Below are positions 1 through 64,000 of a stretch of DNA of 64,000 bases, piece after piece. The stretch's first letter is position 1, and every line of letters starts with the position of its first letter. This DNA comes from a bacterium. GTDB taxonomy: Bacteria > Zhuqueibacterota > Zhuqueibacteria > Zhuqueibacterales > Geothermadaptataceae. The position numbers and the translations under genes are program-made. Under the pieces are notes generated by a model, which had not been told where the DNA came from, did not search any database, and worked only from the letters and a program-made list of their open reading frames with translations. The stretch is from positions 1 through 64,000 of the forward strand of contig JAJRYV010000077.1 of NCBI GenBank assembly GCA_024275575.1, read 5' to 3'.

Positions 1-784
1 ATTCAGCAGGGCTCCACTGCACATAATCACCCGGTGTATCACCATCGCGGCAGACGTTGTTTGAATCGATGGAAGCCTGATTCCAGTCGATGTGAATGAC
101 GGCATTTTTCAATGATGCGGCGCCGGCTGCGGCAAAAGCCTCGGAGACACGCCCCGGTGTCATCCCAGCCTCACCTTCGATGATGTGCACGCGGGGAACG
201 TCCTGGCCATAAAAATCCATCACAGCATAGGCAAGCCCCAACGAAGTCGCGACCCCAACGCCGGAAGCGCCGGTTGACAGGCGAACAAAGGGGACTTGCG
301 GCGTCGGGTGACCGTCGAGCGCCCTGGCATTATATTTTTTAAAGAGCGGCGTATTGGTTGTGGGGTTTCTGCGGAAACCGAGGAGGTCTTCCAGGCGAAG
401 CTGCATTTTCACTTCTGCCGGTAAATGCCCGGGCGTGCCGATGCGGATTATCTCATTGCGCAACGCCCACATGGCATAGAGGCCAAGTGCTTTGTGCCCC
501 GCGGCGTAGGAGATAATATCAGCATCTTTGCGCTCAGGATCGGAAATATCATAATCCATCGTGTTGAACAGAAGCGCTGACACAAAGCGGCCGGATGAAA
601 TCGATCCTCCCGGATGGCCGGACATCGGTACATAATTATACAGCATGGCGCACAGGGTGCGATAGATCAGATCGTAGGTTTCATACTGCTGCAGTTCATC
701 CAGGTTGAGCGGCGTCCCGGATCTTTTCATCTCCTCAGTAACATCGATATATTCATTGCGTCTTGGTCCGAATTTGAACTCCAT
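1..784 (-). CDS. Transketolase-like thiamine-diphosphate enzyme, N-terminal part (runs off the window)
   Basis: About 261 N-terminal residues read on the minus strand, with the C-terminus beyond position 1. The start ATG at 782-784 is preceded by AAAGGAAC as ribosome site. Near residue 63 is SGHPGGSISSG, the conserved N-terminal substrate-binding stretch of transketolases. At about residues 200-230 the reading GEAGMTPGRV...HIDWNQASIDSN matches the ThDP/Mg motif (GDG...N) with Glu in place of the usual Asp. The family moves two-carbon ketol units in the pentose phosphate pathway. It lies 184 bp downstream of the deoC/aldehyde dehydrogenase operon on the same strand, so a role in pentose metabolism is plausible. 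Substrate cannot be judged without the C-terminus. A phosphoketolase or other ThDP enzyme is less likely from the motifs. Confidence 0.75.
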   Translation of the reverse strand, partial: MEFKFGPRRNEYIDVTEEMKRSGTPLNLDELQQYETYDLIYRTLCAMLYNYVPMSGHPGGSISSGRFVSALLFNTMDYDISDPERKDADIISYAAGHKALGLYAMWALRNEIIRIGTPGHLPAEVKMQLRLEDLLGFRRNPTTNTPLFKKYNARALDGHPTPQVPFVRLSTGASGVGVATSLGLAYAVMDFYGQDVPRVHIIEGEAGMTPGRVSEAFAAAGAASLKNAVIHIDWNQASIDSNNVCRDGDTPGDYVQWSPAE

Positions 785-968
785 ATTAGTTCCTTTCGCT
801 TCGGTTTTTTGGAATAATGCCGGCAGGCTAACAGAAATATTATTTTCAGTGTCGAAAATAACAGCTTAACATCGATAAACAAGAAAAAAAAATTGATGGT
901 TGCTATTAAAAAAACAGGCAAAATTATTGATATTTTGACTTCATTTTCAATCCCTGAAAACCATTGGT

Positions 969-1832
969 TTAAAACCCGATGGGGTGCCAGACTGTTTTGT
1001 ATTCGACAAATTGCAGGATTTGTGCGAGTGAAAGTTCATTTGCAGGATTGTCAACGATGCGCTTTAAATTAAACACCGCATCTTCCTTCACCGCAGCACG
1101 CATGTTTTCGTCATTTCTGGCTAAACAGATGGAATCGATTTCCATATGCCCGGCGAGGTGCGGCGCCAGTTCCTCTGCAAAACCCGAAAGCAGATTGATA
1201 ACACCACCCGGCAAATCCGAGGTGGCAAAAACCTCAGCCAACGGTGCGAGCACAGCAGCACCGTCTTGCGCCAGCAAAACCACTGTCGAATTGCCGGAAC
1301 AAGTAATAGCGGCGATCTGCCCGACAAACCGGCTGAAATCGAATTTTTCCGCACAGATTAAAGCAACAACACCCACCGCTTCGGGAGTGGTAAAATTATG
1401 ATGCGGCCCGCTGACCGGATTGACCGCACCGATCAGTTGCTGAAATTTATCAGCAAAACCGGCGTAATAAACCAGGGCATCGATAGCCTGCTCCACAACA
1501 TCATTCGCTTCTGCGGATGAGTACCCCAGGGTTTGCACAAATATCTCGATGAACTCGTTGCGCTTGCCTTCCATCATCTCCGCCATGCGGTAAAGAATCT
1601 GGCTGCGATTATAAGCCGACCGGCCGCACCAGCCGGCTTGCGCTGATTTTGCTGCGGCCACTGCATTGCGCAAGTCTTTTCGTGAAGCCCGGCACAGATG
1701 CGCATAGATTTTTTTCGAATTGAAAAGATAAACAGGGAAACTGCGCCCCGATTCGGTGCGCGGAAAAGCGCCACTGATATAAAGTTTGATCGTTTTCGCC
1801 ACATGTAATTTCGTGCTATTTAAACCGGCCAT
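969..1832 (-). CDS. Truncated aldehyde dehydrogenase-like protein, probably non-catalytic partner
   Basis: This 287-residue protein resembles the N-terminal two thirds of an aldehyde dehydrogenase: an AVAAAKSAQAGW stretch near residue 60, a VVALICAEKF segment where the family has GVIxPWNFP, and a DLPGGVINLLSG segment. It stops before the positions of the catalytic Glu and Cys, so no active site is visible. Its ATG overlaps the stop of the upstream full-length dehydrogenase as TAATG, indicating translational coupling, and GGAGGTG provides a strong ribosome site. Together the two proteins total 781 residues, close to the two-domain ALDH16 family (about 800), whose C-terminal domain is a shortened catalytically dead ALDH fold. 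I infer a split ALDH16 subunit. A decayed duplicate is the alternative, but the tight overlap and intact frame argue against it. Confidence 0.75.
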   Translation of the reverse strand: MAGLNSTKLHVAKTIKLYISGAFPRTESGRSFPVYLFNSKKIYAHLCRASRKDLRNAVAAAKSAQAGWCGRSAYNRSQILYRMAEMMEGKRNEFIEIFVQTLGYSSAEANDVVEQAIDALVYYAGFADKFQQLIGAVNPVSGPHHNFTTPEAVGVVALICAEKFDFSRFVGQIAAITCSGNSTVVLLAQDGAAVLAPLAEVFATSDLPGGVINLLSGFAEELAPHLAGHMEIDSICLARNDENMRAAVKEDAVFNLKRIVDNPANELSLAQILQFVEYKTVWHPIGF

Positions 1833-3316
1833 TATTTCACCTCCACGTAGGATAATAATCCATGCCGCCCGCCTTCACGGCCCCAGCCGCTTTCGTTATA
1901 ACCGCCGAAAGGGCTGGCGGGGTCGAATTTGTTATAGGTGTTGGCCCAGATAACGCCGGCTTTCAAACCTGCAGCGGTTTTGTGTATTTTCGATCCTTTT
2001 TCCGACCAGATGCCGGCGGCGAGTCCGTAGGCTGTGTCGTTGGCTTTTTTAATCGCTTCCGCCGGGGTGCGGAATGTCTGAATCGCCAACACCGGGCCGA
2101 AAACTTCACGGCGGCAAATATTGGCGCTGGAGGCGACGTTATTGAAAAAACAGGGATTGATAAAGTAACCTTTTTCCGGCAACGCAGTCGCGGCTGTTTC
2201 GAAATATTCGTAGCCCTCATTGCGCGCGGCCGCCACCAGTTTTTTGATTTTATCGAGCTCGCTGCGGGAGTTTATGGCGCCAATGTCGGTATTTTTGTCC
2301 AACGGATCACCAACGCGCAGACTGGCCATGCGGTGCTTTAATTTATGCACAAAAACCGGGGCGATAGATTCTTCCACCAGCAAACGGGAGCCGGCGCAGC
2401 ACACATGCCCCTGATTAAAATAGATACCGCCAACGACGGCCTCGACAGCCTGCTCGATCGCCGCATCCTCATAAACGATATGAGCCGATTTCCCTCCCAA
2501 TTCCAGGGTGAGTATTTTCTTGCTCTTCACCGTGCTGCGCGCAATAGTTTTGCCCACTTCCGTCGAACCGGTAAAAGCGATTTTATCGACATCAGGGTGA
2601 TTGACGAGTGCTGCGCCGGTTTTTCCTGCACCGGTGATGACATTAACCACACCGGCAGGCAAGCCGGATTCTTCGATAATTTCTGTCAGCAAAAGCGCCG
2701 TGAGCGAGGTGGTTTCTGCAGGTTTTAAAACCACGCAGTTACCTGCAGCCAGCGCCGGCGCAAGTTTCCATGCCGCCATCAGCAGCGGGAAGTTCCACGG
2801 GATGATCTGCCCGGCGATACCGAGGGGTTGCACTGATTTACCGTTGAAAAGATATTCCAGTTTATCAGCCCATCCGGCAAAATAGAAAAAATTGGCCGCC
2901 AATTGCGGTACATCGAAATCACGGCTTTCTTTGATGGGTTTGCCGTTATCCATGGTTTCAAGCACCGCCAACTCGCGCGACCGTTCCTGAATGATGCGAG
3001 CGATGCGAAACAGGTAACGGCCGCGTTCTTTGCCGCTTATTTTCGACCATTCGCCGTTAAAGGCCTTGCGCGCCGCTTTTACCGCCCGATCGACATCTTG
3101 CGCATCCGCTTCAGTGAGTTCGGCCAATTTTTCGCCGTTCGCTGGATTGATGGTCTCAAAAAATTTTTCACTTTTGCCGCTAACCCATTTGCCGTTGATA
3201 AAGAGTTTGTTCTCTTTTTTAATTTTAACCATGTCTATCGCTTCCGGTGCCGGTGCATATTCGAACTTAAATCTGTCCCCATTCACGGATTCTGCTGAAT
3301 TTTTAACTTTTGCCAT
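1832..3316 (-). CDS. NAD(P)-dependent aldehyde dehydrogenase
   Basis: A complete 494-residue aldehyde dehydrogenase. Visible motifs are IIPWNFP at about 171-177 (cofactor site), KPAETT near 198, FTGSTEVGK at 248-256, LELGGKS with general base Glu272, and FNQGHVCCAGSR with nucleophile Cys306. The enzyme oxidises an aldehyde to the acid. Its position 21 bp after deoC suggests acetaldehyde from deoxyribose-5-phosphate cleavage as substrate (inference). It overlaps the next gene, a truncated ALDH-like protein, by TAATG. About 35 extra N-terminal residues precede the family core. This domain keeps the catalytic Cys, as in bacterial rather than mammalian ALDH16. Confidence 0.92.
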   Translation of the reverse strand: MAKVKNSAESVNGDRFKFEYAPAPEAIDMVKIKKENKLFINGKWVSGKSEKFFETINPANGEKLAELTEADAQDVDRAVKAARKAFNGEWSKISGKERGRYLFRIARIIQERSRELAVLETMDNGKPIKESRDFDVPQLAANFFYFAGWADKLEYLFNGKSVQPLGIAGQIIPWNFPLLMAAWKLAPALAAGNCVVLKPAETTSLTALLLTEIIEESGLPAGVVNVITGAGKTGAALVNHPDVDKIAFTGSTEVGKTIARSTVKSKKILTLELGGKSAHIVYEDAAIEQAVEAVVGGIYFNQGHVCCAGSRLLVEESIAPVFVHKLKHRMASLRVGDPLDKNTDIGAINSRSELDKIKKLVAAARNEGYEYFETAATALPEKGYFINPCFFNNVASSANICRREVFGPVLAIQTFRTPAEAIKKANDTAYGLAAGIWSEKGSKIHKTAAGLKAGVIWANTYNKFDPASPFGGYNESGWGREGGRHGLLSYVEVK

Positions 3317-3337
3317 CTATTTTCCTCGGTAATAAAA

Positions 3338-4300
3338 TCAATCCAGTGAAAAGGACTTTTCGTACGCATAACGCCCGGTGATTTGTTTATAAACCTGTTT
3401 GAGTAAATCGTTGAGCAAGCTACTGGCGCCGAAACGAAATAATTCCGGTGTAAGCCAACGCGGCCCCATCACCTCATTGACCATGCAAAGGTAATGAATC
3501 GCCTGTTTGGCATTGCGAATGCCGCCAGCCGGTTTCATGCCGATGATTTTTCCTGTGCGCTCGTAAAAATCCAATATCGCTTGCAGCATGATGAGCGTCA
3601 CCGGCATCGTCGCCGCCGGTGAGACTTTTCCGGTTGATGTTTTGATAAAATCGGCGCCGGCCTGCATGGCAATTTCCGATGCCAGTCGCACATTGTCACA
3701 GGTTGCCAGTTCGCCTGTTTCAAGAATAACTTTTAAATGGGTGTCGCCGCAGACTTCTTTCACCTGCACAATTTCGTCATAAACCGTTTGATAATCGCCG
3801 GTGAGGAAAGCGCCTCGATTGATCACCATATCGATTTCGTCTGCGCCGGCTGATACTGCATCACGCACATCGCGCAAGCGGGTTTCGAGCAATATCTGTC
3901 CGGCCGGAAACGCAGTCGCCACAGAAGCGACGCGAATTTTTGTTCCTGCGAGCGCTTCTTTTGCCGTTGCCACCATCGCCGGGTAAACACAAACAGCGGC
4001 CACCGTAGGAACGGCTTTAAAATTTTTGTAGTGCGATAATTCTTCACTAAATTCAGCCGTGACCGGAAAGCGGGCTTTGCTGCAGAGCTGCCGTACTTTG
4101 CCAATCGTATCAGCGCCTTCCAGTGTTGTCAAATCGATCATTTCGATACATTTGTAAATTGCCGCGAGCTTCGATTGTTTTTTAATGCTCCGCCGGGTGA
4201 ACGAAAGCGCCCGTTCGCCAAGCATCACTTCATCGATGGGTTCCGCTAAAATCGGTACATGAACACCATCATGTTTTTGAATCGATATTCCATTTTGCAT
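3338..4300 (-). CDS. deoC: Deoxyribose-phosphate aldolase
   Basis: Catalyses 2-deoxyribose-5-phosphate to glyceraldehyde-3-phosphate plus acetaldehyde. Three active-site residues are visible by family alignment: Asp157 in DEIDMV, Schiff-base Lys220 in DFIKTSTGK, and Lys256 in GMKPAGGIR. At 320 residues it is longer than E. coli DeoC (about 259), with roughly 50 extra residues at the N-terminus. AAAGG lies six bases before the ATG. It is the first gene of an operon with a dehydrogenase and a truncated dehydrogenase, which would oxidise the acetaldehyde. Thymidine phosphorylase (deoA) is about 15 kb away in the same window. A promoter-like region with an inverted repeat precedes it. Confidence 0.93.
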   Translation of the reverse strand: MQNGISIQKHDGVHVPILAEPIDEVMLGERALSFTRRSIKKQSKLAAIYKCIEMIDLTTLEGADTIGKVRQLCSKARFPVTAEFSEELSHYKNFKAVPTVAAVCVYPAMVATAKEALAGTKIRVASVATAFPAGQILLETRLRDVRDAVSAGADEIDMVINRGAFLTGDYQTVYDEIVQVKEVCGDTHLKVILETGELATCDNVRLASEIAMQAGADFIKTSTGKVSPAATMPVTLIMLQAILDFYERTGKIIGMKPAGGIRNAKQAIHYLCMVNEVMGPRWLTPELFRFGASSLLNDLLKQVYKQITGRYAYEKSFSLD

Positions 4301-4328
4301 GAGAAGCCTTTTTATCTATTCATTTTTA

Positions 4329-4379
4329 TAAATATGTAAAATATGGTTGATTCACAAGGATATTCATATGCTTGTGAAT
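4329..4379 (-). promoter_or_regulatory. Candidate promoter and operator of the deoC operon
   Basis: A perfect 9-bp inverted repeat, ATTCACAAG (4350-4358) and CTTGTGAAT (4371-4379), with a 12-bp spacer, lies 50-79 bp upstream of deoC. On the minus strand one arm contains TTGTGA (4357-4352), 17 bp before TATTTA (4334-4329), a plausible -35/-10 pair. A repressor bound to the repeat would cover the -35. This rests on sequence pattern alone. No regulator gene adjoins it. Confidence 0.4.
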
Positions 4380-4386
4380 TTGCGTA

Positions 4387-4408
4387 GCTGCATGTCTTAA
4401 TATGCAGC
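4387..4408 (-). other. Hairpin downstream of the DEAD-box gene
   Basis: GCTGCAT (4387-4393) and ATGCAGC (4402-4408) form a 7-bp stem with an 8-base loop just after the helicase stop at 4416. There is no T-tract, so it is at best a weak terminator or a 3'-end stabilising stem. Confidence 0.35.
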
Positions 4409-4415
4409 AAATATC

Positions 4416-5675
4416 TTATTTTCCCTTCTTTTTGGGTTTCTTAATTTTCTTTTTCGTCTTTTTGCGCGGTAAAATTTCAGCTTCATCGATCAGTTTTTGT
4501 AAAGGACTAGTTTCGACCGTCGGATCAATCGTCAGCGAATAGCCTTTTTTGCTGATTTTAATCACCTCAATATTTTTATCGAGCAAGCCCTGGATTTCTT
4601 CGAGCCGTTGCCGCTCCTCAGCACTGCAAAATGAAATTGCAATGCCTTTGTTTAAACCGCGGCCGGTGCGGCCGACGCGGTGCACGTAATTTTCAGCAAC
4701 CTCCGGCAAATCGTAATTGACGACGAATCGCACATCGGGAATGTCGATGCCGCGCGCGCTGACATCAGTGGCGATAAGCAGGCCCTCTTCGCTTTTTTTA
4801 AAGCTTTGCATCACCTCGCTGCGCAGGGACTGTTCCTTGTCGCCGTGCAGTGTGACCGATTCGATGCCACAACGTGCCATCGCTTTTGCCACCCGTTCGG
4901 CGCGAACGCGGGTGCGCACAAAAGCGATAATTTTTCGCTGTGGATTTTCTTTGATAAAACGCTCGAGAAAAAAGCGCTTATCGTCCATTTCAACAAACAT
5001 GACAAAATGCACAACATTTTTCGAAACCGGGTCGTTCGGCGAAATCTGGATGCGTACCGCGTTGGATTTAACTTGCGAATACGCCAGTTTTTTAATTTCA
5101 GGGTTGATCGTCGCTGAGAAAAATAACGTCTGGTGCCGCCGGCGCCGCAAAATTTGTTTGATGGATTTGATGTCATCGATAAAACCAAGATCCAGCATGC
5201 GGTCGGCTTCATCGAGAATCAGCGTATCGATGTTGCGTAATTCGAGCGCTTTCTGATGCACCAGATCGAACAAACGCCCCGGCGTTGCGATGAGCACATC
5301 GATGCCGTTTTGCAGTTTCTGAATTTGTGCATCCTGCTCGACGCCGCCAAAAAGTGCAAAGGATTTGACGCGCGTATATTTTGCAAGTTTATTAAAAACC
5401 TCACCGATTTGTGCAGCCAATTCCCGCGTCGGCACCAAAACGAGACATTTGATCCCGTTTGAGCGACGGCTCGATTTGCTGCTATGAATTCTGTCGATCA
5501 CCGGAATGGCAAAGGCAGCGGTTTTTCCCGTTCCGGTTTGCGCCACCGCCAGCACATCCTCACCCTGCATGATCGAAGGGATGGATTTGTATTGAATATC
5601 AGTGGGTTTTTTAAAGCCCAGCCGCTGTAGGTTGTTTTTTATTTCCGCAGAGATATCGTATTGTGAGAATTTCAT
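4416..5675 (-). CDS. DEAD-box ATP-dependent RNA helicase, RhlE-like
   Basis: All core motifs of a DEAD-box helicase are present in 419 residues: the Q-motif region FKKPTDIQ (21-28), Walker A AQTGTGKT (45-52), PTREL (82-86), TPGR near 121, DEAD (155-158), SAT (187-189), ATDVSARGID near 312 and HRVGRTGRG (342-350). The final 20 or so residues are almost entirely lysine with a few prolines, a basic tail typical of RhlE-type helicases that helps bind RNA. Likely cytoplasmic, acting in ribosome assembly or mRNA decay, possibly at low temperature. It is a single gene flanked by deoC and a PLP enzyme on the same strand, with no sign of functional linkage. Confidence 0.95.
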   Translation of the reverse strand: MKFSQYDISAEIKNNLQRLGFKKPTDIQYKSIPSIMQGEDVLAVAQTGTGKTAAFAIPVIDRIHSSKSSRRSNGIKCLVLVPTRELAAQIGEVFNKLAKYTRVKSFALFGGVEQDAQIQKLQNGIDVLIATPGRLFDLVHQKALELRNIDTLILDEADRMLDLGFIDDIKSIKQILRRRRHQTLFFSATINPEIKKLAYSQVKSNAVRIQISPNDPVSKNVVHFVMFVEMDDKRFFLERFIKENPQRKIIAFVRTRVRAERVAKAMARCGIESVTLHGDKEQSLRSEVMQSFKKSEEGLLIATDVSARGIDIPDVRFVVNYDLPEVAENYVHRVGRTGRGLNKGIAISFCSAEERQRLEEIQGLLDKNIEVIKISKKGYSLTIDPTVETSPLQKLIDEAEILPRKKTKKKIKKPKKKGK

Positions 5676-5720
5676 TTTATATTACTTGTATAAGTTTCAG
5701 ACTGCTTTCAATGCAGCCCA

Positions 5721-6668
5721 TCACAACCACGGCAGGTGTTTCAAATCAACGTTGCCGCCTGAAATAATAATGCCGATACGTTTTCCGGCGCAGGAAATTT
5801 TGTTTTTCATGATCGCTGCAACGGGTACGGCGGAAGAGGGCTCGATAATGATTTTCATCCGTTCCCAGATAAACTTCATCGCCGCGATGATCTCATCTTC
5901 CTCCACTGTGACGATGTCATCGACGAATTCGCTGACACAGGCAAATGTTTTATCGCCCAACGCCGTGAGCAGTCCGTCGGCGACGGTGTTGGGTGGAAAA
6001 GGCGGCTGCAGCTTGCCGGTTTTGAATGATTTTAGCGCATCGGCAGCATTGGCCGGTTCAACGCCGATGACCTTTGTTTTCGGTGAAATAAAACGGGCGC
6101 AAAGCGCGGTGCCGCTGAGCAAACCGCCGCCACCGATCGGCGTCAATATAAAATCAGGCACCGGCATGTCCTGTAGAAATTCCGCCGCAGCCGTCGCCTG
6201 CCCGGCGATGATGCGATAGTCATTGTAGGGATGCACCAGCGTCGCTTTGCACTGATCGATGACTTCTTCGAGCGTTGCAGTACGGGCTGCAAGGGTATTT
6301 TCGCAATACTTAATACGACCGCCATAACCTGCGACAGCCAGCTTCTTGACTTCAGCTGCGTTCTTCGGCATGACGATGTAGGCCGGGATGTCACGAATTT
6401 GCGCCGCGAGTGCCAGCGCAGCCGCATGGTTGCCGGAAGAGTGGGTCGCAACGCCGCGTGCGGCTTCGTTTTCCGGCAGAGAAAAGACAGCGTTGCAGGC
6501 GCCGCGAAACTTGAAAGCGCCGACGCGTTGAAAATTTTCACATTTTAAAAAAACAAACGCCCCCGAAACCTTGTCCAGCGTACGGGAAGTCAAAACAGGG
6601 GTGCGGTGTGCGTAGGGGGCAATGCGCTCCGCCGCATAATGGATATCTTCCAAAGTGACCGGAAACAT
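5721..6668 (-). CDS. PLP-dependent threonine/serine dehydratase or serine racemase
   Basis: A 315-residue fold-type II PLP enzyme. The Schiff-base lysine is Lys53 in GAFKFRGA, SSGNHA (77-82) is the substrate-carboxylate loop, and GGGGLL (179-184) is the phosphate-binding glycine loop. The length fits catabolic threonine dehydratase or serine racemase. It lacks the C-terminal ACT regulatory domain of biosynthetic IlvA. SGGNVD near the C-terminus is typical of the racemase/TdcB group. Substrate preference between L-threonine, L-serine and hydroxyaspartate cannot be decided from the sequence. Confidence 0.85.
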   Translation of the reverse strand: MFPVTLEDIHYAAERIAPYAHRTPVLTSRTLDKVSGAFVFLKCENFQRVGAFKFRGACNAVFSLPENEAARGVATHSSGNHAAALALAAQIRDIPAYIVMPKNAAEVKKLAVAGYGGRIKYCENTLAARTATLEEVIDQCKATLVHPYNDYRIIAGQATAAAEFLQDMPVPDFILTPIGGGGLLSGTALCARFISPKTKVIGVEPANAADALKSFKTGKLQPPFPPNTVADGLLTALGDKTFACVSEFVDDIVTVEEDEIIAAMKFIWERMKIIIEPSSAVPVAAIMKNKISCAGKRIGIIISGGNVDLKHLPWL

Positions 6669-6779
6669 GGCTTTTCCCTTCCTGGTTAAAAAAATGATTT
6701 TTTCTTCTCTGCAATGTAGGAAACCCAGCTGATTGAATGCAACGGGAAAAGGTCGTTTTATCGTATAAATTTCGCAAAA

Positions 6780-7718
6780 CTATCGTTGAGCCGGGGGCCG
6801 CAAAAACTTTGAAAAACTATTATCGAGTTGTAAAAGTGCCTCGAAAACAAAATTGGCGGCATCGACGAAAAAATCCTGATCGATATGCTCGAATGTATCT
6901 TCCGGCTGGTGGTAAAACGAGTGATCTTCAACACCGAAGTAAATAAATGGTATTTGAACGCGGTGAAAGACACGATGATCAGAAGCGAAAGTCCAATCCT
7001 GATATCGGGGTTCCGGCGTATCGTGCCCCCAGCGAATGTTGATGCGCTGCTCTTTTTGCACAACAGACGATAACCGCGTCTTTAAAACCGGATAATGACT
7101 GGCACCGGCGATAAATAATTCATTCTTCGGACTGATGCTGATCATATCGATATTGAAATTCAGCTTCAGATTTTCACGGTTGAAGGGCAGGTTTTCAATA
7201 AAAGCACGGGCGCCGGCCGAGTTCAGTTCCTCGGCATCAAAGGCGCAGAAAACAAGATCGTGCTGCGGTTTGTTTTTTGAAAAGTAATTTGCGATTTCCA
7301 GCAATGCTGCGACACCGGAGGCATTGTCATCTGCACCGTTGAAAATCTCACCATTTTTAATCCCGAGATGATCGTAATGCGCTGAAACGACGATCGTGCC
7401 GGCATCTGTTTTACGGCCTTTTATCAAACCGATGAGATTGACGCCTTCAGTGCAGGTGAGCCGTTCGGTTTCAACTGTGAATTTTTGTGAAAATGACTCG
7501 AACAGGGGTTGCAGCTGCAAACGATAGAAATAACCTCGGAGGTAATTGCGGGCGAGTTCAGCGCCGCGGCTGCAGGTCCTCCGGCCTGAAAGTGAATCAG
7601 CTGCGAGAATTTTCACATGTTGCAGGAGTCGTGCGGCATCAATTTTCTGTTCTTTGGCAGCGAGTGGAAAAGTTAAAACCACAAGCAACAGAATAAAATA
7701 ATAATTCGATTTTTTCAT
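6780..7718 (-). CDS. Secreted M28-family zinc aminopeptidase (short form)
   Basis: Residues 1-21 form a Sec signal peptide (KK, hydrophobic core, LAAK). The M28 metal ligands and catalytic residues are in order: His114 and Asp116 in AHYDHLG, Asp130/131 in GADDNASG, Glu163/164 in DAEELN, Asp191 in NIDM, and His280 near SFYHQPEDT. The product is a periplasmic or secreted exopeptidase with two zinc ions. Its ATG overlaps the TGA of the upstream M28 gene by ATGA, so the two peptidases are translated together. The unrelated lengths (312 and 496) suggest different substrates rather than a recent duplication. Confidence 0.9.
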   Translation of the reverse strand: MKKSNYYFILLLVVLTFPLAAKEQKIDAARLLQHVKILAADSLSGRRTCSRGAELARNYLRGYFYRLQLQPLFESFSQKFTVETERLTCTEGVNLIGLIKGRKTDAGTIVVSAHYDHLGIKNGEIFNGADDNASGVAALLEIANYFSKNKPQHDLVFCAFDAEELNSAGARAFIENLPFNRENLKLNFNIDMISISPKNELFIAGASHYPVLKTRLSSVVQKEQRINIRWGHDTPEPRYQDWTFASDHRVFHRVQIPFIYFGVEDHSFYHQPEDTFEHIDQDFFVDAANFVFEALLQLDNSFSKFLRPPAQR

Positions 7719-9205
7719 CGTTGGTAGAGCCTTCTTGCTGCCTGTTCATATTTTTCACCCTTACACCATATTGGTCGCTCCTCCAAATCAGCGATGGCGC
7801 GTGCTGCGAATGCAAAAGCCGTGCTGAATTTTCGCAGGTAATCGAACGGAAAATCAATACTGATATCGTCATTTGGCTGGTGATAAGTCGCTGTCAGTTC
7901 TCCACCAAACTGATGAAATCCCGGACTCACGGTAACTGCGGGAATGCCTTTTTTGGCAAAGCTGATATTGTCCGACCGTTCGAATAAATGCATCGCCGGA
8001 ACCGGATCGACGATCGGTTCCAAACCCGCCCGCTTGATGCCGCTACGAATTGCCACAGCGGCGCTGGTTTTTTCAAGTCCGATGATCGTTGCAATGCTTT
8101 CATCGGTCACCCCGGCGCCATCACTATTGAGTACAAAAATGATTTTTTCAAGCGGTACCGGGCTGTTTTCGACGAAGAATTGACTGCCGTGCAGGCCGGT
8201 CTCTTCTGCTGTTAGCGCAAGAATAATAATCGGTCTGCGCGCCGGATTTGTTGCGAGATACTGTGCAGCGGCGAGCAGGGCCACCACCCCTATGCCATTG
8301 TCCCGCGCACCGTTGAAAATACTGTCCGCCAACGTCGCCCCTGGTTTTTGTAAACCCGTGCCGATGTGATCATAATGGGCGCAAAGAAGGATATATTCAT
8401 CCTGGTTTCGGGCATCACGACCGGGAATATAGCCCAAAATATTGCTCGATTGAAATTGGCGCTTCGCCATTCCCGGCGTATCGATAGTCATTTTGCCGGA
8501 AGTTTTTTCGCGCAAGACTTCCCCCAGCTTCCCGTTGTCTCCGGCGAGATAAAAATGAGGAATGTTCGCCTCTGCAGTAGCATTTACAGGTTTGCTCTGC
8601 CAGCGGCCAAAGTAGTATTGCAAGCGCTCCCAGGTGAGCTCCGCCGGAGAAATTTCCAGCAAAGCAACAGCACCGAGCTTCGCCGCCAAATTTCTTTTTT
8701 CCTCACTGAACCTAAAACCGCCCGACCCGGTTAAATCCGCCTTGCCAAGTTTTGTGATGAGCACTTTATCTTTGAGTGAATGACCGATGAAATCTTTGGC
8801 CGTGGCGCCATAACCCAGAAAAATATATTGGAATTTACCGTGCAATGCCGGGCCTGTAATCTGCAACAAATTTTCATTCAGGCTGAAAGTTTGATCTGAC
8901 AGAACAACGTTTCCTTTTGTCGGGGGGCCTGTATTTATGAAATCTATGGTTTGGTAAAAATTGCTTCCGCCGGGTAGAACCTGCAAATCAAAATCACGAA
9001 ATTTATGCGCGATAAAATCAGCAGCTTTGTCGCAACCGGCAGTTCCCGGCTGCCGTCCCATCAATTCATCAGCAGCGATGAATTCGATCTGCGATCTGAT
9101 TTCAGCTGCAGACGGTATGCCGGTCAGTGGTTTTTCGTTTTCCGCACAAGAGAGAATCCCGTTCAAAAAAAACAAAAAATAAAGCATTTTGCTAAGCCTT
9201 TTCAT
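7715..9205 (-). CDS. M28-family peptidase lipoprotein
   Basis: A 496-residue peptidase with a lipoprotein-type signal ending at Cys20 (GILSC), so probably membrane-anchored outside the cytoplasm. Between residues about 100 and 240 lies an inserted region that could be a PA-like domain. The peptidase domain follows with His267 and Asp269 (AHYDH), Asp292 (ARDNG), Glu324/325 (TAEETGLHGS), Asp352 (NSDGAG) and a late YHQPNDD histidine. It is the first gene of a two-gene unit with the shorter M28 enzyme, overlapping by four bases. It probably works in peptide scavenging. Confidence 0.9.
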   Translation of the reverse strand: MKRLSKMLYFLFFLNGILSCAENEKPLTGIPSAAEIRSQIEFIAADELMGRQPGTAGCDKAADFIAHKFRDFDLQVLPGGSNFYQTIDFINTGPPTKGNVVLSDQTFSLNENLLQITGPALHGKFQYIFLGYGATAKDFIGHSLKDKVLITKLGKADLTGSGGFRFSEEKRNLAAKLGAVALLEISPAELTWERLQYYFGRWQSKPVNATAEANIPHFYLAGDNGKLGEVLREKTSGKMTIDTPGMAKRQFQSSNILGYIPGRDARNQDEYILLCAHYDHIGTGLQKPGATLADSIFNGARDNGIGVVALLAAAQYLATNPARRPIIILALTAEETGLHGSQFFVENSPVPLEKIIFVLNSDGAGVTDESIATIIGLEKTSAAVAIRSGIKRAGLEPIVDPVPAMHLFERSDNISFAKKGIPAVTVSPGFHQFGGELTATYHQPNDDISIDFPFDYLRKFSTAFAFAARAIADLEERPIWCKGEKYEQAARRLYQR

Positions 9206-9248
9206 GTTTTAATAGATAAGCAGGTTTCAGCCTGTGGTAGCGCTTCGT

Positions 9249-9881
9249 TCATGGGGCATTTCCCCCGGAATAAAATTTATCATCCTGCCATTTGACGGGA
9301 TTGTTTAAAATATATTGGCGAATTCGTTGTAATTCATTTACGTTGCGAATAATATGATCATGAAAACGTAATTGCCATAACGCCATGCCTGGCGTTTTAC
9401 GAAACATATTTATTTGTTTGGTGGCGGATGATTTGAATCCGGCCACAAATGACGAAACAGATTTGGGCCTGCGCACGGCCACCGGTTTTTTACATTGTTG
9501 TTGTAGAGACACACGGCAGTGCGCCTCTACGTCGTGGGTATTTTTAATGACCACCACGGCGTGAATATGATTGGGCATGATGACAAAACAATCGCAAAAT
9601 AATTCCGATCGGATATTAAATGATTCGTTCCATTCCCGTAAAACAATTTTCCCGATATCGGATAATATCATATTTCCATTCATAATTTTTCCAAATAAAC
9701 AGGCACGTCCGTGGGTGCAGATGGTGATGAAATAATAACCGTTGGCTGAATAATCCCAATTTTTCAGGCGAGTTGATTCAATGCGATATTTTTTTTGTAC
9801 AAGGTCATTACGATCACCCCGAAATATTTTTACAAAACAGGCGGCTATAATATTGTAAATACACCCAGCCGTTATTGTCAT
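9249..9881 (-). CDS. REP-associated tyrosine transposase (RAYT, IS200-like Y1/HUH)
   Basis: Core family signatures are NWDYSANGYYFITICTHGR, FVIMPNHIHAVVVI with the HUH metal-binding histidines, and a C-terminal RNVNELQRIRQYILNNPVKW with the presumed nucleophilic Tyr. Such single-domain proteins move or maintain REP palindromes rather than whole insertion sequences. The frame is open to 9956, but the first part is read through a REP hairpin, so it is unlikely to be genuine. I give the in-frame ATG at 9881. A better-looking ATG at 9808, with GGGGTG six bases upstream, sits in another frame. It would join the family core (MTLYKKKYRIES...) only if the A8 run at 9789-9796 had one more base. A second REP hairpin lies inside the coding region. 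Confidence 0.8.
   Translation of the reverse strand: MTITAGCIYNIIAACFVKIFRGDRNDLVQKKYRIESTRLKNWDYSANGYYFITICTHGRACLFGKIMNGNMILSDIGKIVLREWNESFNIRSELFCDCFVIMPNHIHAVVVIKNTHDVEAHCRVSLQQQCKKPVAVRRPKSVSSFVAGFKSSATKQINMFRKTPGMALWQLRFHDHIIRNVNELQRIRQYILNNPVKWQDDKFYSGGNAP
9503..9530 (-). repeat. REP-like hairpin inside the RAYT gene
   Basis: A 28-bp imperfect palindrome (GTAGAGAC...GCCTCTAC) that folds into a 12-bp stem with a 4-base loop. The two A·C mismatches on the plus strand become G·T wobbles on the minus strand, which is the coding orientation of the transposase. It reads in frame as a loop of the protein (VEAHCRVSLQ) between the HUH motif and the conserved FVAGFKSSATKQ. It is 24 of 28 identical to the element at 9896. 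Confidence 0.75.
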
Positions 9882-9882
9882 G

Positions 9883-9936
9883 GGGGATGGTCGTTGTAGA
9901 GACGCATGGCCGTGCGCCTCTATATCGACCATCCCC
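9883..9936 (-). repeat. Compound REP-like palindrome at the 5' end of the RAYT gene
   Basis: An inner hairpin at 9896-9923 is the sister copy of the repeat at 9503. It is enclosed by a perfect 11-bp inverted repeat, GGGGATGGTCG (9883-9893) and CGACCATCCCC (9926-9936). The whole can form one long cruciform of 54 bp. Translation through it gives VDIEAHGHASLQ, the same peptide type as the internal copy. Confidence 0.75.
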
Positions 9937-9987
9937 TCCGCCACGTTCATTTTCAATGACCAATACGGCTTTTCTTACAACAAAAAA

Positions 9988-10008
9988 GCCCCGAGACGGG
10001 GCCTTTTT
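9988..10008 (-). terminator. Intrinsic terminator of the mla operon
   Basis: GCCCCGAGACGGGGC at 9988-10002 forms a 6-bp GC stem. On the minus strand it is followed by T6 (9982-9987), 18 bp after the mlaD stop at 10026. T5 on the plus side means it could also stop plus-strand transcription. Confidence 0.85.
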
Positions 10009-10025
10009 CTAAAAAAATATTCGTT

Positions 10026-10991
10026 TTAAAAAACTTTGATCTGAAAATATTTCTGTGGATATCTTTTCATGTCTTCGATAATCTGGTTGAGTTGTTTGAG
10101 CGTATTTTCGAGATTTTTATAGGCAGCATCATCGTTGATGAGTTTGCCGGCCGTGCCCCGACCAGTATTCAGCTTCTGCATGATGGAATCGGTGTGCGCA
10201 CTCGCTCTTCGTAAATTTTCGAAAAGGGTGGAATCGGCCACCAGTTTGCCCAACGTACCCCGGCCGCTGTCGATCTTCTGTAGAATGGCATCGAGACTTT
10301 TGGTGAGGCTTTGGAGATTATTGTAAAGTTGGTCCGAATGCAGCAATTTGCCGAAACTACCGCGGTTATCATTCATCGCCCTGGTGATCGAAGACAGATT
10401 GGCCATACTCGCATTAAAGCTTCTTGCTGTCGAGGAATCGTTAAGCATCATGGCAAATGTTCCCGGCCCGGATTGCAATTTTTGCAGCAATGTTTCCAAA
10501 GCGGTTAAAACCCGTGGAATGGTGTTCGCTGCCTGTTCGGCTTTCGGCAGTAAAGCTTCGAAATCGAAGGGTGGATTGGCAGGAATGTAACCATTGTCTT
10601 CGAGCGGTGGTTCATCAGCGCGACCGAGAGAAATTTCGACATATTTATCACCGAGAATACCCAGGGTTTTGATGGTGGCTTTGCTGCTGGTGGTCACCCA
10701 TTTTTTAAAACCATGTTCGACAAAGAGCGAGATATGGACACCGAACTGGCCATCGCGGGTGGTGTATTCAAAATCACCAATAGTGCCAGCTTTGACGCCG
10801 GCAATAGTGATATAGGCGCCGGGATTCAGGCTGATCACATTGGGGACAAAGGTGTGTAGGGTATATTTTGAGGTAAATTTGCGGGTATTGGTGCCGACGA
10901 TCAGAATGATAAAAAACATGAAAGCAATGCCGACAAAAATAAAAATTCCAACGCGGACGTCTTGCCAGCGCAAATTTTTTCTTTCACTCAT
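10026..10991 (-). CDS. mlaD: MCE/MlaD-family lipid-binding protein
   Basis: Residues 14-33 form a single membrane anchor and are followed by one MCE domain (FVPNVISLNPGAYITIAGVKAGTI... KYVEISLG). In the Mla system this subunit binds lipid in the periplasm between inner and outer membranes. At 321 residues it is longer than E. coli MlaD (about 180). The extra C-terminal half is helical and contains three repeats of the form G-x-GT-x-GKL-x2-D-x4-NL (near residues 205, 245 and 285), probably a coiled tube or spacer. It is the last gene of mlaE-mlaF-mlaD, 9 bp after mlaF. No MlaB or MlaC gene is nearby. Confidence 0.88.
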   Translation of the reverse strand: MSERKNLRWQDVRVGIFIFVGIAFMFFIILIVGTNTRKFTSKYTLHTFVPNVISLNPGAYITIAGVKAGTIGDFEYTTRDGQFGVHISLFVEHGFKKWVTTSSKATIKTLGILGDKYVEISLGRADEPPLEDNGYIPANPPFDFEALLPKAEQAANTIPRVLTALETLLQKLQSGPGTFAMMLNDSSTARSFNASMANLSSITRAMNDNRGSFGKLLHSDQLYNNLQSLTKSLDAILQKIDSGRGTLGKLVADSTLFENLRRASAHTDSIMQKLNTGRGTAGKLINDDAAYKNLENTLKQLNQIIEDMKRYPQKYFQIKVF

Positions 10992-11000
10992 TTTTATTCC

Positions 11001-11744
11001 TTATCTCACAAATTGTTGAATATACGGGTCTCTCGATAACAGCAAATCATCTGATTGGCCTTCAAAAACCATGCGACCGTCTTTGAGCATAACCATGCGC
11101 GTCGCTACTTCAAATGCATCCTGTAAAATATGGGTGACGACCATCGAGGTGATTTTCAGTTCAATTCTCAGGCGATTTATCAAATGGTTTATTCGTTTTG
11201 AAACGATGGGGTCGAGGCCGGATGTTGGTTCATCGTAGAGAATGATTTCCGGGCGGGTGATCGTCGCCCGTGCAATAGCGATCCGTTTACGCTGCCCGCC
11301 GGAGAGATCGGCCGGAAAAACGGAATAAAAATCGCGCATTTCAACATAGTCCAACGTTTCCTCGACCTTTTTTCTGAATTCAGTGGTGCTGATTTTAGGA
11401 TTGGCAATGCGCAATGCATAACCAACATTTTCTGCGACTGAGAGCGAATCGAACAAGGCGCCACCCTGAAAAACAAAACCCATGCGGCCACGCAACGGGC
11501 GCAATTGGCGTTCCGACAACATCGCAATATCTTTATTAAAAACTGAAATGCTGCCTCGCGTCGGGCGGATCAGCGCGATGATCAGGCGCAGCAACGTACT
11601 CTTGCCGGCACCACTGCCACCGAGAATGACCAATGTCTCACCTTTGTTAACGGTGAGTGTCAAATCGTCCAGGACCATCTCATTGCCGTAAGTGAAACTC
11701 AGATCGTTGACGCGAATGACGTCTTGTGGTTTTTCATTTTGCAT
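11001..11744 (-). CDS. mlaF: ABC transporter ATPase of the Mla phospholipid system
   Basis: A 247-residue ATPase with Walker A GGSGAGKST (about 38-46), signature LSGGQRKR (about 146), Walker B IILYDEPTSGLDP and a switch histidine in VVTH. The SGLDP and KRIAIARA wording is characteristic of the MlaF/MkL group. It powers lipid movement by MlaE across the inner membrane. Only 4 bp separate it from the upstream mlaE gene, consistent with one transcript ending at the 9988 terminator. Confidence 0.92.
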   Translation of the reverse strand: MQNEKPQDVIRVNDLSFTYGNEMVLDDLTLTVNKGETLVILGGSGAGKSTLLRLIIALIRPTRGSISVFNKDIAMLSERQLRPLRGRMGFVFQGGALFDSLSVAENVGYALRIANPKISTTEFRKKVEETLDYVEMRDFYSVFPADLSGGQRKRIAIARATITRPEIILYDEPTSGLDPIVSKRINHLINRLRIELKITSMVVTHILQDAFEVATRMVMLKDGRMVFEGQSDDLLLSRDPYIQQFVR

Positions 11745-11748
11745 AGTC

Positions 11749-12507
11749 TTACGCGTAGAACGCCAGGATAAATTTTGACACTAGAAAGTCCATAAATAAT
11801 ATCGCCAGCGAGCACGCCATGACAGCACGCGTGGCAGAACGTCCAACTCCCTCGGCGCCGCCGTAAGTTGATATACCGTAATAACAACTAATCGAGGCAA
11901 TTGTAAAACCCATAAAAAACGGCTTGATGAGTCCAATGGTTAAATCTTTGAAAAACAATCCATCAAGTGCCGAAATCCAGAAGTGAGTGCTGTCAGTTTG
12001 CAGCCAGACAACTGCGGCAATCCAACCGCCGATAATTGCAATGGCATCGGCAATAGCAACAAGCGGCACAAAGGTGATCATCGTTGCGGCAATGCGCGGC
12101 ACGATCAAACGCGGAAGCGGATCAGCGCCCATAGCCCGCATGGCATCAAGCTGTTCGCTCTGTTTCATACTGCCAAGCTCGGCGGCAATGCTCGCTCCGA
12201 TGCGGCCAGACAACATCAGCCCGGTGATGAGCGGCCCGGTTTCACGGATCACGGCGATGGAAATGATACGCCCCATGAGCAGCTTGGCGCCGAATAATTC
12301 AAGTTTCTTTCCCCATTCCAGAGCGAGTACCATACCAATCATCAGCGAGGCGGACATAACGAGAAAAATTGAGGCATATCCCAGGTGATTCATCTGATCG
12401 AGTGTTGTTCTGCGATAGCGAATAAAGGCGGGAAAATTAAGAATCGTACCCAAGATCATTCGGCTAAAATGTTCGACATGATAGAATAAACGTTTTGCCT
12501 TTTGCAT
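11749..12507 (-). CDS. mlaE: MlaE-family ABC transporter permease
   Basis: A 252-residue integral membrane protein with about five hydrophobic segments. The conserved MlaE stretches are visible: IAVIRETGPLITGLMLSGRIGASIAAELGSMK near residues 85-115, EQLDAMRAMGADPLPRLIVPR, and GAEGVGRSATRAV near the C-terminus. It forms the transmembrane channel for phospholipid exchange. First gene of the mla operon. The 264 bp upstream contain no gene and are AT-rich. Confidence 0.92.
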   Translation of the reverse strand: MQKAKRLFYHVEHFSRMILGTILNFPAFIRYRRTTLDQMNHLGYASIFLVMSASLMIGMVLALEWGKKLELFGAKLLMGRIISIAVIRETGPLITGLMLSGRIGASIAAELGSMKQSEQLDAMRAMGADPLPRLIVPRIAATMITFVPLVAIADAIAIIGGWIAAVVWLQTDSTHFWISALDGLFFKDLTIGLIKPFFMGFTIASISCYYGISTYGGAEGVGRSATRAVMACSLAILFMDFLVSKFILAFYA

Positions 12508-12771
12508 AGATGCTCAGAATCCTTTCCCAATCATGGGTGTTTGCAGCGGATCATCACCAGTGTTGAACCGTAAATATACCGGCACTATTTCCAGTTACAA
12601 GTATACAAGCATAATTGAATGATAATTTCTGACTCAGATTGAACAATATACTCCAGCATGCTGAGCCTAAACCCGTGGCAGACCAAGATAATAGTAATTT
12701 TTTTTTTCAATGTCAATTAGCAGAGTCGGCAAAATAATTCGCTTGTTTTAATGTGCAAGTCAGACTGGCGA

Positions 12772-13701
12772 TTACTTTTCGAGATGTGCTTCAGGCACCT
12801 GCGCCGGAGTGATGAAATTCAATACTTCTGCCATGACTTCAGGATCACGCAGAATTCTCTGGTGCCCGAGTCCTGTTGTTTGTATCAACTTTGCTTCAGG
12901 CCAGGCTTGGCACAGGGCCTCGCTGTTGCTGATTTTCACATCCCGGTCATGCTGATCGTGGATAATCAGCAACGGTACAGAGAATGTTTTTGCCATTTGG
13001 GCCATAATCAAATCTTCCCACGAGTCGACATAAGCATTCCAGGCTTTACGGTGGCGTTCGAGAAACTCCTCACGCATCTGATGCACGACTTCCGCTGTCA
13101 AACCAAGAATAGTACCGAAATTTTCGGTTATCTCGATAATATTGTTGGGCACGGCGAAGAAAACAACTTTTCCCACAGAAACGTTGGTTTTCAGCAGTAA
13201 AGTGGCGACTGCCCCACCGAAAGAATGGGCGATGATGCCGTGCAACGGCCCAACGGTTTTTAACAACTCCTTTACCTCATCCGTAAAATGAATCAGGTTG
13301 GTATAGGTCCCGGCAGAATCACCATGTGCCGGGCCATCAAAGAGCACCACGCGATAGCCGGCCTGAACCAGTGGATTGACATATTCATAAAACTGTGTGC
13401 CGCGTCCTTCCCAGCCGTGAATGCAGAGAATTGTCGGACCTGTTCCCCACAGCCAGGCTGCAATATTGCCGCTCCGGGTCTGAACATTTAAGCGCTGTGC
13501 AGTGTCCAAAATATGCGATTCCCGCAGCGGGCGGCGAAATCTGCGCGGGCGGGAAAAAATTTTTATTGCGAGAAAAGCAGCGGTTTGCGGCGTCCAGCGA
13601 CAAAGAATATGAAATACAAAACGGGCAATTTTGAAAACCGGCCCGTCGTAAATATCATGTGAATTCGACTGTTTTTTGTATCTGTTTTTAGTTTCGCGCA
13701 C
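12772..13701 (-). CDS. Alpha/beta hydrolase
   Basis: A 309-residue serine hydrolase of the alpha/beta fold. The oxyanion loop is CIHGWEGRG (93-101), the nucleophile elbow is AHSFGG with Ser160, and the rest of the triad is probably Asp252 (IIHDQHDRDV) and His280 (GLGHQ). The substrate is unknown. The DGPAHGDSAGT loop and N-terminal basic segment suggest a lipid or small ester, but this is weak. Its promoter region carries TGAACGTTCA, sharing the 8-bp core with the palindrome before the TetR gene just upstream. I infer that TetR represses this hydrolase. Confidence 0.85.
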   Translation of the reverse strand: MRETKNRYKKQSNSHDIYDGPVFKIARFVFHILCRWTPQTAAFLAIKIFSRPRRFRRPLRESHILDTAQRLNVQTRSGNIAAWLWGTGPTILCIHGWEGRGTQFYEYVNPLVQAGYRVVLFDGPAHGDSAGTYTNLIHFTDEVKELLKTVGPLHGIIAHSFGGAVATLLLKTNVSVGKVVFFAVPNNIIEITENFGTILGLTAEVVHQMREEFLERHRKAWNAYVDSWEDLIMAQMAKTFSVPLLIIHDQHDRDVKISNSEALCQAWPEAKLIQTTGLGHQRILRDPEVMAEVLNFITPAQVPEAHLEK

Positions 13702-13724
13702 TATTTACTCCTGAATTGAACAAC

Positions 13725-13734
13725 TGAACGTTCA
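13725..13734. promoter_or_regulatory. Candidate TetR operator at the hydrolase gene
   Basis: A perfect palindrome, TGAACGTTCA, 24-33 bp upstream of the hydrolase start. The core GAACGTTC is identical to that at 14577-14584 before the tetR gene. Confidence 0.55.
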
Positions 13735-13970
13735 CGCTTTTTTTCATGAAAAATCACATTTCATTGCGATAGCCAACCGTTAAACCGGCAAGCTAACGCA
13801 GACTAAAATTTGAGCCACTTTCAGGCGCTTTTTCAAAAAGTCGCCGCAGACTTTAGTGGCGGAATTGGCTTCATGGTCTTCATGCTTTATGCATTATTCA
13901 AGTTGATAAAACACAGATGTTCGATCTGTGTCGATCAGTGGCTAAGCAATTGATTTATGACCGCAAACAA

Positions 13971-14561
13971 TCACAGCGCAACTGAATCGAGTAACCGGTC
14001 AAGCGCAGTTCGTGCCCGGGTTTCAGCCATGGGGTCTTGCAAAAGGTGCTTCGCATGCTGATAGGCCAAAAATATGGAAAAGAGTTCGTAGGCAAATTGC
14101 TTCGTATCCAGATCATACCGAAACTGTTTCTCCATAATGGCAATTTGTGCCGCGCCGGTGAGAAAATTGAGCCATTGAGTTTGTGATGAAATGAGATAAT
14201 TCTGCAAGCGCCCAGGCTGGCTGGTCAATTCCATCGACAGGGAAACGAAGGGGCAACCACCGGGTAAAATGACCGAATTCGTCCAGCTCAGCCAATTTTC
14301 AAAAATTGCCCGAATTCGCGCCACACCACGCGGTTTTGCCAGCGCCGGCCGCACGACAGTTTCGACAAATTTCGCTTCCGCTGATTTTAAGACTTCGATT
14401 TGCAGATTTTGCTTGGAGTTGAAATGAGCAAACAAACCGCTTTTTGACATGCATGTCGCCGTGGCCAATTTACCTATGGACAATGCACTCAAGCCAATTT
14501 TGCTGGTCATCGAGATCGCCGCATCGAGAATCATCTGTTTTGTGTTATTTTTTTCGGCCAT
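13971..14561 (-). CDS. TetR/AcrR-family transcriptional repressor
   Basis: A 196-residue regulator with an N-terminal helix-turn-helix of TetR type (LSIGKLATATCMSKSGLFAHFNSKQNL, near residues 26-52) and a C-terminal ligand domain containing GGCPFVSLSMELTSQPGRL, a sequence seen in a subgroup of TetR proteins. It is probably autoregulated, since a 12-bp palindrome lies 14 bp before its start. The hydrolase gene about 270 bp downstream carries the same core and is a likely target. The ligand cannot be predicted. Confidence 0.88.
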   Translation of the reverse strand: MAEKNNTKQMILDAAISMTSKIGLSALSIGKLATATCMSKSGLFAHFNSKQNLQIEVLKSAEAKFVETVVRPALAKPRGVARIRAIFENWLSWTNSVILPGGCPFVSLSMELTSQPGRLQNYLISSQTQWLNFLTGAAQIAIMEKQFRYDLDTKQFAYELFSIFLAYQHAKHLLQDPMAETRARTALDRLLDSVAL

Positions 14562-14574
14562 GAATCAATGTAGC

Positions 14575-14586
14575 ACGAACGTTCGT
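14575..14586. promoter_or_regulatory. Candidate TetR operator at the tetR gene
   Basis: ACGAACGTTCGT is a perfect 12-bp palindrome 14-25 bp upstream of the tetR start, where bound protein would block transcription or its start. It shares GAACGTTC with 13726-13733. The same 8-mer also occurs inside ppdK coding sequence (about 58208), so the 8-mer alone is not specific. Confidence 0.6.
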
Positions 14587-14697
14587 TTTATGCAAGGGTT
14601 TATTTTTTCCAATCCACAGCCTATTTGCGGGAATTATTGTCATTGTTCAGCATGCTGTGCTCCTCGGGAATTTAAGCCCACGTGCTACCTCATCAAG

Positions 14698-14736
14698 GAA
14701 TCCCCCGACAGAGTCGATAGCGGAATTCTACGATTG
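14698..14736 (+). repeat. Degenerate dispersed repeat, copy 1
   Basis: A 39-bp stretch, GAATCCCCCGACAGAG...CTACGATTG, matches 54962-54999 at about 31 of 39 positions with one gap. Both copies lie in gene-free DNA. A few bases downstream, CTTGCTCTG (14751-14759) and CAGAGCAAG (14778-14786) form a perfect 9-bp inverted repeat of unknown role. Confidence 0.4.
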
Positions 14737-14858
14737 ACAAGCGGCAAGAACTTGCTCTGAAAACAGTCTGTTGCTGGCAGAGCAAGCTCTGATTACAAAC
14801 TATTCCCACAGTTATGCAACTCGGGTAAGCGGGACAAAATATTTAAACCGTCAGACTT

Positions 14859-17800
14859 CTATTCACCTCGCTTTAGTTTTTCAGGCGCGACTATTTCCAG
14901 ATCGGTTGTGGCTGTTTGAAAATTTAATATGACGTTGATTTTATATTTTCCGGCAGGAAGATAAATCTTGCCGTCTTCGGCTGTTTTGACTGTCGTTTCT
15001 TTTTTGTTAAGCTCGCTCAGCTCCATTTCTAAAATGCTTTTATTGCGCGTTTCAAAAGTCAAATCATATTCGATATAATTGAGGCCGGCAACACCATTAT
15101 ATTGCCAGTGTTTCAAAGTTTTTCCTGTGGCTGTTTGCACTTGAAGTTCGAATTCACCGGTCTCTTTTAAATAGACGACGATCTGCAGCCCGGGAACCCG
15201 GGGTTCACTCCAGGCACCGCGTTTTTTGCCCCAGTTTTTGTTAAAAGTCATCTTTTTTACCGGAAAGAGATGAATATCTTCGCCGCGAAGTTTTTTGGTG
15301 AGCTGTTGCACCTGATCAACATCAGCAATAAAAATAGAGCGTCCGTGCGTGCCAACGATTAAATCTTTATCCCGGGGATGCACGACGAGATCGTGTACCG
15401 GAACGGCGGGCAAATTTTTATACATCGCCATAAACGAGAGGCCGCCATCAAGACTGATGTAGACACCGTGGTCGGAGCCGACATACAGAATGTCGGCGTT
15501 TTTCGGGTCTTGCACAACAACGTTCAGCGGCTCGTCCGGCAGATCTGTGCCGATGTATTGCCAGGTTTTCCCGTAATCGTAGGATCTGTACAGATAGGCG
15601 GTAAAGTCATCAAAACGATAACCGTTCAGTGTCACGAAAACGACTGCTTCGTCATGCGCTGAGGCTTCCACCCGGCTGACCCACAGATGTTGCGGCAAAT
15701 CATCTGAAATTCGTTGCCATGAATAGCCGCCATCGCGGGAGACATGAATAAAACCGTCATCACTGCCCGTGTAGATCAAACCGAACTTCTTCGGTGATTC
15801 ATCGATGCTTGACAACGTGCCGTAGGGCACATCGCCGGGCAGGCCGCCACCGGTCAGATCAGCGGAAATCGGTTGCAGTTTTTCACCGTTCTCTAATGAA
15901 CGATATAATTTTTCCGCCCCGATATAGAGAATATCCTGATTGTGTGAGGAGAGTTGAACAGGTGTTTGCCAGTTGAATCGCGGCGGCCTCTCACCCAAAT
16001 CATGTTGCGGTTTTACCGAACTGCGCTTGCCGGTTTTTTTATTGATTTTATAATAATAACCAAACTGAAATCCCGTGTAAACCGTATTATTGTCACGTAG
16101 ATCGACGGCCACTTGCATGCCGTCGCCACCGAGCAGGCGATGATATGGGTAGGCACCATTAGCATGCCAGGTGACGCCGGCCTTATAGGTTGAAGGCCCG
16201 TACCAGACGCCGTTATCCTGCAATCCACCGTAGACATTGTATGGTTTTTCCATATCGACGCTGATGGCGTAAAATTGGCCGACAGGTGGATTATTGGCTT
16301 TAATCCAGTTTTTGCCGCCGTCATATGTCATATTCAAGCCGCCGTCATTTCCCAGAATGAGATGATCGGGATTTTGTGGATTGATCCACAGGGCGTGGTG
16401 ATCGACGTGCACATTATCTGCCATAAGCGCTGAAAATGTTTTACCGCCATCGGATGAGGTCAACGCCGGTACACCGAGCATATAAATTTTATTGCTGTCC
16501 CCCGGTGAAACACGAATTTGGCCAAAATAGTAGCCATAGGAATTGACGAAACCATCGATAAATTTCTCATGTGTTTTCTGCCACGAATTCCCGCCATCGC
16601 GGGAACGGTAAACCTCGCCACCGATAACCGCGGTATCGAACAAACGGCTATTGGCATTTTCCAAATAGTCGACCAGCGCTGTGGGTAATATTTCCTTTTT
16701 TTCGATGCGTGCCCGGATGCCTGCGGCCGAATATTTTTGCGGGAAACCATAATAATCGAGATATTCGGTGATTTTTTCGTCTTCAATTTTCAGGAAATCT
16801 TCGCCGGACATGGTTCTCAGTGAGTCTTTCGTTATCACCGGTTCGTCATCTTTTTTCTCTTTTGGCCGCCGTGCCTGATTATCGAGAATGGCGTAAATCA
16901 GCCGGGGGTTTTGTGGCGAGATGCACAAACCGATGCGGCCGACGCCATCACCGGTGGGGAAGCCACTCTCTTCTGTGGTCAGCAAAATCCAGTCATTGCC
17001 ACCGTCGGTTGTTTTATAAATACCCGAGGTGGTTCCACTTTCGACAAAGTTCCAGGCAAAGCGCTCGCGGTGCCAGGCTGCGGCATAAAGGATTCCCGGA
17101 TTCGCCGGATCGATGACCAAATCGATCACCCCGGTTTTATCATCGATAAACAAAACTTTTTCCCAGGTTTGTCCGCCGTCGGTCGTTTTAAAAACACCCC
17201 TTTCTTCATTTGCCGAATAAAGATGGCCGATCGCTGCAACCCAGGCAGTATTGGGATCCGCCGGATGCAACACGATACGCCCGGTATGATGCGTTTCTGC
17301 CAGTCCCACGTGTTGCCAGGTTTTACCCTTGTCCGTACTTTTGTAAATACCGGTACCGGCATAAGAAGAACGGCTGGAATTATTCTCACCGGTGCCGACC
17401 CAGATCGTTTCATCGTGGGACCAATCGACGGCGATGTCACCGATGGTCATTACAGCCTCGTTATCGAAGAGCGGTTCGAATGTGACACCATTATTGACGG
17501 TTTTCCACAAACCGCCGGAAGCATAGGCGACATAAAATTCCGTCGGGTCCTGCGGATTGACCTCGAGATCGACCACCCGGCCGCTCATGATCGTCGGGCC
17601 GATATTGCGGAATGCGACTTGCCCCACGAGCGACTTTTCACGCAGTAATTTACGCTTCTCGAAGCCCTTAAGTCTTTTTGCCGCAGTTGTAAAACCCGGT
17701 GCGGAGTCGATTACTTTTTCGATGGCTTTGTCGTTTTTATCAGCAATATCGACAGACCCGGTGCCCGGTTTTTCATTTTCATTTATTTTTTTGCAGCTGG

Positions 17801-17864
17801 AAAATACCAGCCCGACACTCAAAAAAATAACAGCAGATTTAAATAAACAGGAAATCGTTCTCAT
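14859..17864 (-). CDS. Large BNR/Asp-box (sortilin/VPS10-like) repeat lipoprotein
   Basis: A 1001-residue exported protein with a lipoprotein-type signal ending at Cys24 (VFSSC). At least nine Asp-box motifs of form S/T-x-D-x-G-x-T/S-W are spread along it (for example STDKGKTW, TTDGGQTW, SRDGGNSW, TYDGGKNW, SRDGGYSW, SYDYGKTW), the hallmark of beta-propeller blades in BNR, VPS10 and sialidase-like folds. They probably make one large or two smaller propellers. A C-terminal region of about 150 residues looks like a beta-sandwich. Many such proteins are annotated as glycosyl hydrolases, but I see no catalytic signature, so a binding or peptidase-associated role at the cell surface is equally likely. 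It stands alone, divergent from the next gene. Confidence 0.85.
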   Translation of the reverse strand: MRTISCLFKSAVIFLSVGLVFSSCKKINENEKPGTGSVDIADKNDKAIEKVIDSAPGFTTAAKRLKGFEKRKLLREKSLVGQVAFRNIGPTIMSGRVVDLEVNPQDPTEFYVAYASGGLWKTVNNGVTFEPLFDNEAVMTIGDIAVDWSHDETIWVGTGENNSSRSSYAGTGIYKSTDKGKTWQHVGLAETHHTGRIVLHPADPNTAWVAAIGHLYSANEERGVFKTTDGGQTWEKVLFIDDKTGVIDLVIDPANPGILYAAAWHRERFAWNFVESGTTSGIYKTTDGGNDWILLTTEESGFPTGDGVGRIGLCISPQNPRLIYAILDNQARRPKEKKDDEPVITKDSLRTMSGEDFLKIEDEKITEYLDYYGFPQKYSAAGIRARIEKKEILPTALVDYLENANSRLFDTAVIGGEVYRSRDGGNSWQKTHEKFIDGFVNSYGYYFGQIRVSPGDSNKIYMLGVPALTSSDGGKTFSALMADNVHVDHHALWINPQNPDHLILGNDGGLNMTYDGGKNWIKANNPPVGQFYAISVDMEKPYNVYGGLQDNGVWYGPSTYKAGVTWHANGAYPYHRLLGGDGMQVAVDLRDNNTVYTGFQFGYYYKINKKTGKRSSVKPQHDLGERPPRFNWQTPVQLSSHNQDILYIGAEKLYRSLENGEKLQPISADLTGGGLPGDVPYGTLSSIDESPKKFGLIYTGSDDGFIHVSRDGGYSWQRISDDLPQHLWVSRVEASAHDEAVVFVTLNGYRFDDFTAYLYRSYDYGKTWQYIGTDLPDEPLNVVVQDPKNADILYVGSDHGVYISLDGGLSFMAMYKNLPAVPVHDLVVHPRDKDLIVGTHGRSIFIADVDQVQQLTKKLRGEDIHLFPVKKMTFNKNWGKKRGAWSEPRVPGLQIVVYLKETGEFELQVQTATGKTLKHWQYNGVAGLNYIEYDLTFETRNKSILEMELSELNKKETTVKTAEDGKIYLPAGKYKINVILNFQTATTDLEIVAPEKLKRGE

Positions 17865-18067
17865 CGAATTTTTTCTCCATTCGAATATTTAAGAAATTTA
17901 TGCGTATATTACGATGCTGAATTTAAAAAAAACCGGCTAAAGACAAAATAAAGACTTCAAATAGATTAACACAACTTTATTCCTTTTTCGGCTGTCAGAT
18001 AAAATACAGTCTGAAAATTTCAAACAAGCAGCGACACACGGCACAGTGCCACAGCGGGAGCAGAGTG

Positions 18068-19030
18068 ATGAAAAAATTGTTCAAAGACCTCGGAATTTAT
18101 ATCGTGGTTTTCACCTCGATTGCCGGAAGTATCTGGCTTATCCGGGATTTCCAGGAAAACAGTCTCGATAGCGCCCTGCGAATAATGGGTGAAAAGCTGG
18201 CAGCGATGATTTCGGATTCCGGAGATCAAGACCTTCTTAAAGCTGCTTTCGAGCAATTTATACAGCGCATTTCGAATAATGAAGTCTCTCCTGAACAGGT
18301 TGAAAAAGTCGCCGCAAATATTCTCAATTTGAGCAACAAAGAAGTGATATTATCACGGGAGCAGGCCGAGATGATTCTCAGCTACCCCGAAGCGCCGGAA
18401 ACGGTGTTTGCAGAAAATAACCTTATCGCAATGCTGCCGGGAGGAGTTGTTGTCGCGGAAAGTCTGGTAACAGCCATTTCGTTCAAAGTGACTGATGAAC
18501 GTGATTTAAATTCAAACAATAAAAGTCCCGGCCCGGCAGCTCATCCTGAAGACTGGGAAAAAATCGGTGAACGGCTGGCCATTATCATTAAAACCAACGA
18601 TGAACTGCAAGAAATCAACAAAAAACTTCCCACAGAAAACCAAAAAATCAATTTTGTCGTACAGCATGATGGCGAAAAAGGTGTGTGTATCATTGTCGCT
18701 GATAAACCCGCAACAGAACCGACCGGGAAGGAACTGAAGGCAAAACTGCGCCGCATGCGCGATCCGGATGGGCGGGAGCTGGTGATTTGGGAGAGAAACT
18801 TCACCCGTACAATGCACCGGCAAAAACGGCGAATTATGCATGAGATGAAAATCGTGCAGGAAAATATTGCAAGGCAAAAACCGGATAGTATCGTTGGGCA
18901 TGCCCGGGGAAAAAAGCGCTGGCTGCAACTGGCGCGTGCAAAAGAACTCGAAGCGATGACGTTTGACATGAATCTGGATTCACTTAACATGAAAACTGCC
19001 AAGCAACTTGCCGACAGTTTAAACCGATAA
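18068..19030 (+). CDS. Membrane-anchored protein of unknown function
   Basis: A 320-residue protein on the plus strand. I prefer ATG 18068, preceded by GGGAGCAGAG, though GTG 18065 is in frame. Residues about 9-27 form one transmembrane segment (GIYIVVFTSIAGSIWLI), giving a short cytoplasmic N-terminus or an uncleaved anchor. The rest is charged and mostly helical. A second mildly hydrophobic patch lies near residues 120-140 (LIAMLPGGVVVAESLVTAI). The C-terminal 100 residues are rich in Arg/Lys (RTMHRQKRRIMHEMK). I recognise no family. It is divergent from the BNR lipoprotein and convergent with deoA. Confidence 0.65.
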   Translation: MKKLFKDLGIYIVVFTSIAGSIWLIRDFQENSLDSALRIMGEKLAAMISDSGDQDLLKAAFEQFIQRISNNEVSPEQVEKVAANILNLSNKEVILSREQAEMILSYPEAPETVFAENNLIAMLPGGVVVAESLVTAISFKVTDERDLNSNNKSPGPAAHPEDWEKIGERLAIIIKTNDELQEINKKLPTENQKINFVVQHDGEKGVCIIVADKPATEPTGKELKAKLRRMRDPDGRELVIWERNFTRTMHRQKRRIMHEMKIVQENIARQKPDSIVGHARGKKRWLQLARAKELEAMTFDMNLDSLNMKTAKQLADSLNR

Positions 19031-19117
19031 CCTCACCCCGATCAAATCACAGCATTCTGCAACCCTTTTCAAAATCACACACGAGTTGATTTTTATCAAT
19101 ATAGGCCAGCAAACTAA

Positions 19118-20422
19118 TTACTCGATGACATCGAGAATGACCGGCAGTGCCGCAACTTTTTCTTCACTGATTTTAAAAGCCCTGCCGGCCTCGTTTCTCA
19201 GATTCTCCGGGATTGCATGCATATTTGCGTATAGTGTGCACAATCTGTCGCCTTTTTCCACGAATTCCCCAACTTTTTTATCGAGTTTAATCCCGGCCAA
19301 GGTATCGACACCATCTTCCTTTTTTTGCCTGCCGGCGCCGAGCAGCATGCTGATTTGACCGAGTTTTCGTGCGTGTGCTTCAGCGATATATCCGTTTTTT
19401 ACAGCAAAAATTTCCGCTTTATAAGCCGGCGTGGCGTAGCGTTCCGGATGATCGATATATTGTGCCTCACCACCCTGCGCAACGACGATTTCACGGAATC
19501 GTGCCAGCGCTTCTCCCGAAGCCAGCTTGTCGCTTACCAGTTCGCGCGCTTTCGCGAGTGAATTGGTTCTGCCGGCAAGCCAGACCATATAAGCTGATAA
19601 TTCGATGGTCACGGTTTCGAGGTCCTCCGGCGCCTCACCCTGCAGCATGTGAATCGCCTCCTCGGTTTCGAACCAGTTGCCGATCGTTTTTCCGAGAGGT
19701 TGATCCATTTGCGTGAGAATCGCTACGGTTTTCAGTTTAAAATTCGCCGCCGTGCGCACAAGCGCTTCGGCCAGTTTTCGCGCATCTTCCTTTTTTTCAA
19801 AAATAGCGCCATTCCCCGCTTTGACATCGAGTATGAGCACATCGAGGTCTTCGGCGAGTTTTTTGCTTAAAATGCTGCCACAAATGAGCGGAATACTGCT
19901 GACGGTTGCCGTGGCATCGCGCAGGGCATACATTTTTTTATCTGCCGGACAAATCTCCGGCGTCTGTCCGATGAGGGCAAAATTGTATTTTTCGAGCAGT
20001 TGTAAAAACCTCTGCATCGGGATTTGTGTATTGAAACCGGGAATGGATTCGAGCTTATCGAGCGTGCCGCCGGTATGGGCGAGGCTGCGACCGGAAATCA
20101 TCGGATTCATCACATCACAGACGGCAACCAGTGGCGCGAGAATTAACGAAACTTTGTCTCCGACCCCGCCGGTACTGTGCTTGTCTGCTTTGGGCAGAGC
20201 AAACTTGTCGAGTTGCAGCGTCTCGCCGGAGTCCCGCATCAGCCGGGTGAAAGTAGCGGTTTCCTCAGCATCCATGCTCCGGAAATAGACCGTCATCAGG
20301 AAAGCGGCAATCTGATAATCGGGGATTTTTCCTGCTGTGTAGCCGCCGATGAGAAAATCGATTTCCCGTTCGCTTAATTTTTTACCGTTGCGTTTACGGG
20401 TGATAATTTCTTGTGCTGTCAT
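19118..20422 (-). CDS. deoA: Thymidine (pyrimidine-nucleoside) phosphorylase
   Basis: A 434-residue enzyme splitting thymidine or uridine with phosphate to base plus (deoxy)ribose-1-phosphate. The family phosphate and substrate loops are clear: KHSTGGVGDKVSLILAPLVA (about 84-103) and SGRSLAHTGGTLDKLESIPG (about 117-136), with ALRDATATVSSIPLI near 170. The C-terminal swivel domain is complete. GGAGG sits four bases before the ATG. It feeds deoxyribose phosphate to DeoC (3338-4300). The 5' leader is unusual: a terminator hairpin for the upstream glmM-like gene ends 17 bp before this start, leaving no room for an independent promoter in between. Confidence 0.93.
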   Translation of the reverse strand: MTAQEIITRKRNGKKLSEREIDFLIGGYTAGKIPDYQIAAFLMTVYFRSMDAEETATFTRLMRDSGETLQLDKFALPKADKHSTGGVGDKVSLILAPLVAVCDVMNPMISGRSLAHTGGTLDKLESIPGFNTQIPMQRFLQLLEKYNFALIGQTPEICPADKKMYALRDATATVSSIPLICGSILSKKLAEDLDVLILDVKAGNGAIFEKKEDARKLAEALVRTAANFKLKTVAILTQMDQPLGKTIGNWFETEEAIHMLQGEAPEDLETVTIELSAYMVWLAGRTNSLAKARELVSDKLASGEALARFREIVVAQGGEAQYIDHPERYATPAYKAEIFAVKNGYIAEAHARKLGQISMLLGAGRQKKEDGVDTLAGIKLDKKVGEFVEKGDRLCTLYANMHAIPENLRNEAGRAFKISEEKVAALPVILDVIE

Positions 20423-20438
20423 GCTGCCTCCGATTTAT

Positions 20439-20477
20439 AAAAAAAATCAGCGTCATACCGGTTATGCACGACGCTGA
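20439..20477 (-). terminator. Intrinsic terminator between the glmM-like gene and deoA
   Basis: On the minus strand TCAGCGTC and GACGCTGA (20470-20477 and 20447-20454) pair perfectly across a 15-base loop and are followed by T8 (20439-20446). A second small stem, TGCCTG/CAGGCA at 20517-20533, lies directly after the glmM stop. Because deoA starts at 20422, this terminator sits in its immediate leader. Confidence 0.8.
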
Positions 20478-20538
20478 ATATTGATATTCTCAAACAGAAC
20501 TGTGTTTTAAGTCGCTTGCCTGATCAGCAGGCATTAAA

Positions 20539-21897
20539 TTACATAGCGGCTTCCATCGTTAAAGATTTGAGCTCGGCAGCTATTTCTTCCGCTGCTGCCC
20601 GGGTTGGCGCTTCCGCCATGACCCGCAAAATCGGTTCGGTGTTCGACGCCCGTACCTGCACCCATGATTTACCGCGGATGAGTTTTAACCCATCGGTCAG
20701 GTCGAGGGTCTCATTTTTTAATTTGTTTTCAATGCTTTCGAGAATGGCTTGTGGATTCTGCTCATCTTTGAGATTGATTTTTATTTTCACCATTTCGTAT
20801 TGTGGCAGCCGTGCTTTGATTTCACCAAGTTTCTCACTTGTGCTCGAAAGGTGCTGCAAAACCAGCGCTGCACCGATGATCGCATCGCGGCCGAGATGCA
20901 AGCCCGGAACGATGATACCACCGTTGCCCTCGCCGCCGAAAACCGCACCCACTTCGCGCATGTGTTTGGTCACATTAATCTCTCCGACCCGGGTACGATC
21001 ACATTCACAGCCATATTCACGGGCAAGGTCGGGCAGGAGTTGCGAGGTTGATACATTGACGACAACTTTGCCTTGCAGATGTTTGAGAAAATAATCGCCG
21101 GTGATGCCTAAGGTGTATTCTTCACCCAGTGGTTCACCTTTTTCAGAGATGAGCGCCAGGCGGTCGGAATCCGGATCGACGACTATTCCCAGGTCTGCGC
21201 CGTGTTGCTCGACAGCCCGGCAAACAGTCGTGAGATTTTCCGGTAGAGGTTCGGGTGCACGGGCAAATCGTCCGGTGGGCTCTCCGTTTAAAACGATGCT
21301 TTCGCAACCCAGTTCTTCCAGTAATTTGGGGATGATGACACAGCCAGCGCCGTTAATACAATCCGCAACAACTTTGAATTTTCTCGCACGAATTTGCATC
21401 GGATTGATGTAGGGAAGAGACAAGACTTTTTCAATATGTTTGGCAGATGCATCGGCCAATGATTTGACGCTTCCAAGCTGATCCCAGGCTTTAAAGACAA
21501 ATTGTTTTTCATCCCTGATTTTCAATACTTTTGCGCCCTGTTCAGCATCGAGAAACAAACCGTCGGCAGCGAGCATTTTAATGCCGTTCCACATGATGGG
21601 ATTATGGCTTGCGGTGATGATGATACCACCGCCACAATCCAGTTCTTCAGTCATCATCTGCACGGTCGGCGTTGCAGCGATTCCCAAATCAATAACCTCG
21701 CAACCGACGGCAATCAGCCCGGCGACGAATGCCTTGTGCACCATTTCGCCTGAAACCCGGGCATCCCAACCGATGACGACTGGACGGCCATCGCAATAAG
21801 TGCCGAAGGCCTGTGCAAATTGCGTTACTAGCTCAGGGGACAATCCATCACCGACAATTCCTCGAATTCCGGATACACTGATCATTAATCGCGACAC
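20539..21897 (-). CDS. glmM: Phosphoglucosamine mutase / phosphohexomutase family
   Basis: An alpha-D-phosphohexomutase of 452 residues. The start is GTG at 21897, because AGGAG (21905-21909) lies seven bases upstream. The four family loops are present: catalytic phosphoserine in TASHNP, metal site DPDSDR, sugar loop GGEGNGG, and phosphate loop RASNTEPILRV. The GGEGNGG loop is the form I associate with GlmM of FCB bacteria. That enzyme converts glucosamine-6-phosphate to glucosamine-1-phosphate for cell-wall precursors. A phosphomannomutase, or a phosphopentomutase role linked to deoA, cannot be excluded. Transcription probably ends at the 20439 terminator. Confidence 0.85.
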   Translation of the reverse strand: MSRLMISVSGIRGIVGDGLSPELVTQFAQAFGTYCDGRPVVIGWDARVSGEMVHKAFVAGLIAVGCEVIDLGIAATPTVQMMTEELDCGGGIIITASHNPIMWNGIKMLAADGLFLDAEQGAKVLKIRDEKQFVFKAWDQLGSVKSLADASAKHIEKVLSLPYINPMQIRARKFKVVADCINGAGCVIIPKLLEELGCESIVLNGEPTGRFARAPEPLPENLTTVCRAVEQHGADLGIVVDPDSDRLALISEKGEPLGEEYTLGITGDYFLKHLQGKVVVNVSTSQLLPDLAREYGCECDRTRVGEINVTKHMREVGAVFGGEGNGGIIVPGLHLGRDAIIGAALVLQHLSSTSEKLGEIKARLPQYEMVKIKINLKDEQNPQAILESIENKLKNETLDLTDGLKLIRGKSWVQVRASNTEPILRVMAEAPTRAAAEEIAAELKSLTMEAAM

Positions 21898-22572
21898 GGT
21901 ACTACTCCTGCAACAAATTAAGGCAAAACTCTCGACTGTTTGAGTGTCTAAAACGACATCGTGCAAAATAAATTATTTCCGGTGCAATTGCAAGCAGTTC
22001 TGAAATTTCCATTTCTCTCATATCGCCAGGAACCCTGCTTGAGTTCACTTCTTTAAACAACCTGAATTTACAAAAAGTATTATAAAGCTGAAAACCTGTT
22101 AAGCGGAAGCGCTGTATGCCGAAAAACAAGAGATAGAGAACGGTATTTTTTCCTTCGGGTATCCCCTGGCAGGCTAACATGTGGCATGGATCCCCCGCGA
22201 GCACACCAAGGTAGAACGAGATACATCGTTTCCCTGTTTATGAATAACGAAGACCTGATGTCATTCAGATAAGTATTATATAGGAATTTTTCAGCCTGCT
22301 TTAGCAAGTTTTTTTTTAAGCCCTGTGCTTCAGCACGGGAGTGGGGGGCGGAAAATTCGTCTTAACTCAATGCCATTGAATGCAAATTGGAAAACCCCGA
22401 TTTTGCTTTTGCAAAACTAATAATCAATCGGAATGACAGGTAGTGCCGCAAATTTCTTTACCTTCATTTTCAAGACGCCAGAATAACTCGTAAAATGTGT
22501 GATCTGACGATAAAGTTTTGATTTTTAAATCAATTTTGTTTGCAGATTTAACCGGATAACCAGAATGATGAG
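21898..22572. other. Gene-free interval between glmM-like gene and hybrid kinase
   Basis: About 675 bp without a convincing gene. Short open frames here have no ribosome site or recognisable sequence. It should hold the divergent promoters of both neighbours. The one clear structure is a hairpin at 22322-22339 (stem CCTGTGC/GCACGGG with a T·G wobble, loop TTCA) after a run of nine T and followed by a G-rich stretch. It resembles REP-type palindromes more than a terminator. Confidence 0.5.
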
Positions 22573-24804
22573 ATGATAAAAGGTATAAAAAACAAGGTAT
22601 TGGAATTCCTGCAATTCTTCGTGCATCCCGATTTGCGGGATGCGACGACAATCGAGGCACGCCGGGCGATAACCGTCGTCGGTTTTATCTGCGCCATAAA
22701 CATTTATGGCCCCCTCTTCGGCCCATTGTATCAGTATCTTGGCAGTTCGGGAGCGGCATATTCAATTTATTTCAGCATGCTGGTTAGCCCTTTTGTACTC
22801 ATGCTGAATCGCTATTCAGGATCATCGGTATTACCCGGAAACCTGCTTGCATTCACGATTGACATCCTTCTTATCGCCATAGCGCTGCATACCGGTGGCC
22901 TGGCTGCCGCATCTGTTTTATGGTTTGTCATCTTGCCGATACTAGCGCTGGTAACAGCGGGGAAAACGTCAGGTTTGATCTGGTGCATCATTTCCATGCT
23001 TGAGTTTGTTGTATTCTTTTACCTGCAAAGCACAGGATATGTCTTTCAACAGGATCTGACTCCGGCAGGACTGAACATCGTCTGGTTTATATCTTATGCC
23101 GGCATCACAGCGTTAATCTATTTTCTTTCTCTGATCTATGAAGTTTTTGAAAAAATTACGCAATCAAAACTGGCCGAGCAAAATGCCTCTTTTGAACAGG
23201 CCCGGGAAAAAGCCGAATCGGCATTACGCATCAAAAGTGATTTTCTGGCGACGATGAGCCATGAAATCCGCACACCGATGAACGGTGTTATCGGCATGAT
23301 CAATATATTACTCGATACCGATCTCAACTCCAAGCAAAGGGAATATGCGGAAACGGTCAACAATTCCGCCAGTTCTCTGCTGACGATCATCAATGATATT
23401 CTCGATTTTTCTAAAATCGAAGCAGGCAAACTGGAGCTGGAAATCATCGATTTTGACCTGCGCGGGCTAATGGACGATGTGGCCGACATGCTGGCCTTGC
23501 GGGCGGAAGATAAAGGGTTAACGTTTGCCTGCTTTCTGCATCCGGAAGCCGACAGCTTTGTCAGAGGAGACCCCGGTCGCCTGCGACAGGTAATCATAAA
23601 CCTGGCAAACAACGGGATTAAATTTACTCACAAAGGTGAGGTGACGGTTTGGGCGGAAGTGGAGACCGAAAACGACGGCGAAGTGATATTTCGATTCACC
23701 GTCAGCGATACAGGCATTGGTATTCCAGAAAAATCGATCAGGAATCTATTCCAATCATTCGCTCAGGTTGATACTTCGACCACCCGAAAGTTTGGCGGTA
23801 CCGGCCTGGGTTTGGCGATTTCCCGGCAGCTTGTTGAACTGATGAACGGTTCGCTGCACGTAAAAAGTACGGAGGGAAAGGGATCGGATTTCTGGTTCAC
23901 GGTAATATTGGAAAAACAACCCGCCGATAGCCCGCACCGGCGCAAGATAAAAATCGATGCGCGTGAAAAACGAATTTTAATCGTCGACGATACGAAAATT
24001 AATCGTGATCTTTTGCGGCTGCAGCTACAATCCTGGGGTTATGCAACGAAAGAAGTTCGGAGCGGTGAAGAAGCTCTGGAAATCATGCGGGAGCAGGCGG
24101 AAAACGGTACACCCTTTGATATGTGCATTCTCGATATGAACTTGCCGAATATGAACGGTGAGGAAGTGGGCAGCGCCATCAAGCAGGATGAGAACTTGCA
24201 GGATTGCTTGCTCATCATGCTGAGCTCGATGGTTTTAAAAAGTGAAAAGAAAAATTTACGTGATTTTCTTTTCGACGCCTGCTTGACAAAACCGTTGAAA
24301 CAAAAGCATTTACACGATTGTCTGCTCGCTGTTTTTAACAACCACCGGCAAAATGATGAGTCCGCTCCACGCATTGTTTCAGAAAAAGATCTCGCTGATA
24401 TTCAACTGAAAACCACCAGAATTTTACTGGCTGAAGATAATATTATCAACCAAAAAGTGGCGCTGAAAATGCTCGAACGGCTTGGCTATCAGGCAGATTG
24501 CGTCGAAAATGGCAATGAAGTGCTGCAGGCGATTGCAGATAATCGTTACGATCTCATTCTCATGGATATGCAAATGCCGGAGATGGATGGATTACAAGCG
24601 ACGCGGGAAATCCGCTTAAAAGAAAATGAGGGGAGGCACACGCCGATCATCGCCTTGACCGCAAATGCAATGAAAGGGGATCGTGACCGCTGTATTGAAG
24701 CTGGCATGGATGACTACCTCAGCAAACCCATCGACCGCCTGCAGTTGAAAAAAATTATCGAAAAATTTGCTGCGGCTGAAGATATCGGCAATGAAACCGG
24801 ATAA
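22573..24804 (+). CDS. Hybrid sensor histidine kinase with two receiver domains
   Basis: A 743-residue membrane kinase. Residues about 33-190 carry five or six transmembrane segments with no obvious ligand domain outside. A coiled linker leads to the HisKA domain with His230 ([11 protein letters not shown]), then HATPase boxes N ([10 protein letters not shown], about 343), G1 (SDTGIGIP, 378) and G2 ([10 protein letters not shown], 408). Two receivers follow. REC1 is about 466-588 with Asp521 and Lys573. REC2 is about 615-735 with Asp665 ([11 protein letters not shown]) and a YLSKP lysine. REC1 lacks the usual DxxMPxMDG wording (DMNLPNMNG) but keeps key residues. There is no HPt domain, so the phosphate must go to a protein encoded elsewhere. 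Confidence 0.92.
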
Positions 24805-24909
24805 AGTACGGTCAAAAACCTTTCAATTGACAGAATTATTTATATATTAGCCATGCTCAGCAGTCATCGCTGAAGAGTCGATATTTTCAATCAAAAACAT
24901 CGAAAGCAA

Positions 24910-25524
24910 ATGTCTGAACAGCAACAAAATCTTCCCGAAAAACGAGTCACTGAAATTATTATTAAAATGCCTGAGATTTTTTACTCCAGTGCAACAGGCC
25001 GGATGTTTGAAAAATGTATGGTATGTGAACGGGATTTGTTTGCAGCTTCCATCCCTTATTTCATCGAAAAGGCGATCAAGAATTATAAAAACATCACGGC
25101 GACAGACACCCTTTTCGAATACGTCATGTGCGAGGACTGCTATTTTGAAGCCCTGAAGATGTACTCGGCTGAATCCCGGCAGCGCATCGAAAACTATTAC
25201 GAAACGCGTGTGGACTTGCAGGCGCGACATAATTTGCTGCTGCAAAATACGGATGAGGACATCTCCCGCTGGATCGACCGCTGTTTTGTTAAAAACAAGC
25301 AACGCACGGAATGTGATGAATATCAAATTTTTTGCGAATGTGTGGGCAGAAAAGCAGTTCTCTCATTTAGTCCCATCATGATATGTGACGAAGTCGCCGC
25401 AGATTTGATCAAATTATTAAGCGACAAAACGAAAGACGATATCGGCCGATTTAAAGAGCAGTATTTCGATTTACCCCCGGAATTGAAAATCAACCCGAAA
25501 CAACCAGAGATTTTATTATTTTGA
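24910..25524 (+). CDS. Unknown protein with paired CxxC motifs, coupled to metH
   Basis: A 204-residue soluble protein without signal peptide or membrane segments. [10 protein letters not shown] near residue 37 and MCEDCYFE near residue 78 give two CxxC pairs that could bind one zinc ion, and further cysteines occur near 125-142 ([17 protein letters not shown]). I do not recognise the family. Its TGA at 25522-25524 lies two bases before the metH ATG at 25527 and overlaps an in-frame TTG at 25521, so the two are co-transcribed and probably translationally coupled. That suggests, without proof, a link to methionine synthase. Confidence 0.75.
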
Positions 25525-25526
25525 AG

Positions 25527-28500
25527 ATGAGCCCCCAGGAACAAAAACTGCGTGAATTATTAAAAGACAAAATTCTCGTGCTCGACGGCGCCATGGGCAC
25601 GATGATTCAAGAACATAACTTGAGTGAGGATGAATTTCGCGGTGAGCGGTTTCATCGCTGTGAAGGAACGTTAAAAGGCAATAACGACCTGCTCTCAATC
25701 ACACAGCCGGAAATTATCCGCAAAATCCATCACGATTTTCTCGAAGCCGGCGCGGATATCATCGAAACCAATACTTTTAACGGCTCGGCCTTGTCGCAGG
25801 AAGACTACCGGATGCAGCATCTGACCCACGAAATCAATTTTGCTGCTGCCCGGCTGGCGAAAGAATCGGTAGATGCATTTTCAAAAAAATATCCGGCCAA
25901 ACCTCGTTTTGTTGCCGGCGCCATCGGCCCCTCGAATAAAACCCTCAGCATTTCACCGGATGTCGACGACCCCGGTTTTCGTGCCGTTACTTTTGATCAG
26001 GTCGTCGAAGCTTATTATGTACAGGTGGGCGGACTCATTGAGGGCGGAGTTGATATTCTTTTGGTTGAAACAATTTTTGACACCCTCATGGCGAAAGCAG
26101 CTCTTTTTGCCATCCAAAAATATTTTGCAGAAAACAGCATCAGCCTGCCGCTGATGATTTCAGGTACAATCGTCGATGCCAGCGGCCGCACACTTTCCGG
26201 GCAGACGACCGAAGCTTTTTATAATTCCATCGTTCATGCTGAAAACTTATTGAGCATCGGACTCAATTGCGCTCTCGGTTCCGAGCAGATGCGACCCTTT
26301 GTCGATGAGCTGTCGCGCATCGCGACCTGCCCGGTGAGTCTTTATCCCAACGCCGGCTTGCCCAATGAATTTGGCGGTTATGACGAAACCCCGACAGCGA
26401 TGGCGGCTGTTCTGCGCGATTTTGCCGAGGCCGGTTTTGTCAATCTCATCGGCGGCTGTTGCGGTACTACACCGGAGCATATCGCTGCCCTCGCTGAAAC
26501 AGTGGCAACCTGCAGATCACGTTTGATTCCCGAACGCCCAATCAGACTACGCCTGAGCGGGCTCGAACCACTGACACTGCGCCCGGACAGCAATTTTGTC
26601 AATATCGGCGAGCGCACCAACGTCGCCGGGTCGCGCAAATTCGCCCGGTTGATTCGTGAAAAAAAATACGAAGAAGCGCTCTCGGTCGCGCGGGATCAGG
26701 TGGAAAACGGCGCTCAGATCATCGATATCAACATGGATGAGGGCCTACTCGATTCCGAGCAGGCGATGAAAACTTTTTTGAATTTAATCGCCACGGAGCC
26801 GGAGATCAGCCGCGTGCCGCTGATGCTCGATTCGTCGAAATGGTCGGTACTTGAGGCGGGCTTGAAATGCGTGCAGGGCAAATGTATCGTTAATTCCATA
26901 AGCCTGAAAGAGGGTGAAAAAGAGTTTAAAAACCGGGCTCGAAAAATTCGCAGTTACGGCGCTGCCGCGATCGTCATGGCTTTCGATGAAAACGGACAGG
27001 CTGTGAGCTTCGAACATAAAATCAAAATTTGCCGGCGAGCCTACGAAATACTGACACAGGAGATGGGATTTCCGCCGCAGGATATCATTTTCGACCCCAA
27101 TATTTTAACCGTTGCCACCGGGATTGAAGAGCATAATGATTATGCCCTCGCTTTCATCGAAGCAACGCGCTGGATCAAGGAAAACCTGCCGCATACGAGC
27201 GTTAGCGGCGGAGTGAGTAATATCTCATTCTCCTTCCGCGGTAACGATGTTATCCGCGAGGCCATGCATTCAGCATTTCTCTTTCACGCGGTCAAAGCCG
27301 GGCTGGATATGGGCATTGTCAATGCCGGACAATTGGCAATCTACGAAGATATCGATCCGGATTTACTCGAACGGGTGGAAGATGTTCTGTTGAATCGCCA
27401 TACGGATGCTACCGAACGGCTTGTCGATTTTGCAGAGAATTTCAAACAGCAAGCAAAACAGGAGAAGCAAAAGGATGAATGGCGGCAGGCCGCTGTCGAA
27501 TCGCGCCTGCAGCATGCGATGATTAAAGGCATCATCGAGTTCATCGAAACTGATATCGAAGAAGCGCGGCTGAAACTGGGCGATCCACTGCAAGTCATCG
27601 AGGGGCCGCTGATGTCGGGAATGAATGTCGTCGGTGACCTTTTCGGCAGCGGTAAAATGTTTCTGCCACAGGTGGTTAAAAGTGCACGGGTGATGAAAAA
27701 AGCCGTCGCCTATTTAATTCCATTTATTGAAAAAGAAAAAGCCCGCTCCCGAAATCAGAAAAAAACACCAAAAGTTTTGCTGGCAACGGTAAAAGGCGAT
27801 GTGCATGATATCGGTAAAAATATCGTCAGTGTGGTGCTGGCCTGCAATAATTTTGAAGTGATCGACCTCGGTGTGATGGTGCCGGCGGAAAGAATTCTTG
27901 CCGAGGCGCAAAAACACCAAGTTGATATCATCGGGCTCAGCGGTTTGATCACCCCCTCGCTCGACGAAATGGTGCATGTGGCGCATGAGATGCAACGGCT
28001 TGGCCTCAGGCTCCCTCTGCTCATCGGTGGCGCCACCACCTCACGGGTGCATACGGCTGTTAAAATCGCTCCCGAATATTCGCAGCCAACCCTGCATGTG
28101 CTCGACGCTTCACGCAGTGTGCCTGCTGTGAGCAAACTGACGGCTGCGGCTGCTGCAAAATTTGGCGATGAAATTCAGAGCGTAAACAAAAAATTGCGGC
28201 AAGATTACCTGCAAAGGCAGTCTGGTAAAAAGCTTCTTTCACTGGTGGAAGCACGGCAGAACCGCTTGCAGATCGATTGGCCGCAGATGCAAATTGTGCC
28301 CCCGGAAAAGCCCGGAATTCATCTCGAAAATGAGGTCGATCTGGCGATTCTGCGCCAATATATCGACTGGACACCATTTTTTATCACCTGGGAGATGAAG
28401 GGCAGGTATCCGCAAATTTTCGAAAAGCCACTAATCGGCCACGAAGCCAAACGCCTTTATGAAGACGCAAACAAATTGCTCGATCAAATTATCACACAGC

Positions 28501-29219
28501 GATTGATCACCGCCAAAGGGGTGACCGGCATTTTCCCCGCCAACAGCATTGGTGACGACATCGAAGTTTACCGCGATGAAAACAGCGATCAAGTGTTGGC
28601 GACTTTTCACACATTACGCCAGCAAACGCAGAAATCGAGAGGGAAAACCAACCGCGCCCTTGCAGATTTTATTGCACCGAAAGCAGATGGACAAAAAGAT
28701 TATCTCGGTGCTTTTGCCGTGACTACCGGGCACGGTGTTGCCAAATTAGTGGCAAAATTCGAAGCGGAGCACGACGATTATCAGGCGATTCTCGTCAAAG
28801 CCCTGGCCGATCGTCTCGCTGAAGCCTTTGCTGAATATTTACATGAAAAAGTGCGCAAACAATTGTGGGGTTACGCCGCCGGTGAAACCTGGAATACGGG
28901 TGAATTGATCAAAGAACGATTTCAGGGCATCCGCCCGGCGCCGGGATATCCCGCACAGCCCGACCACACGGAGAAACAAACACTGTTTAATTTACTCGAT
29001 GTTGAAAAACATTGCGGCATCGCGCTCACCGAGCATCTCGCCATGACGCCGGCTGCTTCGGTGTGCGGTTTATATTTCGCCAACGAGCATGCACGCTATT
29101 TTAATCTCGGACCCATTACCCGGGATCAGCTTGCCGATTATGCCCGGCGAAAAAATATATCGCAAGAAGTGGCAGAACGATGGTTGCGGCAGAATTTGAT
29201 AGCGAAAAATGGAAAATAA
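25527..29219 (+). CDS. metH: Cobalamin-dependent methionine synthase, full length
   Basis: About 1230 residues, the full four-module length. Module 1 binds homocysteine through zinc cysteines near 247 (GLNCALG) and 310-311 ([10 protein letters not shown]). Module 2 binds methyltetrahydrofolate ([14 protein letters not shown], about 362). Module 3 binds cobalamin, with the lower-ligand His near 759 in [11 protein letters not shown]. Module 4 is the AdoMet reactivation domain, with [12 protein letters not shown] near 1139. ATG 25527 is preferred over TTG 25521. It transfers the methyl group from folate to homocysteine, closing the cycle with metK and ahcY about 20 kb away. I see no cobalamin riboswitch in the short upstream gaps. 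Confidence 0.96.
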
Positions 29220-29706
29220 ACCGGTAAAAATCCAAAAAGGCACGCTCCTTTCACCGGATAACAAATATCAGTACGCCCTGTGGCGTATCTGGAATGCAGA
29301 AAAACCGTTGGTATTTTTTATCACCCTGAATCCGACGCTAAAAGAGGAAAACAGCGATAGCGCGACGATTTTAAAATGCGTCGAATTGGGTAACAAACTC
29401 GGCTTCGGCGGTGTGATCATCGGCCATCTGTTTGCTTTTCGCTGTGATGATCCCAATGAATTTATCAACACGGATGATCCCATCGGCCCGGAAAATGACG
29501 CCTGCATCGAGCGCTTCGTCAAACAGGCAAAAACCGTCATCGCTGCCTGGGGGATGCGCGGCACTTTCATGGAGCGTCACGACGCCATTATGCGGAAAAT
29601 TTCTAATCTGCACTGTTTCGGTATTACGGAAAACGGGCAGCCCGTGCACCCGCTGGCGGTTACGGAAAAAGCCGAGCTCAAAGGCATTAAAGTGGATCGT
29701 GGGTAA
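29209..29706 (+). CDS. DUF1643-family protein
   Basis: A 165-residue cytoplasmic protein whose reading matches the DUF1643 pattern: [41 protein letters not shown] and [10 protein letters not shown]. The function of the family is not established. It overlaps the end of metH by 11 bases in another frame, so it is probably the last gene of the 24910-29706 transcript. No terminator is visible before the convergent helicase gene. Confidence 0.8.
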
Positions 29707-29743
29707 ATTTTCCCTAAATCACGTATGATCTATCAGTCATCAG

Positions 29744-32317
29744 CTAAAAATTACATCGTTCACTCATTCCGTTTTGACGGTCATCTTTTTCATCCTGCCC
29801 GCCGACAAACTCTGAAATATCATTAAATATAGTACTGCCCGGACCGACGATAACTTTGCAATTCGGCAGCGAGGCGAGAAAAAGTTTACCGTAAAATTTG
29901 CTGATGATGCGCTTGTCGAGAATGAGCACGACGCCGGTGTCGGTTTTGGTGCGGATCAGGCGGCCGAAACCCTGTTTAAATTTGAGTATCGCCTGCGGTA
30001 CTGAGTATTCCATAAATGAATTGCCGCCACCTGCTTCGATCGCTTCAACACGGGCTTCGATTATCGGCTCATTGGGTACGCGAAACGGCAGCCGCGGGAT
30101 GATCACCTGCACCAGCGCCTCACCCTGCACATCCACCCCTTCCCAGAAACTGTCGGTACCGAAAAGCGTTGAGCGATTTTCTGTGCGAAAACGGTTGAGC
30201 AGAAAATGTCGTCCCTGCTCTCCCTGTTTCAGCAATGTGATATCACGGCGCCCAAGTTGTAAACACAGCTCTTCAAACATCTGATCCATCAGGGAATAGG
30301 AAGTAAACAAAGCAAAAGTATTGCCGCCGGCCGCAACGATGGCATTATGCAGATAATCGCGTAACTGTGTGCGAAACGACGTCGAGTTCGGTTCAGCGAT
30401 ATCGGTGGGAATACAGATCATCGCCTGTTTCTTGAAATTAAAAGGCGACTGCAGCAAGGAATAGATGCATTTGTTTTTTTCCAGCCGATCAAGTCCGAAA
30501 CGATGGGAAAAATATTTGAATTCGCCGCCGACAGCCAGCGTAGCCGAGGTCATGATCACCGTTGGAATGCGTTCGAAAACCGTGTTTTTCAGAATTGCTG
30601 CCACTTCAATCGGTGCAGTGCAAAAGCGCACGATCTGTCCAATACGGCTCTCACGGGCTTCGATCCAGCGGACATTGGTTTCATCTTTTTGCAATACTGC
30701 AACATGCAAATCGCGTGTGGTGCCGGTGATGCGGTCGACCTGCGCTTTGAGATCGACAATCAGTGAAAGGGTCTCTTCCCCGAAAATATGTTTGCCTTTT
30801 AAAATGCACGGAATAATTTTTTGCAAGGTTTCAGCAAGTTCGTGTAGAAACTTGATTAAAAACGGAATACCATCGATGGTATTTGCCCACTCCTCGCTGG
30901 CGCGAACATCATTAGTGATGCGGATTTTGGAAGATTTGTAGGGGCTTTTTTCGTTTTTCACCGTCCAGTAAAAAACACGTTCGGTGACGGCCTGCAATTG
31001 TTCGCGCACTTTGGTGAGCCGTTCGATGGCCTGGTTGTTGACCAGATCGTAAAGCTCATTTTGTAAATCAGCGGGCAGTTTATTGGCTGATTTTTTCAAT
31101 GAAAATGACAGCGAAGCCAGCAAACCGGTAACTTTTTTGCCTTTGATGCGATGCAAGCGATTGAGCGTACGCAACATACCCTGGTGCGTCACGGTAACGC
31201 CGAAATAGCGCGAGGCCACGTCTTCCAAATGGTGTGCCTCGTCTAAAATCACTCGATCATAATTCGGCAATACTGCCACCTCGCTCGCACTGCCCACCGC
31301 GCTGCGCACAGAAATATCGGCAAACAGCAAATGGTGATTTACCACGAGAAGGTCTGCGGTTGAGGCGCGGCGGCGGGCATTATAGAAAAAACATTTGTTA
31401 AAAAACCGGCAGCGTTTTTTTAAAGTCGTGTCGCTCTCGGATTGCACCGCTTCCCAGAGTTGGCTGTTGGGTGTGCTGTTGAGATCGGCACGGCTGCCAT
31501 CACGGGTTTTCTGCGCCCATTTCCACAGTTGATCGATTTGCGCCTGTGTGCCGTCAAAATCAAAGCTTGCCGGTTTATGAACCAGATCGTTTAATTTGCG
31601 CAGGCAGAGATAATTAGAGCGGCCTTTCACCAGTTCAGCACGGAATTTTTTCGGAAAAATCGACTGTAACAAAGGAATATCTTTGTCGATCAACTGCTGC
31701 TGCAAATTGATCGTATTGGTGGAAACGACGATGCGTTTGCCGTTGGCCAACGCCCAGGCGATGGCCGGCAACAAATAAGCAAGTGTTTTTCCGGTACCGG
31801 TTCCCGCCTCGATCAAAGCGATTTTTTCATGGTTAAACGCTGCTGCGACAGCTGCCATCATCGCCAGTTGCGGTTCGCGTTTTTCATAATTTTCCAGACT
31901 TTTGGACAACGGCCCGGAATCATCGAGAAAATTATTCAGCCATGACACATCGACCTGCTGTAATTCGGCAAAAGCAGCCGGTTCCACCACAACATAAATT
32001 TGATCGGCTTTATTGTTGACGATATAAAATCCGGCGCCATCATTGCCCACATGGCTGGCGATAGAATTATCGGCAATGGAGGGTGTGAGACTGCCGGATG
32101 GGTGGTTATGAATGAGAATATCGCCTTTTTTGCAGTTTGCGATAATCGCCGGCACCGCGGTTTTATTGCCACGTGCCATCACCGAAACCTCTTCGACGAT
32201 CTGTTTCTCATTGCAGCGACCGATAAAATAAACCTCATTATTGCCGGCATCGACGATTTCCTGGCGGATCTGCTCGCAGGTTTCAGGCGAGAGGTATTTT
32301 TCTATTTTCAAGGCCAT
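29744..32317 (-). CDS. JAMM (RadC-like) domain fused to a DinG-type helicase
   Basis: A single 857-residue protein. Residues 1-110 form a JAB/MPN domain with a complete JAMM motif: Glu28, His70-x-His72, Ser80 and Asp83 in HNHPSGSLTPSIAD, like RadC. From about 130 on it is an XPD/DinG superfamily 2 helicase: Walker A GTGTGKT (to 178), DEAH (359-362), and late motifs SDSFWEGVD-like GTDSFWEGVDV and GFGRLIRT. In DinG four cysteines hold a 4Fe-4S cluster. Here Cys238, Cys303 and Cys309 match, but the position of the fourth (298) is Thr. It probably unwinds DNA or R-loops during repair. The fusion is discussed under findings. Confidence 0.9.
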   Translation of the reverse strand: MALKIEKYLSPETCEQIRQEIVDAGNNEVYFIGRCNEKQIVEEVSVMARGNKTAVPAIIANCKKGDILIHNHPSGSLTPSIADNSIASHVGNDGAGFYIVNNKADQIYVVVEPAAFAELQQVDVSWLNNFLDDSGPLSKSLENYEKREPQLAMMAAVAAAFNHEKIALIEAGTGTGKTLAYLLPAIAWALANGKRIVVSTNTINLQQQLIDKDIPLLQSIFPKKFRAELVKGRSNYLCLRKLNDLVHKPASFDFDGTQAQIDQLWKWAQKTRDGSRADLNSTPNSQLWEAVQSESDTTLKKRCRFFNKCFFYNARRRASTADLLVVNHHLLFADISVRSAVGSASEVAVLPNYDRVILDEAHHLEDVASRYFGVTVTHQGMLRTLNRLHRIKGKKVTGLLASLSFSLKKSANKLPADLQNELYDLVNNQAIERLTKVREQLQAVTERVFYWTVKNEKSPYKSSKIRITNDVRASEEWANTIDGIPFLIKFLHELAETLQKIIPCILKGKHIFGEETLSLIVDLKAQVDRITGTTRDLHVAVLQKDETNVRWIEARESRIGQIVRFCTAPIEVAAILKNTVFERIPTVIMTSATLAVGGEFKYFSHRFGLDRLEKNKCIYSLLQSPFNFKKQAMICIPTDIAEPNSTSFRTQLRDYLHNAIVAAGGNTFALFTSYSLMDQMFEELCLQLGRRDITLLKQGEQGRHFLLNRFRTENRSTLFGTDSFWEGVDVQGEALVQVIIPRLPFRVPNEPIIEARVEAIEAGGGNSFMEYSVPQAILKFKQGFGRLIRTKTDTGVVLILDKRIISKFYGKLFLASLPNCKVIVGPGSTIFNDISEFVGGQDEKDDRQNGMSERCNF

Positions 32318-32458
32318 TACTTATAATAAATTCAGGTGATATTGCCCTGTGATCGGGTGTTTGGCGTAATATTATATTCTACGATAATTTAGGGCTAATC
32401 ATAGTGGATTCAAAACAGAAACTGGAAATCCAGTGAGATTCTTTGCCGGCAGGTAGGC

Positions 32459-32494
32459 GAAAAAAAGCCTTGATGCGTGTATTGGCACCAAGGC
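32459..32494 (-). terminator. Intrinsic terminator of the kinase/phosphatase operon
   Basis: On the minus strand GCCTTG/CAAGGC (32489-32494 with 32467-32472) forms a stem around a 16-base loop with partial inner pairing, followed by T7 or T8. It lies about 75 bp after the phosphatase stop. A further inverted repeat, GAGCGGT/ACCGCTC, at 32503-32518 lies between. Confidence 0.7.
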
Positions 32495-32568
32495 ATAAAT
32501 GTGAGCGGTCTACCGCTCCCGCGGGAGCTCCTGTCAATAAAATAGAATGCAAAAGCAAAACTTGCAGA

Positions 32569-34245
32569 TTATTTTTTCAATACTTTGAGAATAAGTACGG
32601 TGAGGTCATCGTGCTGTTGCTGGCCTTCGGTGTGCTCTTCGATACGCTGCAGCACGCAGTTCAAAACTTCCTGCGCCGTTGCCCGCGTTTTTTTCTTGAT
32701 AAATTCCTGTGCAGCAATGCGGATTTTTTCCAACCCTAACTGCTGCATACCCTGATCCATCGCTTCGGTGACACCATCGGTGTAAAAAATTACGACGTCG
32801 CCGGCATTCAGTATTATCGTTCGCTCCTTGCCCCTGTTTTCCTCCAAAATACCCAACGCCGTGGCACTGCTCTTAAGAAATTCAAACCCACCGTCTTTTT
32901 TCAAAACCAGGGGCGGATTGTGGCCGGCATTGACATATTTGAGCATCCGGTTTTCGTGTTCATAGAGGCAAAAAAAGAAAGTGGCAAACAAACCTTCTGC
33001 TGTGCACTCCCCGATGAGCTGATTGATATTAGCAACGATTTGTTCAGGATTTTTTTCATAGGAAATTTGTGCGCGCAAACTCCCCTGCAGGCTGGACATC
33101 ACCAGCGCAGCACCGACGCCTTTTCCGGCAATATCGGCGATAGCGAGCGCCAGGGTGTCCTCGTCGACCTTTAACACATCATAATAATCGCCGCCGACAT
33201 AACCCTGCGCCCGGGAAAAGGCCGCGAGATCGGTTTTGGGGATTTTTACCAGTTCCCGCGGCAAGAGGCGGTTCTGGATTTTTTCTGCCAGCAAAAGCTC
33301 GCTGTTGATTTTTTTCTTTTCCAGTGCTTCGCTGTAAAGAAATGTATTTTCAATGGCGACAACAGCCTGACTTAACAAACTCTGAAGCAAATTGACTTTA
33401 CGCTTATCGAGACGGCGGCCGCGTTTTAAAACCCGCATGACGATGACGCCAAGTACTTTGCGCGGTCCGGTTTCGTCATCCATCAGTTTGCGCGAACGCA
33501 GGGATACGGCCAGCATGCGGTACGAACGGCCGACGATGTCATCGAGGTCTTCGATGAATTCCTGTTTTTCATTTTTATGAAAAACGTAGTGTTTGCCATG
33601 CGAAGCCATTTTTAGCGCCAGGTTTTGTGCCTCGTTGCGCAGACTGCTGTCTTCTCCGAAGAGCCGCAAATTGCGCGAAAGCTGTAGTTGCCATTCACCC
33701 GAGTCATCCGGCAGCCAGAGCATGGCGTCGCTGGCATTGGTCATAGCGACAACGCCGTCCAAAATGGTGTTCAGCACTTCGTCGAGCATATTTTTACTTT
33801 GGATTTCGCGTGAGATTTTCAACAGAGTTTCCTGCAAAAATTCTCCGGTACGCGACAAAACCTGGTCTTCCGGGAATTCTCCTTCGGAATAATAAAAATG
33901 CAGCGTCGCCGCACCGATTTGAATGATGTCGTAATTTTTCAAGCGGCAGTGGTTGATCTGCTTGCCGTTGACCATCACACCGTTTTTGCTTTTGAGATTT
34001 TCGATGAAGTAAATATCATCCTGATAATAAATACGCGCATGTTTGCGGGAAACAGCCGCATCATCGAGGTAAACTTCCGAAGCCGGGTCGCGCCCGACGT
34101 AGTAATCGTGAGTAAAAACATAGAGCGTTGTATCATTCCCCATCCTGTCGACGAGCCTGATTTTAGCCCGGAACATGCGCTGGTTGCAATGTTCGCAATA
34201 GAGCACATTTTTGAAATTGTCTTTATTGCAATGCTCACATTTCAT
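32569..34245 (-). CDS. FHA-GAF-PP2C (SpoIIE-type) serine phosphatase
   Basis: A 558-residue cytoplasmic protein with four parts. Residues 3-20 form a zinc ribbon (CEHC...CEHC). Residues about 35-115 form an FHA domain (YVGRDPASEVYLDDAAVSRKHARI, SKNGVMVNG) that binds phosphothreonine. Residues about 145-300 look like a GAF sensor. Residues about 340-556 are a PP2C/RsbU-type phosphatase with metal-binding GDYYDV, DIAGKG and FYTDGVTE. It begins 28 bp after the Ser/Thr kinase gene on the same strand, so kinase, phosphopeptide reader and phosphatase are probably co-expressed. Substrates are likely anti-sigma antagonists or the kinase itself (inference). Confidence 0.9.
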   Translation of the reverse strand: MKCEHCNKDNFKNVLYCEHCNQRMFRAKIRLVDRMGNDTTLYVFTHDYYVGRDPASEVYLDDAAVSRKHARIYYQDDIYFIENLKSKNGVMVNGKQINHCRLKNYDIIQIGAATLHFYYSEGEFPEDQVLSRTGEFLQETLLKISREIQSKNMLDEVLNTILDGVVAMTNASDAMLWLPDDSGEWQLQLSRNLRLFGEDSSLRNEAQNLALKMASHGKHYVFHKNEKQEFIEDLDDIVGRSYRMLAVSLRSRKLMDDETGPRKVLGVIVMRVLKRGRRLDKRKVNLLQSLLSQAVVAIENTFLYSEALEKKKINSELLLAEKIQNRLLPRELVKIPKTDLAAFSRAQGYVGGDYYDVLKVDEDTLALAIADIAGKGVGAALVMSSLQGSLRAQISYEKNPEQIVANINQLIGECTAEGLFATFFFCLYEHENRMLKYVNAGHNPPLVLKKDGGFEFLKSSATALGILEENRGKERTIILNAGDVVIFYTDGVTEAMDQGMQQLGLEKIRIAAQEFIKKKTRATAQEVLNCVLQRIEEHTEGQQQHDDLTVLILKVLKK

Positions 34246-34273
34246 ATCGCACTGGAATTTTAGGAGTAGACTA

Positions 34274-36817
34274 TTATGAGACGCTGTTAACTTTCACTTT
34301 CGAGAGCGCTTTATAAAATTCGTCAGCCGACTGATAGCGGTCGTTGGGATTTTTGCAAATGCACTTGCTTAAAATTTCATCGAAAATCGGCGGTATATTT
34401 TTATTGAATTGTGATGGCGGTGGCGGATCGATATGCACGAGTTTATAGGCCAGTGACGCCAGTGTATCCCCGGTGAATGGTCGTTGCCCCGTAAGCAATT
34501 CGTAGAGCACGATGCCCAGGGAAAAAACATCGGCCCGGCCGTCAACTTCTTTGCCCTCGATCTGTTCCGGCGCCATGTAACTCGGTGTTCCCACAACGCG
34601 CCCGGTCTGAGTCAGCGTTAAGTTATTGGTGATTTTTGCAATGCCGAAATCAGTGACTTTCACGGTGTCTTTTTCGACGATCATGATATTCGAGGGTTTG
34701 ATATCACGGTGGATAACACCGGAATTGTGCGCAAACTGCAGGGCTTTGCAGGTTTGCAAAACCAGCCTGACTGCCAACGACTGTTCCATTTTTTTTCTCT
34801 CGTTGAGCATGAGGCTCAGGTCGGTACCTTGAATATATTCCATTACAATATAGGAAAAAGAACTCTCATCCTCGACGTCATAAACGATGACGATGTTGGG
34901 ATGGCTCAATTTAGCGGCAGCACGTGCCTCACGATAAACGCGGGCTTTCAGCCGTTTGATTTCTTCGGCTGTCGCCGTCAAACTATAGGAAACGGTTTTG
35001 ATGACGACTGTGCGATCGAGTTTGGGGTCCCAGGCTTTATAAACGCGACCCGCGGCACCGCGGCCGATTTCGCACTCAACGACGTAACGACCGATTTTTT
35101 TCACCTGAAATTGCGACATTTCCAGGGTTTGCGTATTGTCTGATTCATTATCGGAACCGCCGGTTTCCTCATGCTGAAACCCAACCGGGCGCGCCTGTTC
35201 ATCATTCACCAGTTTGAGAAAGTCCTCCTCATCCTGGGCGCTGAATGAGGTGGTGAAAACATTGGCGTCATCATCAACAGACTCAATATCTGTTTCCGTT
35301 TTTTCAACGACGTCAACGAGAGCCTGGCCTGTAGTGGCAGCATCCCGGTTTTCAGGCGAATCGATGCCTGGCAATGGATTCTTGTTCATTGCGGTCAATC
35401 CGGCAGCGCGCTGATCGTCGAAAAAACCGGCATTATCGATGCGGCTTTCAAAGGCGCGAACGTCTTTTTCCGTGATATTAAAACTGGGTTTCGTCCGTTT
35501 CCGTTGCAAAAAATAAAAGACCAGAGCGGCAAAAACAAAAAAGGTGGCTCCGGCAAAAACATAGGGCAGTGAACTCGAACCCGATACGGCTGTTTCCCGA
35601 GGGCCCGCTTTCCGGTCGTGCCGGTTTTTGCTCACAAACGGCGTTTCTGCTTTCCTGGTTTTTGCAGAATCATCAATAGTTTTGCGCGATTTAGCAGCCT
35701 CCAAAACCGGAGTTTTATCTGCCAGCAATGGCGTCTGTTTTGCAGAATTTATCGAATCAATGCGCGAAAGATAGTTGCGGGAAATCCTGTCTCCGGGGTT
35801 TTTTCGCAACAAGCGGCTGAAAATTGTGGCTGCCTGCTCATATTTTTTGCTGTTGAAATAAGCTATGGCCTGCTTTCTCCGGGATGTTTCCACGGTGTCT
35901 TTGGGTGGAGCCAGTTTTGTTTTCAGGCGATTGCGGCGCTCGTTTGTCTTTTTTACGATGACAGGAGACGGGGTTCTTGACGTTTTTGTAACGACGGGTT
36001 TTGCCACCTTTGCTTTTATCTCGTCGGTACGGATTTTAAGGCGTGCATCCGCCATCAATCGTTTTGCTTCGAGATGATTAGGATCATATTCGATCACTTG
36101 TTGCAGCAGGGCGACCGCATCGCGGGCATTGTCGGTTTCAATATATTTTTCCGCTTTTTTAAATAAACGCGCAATCTCCTTTTCCATCTCGATGTGCTGA
36201 ATATACTTTTGCACATTATTCAATTTCGGATTGAGTTCGGTCGCCCGTTTATACGATTGCAGTGCGATTTCAAAATCGCCGAGGGCGTTGTAAATATGAC
36301 CGAGGTAATAATAGCCCCGCCCCTGTTCGTTGGGTGATTTCTCCGCCAGTTTGATGGCACGCTGTGTGACGCTTTTGGCCAGATTATAATCACCGGTATT
36401 ATAATAACAAATGCCGAGATTGGTGTAAAATGAAGCGTTCGACGGGGATAATTTAATCGCTGTTTTTAAATGAGGAATCGCTTTTTTGTTGCGTTTCGCG
36501 ACGATATATTTTTTGGCGACCTCATGATGTGCGAGGGCGAGATATTGGGAGATATCAACGTTTTCAATTCTTTGGCCGCTCGATAAAACTTTGGTGAAGT
36601 TGGGGATGACGAGTTCAAATTCTTTGATACTGTAATACGCCACACCCAGAGCGTAGCGGGCAACGATCCAGTCGGGGTACTTTTTCAGCATCTCCTGCAG
36701 CGCCGGTATCCGCTGATTCACCGGCAGTTGCGTCACTTGTGACAGACGGTTGAAATCGTCATTTGACTGCGCCTTTAGATCGCCCATGATAAATGAACTG
36801 ATCATAAAAAAATACAC
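34274..36817 (-). CDS. TPR-TM-serine/threonine protein kinase
   Basis: An 847-residue protein in an unusual order. An N-terminal signal-like segment is followed by about five to six TPR units (roughly residues 15-260, for example ASFYTNLGICYYNTGDYNLAKS and GRGYYYLGHIYNALGDFEIALQSYKRA). Another TPR pair lies near 315-345. A transmembrane helix is at about 415-435, an acidic linker follows, and a C-terminal Hanks kinase begins near 575 with GRGAAG, IKTV Lys, HRDIKPSN near 700, DFGIAK and a complete APE (MAPE). The TPRs would be periplasmic and the kinase cytoplasmic. It is co-transcribed with the FHA-PP2C phosphatase. The start is GTG 36817 or ATG 36805, neither with a clear ribosome site. Confidence 0.9.
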   Translation of the reverse strand: MYFFMISSFIMGDLKAQSNDDFNRLSQVTQLPVNQRIPALQEMLKKYPDWIVARYALGVAYYSIKEFELVIPNFTKVLSSGQRIENVDISQYLALAHHEVAKKYIVAKRNKKAIPHLKTAIKLSPSNASFYTNLGICYYNTGDYNLAKSVTQRAIKLAEKSPNEQGRGYYYLGHIYNALGDFEIALQSYKRATELNPKLNNVQKYIQHIEMEKEIARLFKKAEKYIETDNARDAVALLQQVIEYDPNHLEAKRLMADARLKIRTDEIKAKVAKPVVTKTSRTPSPVIVKKTNERRNRLKTKLAPPKDTVETSRRKQAIAYFNSKKYEQAATIFSRLLRKNPGDRISRNYLSRIDSINSAKQTPLLADKTPVLEAAKSRKTIDDSAKTRKAETPFVSKNRHDRKAGPRETAVSGSSSLPYVFAGATFFVFAALVFYFLQRKRTKPSFNITEKDVRAFESRIDNAGFFDDQRAAGLTAMNKNPLPGIDSPENRDAATTGQALVDVVEKTETDIESVDDDANVFTTSFSAQDEEDFLKLVNDEQARPVGFQHEETGGSDNESDNTQTLEMSQFQVKKIGRYVVECEIGRGAAGRVYKAWDPKLDRTVVIKTVSYSLTATAEEIKRLKARVYREARAAAKLSHPNIVIVYDVEDESSFSYIVMEYIQGTDLSLMLNERKKMEQSLAVRLVLQTCKALQFAHNSGVIHRDIKPSNIMIVEKDTVKVTDFGIAKITNNLTLTQTGRVVGTPSYMAPEQIEGKEVDGRADVFSLGIVLYELLTGQRPFTGDTLASLAYKLVHIDPPPPSQFNKNIPPIFDEILSKCICKNPNDRYQSADEFYKALSKVKVNSVS

Positions 36818-37060
36818 GAAACTGTAGTGATTTTAAAAGTCACGATCGTGATAATTCTCAATTTCAATAATTAAAAACAGACGATTGTCGGTAATGCAAA
36901 AAAGAAGACTTATGCGAAGTATTTCATAATTTTTAAATCCGCACGGCGCCGTGTATTAAAAAACTTAGAAAAAACCAAAGCCTATAATAATAAAATATGT
37001 GCCGGGGAAATGCAATACAATAATCACAAAGGTCGGTGATTTAAGCGATTTCTTTCCGCT

Positions 37061-40000
37061 TTAGCGGATCAAAACGATTTTGGTCTGTACAATATCGCGG
37101 CCATTTGACAGACGGATAAAATAAATACCACTCGCCGGCAAACCACCGGCAACTGTACGCCCGTTCCACAGCAGCACATGCGACCCGGCACGAAATTCGT
37201 CTACCGAAGACAAGTGCCAGACCTGCTGGCCAAGCACATTATAGATTGCCAGATCGATACGAGCTGCTTGCGGCAGACCAAAACGGATGCGGACGTGGTC
37301 GCTTTCCGAAAACTGAAAAGGATTCGGCCAGACCGGCTCCAGCGTTAATTTTTGCGGCATCAAATTTGACTGCCCGTGCTTTCCGCTTGCGACTTCAATT
37401 GAAAATTTCCGGCTTTCGTGCGCACCGGTCACTAAAAATTGATACGATGTCTGCGTATTTATTTCGCGGCGAATGCCGGCCGTCCGGTCAAAGAGCACAA
37501 CATTCAGCGAATCTGCGACAGGTTGCAATTCGCTCAGCGTGAGTTCAACTTGTCCCGGTTGCAGGTTGTCGATGGTGAAATACCATCTTTCGAGCGAATT
37601 TGTTTGTTCACGGATTGAAACTGCGAGTTCTTTTTGCTGCTGTGGTTCCGTAAAATACAACCGCGGTGCTTTGGAAAAAACCGGAGGTTCAGAAGCGCTT
37701 CGACGACGATCGGCGATGCCGAACAAATTGGACTCATCTTTGAATTTCCCTGCTGTGACAGAAAGCTGCAGCAACCAATCTGCCGCTTCCGCAGCGCCTT
37801 CCCGACGAATTTTGCCGAGGCGGGTTTTGTCTGTTACATCAAAAATGATTTTTTCCGGCTGTTGACTATTGTTGCGGATAAAATATCCGCGCCAGGGTTG
37901 CATGCCGTTGCTTGCCAGCGAATAACCGTTGTCCCATTGCCACAACGCATTTTCAACATTCGGCGGAATTGTAAGATTGCTGTCAGCGATGACGCGGACC
38001 CAGGGGTTGCCGATAATATTCCAGCCGGGCTCGAGCGTTAACTCGAAAGCTTTGTCTGTCGGCACTGAATTTACTGCTGCGGTTTGCCAGGATTTTGCCG
38101 AACGGGTAATCAGCCAAAAACCTTTGCCAGGCTGTATATTGATAAATGTCGGATCGCTGAGCTCCTGATACGCACCATTGATATACCGCAAAAGCCGCCA
38201 TTCCGAATCAGTGTATTTGCTAAAAACGGTTTCAAAAAAACTCAACGGCATTTCGCTGGAAAAATCGTATGGAATTGAAATCAACTGATATTGATTTTTC
38301 AGTGTCTTCGGGCCGGGGTTGCCGCTGCTGGCAATAGCGATACTTTTATAATTCAACCCCGTATTGGGCTCCTCGAGCCAGGCACGGTTACCGGCCTGAT
38401 CATCGGCGTATATCGTATATTCCAGCCCGGCTGCATCGATAGAGGCTGCGGGCAGGGTGTAAGTAAAGGATTCAGAATTTTCACCGGAACCGCGCATCTG
38501 TACTTCGGTGAAAGTTTGTCCCGGAATACGATAGAGTAAAGCAACACGGCCGACGCCGGAAATGCCGTCTGTTGCGTGGGCGACGAATTGTAAGTTTTCA
38601 CTGGCTGAGGCTGTTTGGATTAAACCGTGCTGTAGAAATGGTTTAACAGCGTCAACGGTAAAAAACAGTGGTGTGCTCGTCACTTTGTTGCCGGCGCTAT
38701 CGCCGGCTTCGATTGTCCAGCTAAATAATTTGCCTTCCAAGGCGATGGGAAACGAAGCTGTAAGCGTATCGCCGGTTTGCAGAAAGGTGACAACCGGTAA
38801 GTTCATCGATTCACCAACTTCAAGGTTGATCACATAATTCTCGATGCCGGAAACGGAATCAACCGCCGCCACCCATTTAAAAACAAGCGTATCTGCACGC
38901 GCCCATGCATTGGGAAACAGCGGTTTGGCCGCCTGTGGGTTTGTCGCGTCATATTTATAGGTCAACTGCACTGCGGTTGTAAAATCATGATTGCCCGCAG
39001 CGTCAGCGAGCCAGCAATAAAATGGTACCGCACCTTGCAAATCAGGATGAATTGTGGCAAATGCCATTTCGCCATCCTGCGAAAAAACAGACTGTACGTC
39101 AAAATCGAGACTGTTCTGCGGTGGTGTTGAAAATTTTATCAGCAATGTGGTAAGTGGGCTGCCGTCATCCTGCGGAGTGGACCATTTTAACCGTACGGAA
39201 TCGGCAGCGCTCCAATCAGGATTTTCCACGATTGCTGCGACCATTGCGGCCGGCGCCAGGGTATCCGGTTTATCGCTGACTTCAATTTGGAAACTCTGTT
39301 CGGCGAACAATCCGGTGCTATCGACGGCACGCAAAACAACCTCATTTTTGCTGTTATTTGCCGATTCCGGTGGAATGCCCTGCAAGACCTCATCCTGCAA
39401 AACCAGCCAGGTCGGCGCCTTTTCCAAGGAAAGAAATACAATATCGCCGCTATCCGGGTCGATGACTTTGACTGCATACTGGTACGGGACGTTGATAAAC
39501 GCCTGAGTAACCGGCACGCTGGTAAATTGCGGTGCATCGTTGGTATTGGAAACCATGAGCTCAAATGCCTGTTTTGCTGCAGCGCCGGCAAGATCTTTAA
39601 CAACGATAACGACTGAATCAATGCCCACATCTTCTGCCGCAGGCCGCCCATCGAGCAATCCGGTTTGTGCATCGATACTCAACCATTGTGGTGATTTCTC
39701 CAACGCAAAAAAAAGCTGATCTCCGGCATCTTCATCTTCTGCGGTAACTTGAAATGAATAGAGCGAATCTTCCATAACAAGCAGCGGCGGCAGCGCCGAT
39801 GTGATCACCGGCGTATCGTTGGTATTGAGCACAGTCAGGTTAAATTTTTGCTCAACAAACGCACCTTTTGAATCACTGGCGCGCAACACGACGACGGTAT
39901 CACCGACATGTTCATTGAGCGGGGTACCGCTTAAAAGTACGACAACCGAATCAAATTTGAGCCACACGGGTAAAGAAATCGCACGAATACTGACGGAATC

Positions 40001-41758
40001 GCCATCATCATCTTCTGCAGAGGGGAAGTATTGGAAAAGACTGTCTTCCAATGTCTGTGCCTGTGGGATGCTGGTAAATCGGGGTGGCTGATTATTTGAA
40101 CTGATAGAAAGGTCAAACTCCTGTAGTGCAAACGCACCGCGTGAATCTGATATTTTAATACTGATATTCTCCGGGGCTGCCGCTTCCACCGGGGGTGTTC
40201 CGGCAAGCAATCCGTTGCTGTCTATTGAAAGCCATGCCGGTCCCTGTGTCAACTCATAAGAAAGCGGCAAATCCTGATCGATATCTGCAGCGATAAGCTG
40301 ATAAGAATAAAGTGTCCCGACTAATGCCTGCCTCTCGGGTGTTGAATAGATGACCGGCGCGACATTGTCGAGCTCACCATTTTGTAAAATGAATTGGGCA
40401 TAAACATCACTATCAACCGCTCGGCTGTCCTGCCACGTCACGAAGAGTCGATTATCCGACAACCGGGCAAACGGGTTGGTCTGCGCATTTTGATGTTGCG
40501 AAATGAGCACGCCGATTTCCGGCCATTTGAGATTATTATTACTATCGAGATATTGTCCGTGGATAGCGAGATTACCATCGGCCGCAGCGGCCCAGGTCAC
40601 AAATACACCCTGCTTGCCATCATGGGCGATGCTGAACGGTGCGTTTACCGCGCTTGAATCAGCCAATTTTGTTCCCGTATCATCCCACAAAGGATTGCCC
40701 TTGCGGTCAAGTCGCTGCGCCCGGATGCCGGGTGCATTGCCGCCATGCTCCTGCCAAACGATGATAACGCCGCGTTGTTCATCGGAAAAAATCTGCGGCG
40801 AACGCGGATCGGAGCTGTTGGAAGAAACCTGCTTGCCGCCGCTTCCCCACTGCAAATTGCCCTGCAAGTCGATTTCCTGTGCATAAATATTTTTAGTACT
40901 GCCGAAGATGCCGTCTTCTTCCCAAACGATGATGACAGCATCCCGAATATCTGTTGGGCTGGCTTTTACCTGAATTATCTTGGGATTGTACAGGGTAAAT
41001 CCGGAACCCGGCGCGATCCCGCTTTCCCCGGCAATGGCAGCGCCCGAATCCACGTCGTAGGCGCCGAGGCGGACCTCCCGTGATTCCTTGTCTTCCCAGA
41101 CCACACCCAGGGCTTGTGAAGTGGCCACAATATCGCCGAGAATCTGCCGGCCTTTACGGTTGATGATCGTTGCTTTGTCGCCCCATAATTTATTACCATC
41201 GGCGTCGAGATGCTGGCCATAAATATCGATATCAGCCGGATTATCACCGGCGGCGAGATCGCTTTGCTGCCAGACAATATAGCAGCCATTTTTAAAATCC
41301 GTCGTCAACCCCGGTTTCTTATAATTCAGGTTGTTGTCTTTCAGCGCGACGGGATTTGCCCACAAAGCTTTGCCGTTTTTATCGATTTTATGCACATTCA
41401 AACTGTACTGACCTTGTGAACGAACCTGCCAGGCGATAAAAAAATAATCCGGAGAATCGGAGGCGAGTTGAAATTCAGAGATGCGGCCGGCAGTACCACC
41501 GGCCTCACCCAGTGTTGCAGAATCAGGTATACCTGTTGCGAAAATTTTGATATATTCGAGCCGGTCCTGCTCAGTTTCACTGCTTATCCAGGCGATAAAC
41601 ATCTCTTTTTCAAGGGTAACTGCCTGCGGCAGAATTTGCTCTTGCGGAGCAATACGTACGGGAATATTATTAATGGTTTGAGCCACAAGAAAACCGGCTG
41701 CAAACAAAAGTAAACAAAGAATTGAAGAAAAAATCCGGGTTGGATTTTGTGATGACAT
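37061..41758 (-). CDS. Giant secreted repeat protein with Por/T9SS-type sorting domain
   Basis: 1565 residues with a Sec signal ending in VAQ near residue 27. Residues about 30-460 hold repeated blades of the form x-VxW-x-D/E...NLxW, perhaps a propeller. Four cadherin-like (CADG/He_PIG) repeats follow, about 468-830, each starting PxFTS or similar and containing PxWL and GxP. Fibronectin-like and Big-type sandwiches follow to about 1130. The last about 95 residues (from PNPF near 1471) end in YNVLGQQV, GLPASGIYFIRL and KIVLIR, the type A sorting domain recognised by the Por secretion system. It is therefore probably exported across the outer membrane and attached to the surface. It lies 20 bp downstream of the 41779-42540 gene. 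Confidence 0.88.
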   Translation of the reverse strand: MSSQNPTRIFSSILCLLLFAAGFLVAQTINNIPVRIAPQEQILPQAVTLEKEMFIAWISSETEQDRLEYIKIFATGIPDSATLGEAGGTAGRISEFQLASDSPDYFFIAWQVRSQGQYSLNVHKIDKNGKALWANPVALKDNNLNYKKPGLTTDFKNGCYIVWQQSDLAAGDNPADIDIYGQHLDADGNKLWGDKATIINRKGRQILGDIVATSQALGVVWEDKESREVRLGAYDVDSGAAIAGESGIAPGSGFTLYNPKIIQVKASPTDIRDAVIIVWEEDGIFGSTKNIYAQEIDLQGNLQWGSGGKQVSSNSSDPRSPQIFSDEQRGVIIVWQEHGGNAPGIRAQRLDRKGNPLWDDTGTKLADSSAVNAPFSIAHDGKQGVFVTWAAAADGNLAIHGQYLDSNNNLKWPEIGVLISQHQNAQTNPFARLSDNRLFVTWQDSRAVDSDVYAQFILQNGELDNVAPVIYSTPERQALVGTLYSYQLIAADIDQDLPLSYELTQGPAWLSIDSNGLLAGTPPVEAAAPENISIKISDSRGAFALQEFDLSISSNNQPPRFTSIPQAQTLEDSLFQYFPSAEDDDGDSVSIRAISLPVWLKFDSVVVLLSGTPLNEHVGDTVVVLRASDSKGAFVEQKFNLTVLNTNDTPVITSALPPLLVMEDSLYSFQVTAEDEDAGDQLFFALEKSPQWLSIDAQTGLLDGRPAAEDVGIDSVVIVVKDLAGAAAKQAFELMVSNTNDAPQFTSVPVTQAFINVPYQYAVKVIDPDSGDIVFLSLEKAPTWLVLQDEVLQGIPPESANNSKNEVVLRAVDSTGLFAEQSFQIEVSDKPDTLAPAAMVAAIVENPDWSAADSVRLKWSTPQDDGSPLTTLLIKFSTPPQNSLDFDVQSVFSQDGEMAFATIHPDLQGAVPFYCWLADAAGNHDFTTAVQLTYKYDATNPQAAKPLFPNAWARADTLVFKWVAAVDSVSGIENYVINLEVGESMNLPVVTFLQTGDTLTASFPIALEGKLFSWTIEAGDSAGNKVTSTPLFFTVDAVKPFLQHGLIQTASASENLQFVAHATDGISGVGRVALLYRIPGQTFTEVQMRGSGENSESFTYTLPAASIDAAGLEYTIYADDQAGNRAWLEEPNTGLNYKSIAIASSGNPGPKTLKNQYQLISIPYDFSSEMPLSFFETVFSKYTDSEWRLLRYINGAYQELSDPTFINIQPGKGFWLITRSAKSWQTAAVNSVPTDKAFELTLEPGWNIIGNPWVRVIADSNLTIPPNVENALWQWDNGYSLASNGMQPWRGYFIRNNSQQPEKIIFDVTDKTRLGKIRREGAAEAADWLLQLSVTAGKFKDESNLFGIADRRRSASEPPVFSKAPRLYFTEPQQQKELAVSIREQTNSLERWYFTIDNLQPGQVELTLSELQPVADSLNVVLFDRTAGIRREINTQTSYQFLVTGAHESRKFSIEVASGKHGQSNLMPQKLTLEPVWPNPFQFSESDHVRIRFGLPQAARIDLAIYNVLGQQVWHLSSVDEFRAGSHVLLWNGRTVAGGLPASGIYFIRLSNGRDIVQTKIVLIR

Positions 41759-41778
41759 ATCTGAAAACCCTTGAAATT

Positions 41779-42540
41779 TTAGTTGGTACCGGGAGGGGCC
41801 GGCGGGTCATCAAGTTTTCCGCGGAGACCACCGTTGTCTGGTTTTTTAACGACAGTGAGATAAAGGACGCCACCGCTGACAACCACGGCGGAAGCGAGAT
41901 ATTTTTTCCACGACCGTTTGTGCTCGGTTGAGTTTCCGGTCATTTTACTTTTACCTTTTGTCCCGGTTAAATCGGCTGTCGGCAGCATTGCCGGCATGAC
42001 GGGAAGCATTGCCGGAGGGGAGTGTTCGCCAATTTCTGCAGTTAAATCCAATTCCGGGGCCTCAAACAACAAATCAGCAACCCGGCGGAACGGAAACCCG
42101 GAGATATTTTCAAAATTACATTCACAATTCTGTACGGCAACTTTGGTCGTGAGGCCGATGCGCACATCAAAAAGCGAGACTTTGAACTCATGTGTATTTA
42201 CATTTTTTTGAATCACCGGTAAAAATAAATAATCAGCATTGAGTTTCCGGCCGATATCGAGCAATTCTTCATCGCTATATATCGCCTTTGGGCTGATTGC
42301 CGTTAATAGCGCCTTCACTGAGTCCGGATTGCATTCCATAAAATCTTCCCGTGTGGTGATATGCGCAGAAAACTCATGGGCGATCGAACGGCCGGTGGCC
42401 GCAGAGATTGCCGGATTATAGGCGGGCAGAACAAAAACCGATAATGCTTCCTGAGCAAAAACTGCTGGCTGGAGATAAAGCAGGAGAATTGAAACCATGC
42501 CAACCCTGGCGAAGAAAAAAAATGATCTTTTATCGTTCAT
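41779..42540 (-). CDS. Exported protein of unknown function with C-terminal anchor
   Basis: I choose ATG 42540 (253 residues) because GGGAAG lies about nine bases upstream. The open frame extends to a GTG at 42567. Residues about 8-30 are a signal peptide (ILLLYLQPAVFAQE). The mature part begins with LSVFVLPAYNP and a GRSIAHEF...LLDIGRKLNADYLFLPVI pattern, similar in layout to small periplasmic nucleotide-fold proteins such as the CsgG/TolB N-terminal type (weak). Near the end are a hydrophobic stretch (KKYLASAVVVSGGVLYLTVV) and a PAPPGTN tail. It is the first gene of a pair with the giant sorted protein and may help assemble it. Confidence 0.65.
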   Translation of the reverse strand: MNDKRSFFFFARVGMVSILLLYLQPAVFAQEALSVFVLPAYNPAISAATGRSIAHEFSAHITTREDFMECNPDSVKALLTAISPKAIYSDEELLDIGRKLNADYLFLPVIQKNVNTHEFKVSLFDVRIGLTTKVAVQNCECNFENISGFPFRRVADLLFEAPELDLTAEIGEHSPPAMLPVMPAMLPTADLTGTKGKSKMTGNSTEHKRSWKKYLASAVVVSGGVLYLTVVKKPDNGGLRGKLDDPPAPPGTN

Positions 42541-43049
42541 GCTGCTTAACTTCCCTATAAGCACCAAATTTACGGATGATGTCGGTTTTAATCAGTAATT
42601 CAGGCAAAATATGCTGTAGTTATATACCGGAAAGTGAATCTAATCGCATAATTTATTCTAAAGATTTATTCGAAGCCGAATACAGGATGAAAATTAGTAA
42701 ACAACGAGAGGATATAGTTGTTCGGATAAGAAAATGACGTGGCAAGTCCGTTTGCTGGATTCTTTTTTTCTGCTGCAGAATAAACCCAGATTCCATGTTC
42801 AGTTATGGTACTTATAACAGAAATGAAAAGCAAGCTTTTTCATCGTGTGCAGGTACAAAACAGGCTGACTGCAAAACTCTTCAGGATTACGGATTGCAGA
42901 GCGTTTCCCCGATGATTTACAAACGTAGCAATAATCAGATACAACTGTCTATGATGGCAAAAAAAATCCCCCCCCCCGACACGCTATTACAATCTTTCGA
43001 CTCAACAATTTTGTCAGGGGGGGTATAAAATCGAGGATAGCGACTTTTT
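42541..43049. other. Gene-free interval
   Basis: About 510 bp without a supportable gene. An open frame at 42795-43028 on the plus strand ends inside the G7 terminator arm and has no ribosome site. The interval must contain the promoter of the 42540 gene and contains the terminator described at 42959. Confidence 0.6.
42959..43023 (-). terminator. C10/G7 terminator of the barrel-lipoprotein operon
   Basis: A run of ten C (42968-42977) with GACA and a run of seven G (43017-43023) preceded by TGTCA pair across a loop of about 30 bases. On the minus strand T8 follows (42959-42966). It lies 27 bp after the stop of the 43050 gene. The homopolymers are unusually long for this window. Confidence 0.7.
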
Positions 43050-44318
43050 TTAACGGGTTCCGACTTTCAAATCGAAAGCGAAACCCAGGCCGGAGCCCAA
43101 ACCGGGAAGCAGCGCCTGGTGCGATAACGCTGCAAAATTCATCGAAAATGCGCCAAATTTAAGACCGAATCCCAGTGCGCTGATAAATTTTTCATTGCCA
43201 CCGACAGCCATTCCTGCACGGAGTGGTAAAACATGGAGTCCCATATACTCCAGCCCAAAAGCCAGTTGCGGTGTTGTACTCACCCCCGGGCGTTCAGAAA
43301 ACCCCTGGATGTAATCTGCCGAAAAAATATAGGCGCGAGTTTTATACGAAGAGCCAAAGCGCATTTTTGACGGCAATGAAGTTGAAAAATTCTCGCCGTC
43401 GAGTTCTTCATCGTAACTTTCAAACAGACTGTCAGCATCGGTATTGGCAATTTTTTCTGCAGTGAGTGAATCAGCGATGGCGCCGTATCGATAAATTTTT
43501 ACATCGCCGGTCCATTTCATACTGCCGAGATTATCCAGCGACCATGAGAGTGCAAAGTTTTTATTGACCTGAGCGGCACAACCAAAATCAAAACCAAAAC
43601 CATTGCCTGCGAGGGCGGTACGCAATTCCATTTCCGAGAGCACTTCAAAGCCATCGAGGGTCGTCATCACACTGCTGTTGGAGCGTAATACTTCAGCGTA
43701 CCCGATGCCGAGAACATAATGGAAGGTACCGCCGATGGTAAATTCGCGGAACAGATTCATTTTAAGCGGGCGGGCGTAACTGAGCGATATTTTCGAAAAG
43801 CCATAGGCTTCGCCGCGGGTATTGGATAAATCGTAAATCTGATCCAAAGTGTTGCCATTAAATGCCAGATCGATAAACTCTTTTGCAAAATAGAGGTTTG
43901 AAGCGGCGCCGGCAGAGGCAGAAAAGGCAAAGTTTTTAATGGAAAATGCCAAAATGTCTGTGCCGAAATTGCCGAAAGTGCCAATACCATCGTCAGGAAT
44001 TTTATCGAGAATATTACGCTTGTCGATTGCGGTTAAATATTTGCCGTTGTATTCTTTATAATCACCGATACCAAAGGCATTGTTTTGCACCCCAAAACCC
44101 ATATTTAAAAAATGAAATGTAGCGGCCGGCGTCTGTTCAAATCCGAGATTGGCCGGGCTGAATACAACCGACTCAAATCCCCGTGCAACAGCACCATAAG
44201 CGCCAGCGACACCCATGCTGCGCGCATTGGAAAATTGTGTTTGTGCGCTCATATTTAGGCAGAGTAACGGCAACAGGAGCATTCCTGTGATAAATGAATC
44301 TTTTATTCCATGTCTCAT
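43050..44318 (-). CDS. Outer-membrane beta-barrel protein
   Basis: A 422-residue exported protein with a signal peptide ending SAQ near residue 26. The mature part begins with NARSMGVAGAYGAVARGFESVVFSPANLG, the N-terminal pattern of FadL/PorV-like barrels in FCB bacteria. The rest alternates hydrophobic and polar residues with many Gly and aromatic positions (for example FTIGGTFHYVLGIGYA, FGLEYMGLHVLPLRAGMA). No ligand or partner is evident. Its ATG overlaps the TGA of the 686-residue lipoprotein gene upstream (ATGA, 44315-44318), so the two are translated together and may form an outer-membrane complex. Confidence 0.75.
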   Translation of the reverse strand: MRHGIKDSFITGMLLLPLLCLNMSAQTQFSNARSMGVAGAYGAVARGFESVVFSPANLGFEQTPAATFHFLNMGFGVQNNAFGIGDYKEYNGKYLTAIDKRNILDKIPDDGIGTFGNFGTDILAFSIKNFAFSASAGAASNLYFAKEFIDLAFNGNTLDQIYDLSNTRGEAYGFSKISLSYARPLKMNLFREFTIGGTFHYVLGIGYAEVLRSNSSVMTTLDGFEVLSEMELRTALAGNGFGFDFGCAAQVNKNFALSWSLDNLGSMKWTGDVKIYRYGAIADSLTAEKIANTDADSLFESYDEELDGENFSTSLPSKMRFGSSYKTRAYIFSADYIQGFSERPGVSTTPQLAFGLEYMGLHVLPLRAGMAVGGNEKFISALGFGLKFGAFSMNFAALSHQALLPGLGSGLGFAFDLKVGTR

Positions 44319-46375
44319 TTTGCACTCTCCTTGCTTGAATCTTCAACCCGGACAGAGAGTCGAATATTGGCGCGAATATCGATAAAATCGGTGGCCAAAA
44401 GCCGAACGATCTGCCCATCCGTTCCTGGAAAAATCAGGCGAATTGCTGAAAAAAGCGAATCGCTGGTAAAATAGTTGGTCTCCTCATCTGTGAGCTCAAT
44501 GTCAATATCACTGGCAACTGCATCGATAACCATTCCAGTGGCCGGATCGATTTCACCGCTCTCGAACACGACCGGCCCGATGACCAATCCCGGGTTGGTG
44601 AAAATACTGCTGTCCGATTGAGCAAAGAGCATTTCCAAGCTCGCACCAACAGGCAAATGGCTGTTGATACGCACATTTATTGCCCCGTTGTTGAGCTTTG
44701 AATCCAGTTCATCTTTGAGGTCCTGATCGAGATCAATCTCTGAAATATCACTATCGTAAGTTTGTGCCGGCAGCATAAACGCCAGCGGTGCACTGAACAA
44801 AACAGTACCGGAAACCGCATCGGTTTCGCGGATGGAGCCAGTGGTCTGGGGATCGCCGACGCGAACCCGGCCGGAGACTTTTATTAACGAAGGGATAATA
44901 TTTATCAGTTTGACGATTTCGCTGTTAGCGCCATTGAGAATGATATCGTTTTGCACAACTGCGCCGTCGACGCCGCCATTGATAACCTCCTGAATCACCA
45001 CCTCGACTGATTCACCGTTATCATTTGTGCCAAGCAGGTGCAAGTCGGTTGTCGTGGGGAAATCGATCTGGCTGAAAAGTTTGAGATGCAGCGTTGCATC
45101 GAGGAATGCCAGACTGTCGAGGTTATCCACCAGATCGAGTACAAATTCCTGTTCCGGAATTTCGATCCACTTGCTGGCAAATTTGCCGCGAATTTCAGAG
45201 AAAAACAGCTCACTCAAACTAAAGAAAACAGACAGATTACTGGTGGAATAAAGCTCGATGGGCACCTCAGGATCGTGCAGAGTTTTCACTTCCCAGGCAA
45301 ATTTTACTATTTGCCGCCCGAAAGCTTCGCCTTCCGGGGCAAATGAATATCCGGCCAGATCAACGAACAAATTCTCCGAACCACCCTGTGGAATGACCAG
45401 CGAATCGATGAATGCTTCACCTGAGGGCGATTTAAACCCCGGAATGCTGATTCGCACTTGTGTGGAAATAGGGAAATCTCCCGCCACTGTGATGTTAAAC
45501 GCACCTTCGCGAACGATGGCTTCCGTCAAGACAACGGAGTCCTGAATTGTAAATTGATCGGCCTGGCTGAACTGCTGTTGCGGTATTTTTGCTGATGCAG
45601 CGCTCACTGTTAAATCCGTAAATAACGCGGTCACTGTAAATCCTGCATTGGCATCGATCAACACAGGTTGCCCGTTGCTGCCGGGGGAGGCACCCGATAC
45701 CACGACTTCCAAACTATTGGTTAACCTTTTGCCGGCCAAGTCCAGACGTTCAGTTGCACTCTGCCCAGGATCGATCAGTTGTGCAAAGTTAGCCGAAGTA
45801 ATGACTACGCCGGTTGTCGCATTTCGCAGTTCGATAGTAATTGGTGAACCGAGAGGAATGGGCAGATTGTTGCCGATCGAAATATCGATTGCGCCTTGCG
45901 ATATATCAACCCAGTTGAAATTCTCATATGCCGGCAAAGTTTTTGTAATGGGCACGATGGGGAAAGTCGGAACGATCGTCGTTTGTCCGTTTAAAGCATC
46001 CGCCTGGGCAAAAATATCACGGAAAGCGATGCTGACATTTTCACCTCCAGGAGAATTGATAGTAAAATCACCAAGGGTTTGACTGAAATTCTGGTTCAGA
46101 CCATCGACTTTCAATTGATTCTCCGCTGAAAATGACGCCAGAGAGTCTTCGAATTCAAAAAACACATTATTCAGACTATCAGCCTTAACTTCATCGGCGT
46201 CATCAAGAAATTCAGATATTTCGTAGGTTTTATTAATCAGGGGAATATTGATATCCATATCCCACGAGGGCGCGCTTGGTTTAGGCAGGTTGCACGCCAC
46301 AGATGCAAAAAAAAGCAGACATCCGATGAAGTACAAACTGAGGGGAGTCCAGCCCTTTTGATCATTTTTCTTCAT
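44315..46375 (-). CDS. Large putative lipoprotein of unknown function
   Basis: A 686-residue protein with a lipoprotein-like signal ending at Cys28 (ASVAC). The sequence is beta-rich, acidic and has almost no Cys, and sandwich-like segments recur (PLINKTYEISEFL, GNLPIPLGSPITIELRNATTGVVITSANF, VPIELYSTSNLSVFFSLSELFFSEIRGKF). I find no enzyme motif. The pattern is that of a large surface or periplasmic binding lipoprotein. It forms an overlapping pair with the following beta-barrel gene. About 220 bp separate it from the terminator of the ahcY operon. Confidence 0.65.
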   Translation of the reverse strand: MKKNDQKGWTPLSLYFIGCLLFFASVACNLPKPSAPSWDMDINIPLINKTYEISEFLDDADEVKADSLNNVFFEFEDSLASFSAENQLKVDGLNQNFSQTLGDFTINSPGGENVSIAFRDIFAQADALNGQTTIVPTFPIVPITKTLPAYENFNWVDISQGAIDISIGNNLPIPLGSPITIELRNATTGVVITSANFAQLIDPGQSATERLDLAGKRLTNSLEVVVSGASPGSNGQPVLIDANAGFTVTALFTDLTVSAASAKIPQQQFSQADQFTIQDSVVLTEAIVREGAFNITVAGDFPISTQVRISIPGFKSPSGEAFIDSLVIPQGGSENLFVDLAGYSFAPEGEAFGRQIVKFAWEVKTLHDPEVPIELYSTSNLSVFFSLSELFFSEIRGKFASKWIEIPEQEFVLDLVDNLDSLAFLDATLHLKLFSQIDFPTTTDLHLLGTNDNGESVEVVIQEVINGGVDGAVVQNDIILNGANSEIVKLINIIPSLIKVSGRVRVGDPQTTGSIRETDAVSGTVLFSAPLAFMLPAQTYDSDISEIDLDQDLKDELDSKLNNGAINVRINSHLPVGASLEMLFAQSDSSIFTNPGLVIGPVVFESGEIDPATGMVIDAVASDIDIELTDEETNYFTSDSLFSAIRLIFPGTDGQIVRLLATDFIDIRANIRLSVRVEDSSKESAK

Positions 46376-46550
46376 TTTGAAATCCTGTTCACAGTCGGTT
46401 GTTAGTAAACTCTGTTTAACAAATCGGTTATTGGGACATAATCATATCAATTATTAAAAACACCGGGCAGTCACATGTTCTAATTTTCTGATATATTTAT
46501 CGCCCTGTCGGCTATGAACTTAATTCGAAAAGGAAAAATTCAGGCGGGAG

Positions 46551-46582
46551 AAAAAAAGCCCATCATTTCCAGACGGGCTTTT
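46551..46582 (-). terminator. Intrinsic terminator after ahcY
   Basis: On the minus strand AGCCCGTC and GATGGGCT pair over eight positions with one G·T, loop of seven, followed by T7. It lies 17 bp after the ahcY stop at 46599. Confidence 0.8.
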
Positions 46583-46598
46583 AATCATAATTCGGGAA

Positions 46599-47981
46599 TC
46601 AATAGCGGTAATAGTCAGGTTTGAATGGACCTTCTTTATCAAGTCCGAGATATTTTGCCTGCTTGTCAGATAAACGGGTTAACCGGACACCGATGTGCCG
46701 CAAATGCAACGCAGCAACTTTTTCATCGAGTGCTTTCGACAATTGATAAACACCAATCTTTGCATACTTTTCACTGTTTGTATAAAGATCGATTTGCGCC
46801 AGTACCTGATTGGTGAAGGAATTGCTCATGACAAATGAAGGATGCCCCGTAGCACAACCCAGATTGACCAGGCGGCCTTTTGCGAGCACGATGATCTTCT
46901 TGCCGTCATGCAAGGTGTGCAAATCAACCTGTGGTTTAATCTCTTCGATCTTTGAATTGGCATTCAGCCAGTTCATGTCGATTTCGATATCAAAATGGCC
47001 GATGTTACAGACGATGGCGCCGCTTTTCATCTCTTTAAAATGGTTTTTAGTGATGATATCGCAGCATCCGGTTGTCGTGACGAAGATATCGCCGGTGGAT
47101 GCCGCTTCTTCCATGGTTAAGACTTCGAATCCTTCCATCGCGGCTTGCAAGGCACAAATCGGATCGATTTCGGTGATGAGAACGCGGGCGCCGTAAGAAC
47201 GCATGGAATGAGCGCAGCCTTTTCCGACATCACCATAACCCGCGACAACCACAACTTTTCCGGCAATCATGACATCCGTTGCTCGCTTGATTCCATCAGC
47301 AAGGGACTCTCGGCAGCCGTAGAGATTATCAAATTTTGATTTGGTGACCGAATCGTTAACATTGATCGCCGGGACTTTTAGCAATCCTTTTTGATGCATT
47401 TTTTCAAGATTGTGCACACCGGTGGTCGTTTCCTCGGAAATCCCGATGATATTTTTCATGATGCCGGCGTAGCGGTCTTCATGCATCACATTGGTGAGAT
47501 CACCGCCGTCATCGAGAATGAGTGTAAAACCTTCAGCGCCCCAACCGTCGATCGTTTGCTCGATACACCATTCATATTCTTCTTCGCTTTCGCCTTTCCA
47601 GGCGAATACCGGAACACCGGCGGCTGCGATTGCCACGGCTGCGTGGTCTTGCGTGGAGAAAATATTGCATGAAGACCAACGTACTTGCGCACCCAACTCG
47701 ACCAGTGTTTCAATCAAAACAGCGGTCTGGATCGTCATATGCAAACATCCCGATATGCGGGCACCGGCAAGTGGCTTGGATTTGCCATATTCTTCACGCA
47801 AAGCCATTAAACCAGGCATTTCGCCTTCGGCAATGGTGATTTCCATACGGCCCCAGCGTGCTAGCTCGGCAAAAACTTTGGCATCTTCCATGGCCGCTTT
47901 GCAAACGCGGTAATCCTTTTTTTCCTGAACTGGTGTTGTTCCGTTGCCATTCACAGCAGCAACTTGTGGAGAGCTTTCCAT
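46599..47981 (-). CDS. ahcY: Adenosylhomocysteinase
   Basis: A 460-residue enzyme hydrolysing S-adenosylhomocysteine to adenosine and homocysteine with bound NAD. The substrate segment is [17 protein letters not shown] near 100-116, the NAD-binding loop is [28 protein letters not shown] near 245, and the C-terminal KPDYYRY motif reaches into the partner subunit. It sits 59 bp after metK on the same strand, and homocysteine made here is the substrate of MetH (25527-29219). It is the final gene of the 52.3-46.6 kb cluster. Confidence 0.96.
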
Positions 47982-48040
47982 AATTTATCCTTTATTAAAT
48001 TATTCCTGATCAATTCCCGTACGAGGAAATCTGATCTGTT

Positions 48041-49171
48041 TTATTTTTTCAAATCATTAACGCGTTCTGTTTTTTCCCAGGAGAATCCTTCTTCATTGCG
48101 TCCAAAGTGACCGTAAGCGGCTGTTCGTTTATAAATTGGGTTGCGCAGCCGCAGAGATTCGATAATTCCTGCCGGGGTTAAATCAAAATTGTCAGTGATG
48201 GTTTTAACGATATCCTCATCCGAAATCTTGCCGGTGCCGAATGTATTAACCGCAATTGAAACGGGTTCGGCGACACCGATTGCATAGGCCAGTTGAATTT
48301 CACAGCGTTCGGCAAGCGCAGCCGCAACAATATTTTTCGCAACATATCTGGCCGCATATGCGGCGGAACGATCCACTTTTGTTGCATCTTTGCCGGAAAA
48401 CGCACCACCACCATGTCGGCCAAGGCCGCCATAGGTATCGACGATGATTTTGCGCCCGGTCAAACCTGCGTCGCCCTGGGGGCCACCGATTACAAATCGC
48501 CCTGTTGGGTTGATGTGGTAAGTGATATTGCCGTTGATATATTTCTCCGGAATAACCGGCTTGATGACTTTTTCAATAATATCACGGTGCAATTCTTTAT
48601 TGCTGATTTCCTCATTGTGCTGTGTTGAGATGACCACGGTTTCTACTGCTACCGGTTTTTCATCGACATAACGCACGCTCACCTGCGATTTTCCATCCGG
48701 GCGCAAATAGGGCAAGGTTCCATTTTTGCGCATTTCGGCTAATCGTCTTGCAAGTTTATGTGCGAGAATAATTGGCAAAGGCATCAGTTCTTCCGTTTCA
48801 TTGCTGGCGTAACCGAACATCATGCCCTGATCACCGGCGCCGGCTTTATCAACACCCATTGCGATATCCGATGATTGCTGGTCGATGCTGGTGAGCACGG
48901 CGCAGGTTTCATAATCGAAGCCGTATTGGGCATTGGTGTAGCCAATTTCCTTTATCGTTTCCCGAACCAGTGCCGGAATATCGACATAAGTTTCTGTCGT
49001 GATTTCTCCACCGATGAGAGCCAGGCCGGTTGTAACGAAAGTTTCGCAGGCAACACGACCAAAGGGGTCGTCTTTGAGAACCGCATCGAGCACTGCATCG
49101 GATATTTGATCTGCAACTTTATCGGGATGTCCCTCTGTAACCGATTCGGAAGAATAGAGTTGGGATGCCAT
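48041..49171 (-). CDS. metK: S-adenosylmethionine synthetase
   Basis: 376 residues, full length. SVTEGHPDK near residue 9 binds ATP phosphates. [10 protein letters not shown] near 115 and [29 protein letters not shown] near 255-283 are the family signature loops. It makes S-adenosylmethionine from methionine and ATP. It starts 68 bp after ptsI and is followed by ahcY. No SAM riboswitch can be seen in the short leader. Confidence 0.97.
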
Positions 49172-49239
49172 GAAATTTCCTTTCCCAGGATGTTAAGCGA
49201 AATTATTAATCTTGATTTTGGGTATTGTTAGAATAAAAA

Positions 49240-51012
49240 CTAAAAGATCAGGTCTTTGAATTTCCGTTGCATGAAACGCAGCATAAATTTTTCCACTTCG
49301 GCTGCCGTGGAAAAAGAAAGGGCTTTTTCTGCAAGTTTTGCCGCTTCTTTATAATCTGTCGCCCTGATGATGTTTTTAATTTCAGGCAGCAGCATCGGGC
49401 TCACACTTAATTCATCAATCCCCAGGCCGATGAGAATTAAGGTGGCCAACGGGTTTCCCGCCATTTCACCACACATACCAACCCAGGTTCCTTTTTCATG
49501 TGCTGCTGCAATAATTTCCTTGATCATGCGAATGACCGCTGGATGCAAATCACTATAAAGATAAGCGACCCGTTCATTCCCCCTGTCGACTGCGAGCATA
49601 TATTGAATAAGATCATTGGTGCCAATACTCAGAAAATCCACCTCGTCGGAGATTTTGTCGGTAATCAACGCTGCGGCCGGTACTTCAATCATCGCCCCGA
49701 TTTCGATATTTTTGTTGAAAGATATATTTTTTTTAACGAGTTCTTCTTTTGCATCTTTCAGCATGGCTTTTGCCTTATAAAGTTCAGCCATGTTTGAGAT
49801 CATCGGAAAGAGTAATTTGACATTGCCGTAAACCGAGGCACGAAGAATTGCTTTGAGTTGCGGCATAAAAATATCCGGTTCCTGCAGACATATGCGGATA
49901 GCTCGATAGCCGAGAAATGGATTTTCCTCGCTTGCAATGTGAATATTACGTGGTTCCTTATCACCGCCGACATCCAGGGTTCTGATAATCACCGGCCACG
50001 GTTTCATTTGCTCGGCAACTTTCCTGTATTCGCGAAATTGTTCTTCTTCGCCGGGCAGATCATTTCGTGCGAGATATAAATAGTCAGAGCGAAAAAGGCC
50101 GATACCGCGGCCACCATAGGTCGTGACACTTGACGCTTCATCGGTAAACTCGATGTTGGCTGCCAGCTCTATATCTTTGCCGTCAAGTGTCTGCGCGGGC
50201 AGCTCTTTGAGCTTGCTAAGCTGGAATTTAATTTCATCGACTTTTTTGCGCTTTTTGTGATACTTTTCCAGCGTTTCGGGAAGCGGATTAACAATCACCA
50301 TGCCCTTGACACCATCTAAAATTATCCGGTCACCACTCTCGATATATTTGGTGAGATAGCGCAAGCCGACGCATGAGGGCACCTGAAAAGATCTGGCCAA
50401 AATGGCTGAATGGCTGGTTTTACCGCCAAGATCGGTAGCAAAACCCATGATTTTATGACGGTCAAGCGCTATCGTATCAGAAGGTGCAAGGTCGTGCGCA
50501 ACGATAATGGCCGCGCCCTCGAGGCTCTGTAAAAAATCGGTTTTATCTCCCTGAATACTGCGAACAACCCGGCGACGAATATCCCGCAGGTCGACGGCTC
50601 TGTCGCGAAAATACTCCTGATCGGTTACCGCGAGCTGGCTCTGGAATTTTTCCAGGACACAATAAAAAGCAAATGCGGCAGATCGCAGGTCGTTGCGGAT
50701 AGCATTGATGGTGTCTTCCTCGAGCATCGGATCATCGAGAATGAGCTGATGTGTATCAAAAATTTGCGCATTTTCCTCGCCAAGCCGTCTTTTTGTTGCC
50801 GAGATATCGGATGCCAGCTGCTTTTTAATATTGGCAATCGCCTCATGGTATTTTGCGATTTCAGATTCCACTTGCGATGCACTGATATTTTTTGTCTCGA
50901 TTTTTACATGCACGCCCTCGAGCACAAATGCCTTACCGATGGCAATTCCCGATGCAACGGGAATGCCTTGAATACTCCACTCACTTTTTGGGTCTGCGGG
51001 TCTATTCTTCAT
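49240..51012 (-). CDS. ptsI: Phosphoenolpyruvate-protein phosphotransferase (Enzyme I)
   Basis: 590 residues from ATG 51012 (a TTG at 51015 is in frame). The phosphorylated histidine is His201 in GGKTSHSAILA. The PEP-binding C-terminal barrel is complete, with RTLDVGGDK, FRSDYLY, GTNDLIQYMLAVDRGN and the catalytic Cys in WVGMCGEMAGNP. It passes phosphate from PEP to HPr. The coding region overlaps the end of ptsH by 11 bases, so the pair is coupled. No sugar-specific EII gene is present in the window. Confidence 0.95.
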   Translation of the reverse strand: MKNRPADPKSEWSIQGIPVASGIAIGKAFVLEGVHVKIETKNISASQVESEIAKYHEAIANIKKQLASDISATKRRLGEENAQIFDTHQLILDDPMLEEDTINAIRNDLRSAAFAFYCVLEKFQSQLAVTDQEYFRDRAVDLRDIRRRVVRSIQGDKTDFLQSLEGAAIIVAHDLAPSDTIALDRHKIMGFATDLGGKTSHSAILARSFQVPSCVGLRYLTKYIESGDRIILDGVKGMVIVNPLPETLEKYHKKRKKVDEIKFQLSKLKELPAQTLDGKDIELAANIEFTDEASSVTTYGGRGIGLFRSDYLYLARNDLPGEEEQFREYRKVAEQMKPWPVIIRTLDVGGDKEPRNIHIASEENPFLGYRAIRICLQEPDIFMPQLKAILRASVYGNVKLLFPMISNMAELYKAKAMLKDAKEELVKKNISFNKNIEIGAMIEVPAAALITDKISDEVDFLSIGTNDLIQYMLAVDRGNERVAYLYSDLHPAVIRMIKEIIAAAHEKGTWVGMCGEMAGNPLATLILIGLGIDELSVSPMLLPEIKNIIRATDYKEAAKLAEKALSFSTAAEVEKFMLRFMQRKFKDLIF

Positions 51013-51268
51013 CAAATTTCCGGTCGAACAGTTCTGATAACTTTTTTAACGCGTCATCCTCATCATCGCCGTTTGCTGTGATGATCAGTTCAGCGCCTTT
51101 CTCGGCAGCGAGCATCATCACACCCATGATACTTTTTCCGTTCACCACCTGCGAATCCCGGGCAATAAAGACGTCGGATTTAAATTTTGCAGCTGTTTTT
51201 ACAAATAATGCTGCCGGACGAGCGTGCAATCCGAGCTTGTTTTTTATCTGAAGTTTGACTTCTTTCAT
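51002..51268 (-). CDS. ptsH: Phosphocarrier protein HPr
   Basis: 88 residues, the usual HPr length. His15 in LGLHARPAA receives phosphate from Enzyme I. Ser46 in NGKSIMGVMML is exactly at the position phosphorylated by HPr kinase, suggesting regulation beyond sugar transport. It ends inside the ptsI start (ATGAAGAATAG). It begins 50 bp after the polyprenyl synthase gene. Confidence 0.95.
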   Translation of the reverse strand: MKEVKLQIKNKLGLHARPAALFVKTAAKFKSDVFIARDSQVVNGKSIMGVMMLAAEKGAELIITANGDDEDDALKKLSELFDRKFDEE

Positions 51269-51318
51269 ATTTTAATATCACCAATTAGGTTCTAATCCAC
51301 AGCAATTTCTAATTTCTT

Positions 51319-52326
51319 TCAGGCTTTTCGATTGAGGACAAGGTTGAGAAATTGCTTTAAAAATGTTACCTCCGCCCGATCAGCCAACTTGTTAAGTGAC
51401 TGACTCGCGGTTGAAAAGTAATGATCAGCAAGTTTTTTTGCATGCCTTAACGCACCGGTTTCAGCGAAGATGTTTTTTACTGTTAAAATATCGGTCGCGG
51501 TGATTTCTTTCTGCTTGTAAACCCTTTGAATTTCATCGATCTGTTTTGCCGAACTCTTTTCCAGTGCATAAATCAATATCGATGTTTTTTTATGTTGTTT
51601 GATATCGCTGCCAAAATCTTTTCCAAGAATGTTCTCATCTGCCGTGATGTCGAGAAGATCGTCCTGAATCTGAAAGGCGACCCCGAGGCTCATTCCGAAG
51701 TTGTTTAAATGATCGCATTCTTCCTGGTTTGCACCAGCGATTAATCCGCCGATTTGAGCACACATGCTCAACAAACGTGCCGTTTTTTTACCGATCATTT
51801 CCAGGTATTCTTCGGTGAGTACATGGTCGCGCGTCTCAAATTCGATATCCATCGCCTGCCCCTCACACACCTCGATCAACCCTTGTGTGAACAATTTGCT
51901 GATAGCAAGAATTTCATGGGATGGCGTTTCCAGCAGGGTTTCATAGGCCAGAGCAACCAAGCCATCGCCGGCAAGCAAGGCGACATTAATATCCCATTTA
52001 TTATGAACCGTTGCTCTTCCCCTGCGGGTTTTGTCGCGGTCCATAATATCATCATGCACGAGGGTGAAATTATGCAACAACTCGATCGCTGCCGCGGCTG
52101 CAAGCGTTTTGTCAATCGATCCGCCGAATGCTTCGGTTGTTAAAAGCATGAGTGCGGGCCGCAGTCTTTTCCCGTCCCCCGACATCGTGTAATGTATAGG
52201 GTCATATAAATTGAAGGGTAGGCGAGGTCTGATTTTATTCGATAAATACTCATGAACGCAATTTTTATAGCAAGCGAACTTTTCCGATAATTCAACCGTT
52301 GTTTGAAGAATTTTATTCTCTTTCAA
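51319..52326 (-). CDS. Polyprenyl diphosphate synthase
   Basis: 335 residues with both aspartate-rich motifs that hold the magnesium-bound diphosphates: DDIMD near 93-97 (LVHDDIMDRDKTRRG) and DDLLD near 220 (FQIQDDLLDITAD). GDGKRLRP (about 50) binds isopentenyl diphosphate. The size and motif spacing fit an octaprenyl/solanesyl-type or geranylgeranyl synthase, making the tail of menaquinone or another lipid carrier. The only in-frame start I find is TTG 52326 without a clear ribosome site. It begins the cluster ptsH-ptsI-metK-ahcY. Confidence 0.88.
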   Translation of the reverse strand: MKENKILQTTVELSEKFACYKNCVHEYLSNKIRPRLPFNLYDPIHYTMSGDGKRLRPALMLLTTEAFGGSIDKTLAAAAAIELLHNFTLVHDDIMDRDKTRRGRATVHNKWDINVALLAGDGLVALAYETLLETPSHEILAISKLFTQGLIEVCEGQAMDIEFETRDHVLTEEYLEMIGKKTARLLSMCAQIGGLIAGANQEECDHLNNFGMSLGVAFQIQDDLLDITADENILGKDFGSDIKQHKKTSILIYALEKSSAKQIDEIQRVYKQKEITATDILTVKNIFAETGALRHAKKLADHYFSTASQSLNKLADRAEVTFLKQFLNLVLNRKA

Positions 52327-52507
52327 TGCACATTCATTTTTTATTTTTACGAGCAGAAAACTGCTGTTTCAATTCTAAAATCAAACGGTGAAAATAATCA
52401 AAATCGATCAGATAGTCAAGTGAAAGTTCCCTTTGAAAACAGCGCCTATGAACATCTTTTTTTTAAGCTTATGTATAAAAACCAGAGGTGGATATAATAA
52501 AAGAAAG

Positions 52508-52524
52508 GGAGCAAAAAGCTCCCA
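52508..52524 (-). terminator. Intrinsic terminator after the ABC ATPase gene
   Basis: GGGAGC/GCTCCC with a 5-base loop, followed on the minus strand by TTTCTTTT, 34 bp after the ATPase stop at 52558. Confidence 0.75.
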
Positions 52525-52557
52525 TCCGGTTTAATTTTGAATTTTTAAATAAAGCGA

Positions 52558-53265
52558 TCACACCATTTCGAGAGCTTTCCTGCCCTCACCGATGCGTTCA
52601 TCTTTTTCGATTTTTCCATCTCGCAGGCGCATGATTCGGTTTGATTTCGCCGCAATGCTTTCCTCATGAGTTACAACGATGAGCGTGTTTCCGTTCTTGT
52701 GCAGGCGTTCAAAAACCTCCATGATTTCATCGCCGGTTTTCGAATCCAGGTTTCCTGTGGGTTCATCAGCTAAAATAATGGAAGGATCATTGACGAGAGC
52801 ACGTGCAATTGCCACCCGCTGGCGTTGCCCGCCCGAAAGTTCGTTGGGTTTGTGGTGCATACGGTCGGAAAGGTTAACTTTTTCCAGCGCTGCAATAGCC
52901 TTTTCTTTTCTTTCGGTTGTTGAGATGCCCGCATAAACAAGAGGCAATTCGACATTATGCAATGCTGTGGCACGCGGCAGTAAATTAAACGTCTGAAAGA
53001 CGAAACCAATTTCGCGGTTACGAATTGAGGCAAGTTGATCATCGTTCATTTCGCTGACACGCTCACCGGCAAGATAATATTCTCCCGCCGTCGGCGTATC
53101 GAGACAACCGAGTACATTCATTAAAGTTGATTTGCCGGAACCGGAAGGTCCCATGATCGCAACATATTCATTTTTTTCGATATTAAAATCGACGCCATCG
53201 AGTGCGCGCACTTCAATTTCACCGATCATATAATTTTTATGCAGATTTGTAACTTCGATTAGCAT
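52558..53265 (-). CDS. ABC transporter ATPase, LolD/MacB type
   Basis: 235 residues: Walker [10 protein letters not shown] (about 39), Q-loop FQTFNLLP, signature [15 protein letters not shown] (about 141), Walker [14 protein letters not shown] and VVTH. The wording is that of the LolD/MacB/FtsE group, which works with membrane permeases in lipoprotein release or drug and peptide export. The permease and adaptor that normally accompany it are absent: upstream is a TolC gene (17 bp) and downstream a terminator. It must pair with a permease from elsewhere or act on shared partners. Confidence 0.92.
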
Positions 53266-53282
53266 GGCGTCTCCGTTGAGTT

Positions 53283-54650
53283 TTATTCAAGTTCACCGGT
53301 TAAAGAAGCCAGTTGCGCCTCATAGATTTTCATGTCGTATTTAGCACGAACAAGAGTGCTTTTTGCGCTCGTCAGGCTGGATTGGGCGGTGAGAACGTCC
53401 AAAAGTGTTCCTGCGCCAACGCGATAGCGTTCCCGCGCCAGGCGCAAATCTTCCTGTGCTGCCTGCAGCGTATTTTGATTGATATTGGCGATCTCCCGGT
53501 AGGCTTCAAGGCCGTTCAACGCATTGATTACCTGACGTTTTATATCGCGACGGGTGTAATCGAGGTTTTCCGCTGCAATGCGATAATTGTACGTTTGCCG
53601 TGAGACTTCCGCGGCGTCGCGCATACCCGAAAAGAGATCATAATCCAGGCTGATGCCGAAGGAAATCGTCCAGTCTTTATTAAACGCACTATAAACACGG
53701 CTTATTTCGTCATTGCGCCTTTGATATGAAGCGTTGGCGCTGAGCGTCGGCAAATAGGCAAGTTTGGCGCTCTTGCGCCCGTGGTTTGCAGAAGCCATTT
53801 CAGCTTTGTAGCGCCGCAGATCAGGGTTGTAGTTGACTGCTTTGTTGAGAACTTCCGCAAATGTATAAACCCGCGGTTGTTCAACATCGGGCAAATCAAC
53901 CACCTCAACCGGTGTATCTGCTCTTCGTCCAATAATGACATTGAGGTTTGCCTGTGCTTCCCGAACGACATTTTTCTGGGTGATGAGTTTGATTTTTTCC
54001 GAGCCCAGGCTTGATTGTGATTTAAAAACGTCACCCTGGGCGACAGAACCGATTTCATACATGCTCTGTGTGCGTTTCAAATTTTCCTCATATTGCTTGA
54101 CGGATTCTTCATAAACTTCGACTAGGCGCTGCGCTTTCAGCAAGCCGTAATAGGCATCATATACACTGTAAACCGTCGATTGCACTGTTGATTTCAGCTT
54201 GCTTTTGGAGGCCTCCCGGGATGCTGTAGACTGCCGGATGTTATTGTAAGTCTGGCCAAAATCAAATATTTGCTGACTCAAGCGGAAACTCATGTTGTTA
54301 TTATTGAATTTGATTTGCTCGGAAACCGCCTTTTTGATTTCATAGACAACGTTGCCATTATTATCAAGACCTGTGGGAACCCTGTCTAAATACTCACTCG
54401 GCCCGACGCGGGTTTGGCCGGAATATAGATTGGTTGTGACCGTCGGTAAAAGCGCCGAGCGCTGCGAAGTAACATTCGCTTCAGCAATTTTTACCTGGTA
54501 TTTTGAGGTGAGAATTTGTGAATTGTTTTCCAGCGCGATGTCAACGCATTGTTTTAAATTGAGGGTTTTACTCTGTGCAAAAGACGTTTGGTGTGTCATC
54601 ACGAAGATAACGGTCACAGCCAAAAGCGTTACGATAAGTCGACGTACCAT
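53283..54650 (-). CDS. TolC-family outer-membrane efflux channel
   Basis: I choose ATG 54650 (455 residues) because AGGAGG (54662-54667) lies upstream. The open frame extends to 54692. Signal peptide to about residue 26 (TSFAQ). The mature part has two repeats of long coiled helices typical of Tol[19 protein letters not shown] near the start and [22 protein letters not shown] in the middle, then [30 protein letters not shown]. It forms a trimeric tunnel across the outer membrane and periplasm. Followed by an ABC ATPase gene. No membrane fusion protein is nearby. Confidence 0.9.
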
Positions 54651-55047
54651 GACTTCTGTTTCCTCCTCTAAAAACTTTTTCAAACCGATCATTTATTTTT
54701 CTGGATTATTTTTTCAAGAGATTTTTTCAGGTAAAAACTGTTAGCAGAAACGGGCATGCTGCTAAAAAGTTTCGCAAAAATCATCAGCTGGATGAATTCA
54801 CACCGGTCCTCCGCCTGCGAATTCAACACTTATTTATACACTGAAAAACACGAAATCATTCAGATTTTTTTATTGTGTCCCGAGGGAGAGAGATGCCCCA
54901 TTCCAGTAGTTATCCCAGGTATGCTCGTTGGAGATTTCAGTCCACAGGCTCACCGATCAGAGAATCTCCGGCAGAATGGATGGCGGGATTCGACGATTGC
55001 CGGACAAAAAAAATCCCGCCGAGCAGTAAGCTGAACAGATACCGGTT
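54651..55047. other. Gene-free interval with a degenerate repeat
   Basis: About 400 bp. It holds the start region of the TolC gene and, at 54962-54999, a copy of the dispersed repeat also seen at 14698. It also carries two nested inverted repeats: TCCGGCA (54967)/TGCCGGA (54998) and GGCGGGATT (54982)/AATCCCGCC (55012). I see no gene. Confidence 0.55.
54962..54999 (+). repeat. Degenerate dispersed repeat, copy 2
   Basis: Matches 14698-14736 at about 31 of 39 positions with one gap, including the ends GAATC and CGATTG. It overlaps the two inverted repeats of the interval. Confidence 0.4.
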
Positions 55048-56475
55048 TTACGTTTCGGAAAAGTCGGATTTAATTTCCAGTAAGTATTTTTTGGCTGCTT
55101 CATATTCGTTGGGGATCTTGCCATCGAGGATCGCTTCTTCAATTTGGGATTTGATCTGGCCGACGAGTTTCCCCGGTTTAATCCGGTAAATTTTCATAAT
55201 TTCTTCACCCCGCACCGGAGACTGGAACGAACGCATACGGTCTTTTTCTTCAACTTCACCGAGCCGCTCGACAACGAACTTAAAATTTTTTAAATATTTA
55301 TGCCGCCGATAGGCATTGCGCGTGGTCATATCGGCGCGACACAACGCCAACAGGTCCTCAAGGTCGTCGCCGGCCTGGAACAATAATCGCCGATACGCGG
55401 AGTCGGTACATTCTTCCTCGGTCAGCGCGATGGGACGCAGATGCAGGCGGGTCATTTTCTGCACATATTTCTGCCAGTCATTCGACAAGCGCATGCGGCG
55501 GAATATTCGCGGTAACATGCGGGCGCCGACTTCCTCATGCCCGTGGAACGACCAGCCCTTGCCATCGATAAATTTTTTCGTCTGCGGCTTGGCGATATCG
55601 TGAAACAACGCGGCGAGGCGGAGTTCGGTTTTTTGCGTTACCTTGCTGATGTTGTCCAAAACCTCCAACGTATGGGAAAATACGTCTTTATGCGCATAAC
55701 CCTGGCGCTCTTCCACACCCTTCAAAGCTGATATTTCGGGCAGAAAATGAGGCAGGACTGCAAGTTCATCCAGCAAAACAAAAGCTTTTCCCGGTTGTGC
55801 TGTGGCAATGATTTTTATAAACTCCTCGGTGATGCGCTCACTGGAAATTATCTTCAGCCGGTCGTTCGTCGCTGCGATGGCGCGGTATGTTTTTTCCTCA
55901 ATTTGAAACTGCAACTGCGCGCTGAAACGGATGGCTCGCATAATTCGCAGCGGATCATCAGCAAAAGTAACCTCCGGTCCCAGCGGCGTGCGAATGATGC
56001 GCAATTTGAGATCATCGATACCGTGAAATGGATCGATTAAAGTTAAAAATGTCGCCTTTTGCAGGCTCGCCGCCATAGCGTTAATGGTAAAATCGCGCCG
56101 GGCGAGATCAGCCATTAAATCTGCCGGTTCAACCTCGGGTTTGCGCGAATCTCCGCGATAGCTTTCTTTTCTGGCGCCGACAAATTCAAGCTCATGGTTT
56201 TCCAGGCCAACCATTGCTGTTCCGAATTTTTTATAAACAGCCGTTCGCTTTGCATTTAACCGTTGCCCTACGAGTCTGGCGAATGCAATTCCATCACCCA
56301 CGACGACAATATCGATGTCTTTTACCGGTTTTTTGAGCAATGAATCGCGCACAAAACCACCGACAGCATAGGCTTCAACGCCAACGTCTTCAGCGATTTG
56401 CATGATTTTTCTTAAAAGCGACAGATTTTCTTCATCAATGGAGGATGCCAAGCGCCTGGCAATTTTGGATGACAT
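55048..56475 (-). CDS. CCA-adding/poly(A) polymerase family nucleotidyltransferase with HD domain
   Basis: About 475 residues from ATG 56475 (GTG-type starts further upstream are possible). The catalytic motif GGFVRDSLLKKPVKDIDIVV carries Asp residues near 53 and 55, followed by the RRDFTINAMA motif near 130 and the head-neck segment DPLRIMRAIRF. A C-terminal HD hydrolase domain begins with HKDVFSHTLEVL and contains ALFHDIAKP, as in bacterial tRNA CCA-adding enzymes with 2',3'-cyclic phosphatase activity. The product repairs the 3' CCA of tRNA. Its start overlaps the end of the HAD gene, so both are on one transcript. Confidence 0.9.
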   Translation of the reverse strand: MSSKIARRLASSIDEENLSLLRKIMQIAEDVGVEAYAVGGFVRDSLLKKPVKDIDIVVVGDGIAFARLVGQRLNAKRTAVYKKFGTAMVGLENHELEFVGARKESYRGDSRKPEVEPADLMADLARRDFTINAMAASLQKATFLTLIDPFHGIDDLKLRIIRTPLGPEVTFADDPLRIMRAIRFSAQLQFQIEEKTYRAIAATNDRLKIISSERITEEFIKIIATAQPGKAFVLLDELAVLPHFLPEISALKGVEERQGYAHKDVFSHTLEVLDNISKVTQKTELRLAALFHDIAKPQTKKFIDGKGWSFHGHEEVGARMLPRIFRRMRLSNDWQKYVQKMTRLHLRPIALTEEECTDSAYRRLLFQAGDDLEDLLALCRADMTTRNAYRRHKYLKNFKFVVERLGEVEEKDRMRSFQSPVRGEEIMKIYRIKPGKLVGQIKSQIEEAILDGKIPNEYEAAKKYLLEIKSDFSET

Positions 56476-57100
56476 CAGCAAAACTCTCAAAAGAAATATG
56501 GTTTATTTTTTCCTTCTTACAATAACCGAGCAAATCATCTTTTGCAAAGATAATATTCGCTTCGAGTGCGCCGCAACGATCCGAGTAGCCATCGCCGATG
56601 AACAGCACACCGGCATCCGGGTGATTCTTCTTGAATTCGCGAATATGGTAGCCCTTGCAATTGGCACAGCGCCCGCAACTGTGATCGTTGTGCGGAAATT
56701 GCGGTTCGATTTGCCTGCCATTAACAAACCTGATATCGTTGGCTTTTATTTCCAGCGGTAACAGATCATATCTTCTGAAAATTTGGGTGATATAAATCTG
56801 GAAACCATCGCTGAGAATAGTGGTGTCATATTCTTTTTCGCAGCATTTTCTGTAAAAATCGATAAAATGGGGGTCGATTTTCTGCTGCCCGGCGAGCTCG
56901 AACAATTGCGACGGTGTGAGCTCAGCCGTTGCACATTCACGCCGGTACATCTCACGCGAGGAAATATTCCCTCGCATCCATTCGGTGACCGCCTCGCGGC
57001 ATTTCCCGACATCACCATATTGAATAAAAAGCTGTGCACCAACGTCGTTCCGGGCGATGGTGCCGTCAAAATCAGAAAAGATGTGCCATATTTTATTCAT
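56435..57100 (-). CDS. HAD-superfamily phosphatase, MtnX/PSP-like
   Basis: 221 residues. The HAD nucleophile motif FSDFDGTIA is near residues 8-16, motif II is ILSDGF near 95, and GDGYSDRCGA near 170 holds motif IV acidic residues. CGRCANCKG near 141 is a Cys-rich loop also seen in MtnX-type enzymes, possibly zinc-binding. The family removes phosphate from small metabolites such as phosphoserine or a methionine-salvage intermediate. No other methionine-salvage gene is nearby, so the substrate is uncertain. Overlaps the next gene. Confidence 0.85.
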   Translation of the reverse strand: MNKIWHIFSDFDGTIARNDVGAQLFIQYGDVGKCREAVTEWMRGNISSREMYRRECATAELTPSQLFELAGQQKIDPHFIDFYRKCCEKEYDTTILSDGFQIYITQIFRRYDLLPLEIKANDIRFVNGRQIEPQFPHNDHSCGRCANCKGYHIREFKKNHPDAGVLFIGDGYSDRCGALEANIIFAKDDLLGYCKKEKINHISFESFADVIQNCQALGILH

Positions 57101-57137
57101 ATAATTAATTTGACTAACTCGAGTTAAGACAAAAGAA

Positions 57138-57167
57138 AAATCGCCCCTGCAAATATAGGGGCGATTT
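57138..57167 (-). terminator. Intrinsic terminator after ppdK
   Basis: AAATCGCCCC and GGGGCGATTT form a perfect 10-bp stem with a 10-base loop, followed on the minus strand by TTCTTTT, about 30 bp after the ppdK stop. Confidence 0.85.
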
Positions 57168-57195
57168 ATATTAAGTATTCAATTTAAAGATCCGC

Positions 57196-59904
57196 TTATT
57201 TTTCTTCAAGCGCCGCCTGTGCTGCAGCGAGCCGCGCGATTGGTACGCGGAACGGTGAACAACTGACATAATTCATCTCTGCGCGGTGGCAGAATTTTAC
57301 CGATGAAGGCTCGCCGCCATGCTCGCCACAGATGCCGATTTTCATACCTTTGCGAGTCGAGCGCCCTTTTTTCACGCCCATCTCGACCAATTGCCCGACG
57401 CCGGCCTGATCCAGTTTTTCAAACGGGTCTGCATCAATTACGTCGGTGCTGACATAATGCGGCAGAAACTTTCCGGCGTCATCACGGGAAATGCCCAGCG
57501 TTGTCTGCGTCAGGTCATTGGTGCCAAAGCTGAAAAATTCGGCGACTTCAGCAATCTCATCAGCCGTGAGTGCTGCACGCGGCAGTTCGATCATGGTTCC
57601 GACCATGTACTCGACCTCGATGCCTTGTGCGGCAAACACTTCGGCTGCGATTTTGCGAATAAGCTGTTCCTGATGGCGCAGTTCATTGACGTTGCCGACG
57701 AGCGGTACCATGATTTCCGGCAAAACATCGACGCCGGCTTTTTTCACCTCACAAGCAGCTTCGAGAATAGCGGTTGCTTGCATTGCAGTAATTTCCGGAA
57801 ATACAATGCCAAGACGGCAACCGCGGTGGCCAAGCATCGGGTTCAGCTCATGCAATTGCTCCACTTTATTATGCAGAGTTTCAGCAGTCACGCCCATATC
57901 TTTGGCCAGCGCTTCGATTTCTTTGTCAGTATGCGGCAAAAATTCATGCAATGGCGGGTCGAGCAAGCGGACGGTAACCGGCTTGCCATGCATCACTTTA
58001 AAAATGCCGACAAAATCTTCCTTCTGCATCGGCTGTAACTTTGCCAGTGCTTTTTTGCGACCGGCGAGATCTTCCGCCAGAATCATTTCACGCACGGAAT
58101 CGATGCGATCACCTTCGAAAAACATATGCTCGGTACGGATCAATCCGATGCCTTCGGCGCCAAAAGCGATGGCGGTTGCCGCCTGATCGGGTTGGTCGGC
58201 GTTTGTGCGAACGTTCATCGTGCGCACTTCATCGGCCCATTCCATCAACTTCGCGTAGGTGTTGTAAGTCAGTGAATCTTCAGGTTTCAACGATTTTTCC
58301 AGCAATACCTGCAGCACTTCCGATGGTTTGGTTGTCACATGGCCTTGCATCACTTCGCCGGTCGAACCATCGAGTGACAGCCAGTCACCTTCCTTAAGCA
58401 ATTTATCGCCAGCGCGCAATTCACGTTTTTTATAGTCGATCTGCAAAATCTCACAACCGACAACGCAGACCCGGCCCATCTGTCGACCAACCAGCGCTGC
58501 ATGCGAGGTCATACCTCCGCGTGCAGTTAAAATACCTTCCGCAGCGTGCATACCCTGGATATCTTCCGGAGAAGTTTCGATGCGCACGAGGATGACATCC
58601 TCGCCTTTAGCCTTCCACGCCACGGCATCGGGTGCATTGAAAACGATGCGGCCGGCAGCAGCGCCGGGGCCGGCGTTTAGTCCTTTGGCAAACAGGCCTT
58701 TTTCTTTAATATTTTTTGTTTTTTCAGCAGAATCGAAAACAGGCCGCAGCAGCTGATTGAGCATGTTCGGCTCAACACGTATCAACGCTTCTTCTTTCGA
58801 GATAAGTCCCTCTTCAACCATATCAACAGCGATTTTAATTGCGGCAAAGCCGGTGCGTTTGCCGACACGGGTCTGCAGCATCCACAGGTGGCCGTTTTGA
58901 ATCGTAAACTCATAATCCTGCATGTCGGTATAGTGCTTTTCCAGGGTGTCGGCAATCTGCGTCAGTTCATCGTAAGATTCCTGCGAAAAGTTGGCCATAT
59001 TTTCGAAAGGCTCGGGGGTGCGGGTACCCGCGACGACGTCTTCACCCTGGGCATTCACCAGATATTCGCCGTAAGGTATGTGCTCGCCGGTTGCCGGGTC
59101 GCGGGTGAAACCGACGCCGGTTGCACAATCTTCGCCCATATTGCCGTAAACCATGGCTTGTACATTGACCGCCGTTCCCCAATCATCGGAGAAACCGTTA
59201 AGTCTGCGGTAAATTATCGCCCGTTCATTGTTCCACGAGCCGAAAACAGCGGTGATCGCACCCCAGAGTTGCACCATAGGATCTTCGGGAAATTCATGGC
59301 CGGTTTGTCGCAGAATAGCGGCTTTAAATTCGGTGACCAATTCTTTCAAATCGTCTGCAGTCAATTCGGTATCGAATTTAATACAGCAGGCATCTTTTTT
59401 CTTTTCGAGAATTTCTTCAAACGGATCGACATCATCTTTTGATTTGGGTTTGAGATCGAGAACGACGTCGCCGTACATCTGGACGAAACGACGGTAGCAG
59501 TCATAAGCAAAGCGTTCGTTATTGGTTTTTGCAGCGAGGCCTTTTACTGTGGTATCATTCAATCCGAGGTTGAGAATGGTATCCATCATGCCGGGCATAG
59601 AAACGCGGGCACCACTGCGCACCGAAACGAGCAGCGGATTTTCGGCATCACCGAATTTTGCGCCCATGACTTTTTCAATGCTGTTCATCCCGTCTTTAAC
59701 CTGATCGTCAAGCTCAGGAGGGTAGTTTTCATCGTTTTTATAATAGTGAGTGCACAATTCCGTCGTGATTGTGAAACCGGCAGGCACCGGTATTTTCAGG
59801 TTTGCCATTTCGGCTAAATTGGCCCCCTTACCGCCAAGCAGATTTTTCATATCTGCACCACCATCCGCACTGCCGCCACCAAATTTATAAACATACCTGG
59901 ACAT
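57196..59904 (-). CDS. ppdK: Pyruvate phosphate dikinase
   Basis: 902 residues, full length. The N-terminal ATP-grasp domain starts with [26 protein letters not shown]. The swivelling phosphohistidine is His468 in [12 protein letters not shown]. The C-terminal PEP/pyruvate barrel ends with [16 protein letters not shown] and catalytic Cys859 in [10 protein letters not shown]. It interconverts pyruvate, ATP and phosphate with PEP, AMP and diphosphate, serving gluconeogenesis or diphosphate-driven glycolysis. PEP is also the donor for Enzyme I in this window. About 40 bp follow the S41 protease gene. Confidence 0.97.
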
Positions 59905-59944
59905 ATTGAACTCCGTTAAAATTAAGATTACTGATCAATTAGAC

Positions 59945-61639
59945 TTAAATTCTTTTTACTCTTTTTAAAATTGAAGTGAACTCGGTCATATTATGTAAAA
60001 GTTGAATCGCTTTTTTCAATTCACGGTCGGTCGCGAAACGGCTGCGAATTTTTGCCGCCGAGCCACCAAACTTTGCTGCGAGTTCTATTTGCAAGCGCTG
60101 CCGGATAAATAGTGAATTTCTCTCGAACTCATCGACCGGGTGAGCGTTAATCTCATCTTCCAGCTTGCTCAGATACGGTTCTATTTTTTCGATCGTTCCT
60201 TGGGCTGCAAGCAGAGATTTTAACTCTTGCAATTTCTTAAAACTCTGCTCCTCGAAGTGAAAGTTTTTCTCCTGCAAATACAGTTTAAAATCAGCTATAA
60301 TTGCTTCTGTCACCTGCGGAATTGTCGTGTCGCGCTCATACCTGCCGGCGAAATCGACAGCAAAGTTAAACAACATCGACTGGCGCAGCAATTGCCTTTG
60401 ATAATCGTTGAGAGAGTCGTTGGCAACCGCAATATCAGGAAAAATTCCACCCCGGCCAAAAACCTCACGACCAGTTGCCGTTCTAAAAGTTTTCGCAGAA
60501 TCCGCGAATAAAATTTTCCGTACTCCATCAGTCAATAATATTTTTTCTTTCACTGTGCGGCGGTCATGCTGAATTAGCCGTCCGCTCGGCAGGTAGTATT
60601 TAGCTGTGGTCATTTTCAAAAACACATTGTCGCCAACCGGAATAAGGCTTTGTACCAGGCCTTTGCCGAAAGTCGGCTGCCCGAGAATGATGCCCCGGTC
60701 AAGGTCCTGAATTGCACCGGCGACAATTTCCGAAGCCGAAGCGCTGGAGCTATTGACCAATAAAACGAGTGGGGTATTTTGCAAAAGAGGCTGTGATTCA
60801 CTGAAATAACTTTGCAGCGATTCCGGATTACGCCCTCTCGTGGAAACGATGAACTGCCCTTTGGGTAAAAAAATATCCGCTACACCGACGGCGGATTCCA
60901 GCAAACCACCGGGATTGTTGCGCAGGTCGAGAATCAGGCTGCGTATGCCTTTGTTTTTTAATCCGATGATCGCGCTCTGCATTTCCGGGACAGCATTTTT
61001 TGAAAAACGGGTCAGCTTGATGTAACCGATACTATCGGGCAACATATCGGCAAATTCGATATCTTTAACGAGGATTTCCGCACGCACCAGGCGGAATTTT
61101 ACCGGTTTTTCAGAACCTGCGCGGCGAATGCTGATGTTCACTGCAGTGCCGATCTCGCCACGCATATATTTAGCCACCTCTCCGACGGTCAAACCTTCGG
61201 TTGAAACGCTGTCAACTTCAATAATCTGATCACCCTCACGGCATCCGGCGCGAGCCGCCGGCGTATTGTCGTATGGCGGCTCCATGACCGTCGGCCAGTT
61301 ATCACGGATGCCGATCACCAGACCCAGACCACGGTAGCGGCCAGTTGTCATGATTTGCAATTGCGCATTTTCTTCTCCTTTGACCATGATTGAATAATCA
61401 TCCATGGCCGAAAGCATCGCCTGAAGACCGATGCGCATCAATTTTTCCGGGTCGATGAGCTCGACGTAGCGGTTCGTCACCTCTTTATAAACTTTGCCGA
61501 AATAGATCAAATTATGTTGAACGCGGGCGAGATAATCGATTTTTCCGGCATGTTTTTCTTTGGAAAGCCAGCCGGACAGCGCAAGACAAAGTATGATGCC
61601 AATCGTGATTGGTAAAAACATCCGGTTTTTTCTGATCAT
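59945..61639 (-). CDS. C-terminal processing peptidase (S41 family)
   Basis: 564 residues with an N-terminal membrane anchor or signal (MFLPITIGIILCLALSGWL). A PDZ domain lies near 95-190 (GLGLVIGIRDNWPTVMEPPYDNTPAARAGCREGDQIIEVD). The Ser/Lys catalytic pair is in NSSSASASEIVAGA near 300 and TFGKGLVQ near 325. It is a periplasmic protease cutting near protein C-termini. A C-terminal helical part of about 170 residues is longer than in E. coli Prc. Its ATG overlaps the TAA of the thymidylate kinase gene (TAATG), so it depends on translation of that reading frame. Confidence 0.92.
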   Translation of the reverse strand: MIRKNRMFLPITIGIILCLALSGWLSKEKHAGKIDYLARVQHNLIYFGKVYKEVTNRYVELIDPEKLMRIGLQAMLSAMDDYSIMVKGEENAQLQIMTTGRYRGLGLVIGIRDNWPTVMEPPYDNTPAARAGCREGDQIIEVDSVSTEGLTVGEVAKYMRGEIGTAVNISIRRAGSEKPVKFRLVRAEILVKDIEFADMLPDSIGYIKLTRFSKNAVPEMQSAIIGLKNKGIRSLILDLRNNPGGLLESAVGVADIFLPKGQFIVSTRGRNPESLQSYFSESQPLLQNTPLVLLVNSSSASASEIVAGAIQDLDRGIILGQPTFGKGLVQSLIPVGDNVFLKMTTAKYYLPSGRLIQHDRRTVKEKILLTDGVRKILFADSAKTFRTATGREVFGRGGIFPDIAVANDSLNDYQRQLLRQSMLFNFAVDFAGRYERDTTIPQVTEAIIADFKLYLQEKNFHFEEQSFKKLQELKSLLAAQGTIEKIEPYLSKLEDEINAHPVDEFERNSLFIRQRLQIELAAKFGGSAAKIRSRFATDRELKKAIQLLHNMTEFTSILKRVKRI

Positions 61640-62288
61640 TAAAAGGCCTCCATTTTAAACTCGGCTTTTTTCGCCTTTTCGCAAACGGCCTGCCATACAG
61701 TTTGCTGTTGCGCCTCGATGCCTTGTTCTGCATCGATCGTCACGAAGCGGTGTGCATATTTTTTCGCCAACTGCAGGTATCCACTGCGTACACGTGCATG
61801 AAATTCACGATTTTCCGCTTCAAGCCGGTCATCGCTTTTTCCACCGGTGCGCCGACGTTTTTCCGCAGTTTCCAGGCTGACATCAAAAAACAAAGTTAAA
61901 TCAGCTTGCAGGTCATTTGTTGCCAGCCTGATAGCTGCATCGATAAGATTCAAATCCAACCGGCGGCCATATCCCTGATAGGCGGCAGTGGAATCGGTGT
62001 AACGATCACAAATAACCACCTTGCCTACAATCAATGCCGGCCGGATCACCTGTTCGACAATTTGCGCCCGTGCCGCAGCATAGAGCAACAACTCCGTGCG
62101 TGCGTGCATTTCGCTGTTGCTGTTATCGAGTAAAATTGCACGTATCAATTCTGAAATCGTCGTGCCACCGGGCTCGCGTACATATAAATGCTCGATACCC
62201 AACGCTGAAATTTTTTTGAAACAGCCTGTGCCTGCGTAGTTTTTCCACAGCCGTCAAGCCCTTCGAAAGTCAATAATAAACCGCTCAT
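61639..62288 (-). CDS. tmk: Thymidylate kinase interrupted by a -1 frameshift at an A7 run
   Basis: Makes dTDP from dTMP. ATG 62288 opens MSGLLLTFEGLDGCGKTT with the P-loop, but this frame stops at 62145 after 47 codons. The rest of the enzyme (YVREPGGT, CDRYTDSTAAYQGYGR, RRRTGGKSDDR lid) is in the -1 frame and ends at 61639. The two frames join exactly at TCA AAA AAA (A7, 62211-62217) to give a normal 216-residue protein without loss. The A AAA AAA heptamer is in the canonical phase for -1 slippage. It starts 10 bp after the MATE gene and its stop overlaps the protease start. The alternatives are a sequencing undercall of A8 or a recent mutation. Confidence 0.85.
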
Positions 62289-62298
62289 CTCATCAAAA

Positions 62299-63636
62299 TT
62301 ATAAATCGATAAATTTCCATTTACCACCGCGAAAACGCCAATAGTTAAGCACCAGCCGTGTTGTCTCATCGATCATGTGCACCGTCCACAACCCCCAGAG
62401 GGAGAGATTAAATATAAACACTGAAGCCCAGGTGCTGCCGATTTCAAAAAAGATGACCCCGGCCATCGTCGTCCACATGAGCCATTTCAAATCACCGGCA
62501 CCGCGTAAATTCCCGATCACCACGCCATTGACCGCTTTGGGAATTTGCGCCAGTGCGAAAGCGAGTACAACCGTGGAACCAATTTTGACAACTTGTGGAT
62601 CATCGGTAAAAATGATTATTAAATTTTTGGAAAAGAAAACAGTCACCGCAAAAACGATCATGACGAAAATATATACAACCCAACCGGTCATCTCTGCTGT
62701 TTTTTGAGCCAGTTTTTTTTCTTCCGCGCCAAGATTTTTCCCCATCAGCGTCATGGCAGCCAGGCCGAAGCCAAAATAAAACATCGAGAGAATGGCCTGG
62801 ATGCGCAGAAAAACCTGATGTGCTGCTAGGGTTGTTACACCAAGAATTGCGGCGTACATCGAAACAACGAGCAGGCCGAGTGACCAGACGAGCTGCTCAA
62901 CAGTCGTTGGCAAACCGGCTTTAAACAGTTTTTTAAACGTCTGCCAGTTCGGTGTCGTTGTTTCACGCAACGAAAGAAATAAAGTCATTTTCCGGCTGCG
63001 CAATAAATATGCAGTGATACAAAATCCCACCGAGTGGGAAATACCCACAGCGAGACCAGCACCGAACACTTCCAACCGCGGGGCACCGAAAAGGCCGAAA
63101 ATTAAAACAGGAGCGAGTACGGCATTCAGAGAATTGATGGTAAGATTGATAATCATCGAATGAATGGTATCGCCGGCGCCGCGAATCACTCCGACAGCGA
63201 CAAAATTGGTAATTATTATGGGTGCAAAAAAAGCGACTGTTTGCAGGTAAGTGACACCGGAGTTGCGCGCTTCGCCGCTGGCTTCACGAATCAGGCTTAA
63301 AAGCCAGGGGGCGCCAAAATACCAGGTCAGGCCGAGAATAAAACTCAACACCACACCCATCATCACAGTTTGGCCGAGAACGTGGTTGGCTTCCCAAGTG
63401 TTTCCGGCGCCGAGATGCCGGGTTAAAATCAACGATGCGCCGACGATAAATGTCAACAGCACTGTCATGCAAACCACGAGAATCTGAATGGCCATGCCAA
63501 CGCCGGCAAATGCGGCCGCACTGATTTGCCCGATTAAAATAGTTTCGATCGTCCACATGATCGTTTGTGAGGATAGATCGATGACCGCGGGCAAAGATGT
63601 CTTCAGAATTGATTTTAATGGAGACTTACGTTTCAA
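62299..63636 (-). CDS. MATE-family multidrug efflux transporter
   Basis: 445 residues with twelve hydrophobic segments. Two homologous halves each begin with the MATE pattern: PAVIDLSSQTIMWTIETILIGQI near the start and KKLFKAGLPTTVEQLVWSLGLLVVSMYAAILG near 240. It exchanges sodium or protons for organic cations across the inner membrane. First gene of a likely MATE-tmk-S41-ppdK run on the minus strand. A strong terminator separates it from the gene upstream. Confidence 0.92.
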   Translation of the reverse strand: MKRKSPLKSILKTSLPAVIDLSSQTIMWTIETILIGQISAAAFAGVGMAIQILVVCMTVLLTFIVGASLILTRHLGAGNTWEANHVLGQTVMMGVVLSFILGLTWYFGAPWLLSLIREASGEARNSGVTYLQTVAFFAPIIITNFVAVGVIRGAGDTIHSMIINLTINSLNAVLAPVLIFGLFGAPRLEVFGAGLAVGISHSVGFCITAYLLRSRKMTLFLSLRETTTPNWQTFKKLFKAGLPTTVEQLVWSLGLLVVSMYAAILGVTTLAAHQVFLRIQAILSMFYFGFGLAAMTLMGKNLGAEEKKLAQKTAEMTGWVVYIFVMIVFAVTVFFSKNLIIIFTDDPQVVKIGSTVVLAFALAQIPKAVNGVVIGNLRGAGDLKWLMWTTMAGVIFFEIGSTWASVFIFNLSLWGLWTVHMIDETTRLVLNYWRFRGGKWKFIDL

Positions 63637-63659
63637 ACTGTTTTGCCGTATAAAATAAA

Positions 63660-63694
63660 CCCCGGGGTGTCAGTAAAAATCTGACAGGCCGGGG
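63660..63694 (-). terminator. Intrinsic terminator after the inositol-phosphate synthase gene
   Basis: CCCCGG/CCGGGG and TGTCAG/CTGACA pair in register around TAAAAAT. The minus strand continues with TTTATTTTAT. It lies 18 bp after the stop at 63712. Confidence 0.85.
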
Positions 63695-63711
63695 CAAGAT
63701 TTCTGTGTTTA

Positions 63712-64000
63712 TCAATCGTAGTATTCAAGGCCCAGGTGGGTAATCAAATCTTCACCTTTGAGGTGGCGCAAGGTGTTTTTCAATTTCATCAGTTGAATGA
63801 AAATATCATGTTCCGGATAAAGGTTTTCCGGCACCATCGGGCTCTTGTAATAAAAAGACAGCCATTCCTGGATGCCGTGCATACCCGTACGGGCTGCGAG
63901 ATCGGAGAACAGTGCCAAATCGAGTACCAGCGGCGCGGCTAAAATGCTGTCGCGGCAGAGAAAATCCACCTTGATTTGCATCGGATAACTCAGCCAGCCG
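63712..64000 (-). CDS. ino1: Inositol-3-phosphate synthase, C-terminal end (runs off the window)
   Basis: The last about 96 residues of a protein whose N-terminus lies beyond 64000. GWLSYPMQIKVDFLCRDSILAAPLVLDLALF is the conserved C-terminal part of bacterial myo-inositol-1-phosphate synthase. GIQEWLSFYYKSPM is a further match. The enzyme converts glucose-6-phosphate to inositol-3-phosphate, used for inositol lipids. The ATG at 63981 is an internal Met, not the start. Followed by a strong terminator. Confidence 0.85.
   Translation of the reverse strand, partial: GWLSYPMQIKVDFLCRDSILAAPLVLDLALFSDLAARTGMHGIQEWLSFYYKSPMVPENLYPEHDIFIQLMKLKNTLRHLKGEDLITHLGLEYYD

Follow-up and report, generated by a model that had tools for sequence, protein, structure and literature searches.

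The window, i.e., the whole stretch of 64,000 nucleotides that was analysed, carries a thymidylate kinase gene (tmk) on its minus strand which has no single reading frame from the P-loop to the C-terminus: the P-loop part lies in the 0 frame and the remainder in the -1 frame (Table 1). The 0 frame opens with ATG at 62288, reads MSGLLLTFEGLDGCGKTTQAQAVSKK from there and ends after 47 codons with TGA at 62147-62145, with its residues being tmk-like through SKK and the remainder up to the TGA being out of frame. The -1-frame portion begins ISALGIEHLYVREPGGT... and terminates with TAA at 61641-61639. This C-terminal part reached 139 bits against TIGR00041 (dTMP kinase; cut-off 83, E 1.4e-40) and 129 bits against PF02223 (cut-off 27), and thus exceeds the curated cut-off for thymidylate kinases on its own. 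The junction is formed by an A7 run (62217-62211) with the local reading ...TCA AAA AAA TTT CAG.... Rechecking of the sequence and its open reading frames confirmed the split, its phase and its coordinates as given in the original prediction. The seamless enzyme of 216 residues which had been expected from a -1 slip was likewise recovered, consisting of 26 + 190 residues, with both halves matching TIGR00041. In addition, the start of the downstream S41 protease is indeed coupled to the -1 frame, its ATG overlapping the -1-frame stop as TAATG. The gene order MATE-tmk-S41 is the same in the relative G001, and MATE-tmk in the relative G002, both of the same genus.

Table 1. Features of the tmk locus (positions in the window) and frame-broken genes elsewhere in the same assembly, the names of the latter being impressions from the sequence, as the frame lesions alone were tested.
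Feature	Position	Strand	Basis or lesion
MATE transporter gene, upstream of tmk	62299..63636	minus	TIGR00797, 238 bits (cut-off 147)
N-terminal (P-loop) frame of tmk	62145..62288	minus	TIGR00041, E 1.2e-6; ORF listing
A7T3 tract, one base short vs. same-genus relatives	62208..62217	minus	sequence and comparison with G002 and G001
Rest of tmk, -1 frame (KKISALGIEHLYVREPGGT... to TAA)	61639..62217	minus	TIGR00041 and PF02223
S41 C-terminal processing protease gene	59945..61639	minus	TIGR00225, 273 bits (cut-off 219)
Glycosyltransferase-like gene	L158:9640		one base short at A6
Membrane protein	L152:9840		one base short at T7
Heme-protein-like gene	L158:3457		one base short at A6
Sigma-54-regulator-like gene	L176:16352		one base short at A5
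C-terminal-sorted protein	L149:11355		one base short at C4
Large gene	L131:1540		frame broken by a deletion longer than one base vs. G001 (L208)

The kinase encoded by tmk is usually essential. In keeping with the original prediction, which allowed for no intact second tmk in the genome, a PF02223 profile search of the whole assembly (estimated completeness 97.7%) revealed no second tmk and only two weak further matches. One of these, a weak Thymidylate_kin match (C20), was rejected as a second tmk, being a PF01712 deoxynucleoside kinase (138 bits). As weak matches with a length and score like those of C20 accompany a proper tmk in many relatives, this kinase does not look like a replacement for tmk. 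The other match (C96) reaches 27 bits inside a 454-aa frame. These results bear on the view that a recent, real loss-of-function mutation, with no rescue, is present in the sampled strain or in a fraction of its population. Such a mutation would agree with the loss of a single base from an otherwise intact tmk, and homopolymers mutate readily. Nevertheless, this explanation is very unlikely for a gene of this importance which has no other copy in so complete a genome and stands between conserved neighbours.

An uninterrupted PF02223 frame (E <= 1e-35) occurs in 55 of 59 relatives, while the other four feature weaker PF02223 matches, three of these genomes being 79-85% complete. The set compared contains one genome per species, and a search for a second genome of the same species found none, the relatives returned being at most about 51-52% identical. 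In G002 (67% identical), the site is read in one frame as TTG AAA AAA TTT TCT GCG TTG (L K K F S A L), and in G001 as CGA TTT TCT with no A run. The genome studied here reads TCA AAA AAA TTT, followed by TCA GCG TTG in the -1 frame, and is thereby G002-like on both sides of the junction. Since the F of the 0 frame and the S-A-L of the -1 frame both agree with G002, the missing base is, as judged from this alignment, somewhere within A7T3 and not necessarily in the A run. The T run is shorter by one base than in the sisters, with the two AAA codons unchanged. An undercall of A8 had previously been named as the simplest alternative to slippage. The undercall itself is favoured by the evidence presented here, whereas a reduction from A8 to A7 in particular is not the most economical version, as it would need an additional change from F to I. 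With both same-genus relatives reading F-S through TTTTC, the T run is at least as likely a place of loss as the A run. In L027 (from G029), the unbroken tmk contains an A8 in phase, located a few codons downstream of the site. Furthermore, 12 residues of the -1 frame are unique to this genome and 15 to G002, with G001 as the outgroup, and this balance gives no sign of decay in the -1 frame.

The original prediction interpreted the junction as a slippery -1 site of the dnaX type. A heptamer of the form X_XXY_YYZ is present in the phase of the 0 frame, TCA AAA AAA TTT containing A_AAA_AAA. However, 530 ordinary long ORFs of this genome (771 kb) contain 309 A7 runs, 80 of which (about 26%) are in the same phase, so that the match at tmk carries little weight and is weak evidence. 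Alignment of the site in relatives, as had been suggested, showed that the heptamer is not conserved in the genus: it is replaced by G_AAA_AAA within one frame in G002, and G001 has no A run. No stimulatory structure was found downstream, the fold z-scores of about -0.1 to -1.2, depending on length, being ordinary for the composition; the downstream folds in G002 and G001 are different and weaker. A hairpin six nucleotides past the A7 run, dnaX-like at first sight, was rejected because of its ordinary energy for the composition and its absence from the sisters. By eye, no upstream Shine-Dalgarno-like stimulator was seen in GGCACAGGCTGTTTC ahead of the run. The proposal that tmk is subject to a conserved, programmed -1 frameshift, delivering a short P-loop product besides the full-length enzyme, can thus refer to the heptamer in the right phase and an overlapping -1 frame, as in dnaX-type ribosomal frameshifting, and to nothing more. 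In contrast to dnaX, no Shine-Dalgarno-like or structural stimulator stands out, and the site is not conserved even within the genus; 55 of the 59 relatives read tmk in one frame. Moreover, the short product would have no evident use. Programmed frameshifting of tmk is accordingly extremely improbable.

Slippage could also act as a rescue, if the lineage had undergone a real deletion of one base and either ribosomal -1 slippage on A_AAA_AAA or polymerase slippage on A7 supplied enough full-length kinase. The exact phase of the heptamer and the intact, unaccelerated -1 frame are in line with this explanation, and an important gene whose frame is broken at an A run resembles known cases of transcriptional-slippage rescue at A/T runs. 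A precedent exists in rpoB of Escherichia coli, a frameshifted essential gene rescued by slippage of about 5% at a heptanucleotide (PMC7022156). Still, the best unstimulated heptamers in E. coli reach only about 0.3% frameshifting (PMC4066793), and it is usually at nine A/T that selection against transcriptional slippage becomes evident (PMC1088944), a run longer than the seven present in tmk. Together with the frequency of in-phase heptamers in ordinary genes and the absence of any stimulator that stands out, this renders a rescue by slippage quite unlikely, all the more as the other one-base lesions of the same genome copy, described below, call for a common cause.

These lesions emerged from an ortholog comparison run in both directions between G001 proteins (1.6 Mb) and 1.06 Mb of this genome, the coverage being 21% for this genome and 27% for G001. 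It was used instead of an ab initio coding-frame scan, which mostly returned gene overlaps and did not call tmk with its short N-terminal segment. As the weightiest result, 6 of 256 orthologs in the 1.06 Mb are, besides tmk, frame-split relative to G001. An undercall in tmk predicts that other conserved genes of the same assembly are one base short at runs, and five of the six splits lack exactly one base, four of them at A/T runs of 5-7 (Table 1). The gene affected at T7 occurs once in this genome, and in 11 of 12 relatives the match is free of stops. The reverse comparison revealed no genuine split among 238 G001 genes (Fisher p 0.03); when inspected, the five candidates had other explanations, one being the L131 lesion again and the others a duplicated tail, an antisense frame, overlapping genes and non-coding sequence upstream. 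If tmk is included, five of six one-base losses are located at runs of at least five, which make up about 5% of the coding bases, although the resulting enrichment (binomial p about 2e-6) is overstated, since tmk was picked for its run. With five further conserved genes one base short in the same genome copy as well, the slippery -1 site read at tmk finds no support. Two side observations concern other genes of this genome. In a flavin reductase gene (L175:977), whose counterpart in G001 is an uninterrupted frame of 332 aa, a -1 shift splits the frame where there is no homopolymer, so that some lesions in this genome have other causes. In the ab initio scan, an NTPase-like gene (L180:15701-16118) changed frame several times over some 400 bases and may represent a decayed gene or poor sequence.

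Thus, the cell very probably carries an ordinary, single-frame tmk, from which one base of the A/T tract would have been dropped in this genome copy during sequencing or consensus calling; we place the loss, by inference, in the sequence data rather than in the cell. One-base losses that are scattered over conserved genes and go in the same direction, most of them at A/T runs of short length, with a clean sister genome, form a pattern of sporadic homopolymer undercalls, to which tmk would most simply belong. Homopolymer indels are a recognised class of assembly error (PMC9262707). Likewise, unclustered frameshifts validated by homology were expected to be sequencing errors by the authors of the GeneTack survey (PMC3711429). 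In a departure from this error class, runs of 7-9 in the ORFs are not depleted overall compared to G001, so that undercalling would have to be sporadic. Moreover, at least two lesions (L149 at C4 and L175:977 with no run) are located away from long runs, which weakens the undercall as an explanation.

If, on the other hand, A7T3 were real and the sole tmk were made by -1 slippage at A7, which is quite improbable, the cell would owe an essential nucleotide kinase entirely to recoding, and this would be very unusual. As other conserved genes are broken likewise and the gene of the sister is intact, the split of tmk most likely reflects an error of sequencing or assembly rather than a novel mode of reading genes. 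As approximately one in 50 conserved genes of the surveyed part is short by one base, claims of broken genes or recoding derived from this genome copy need the support of reads.
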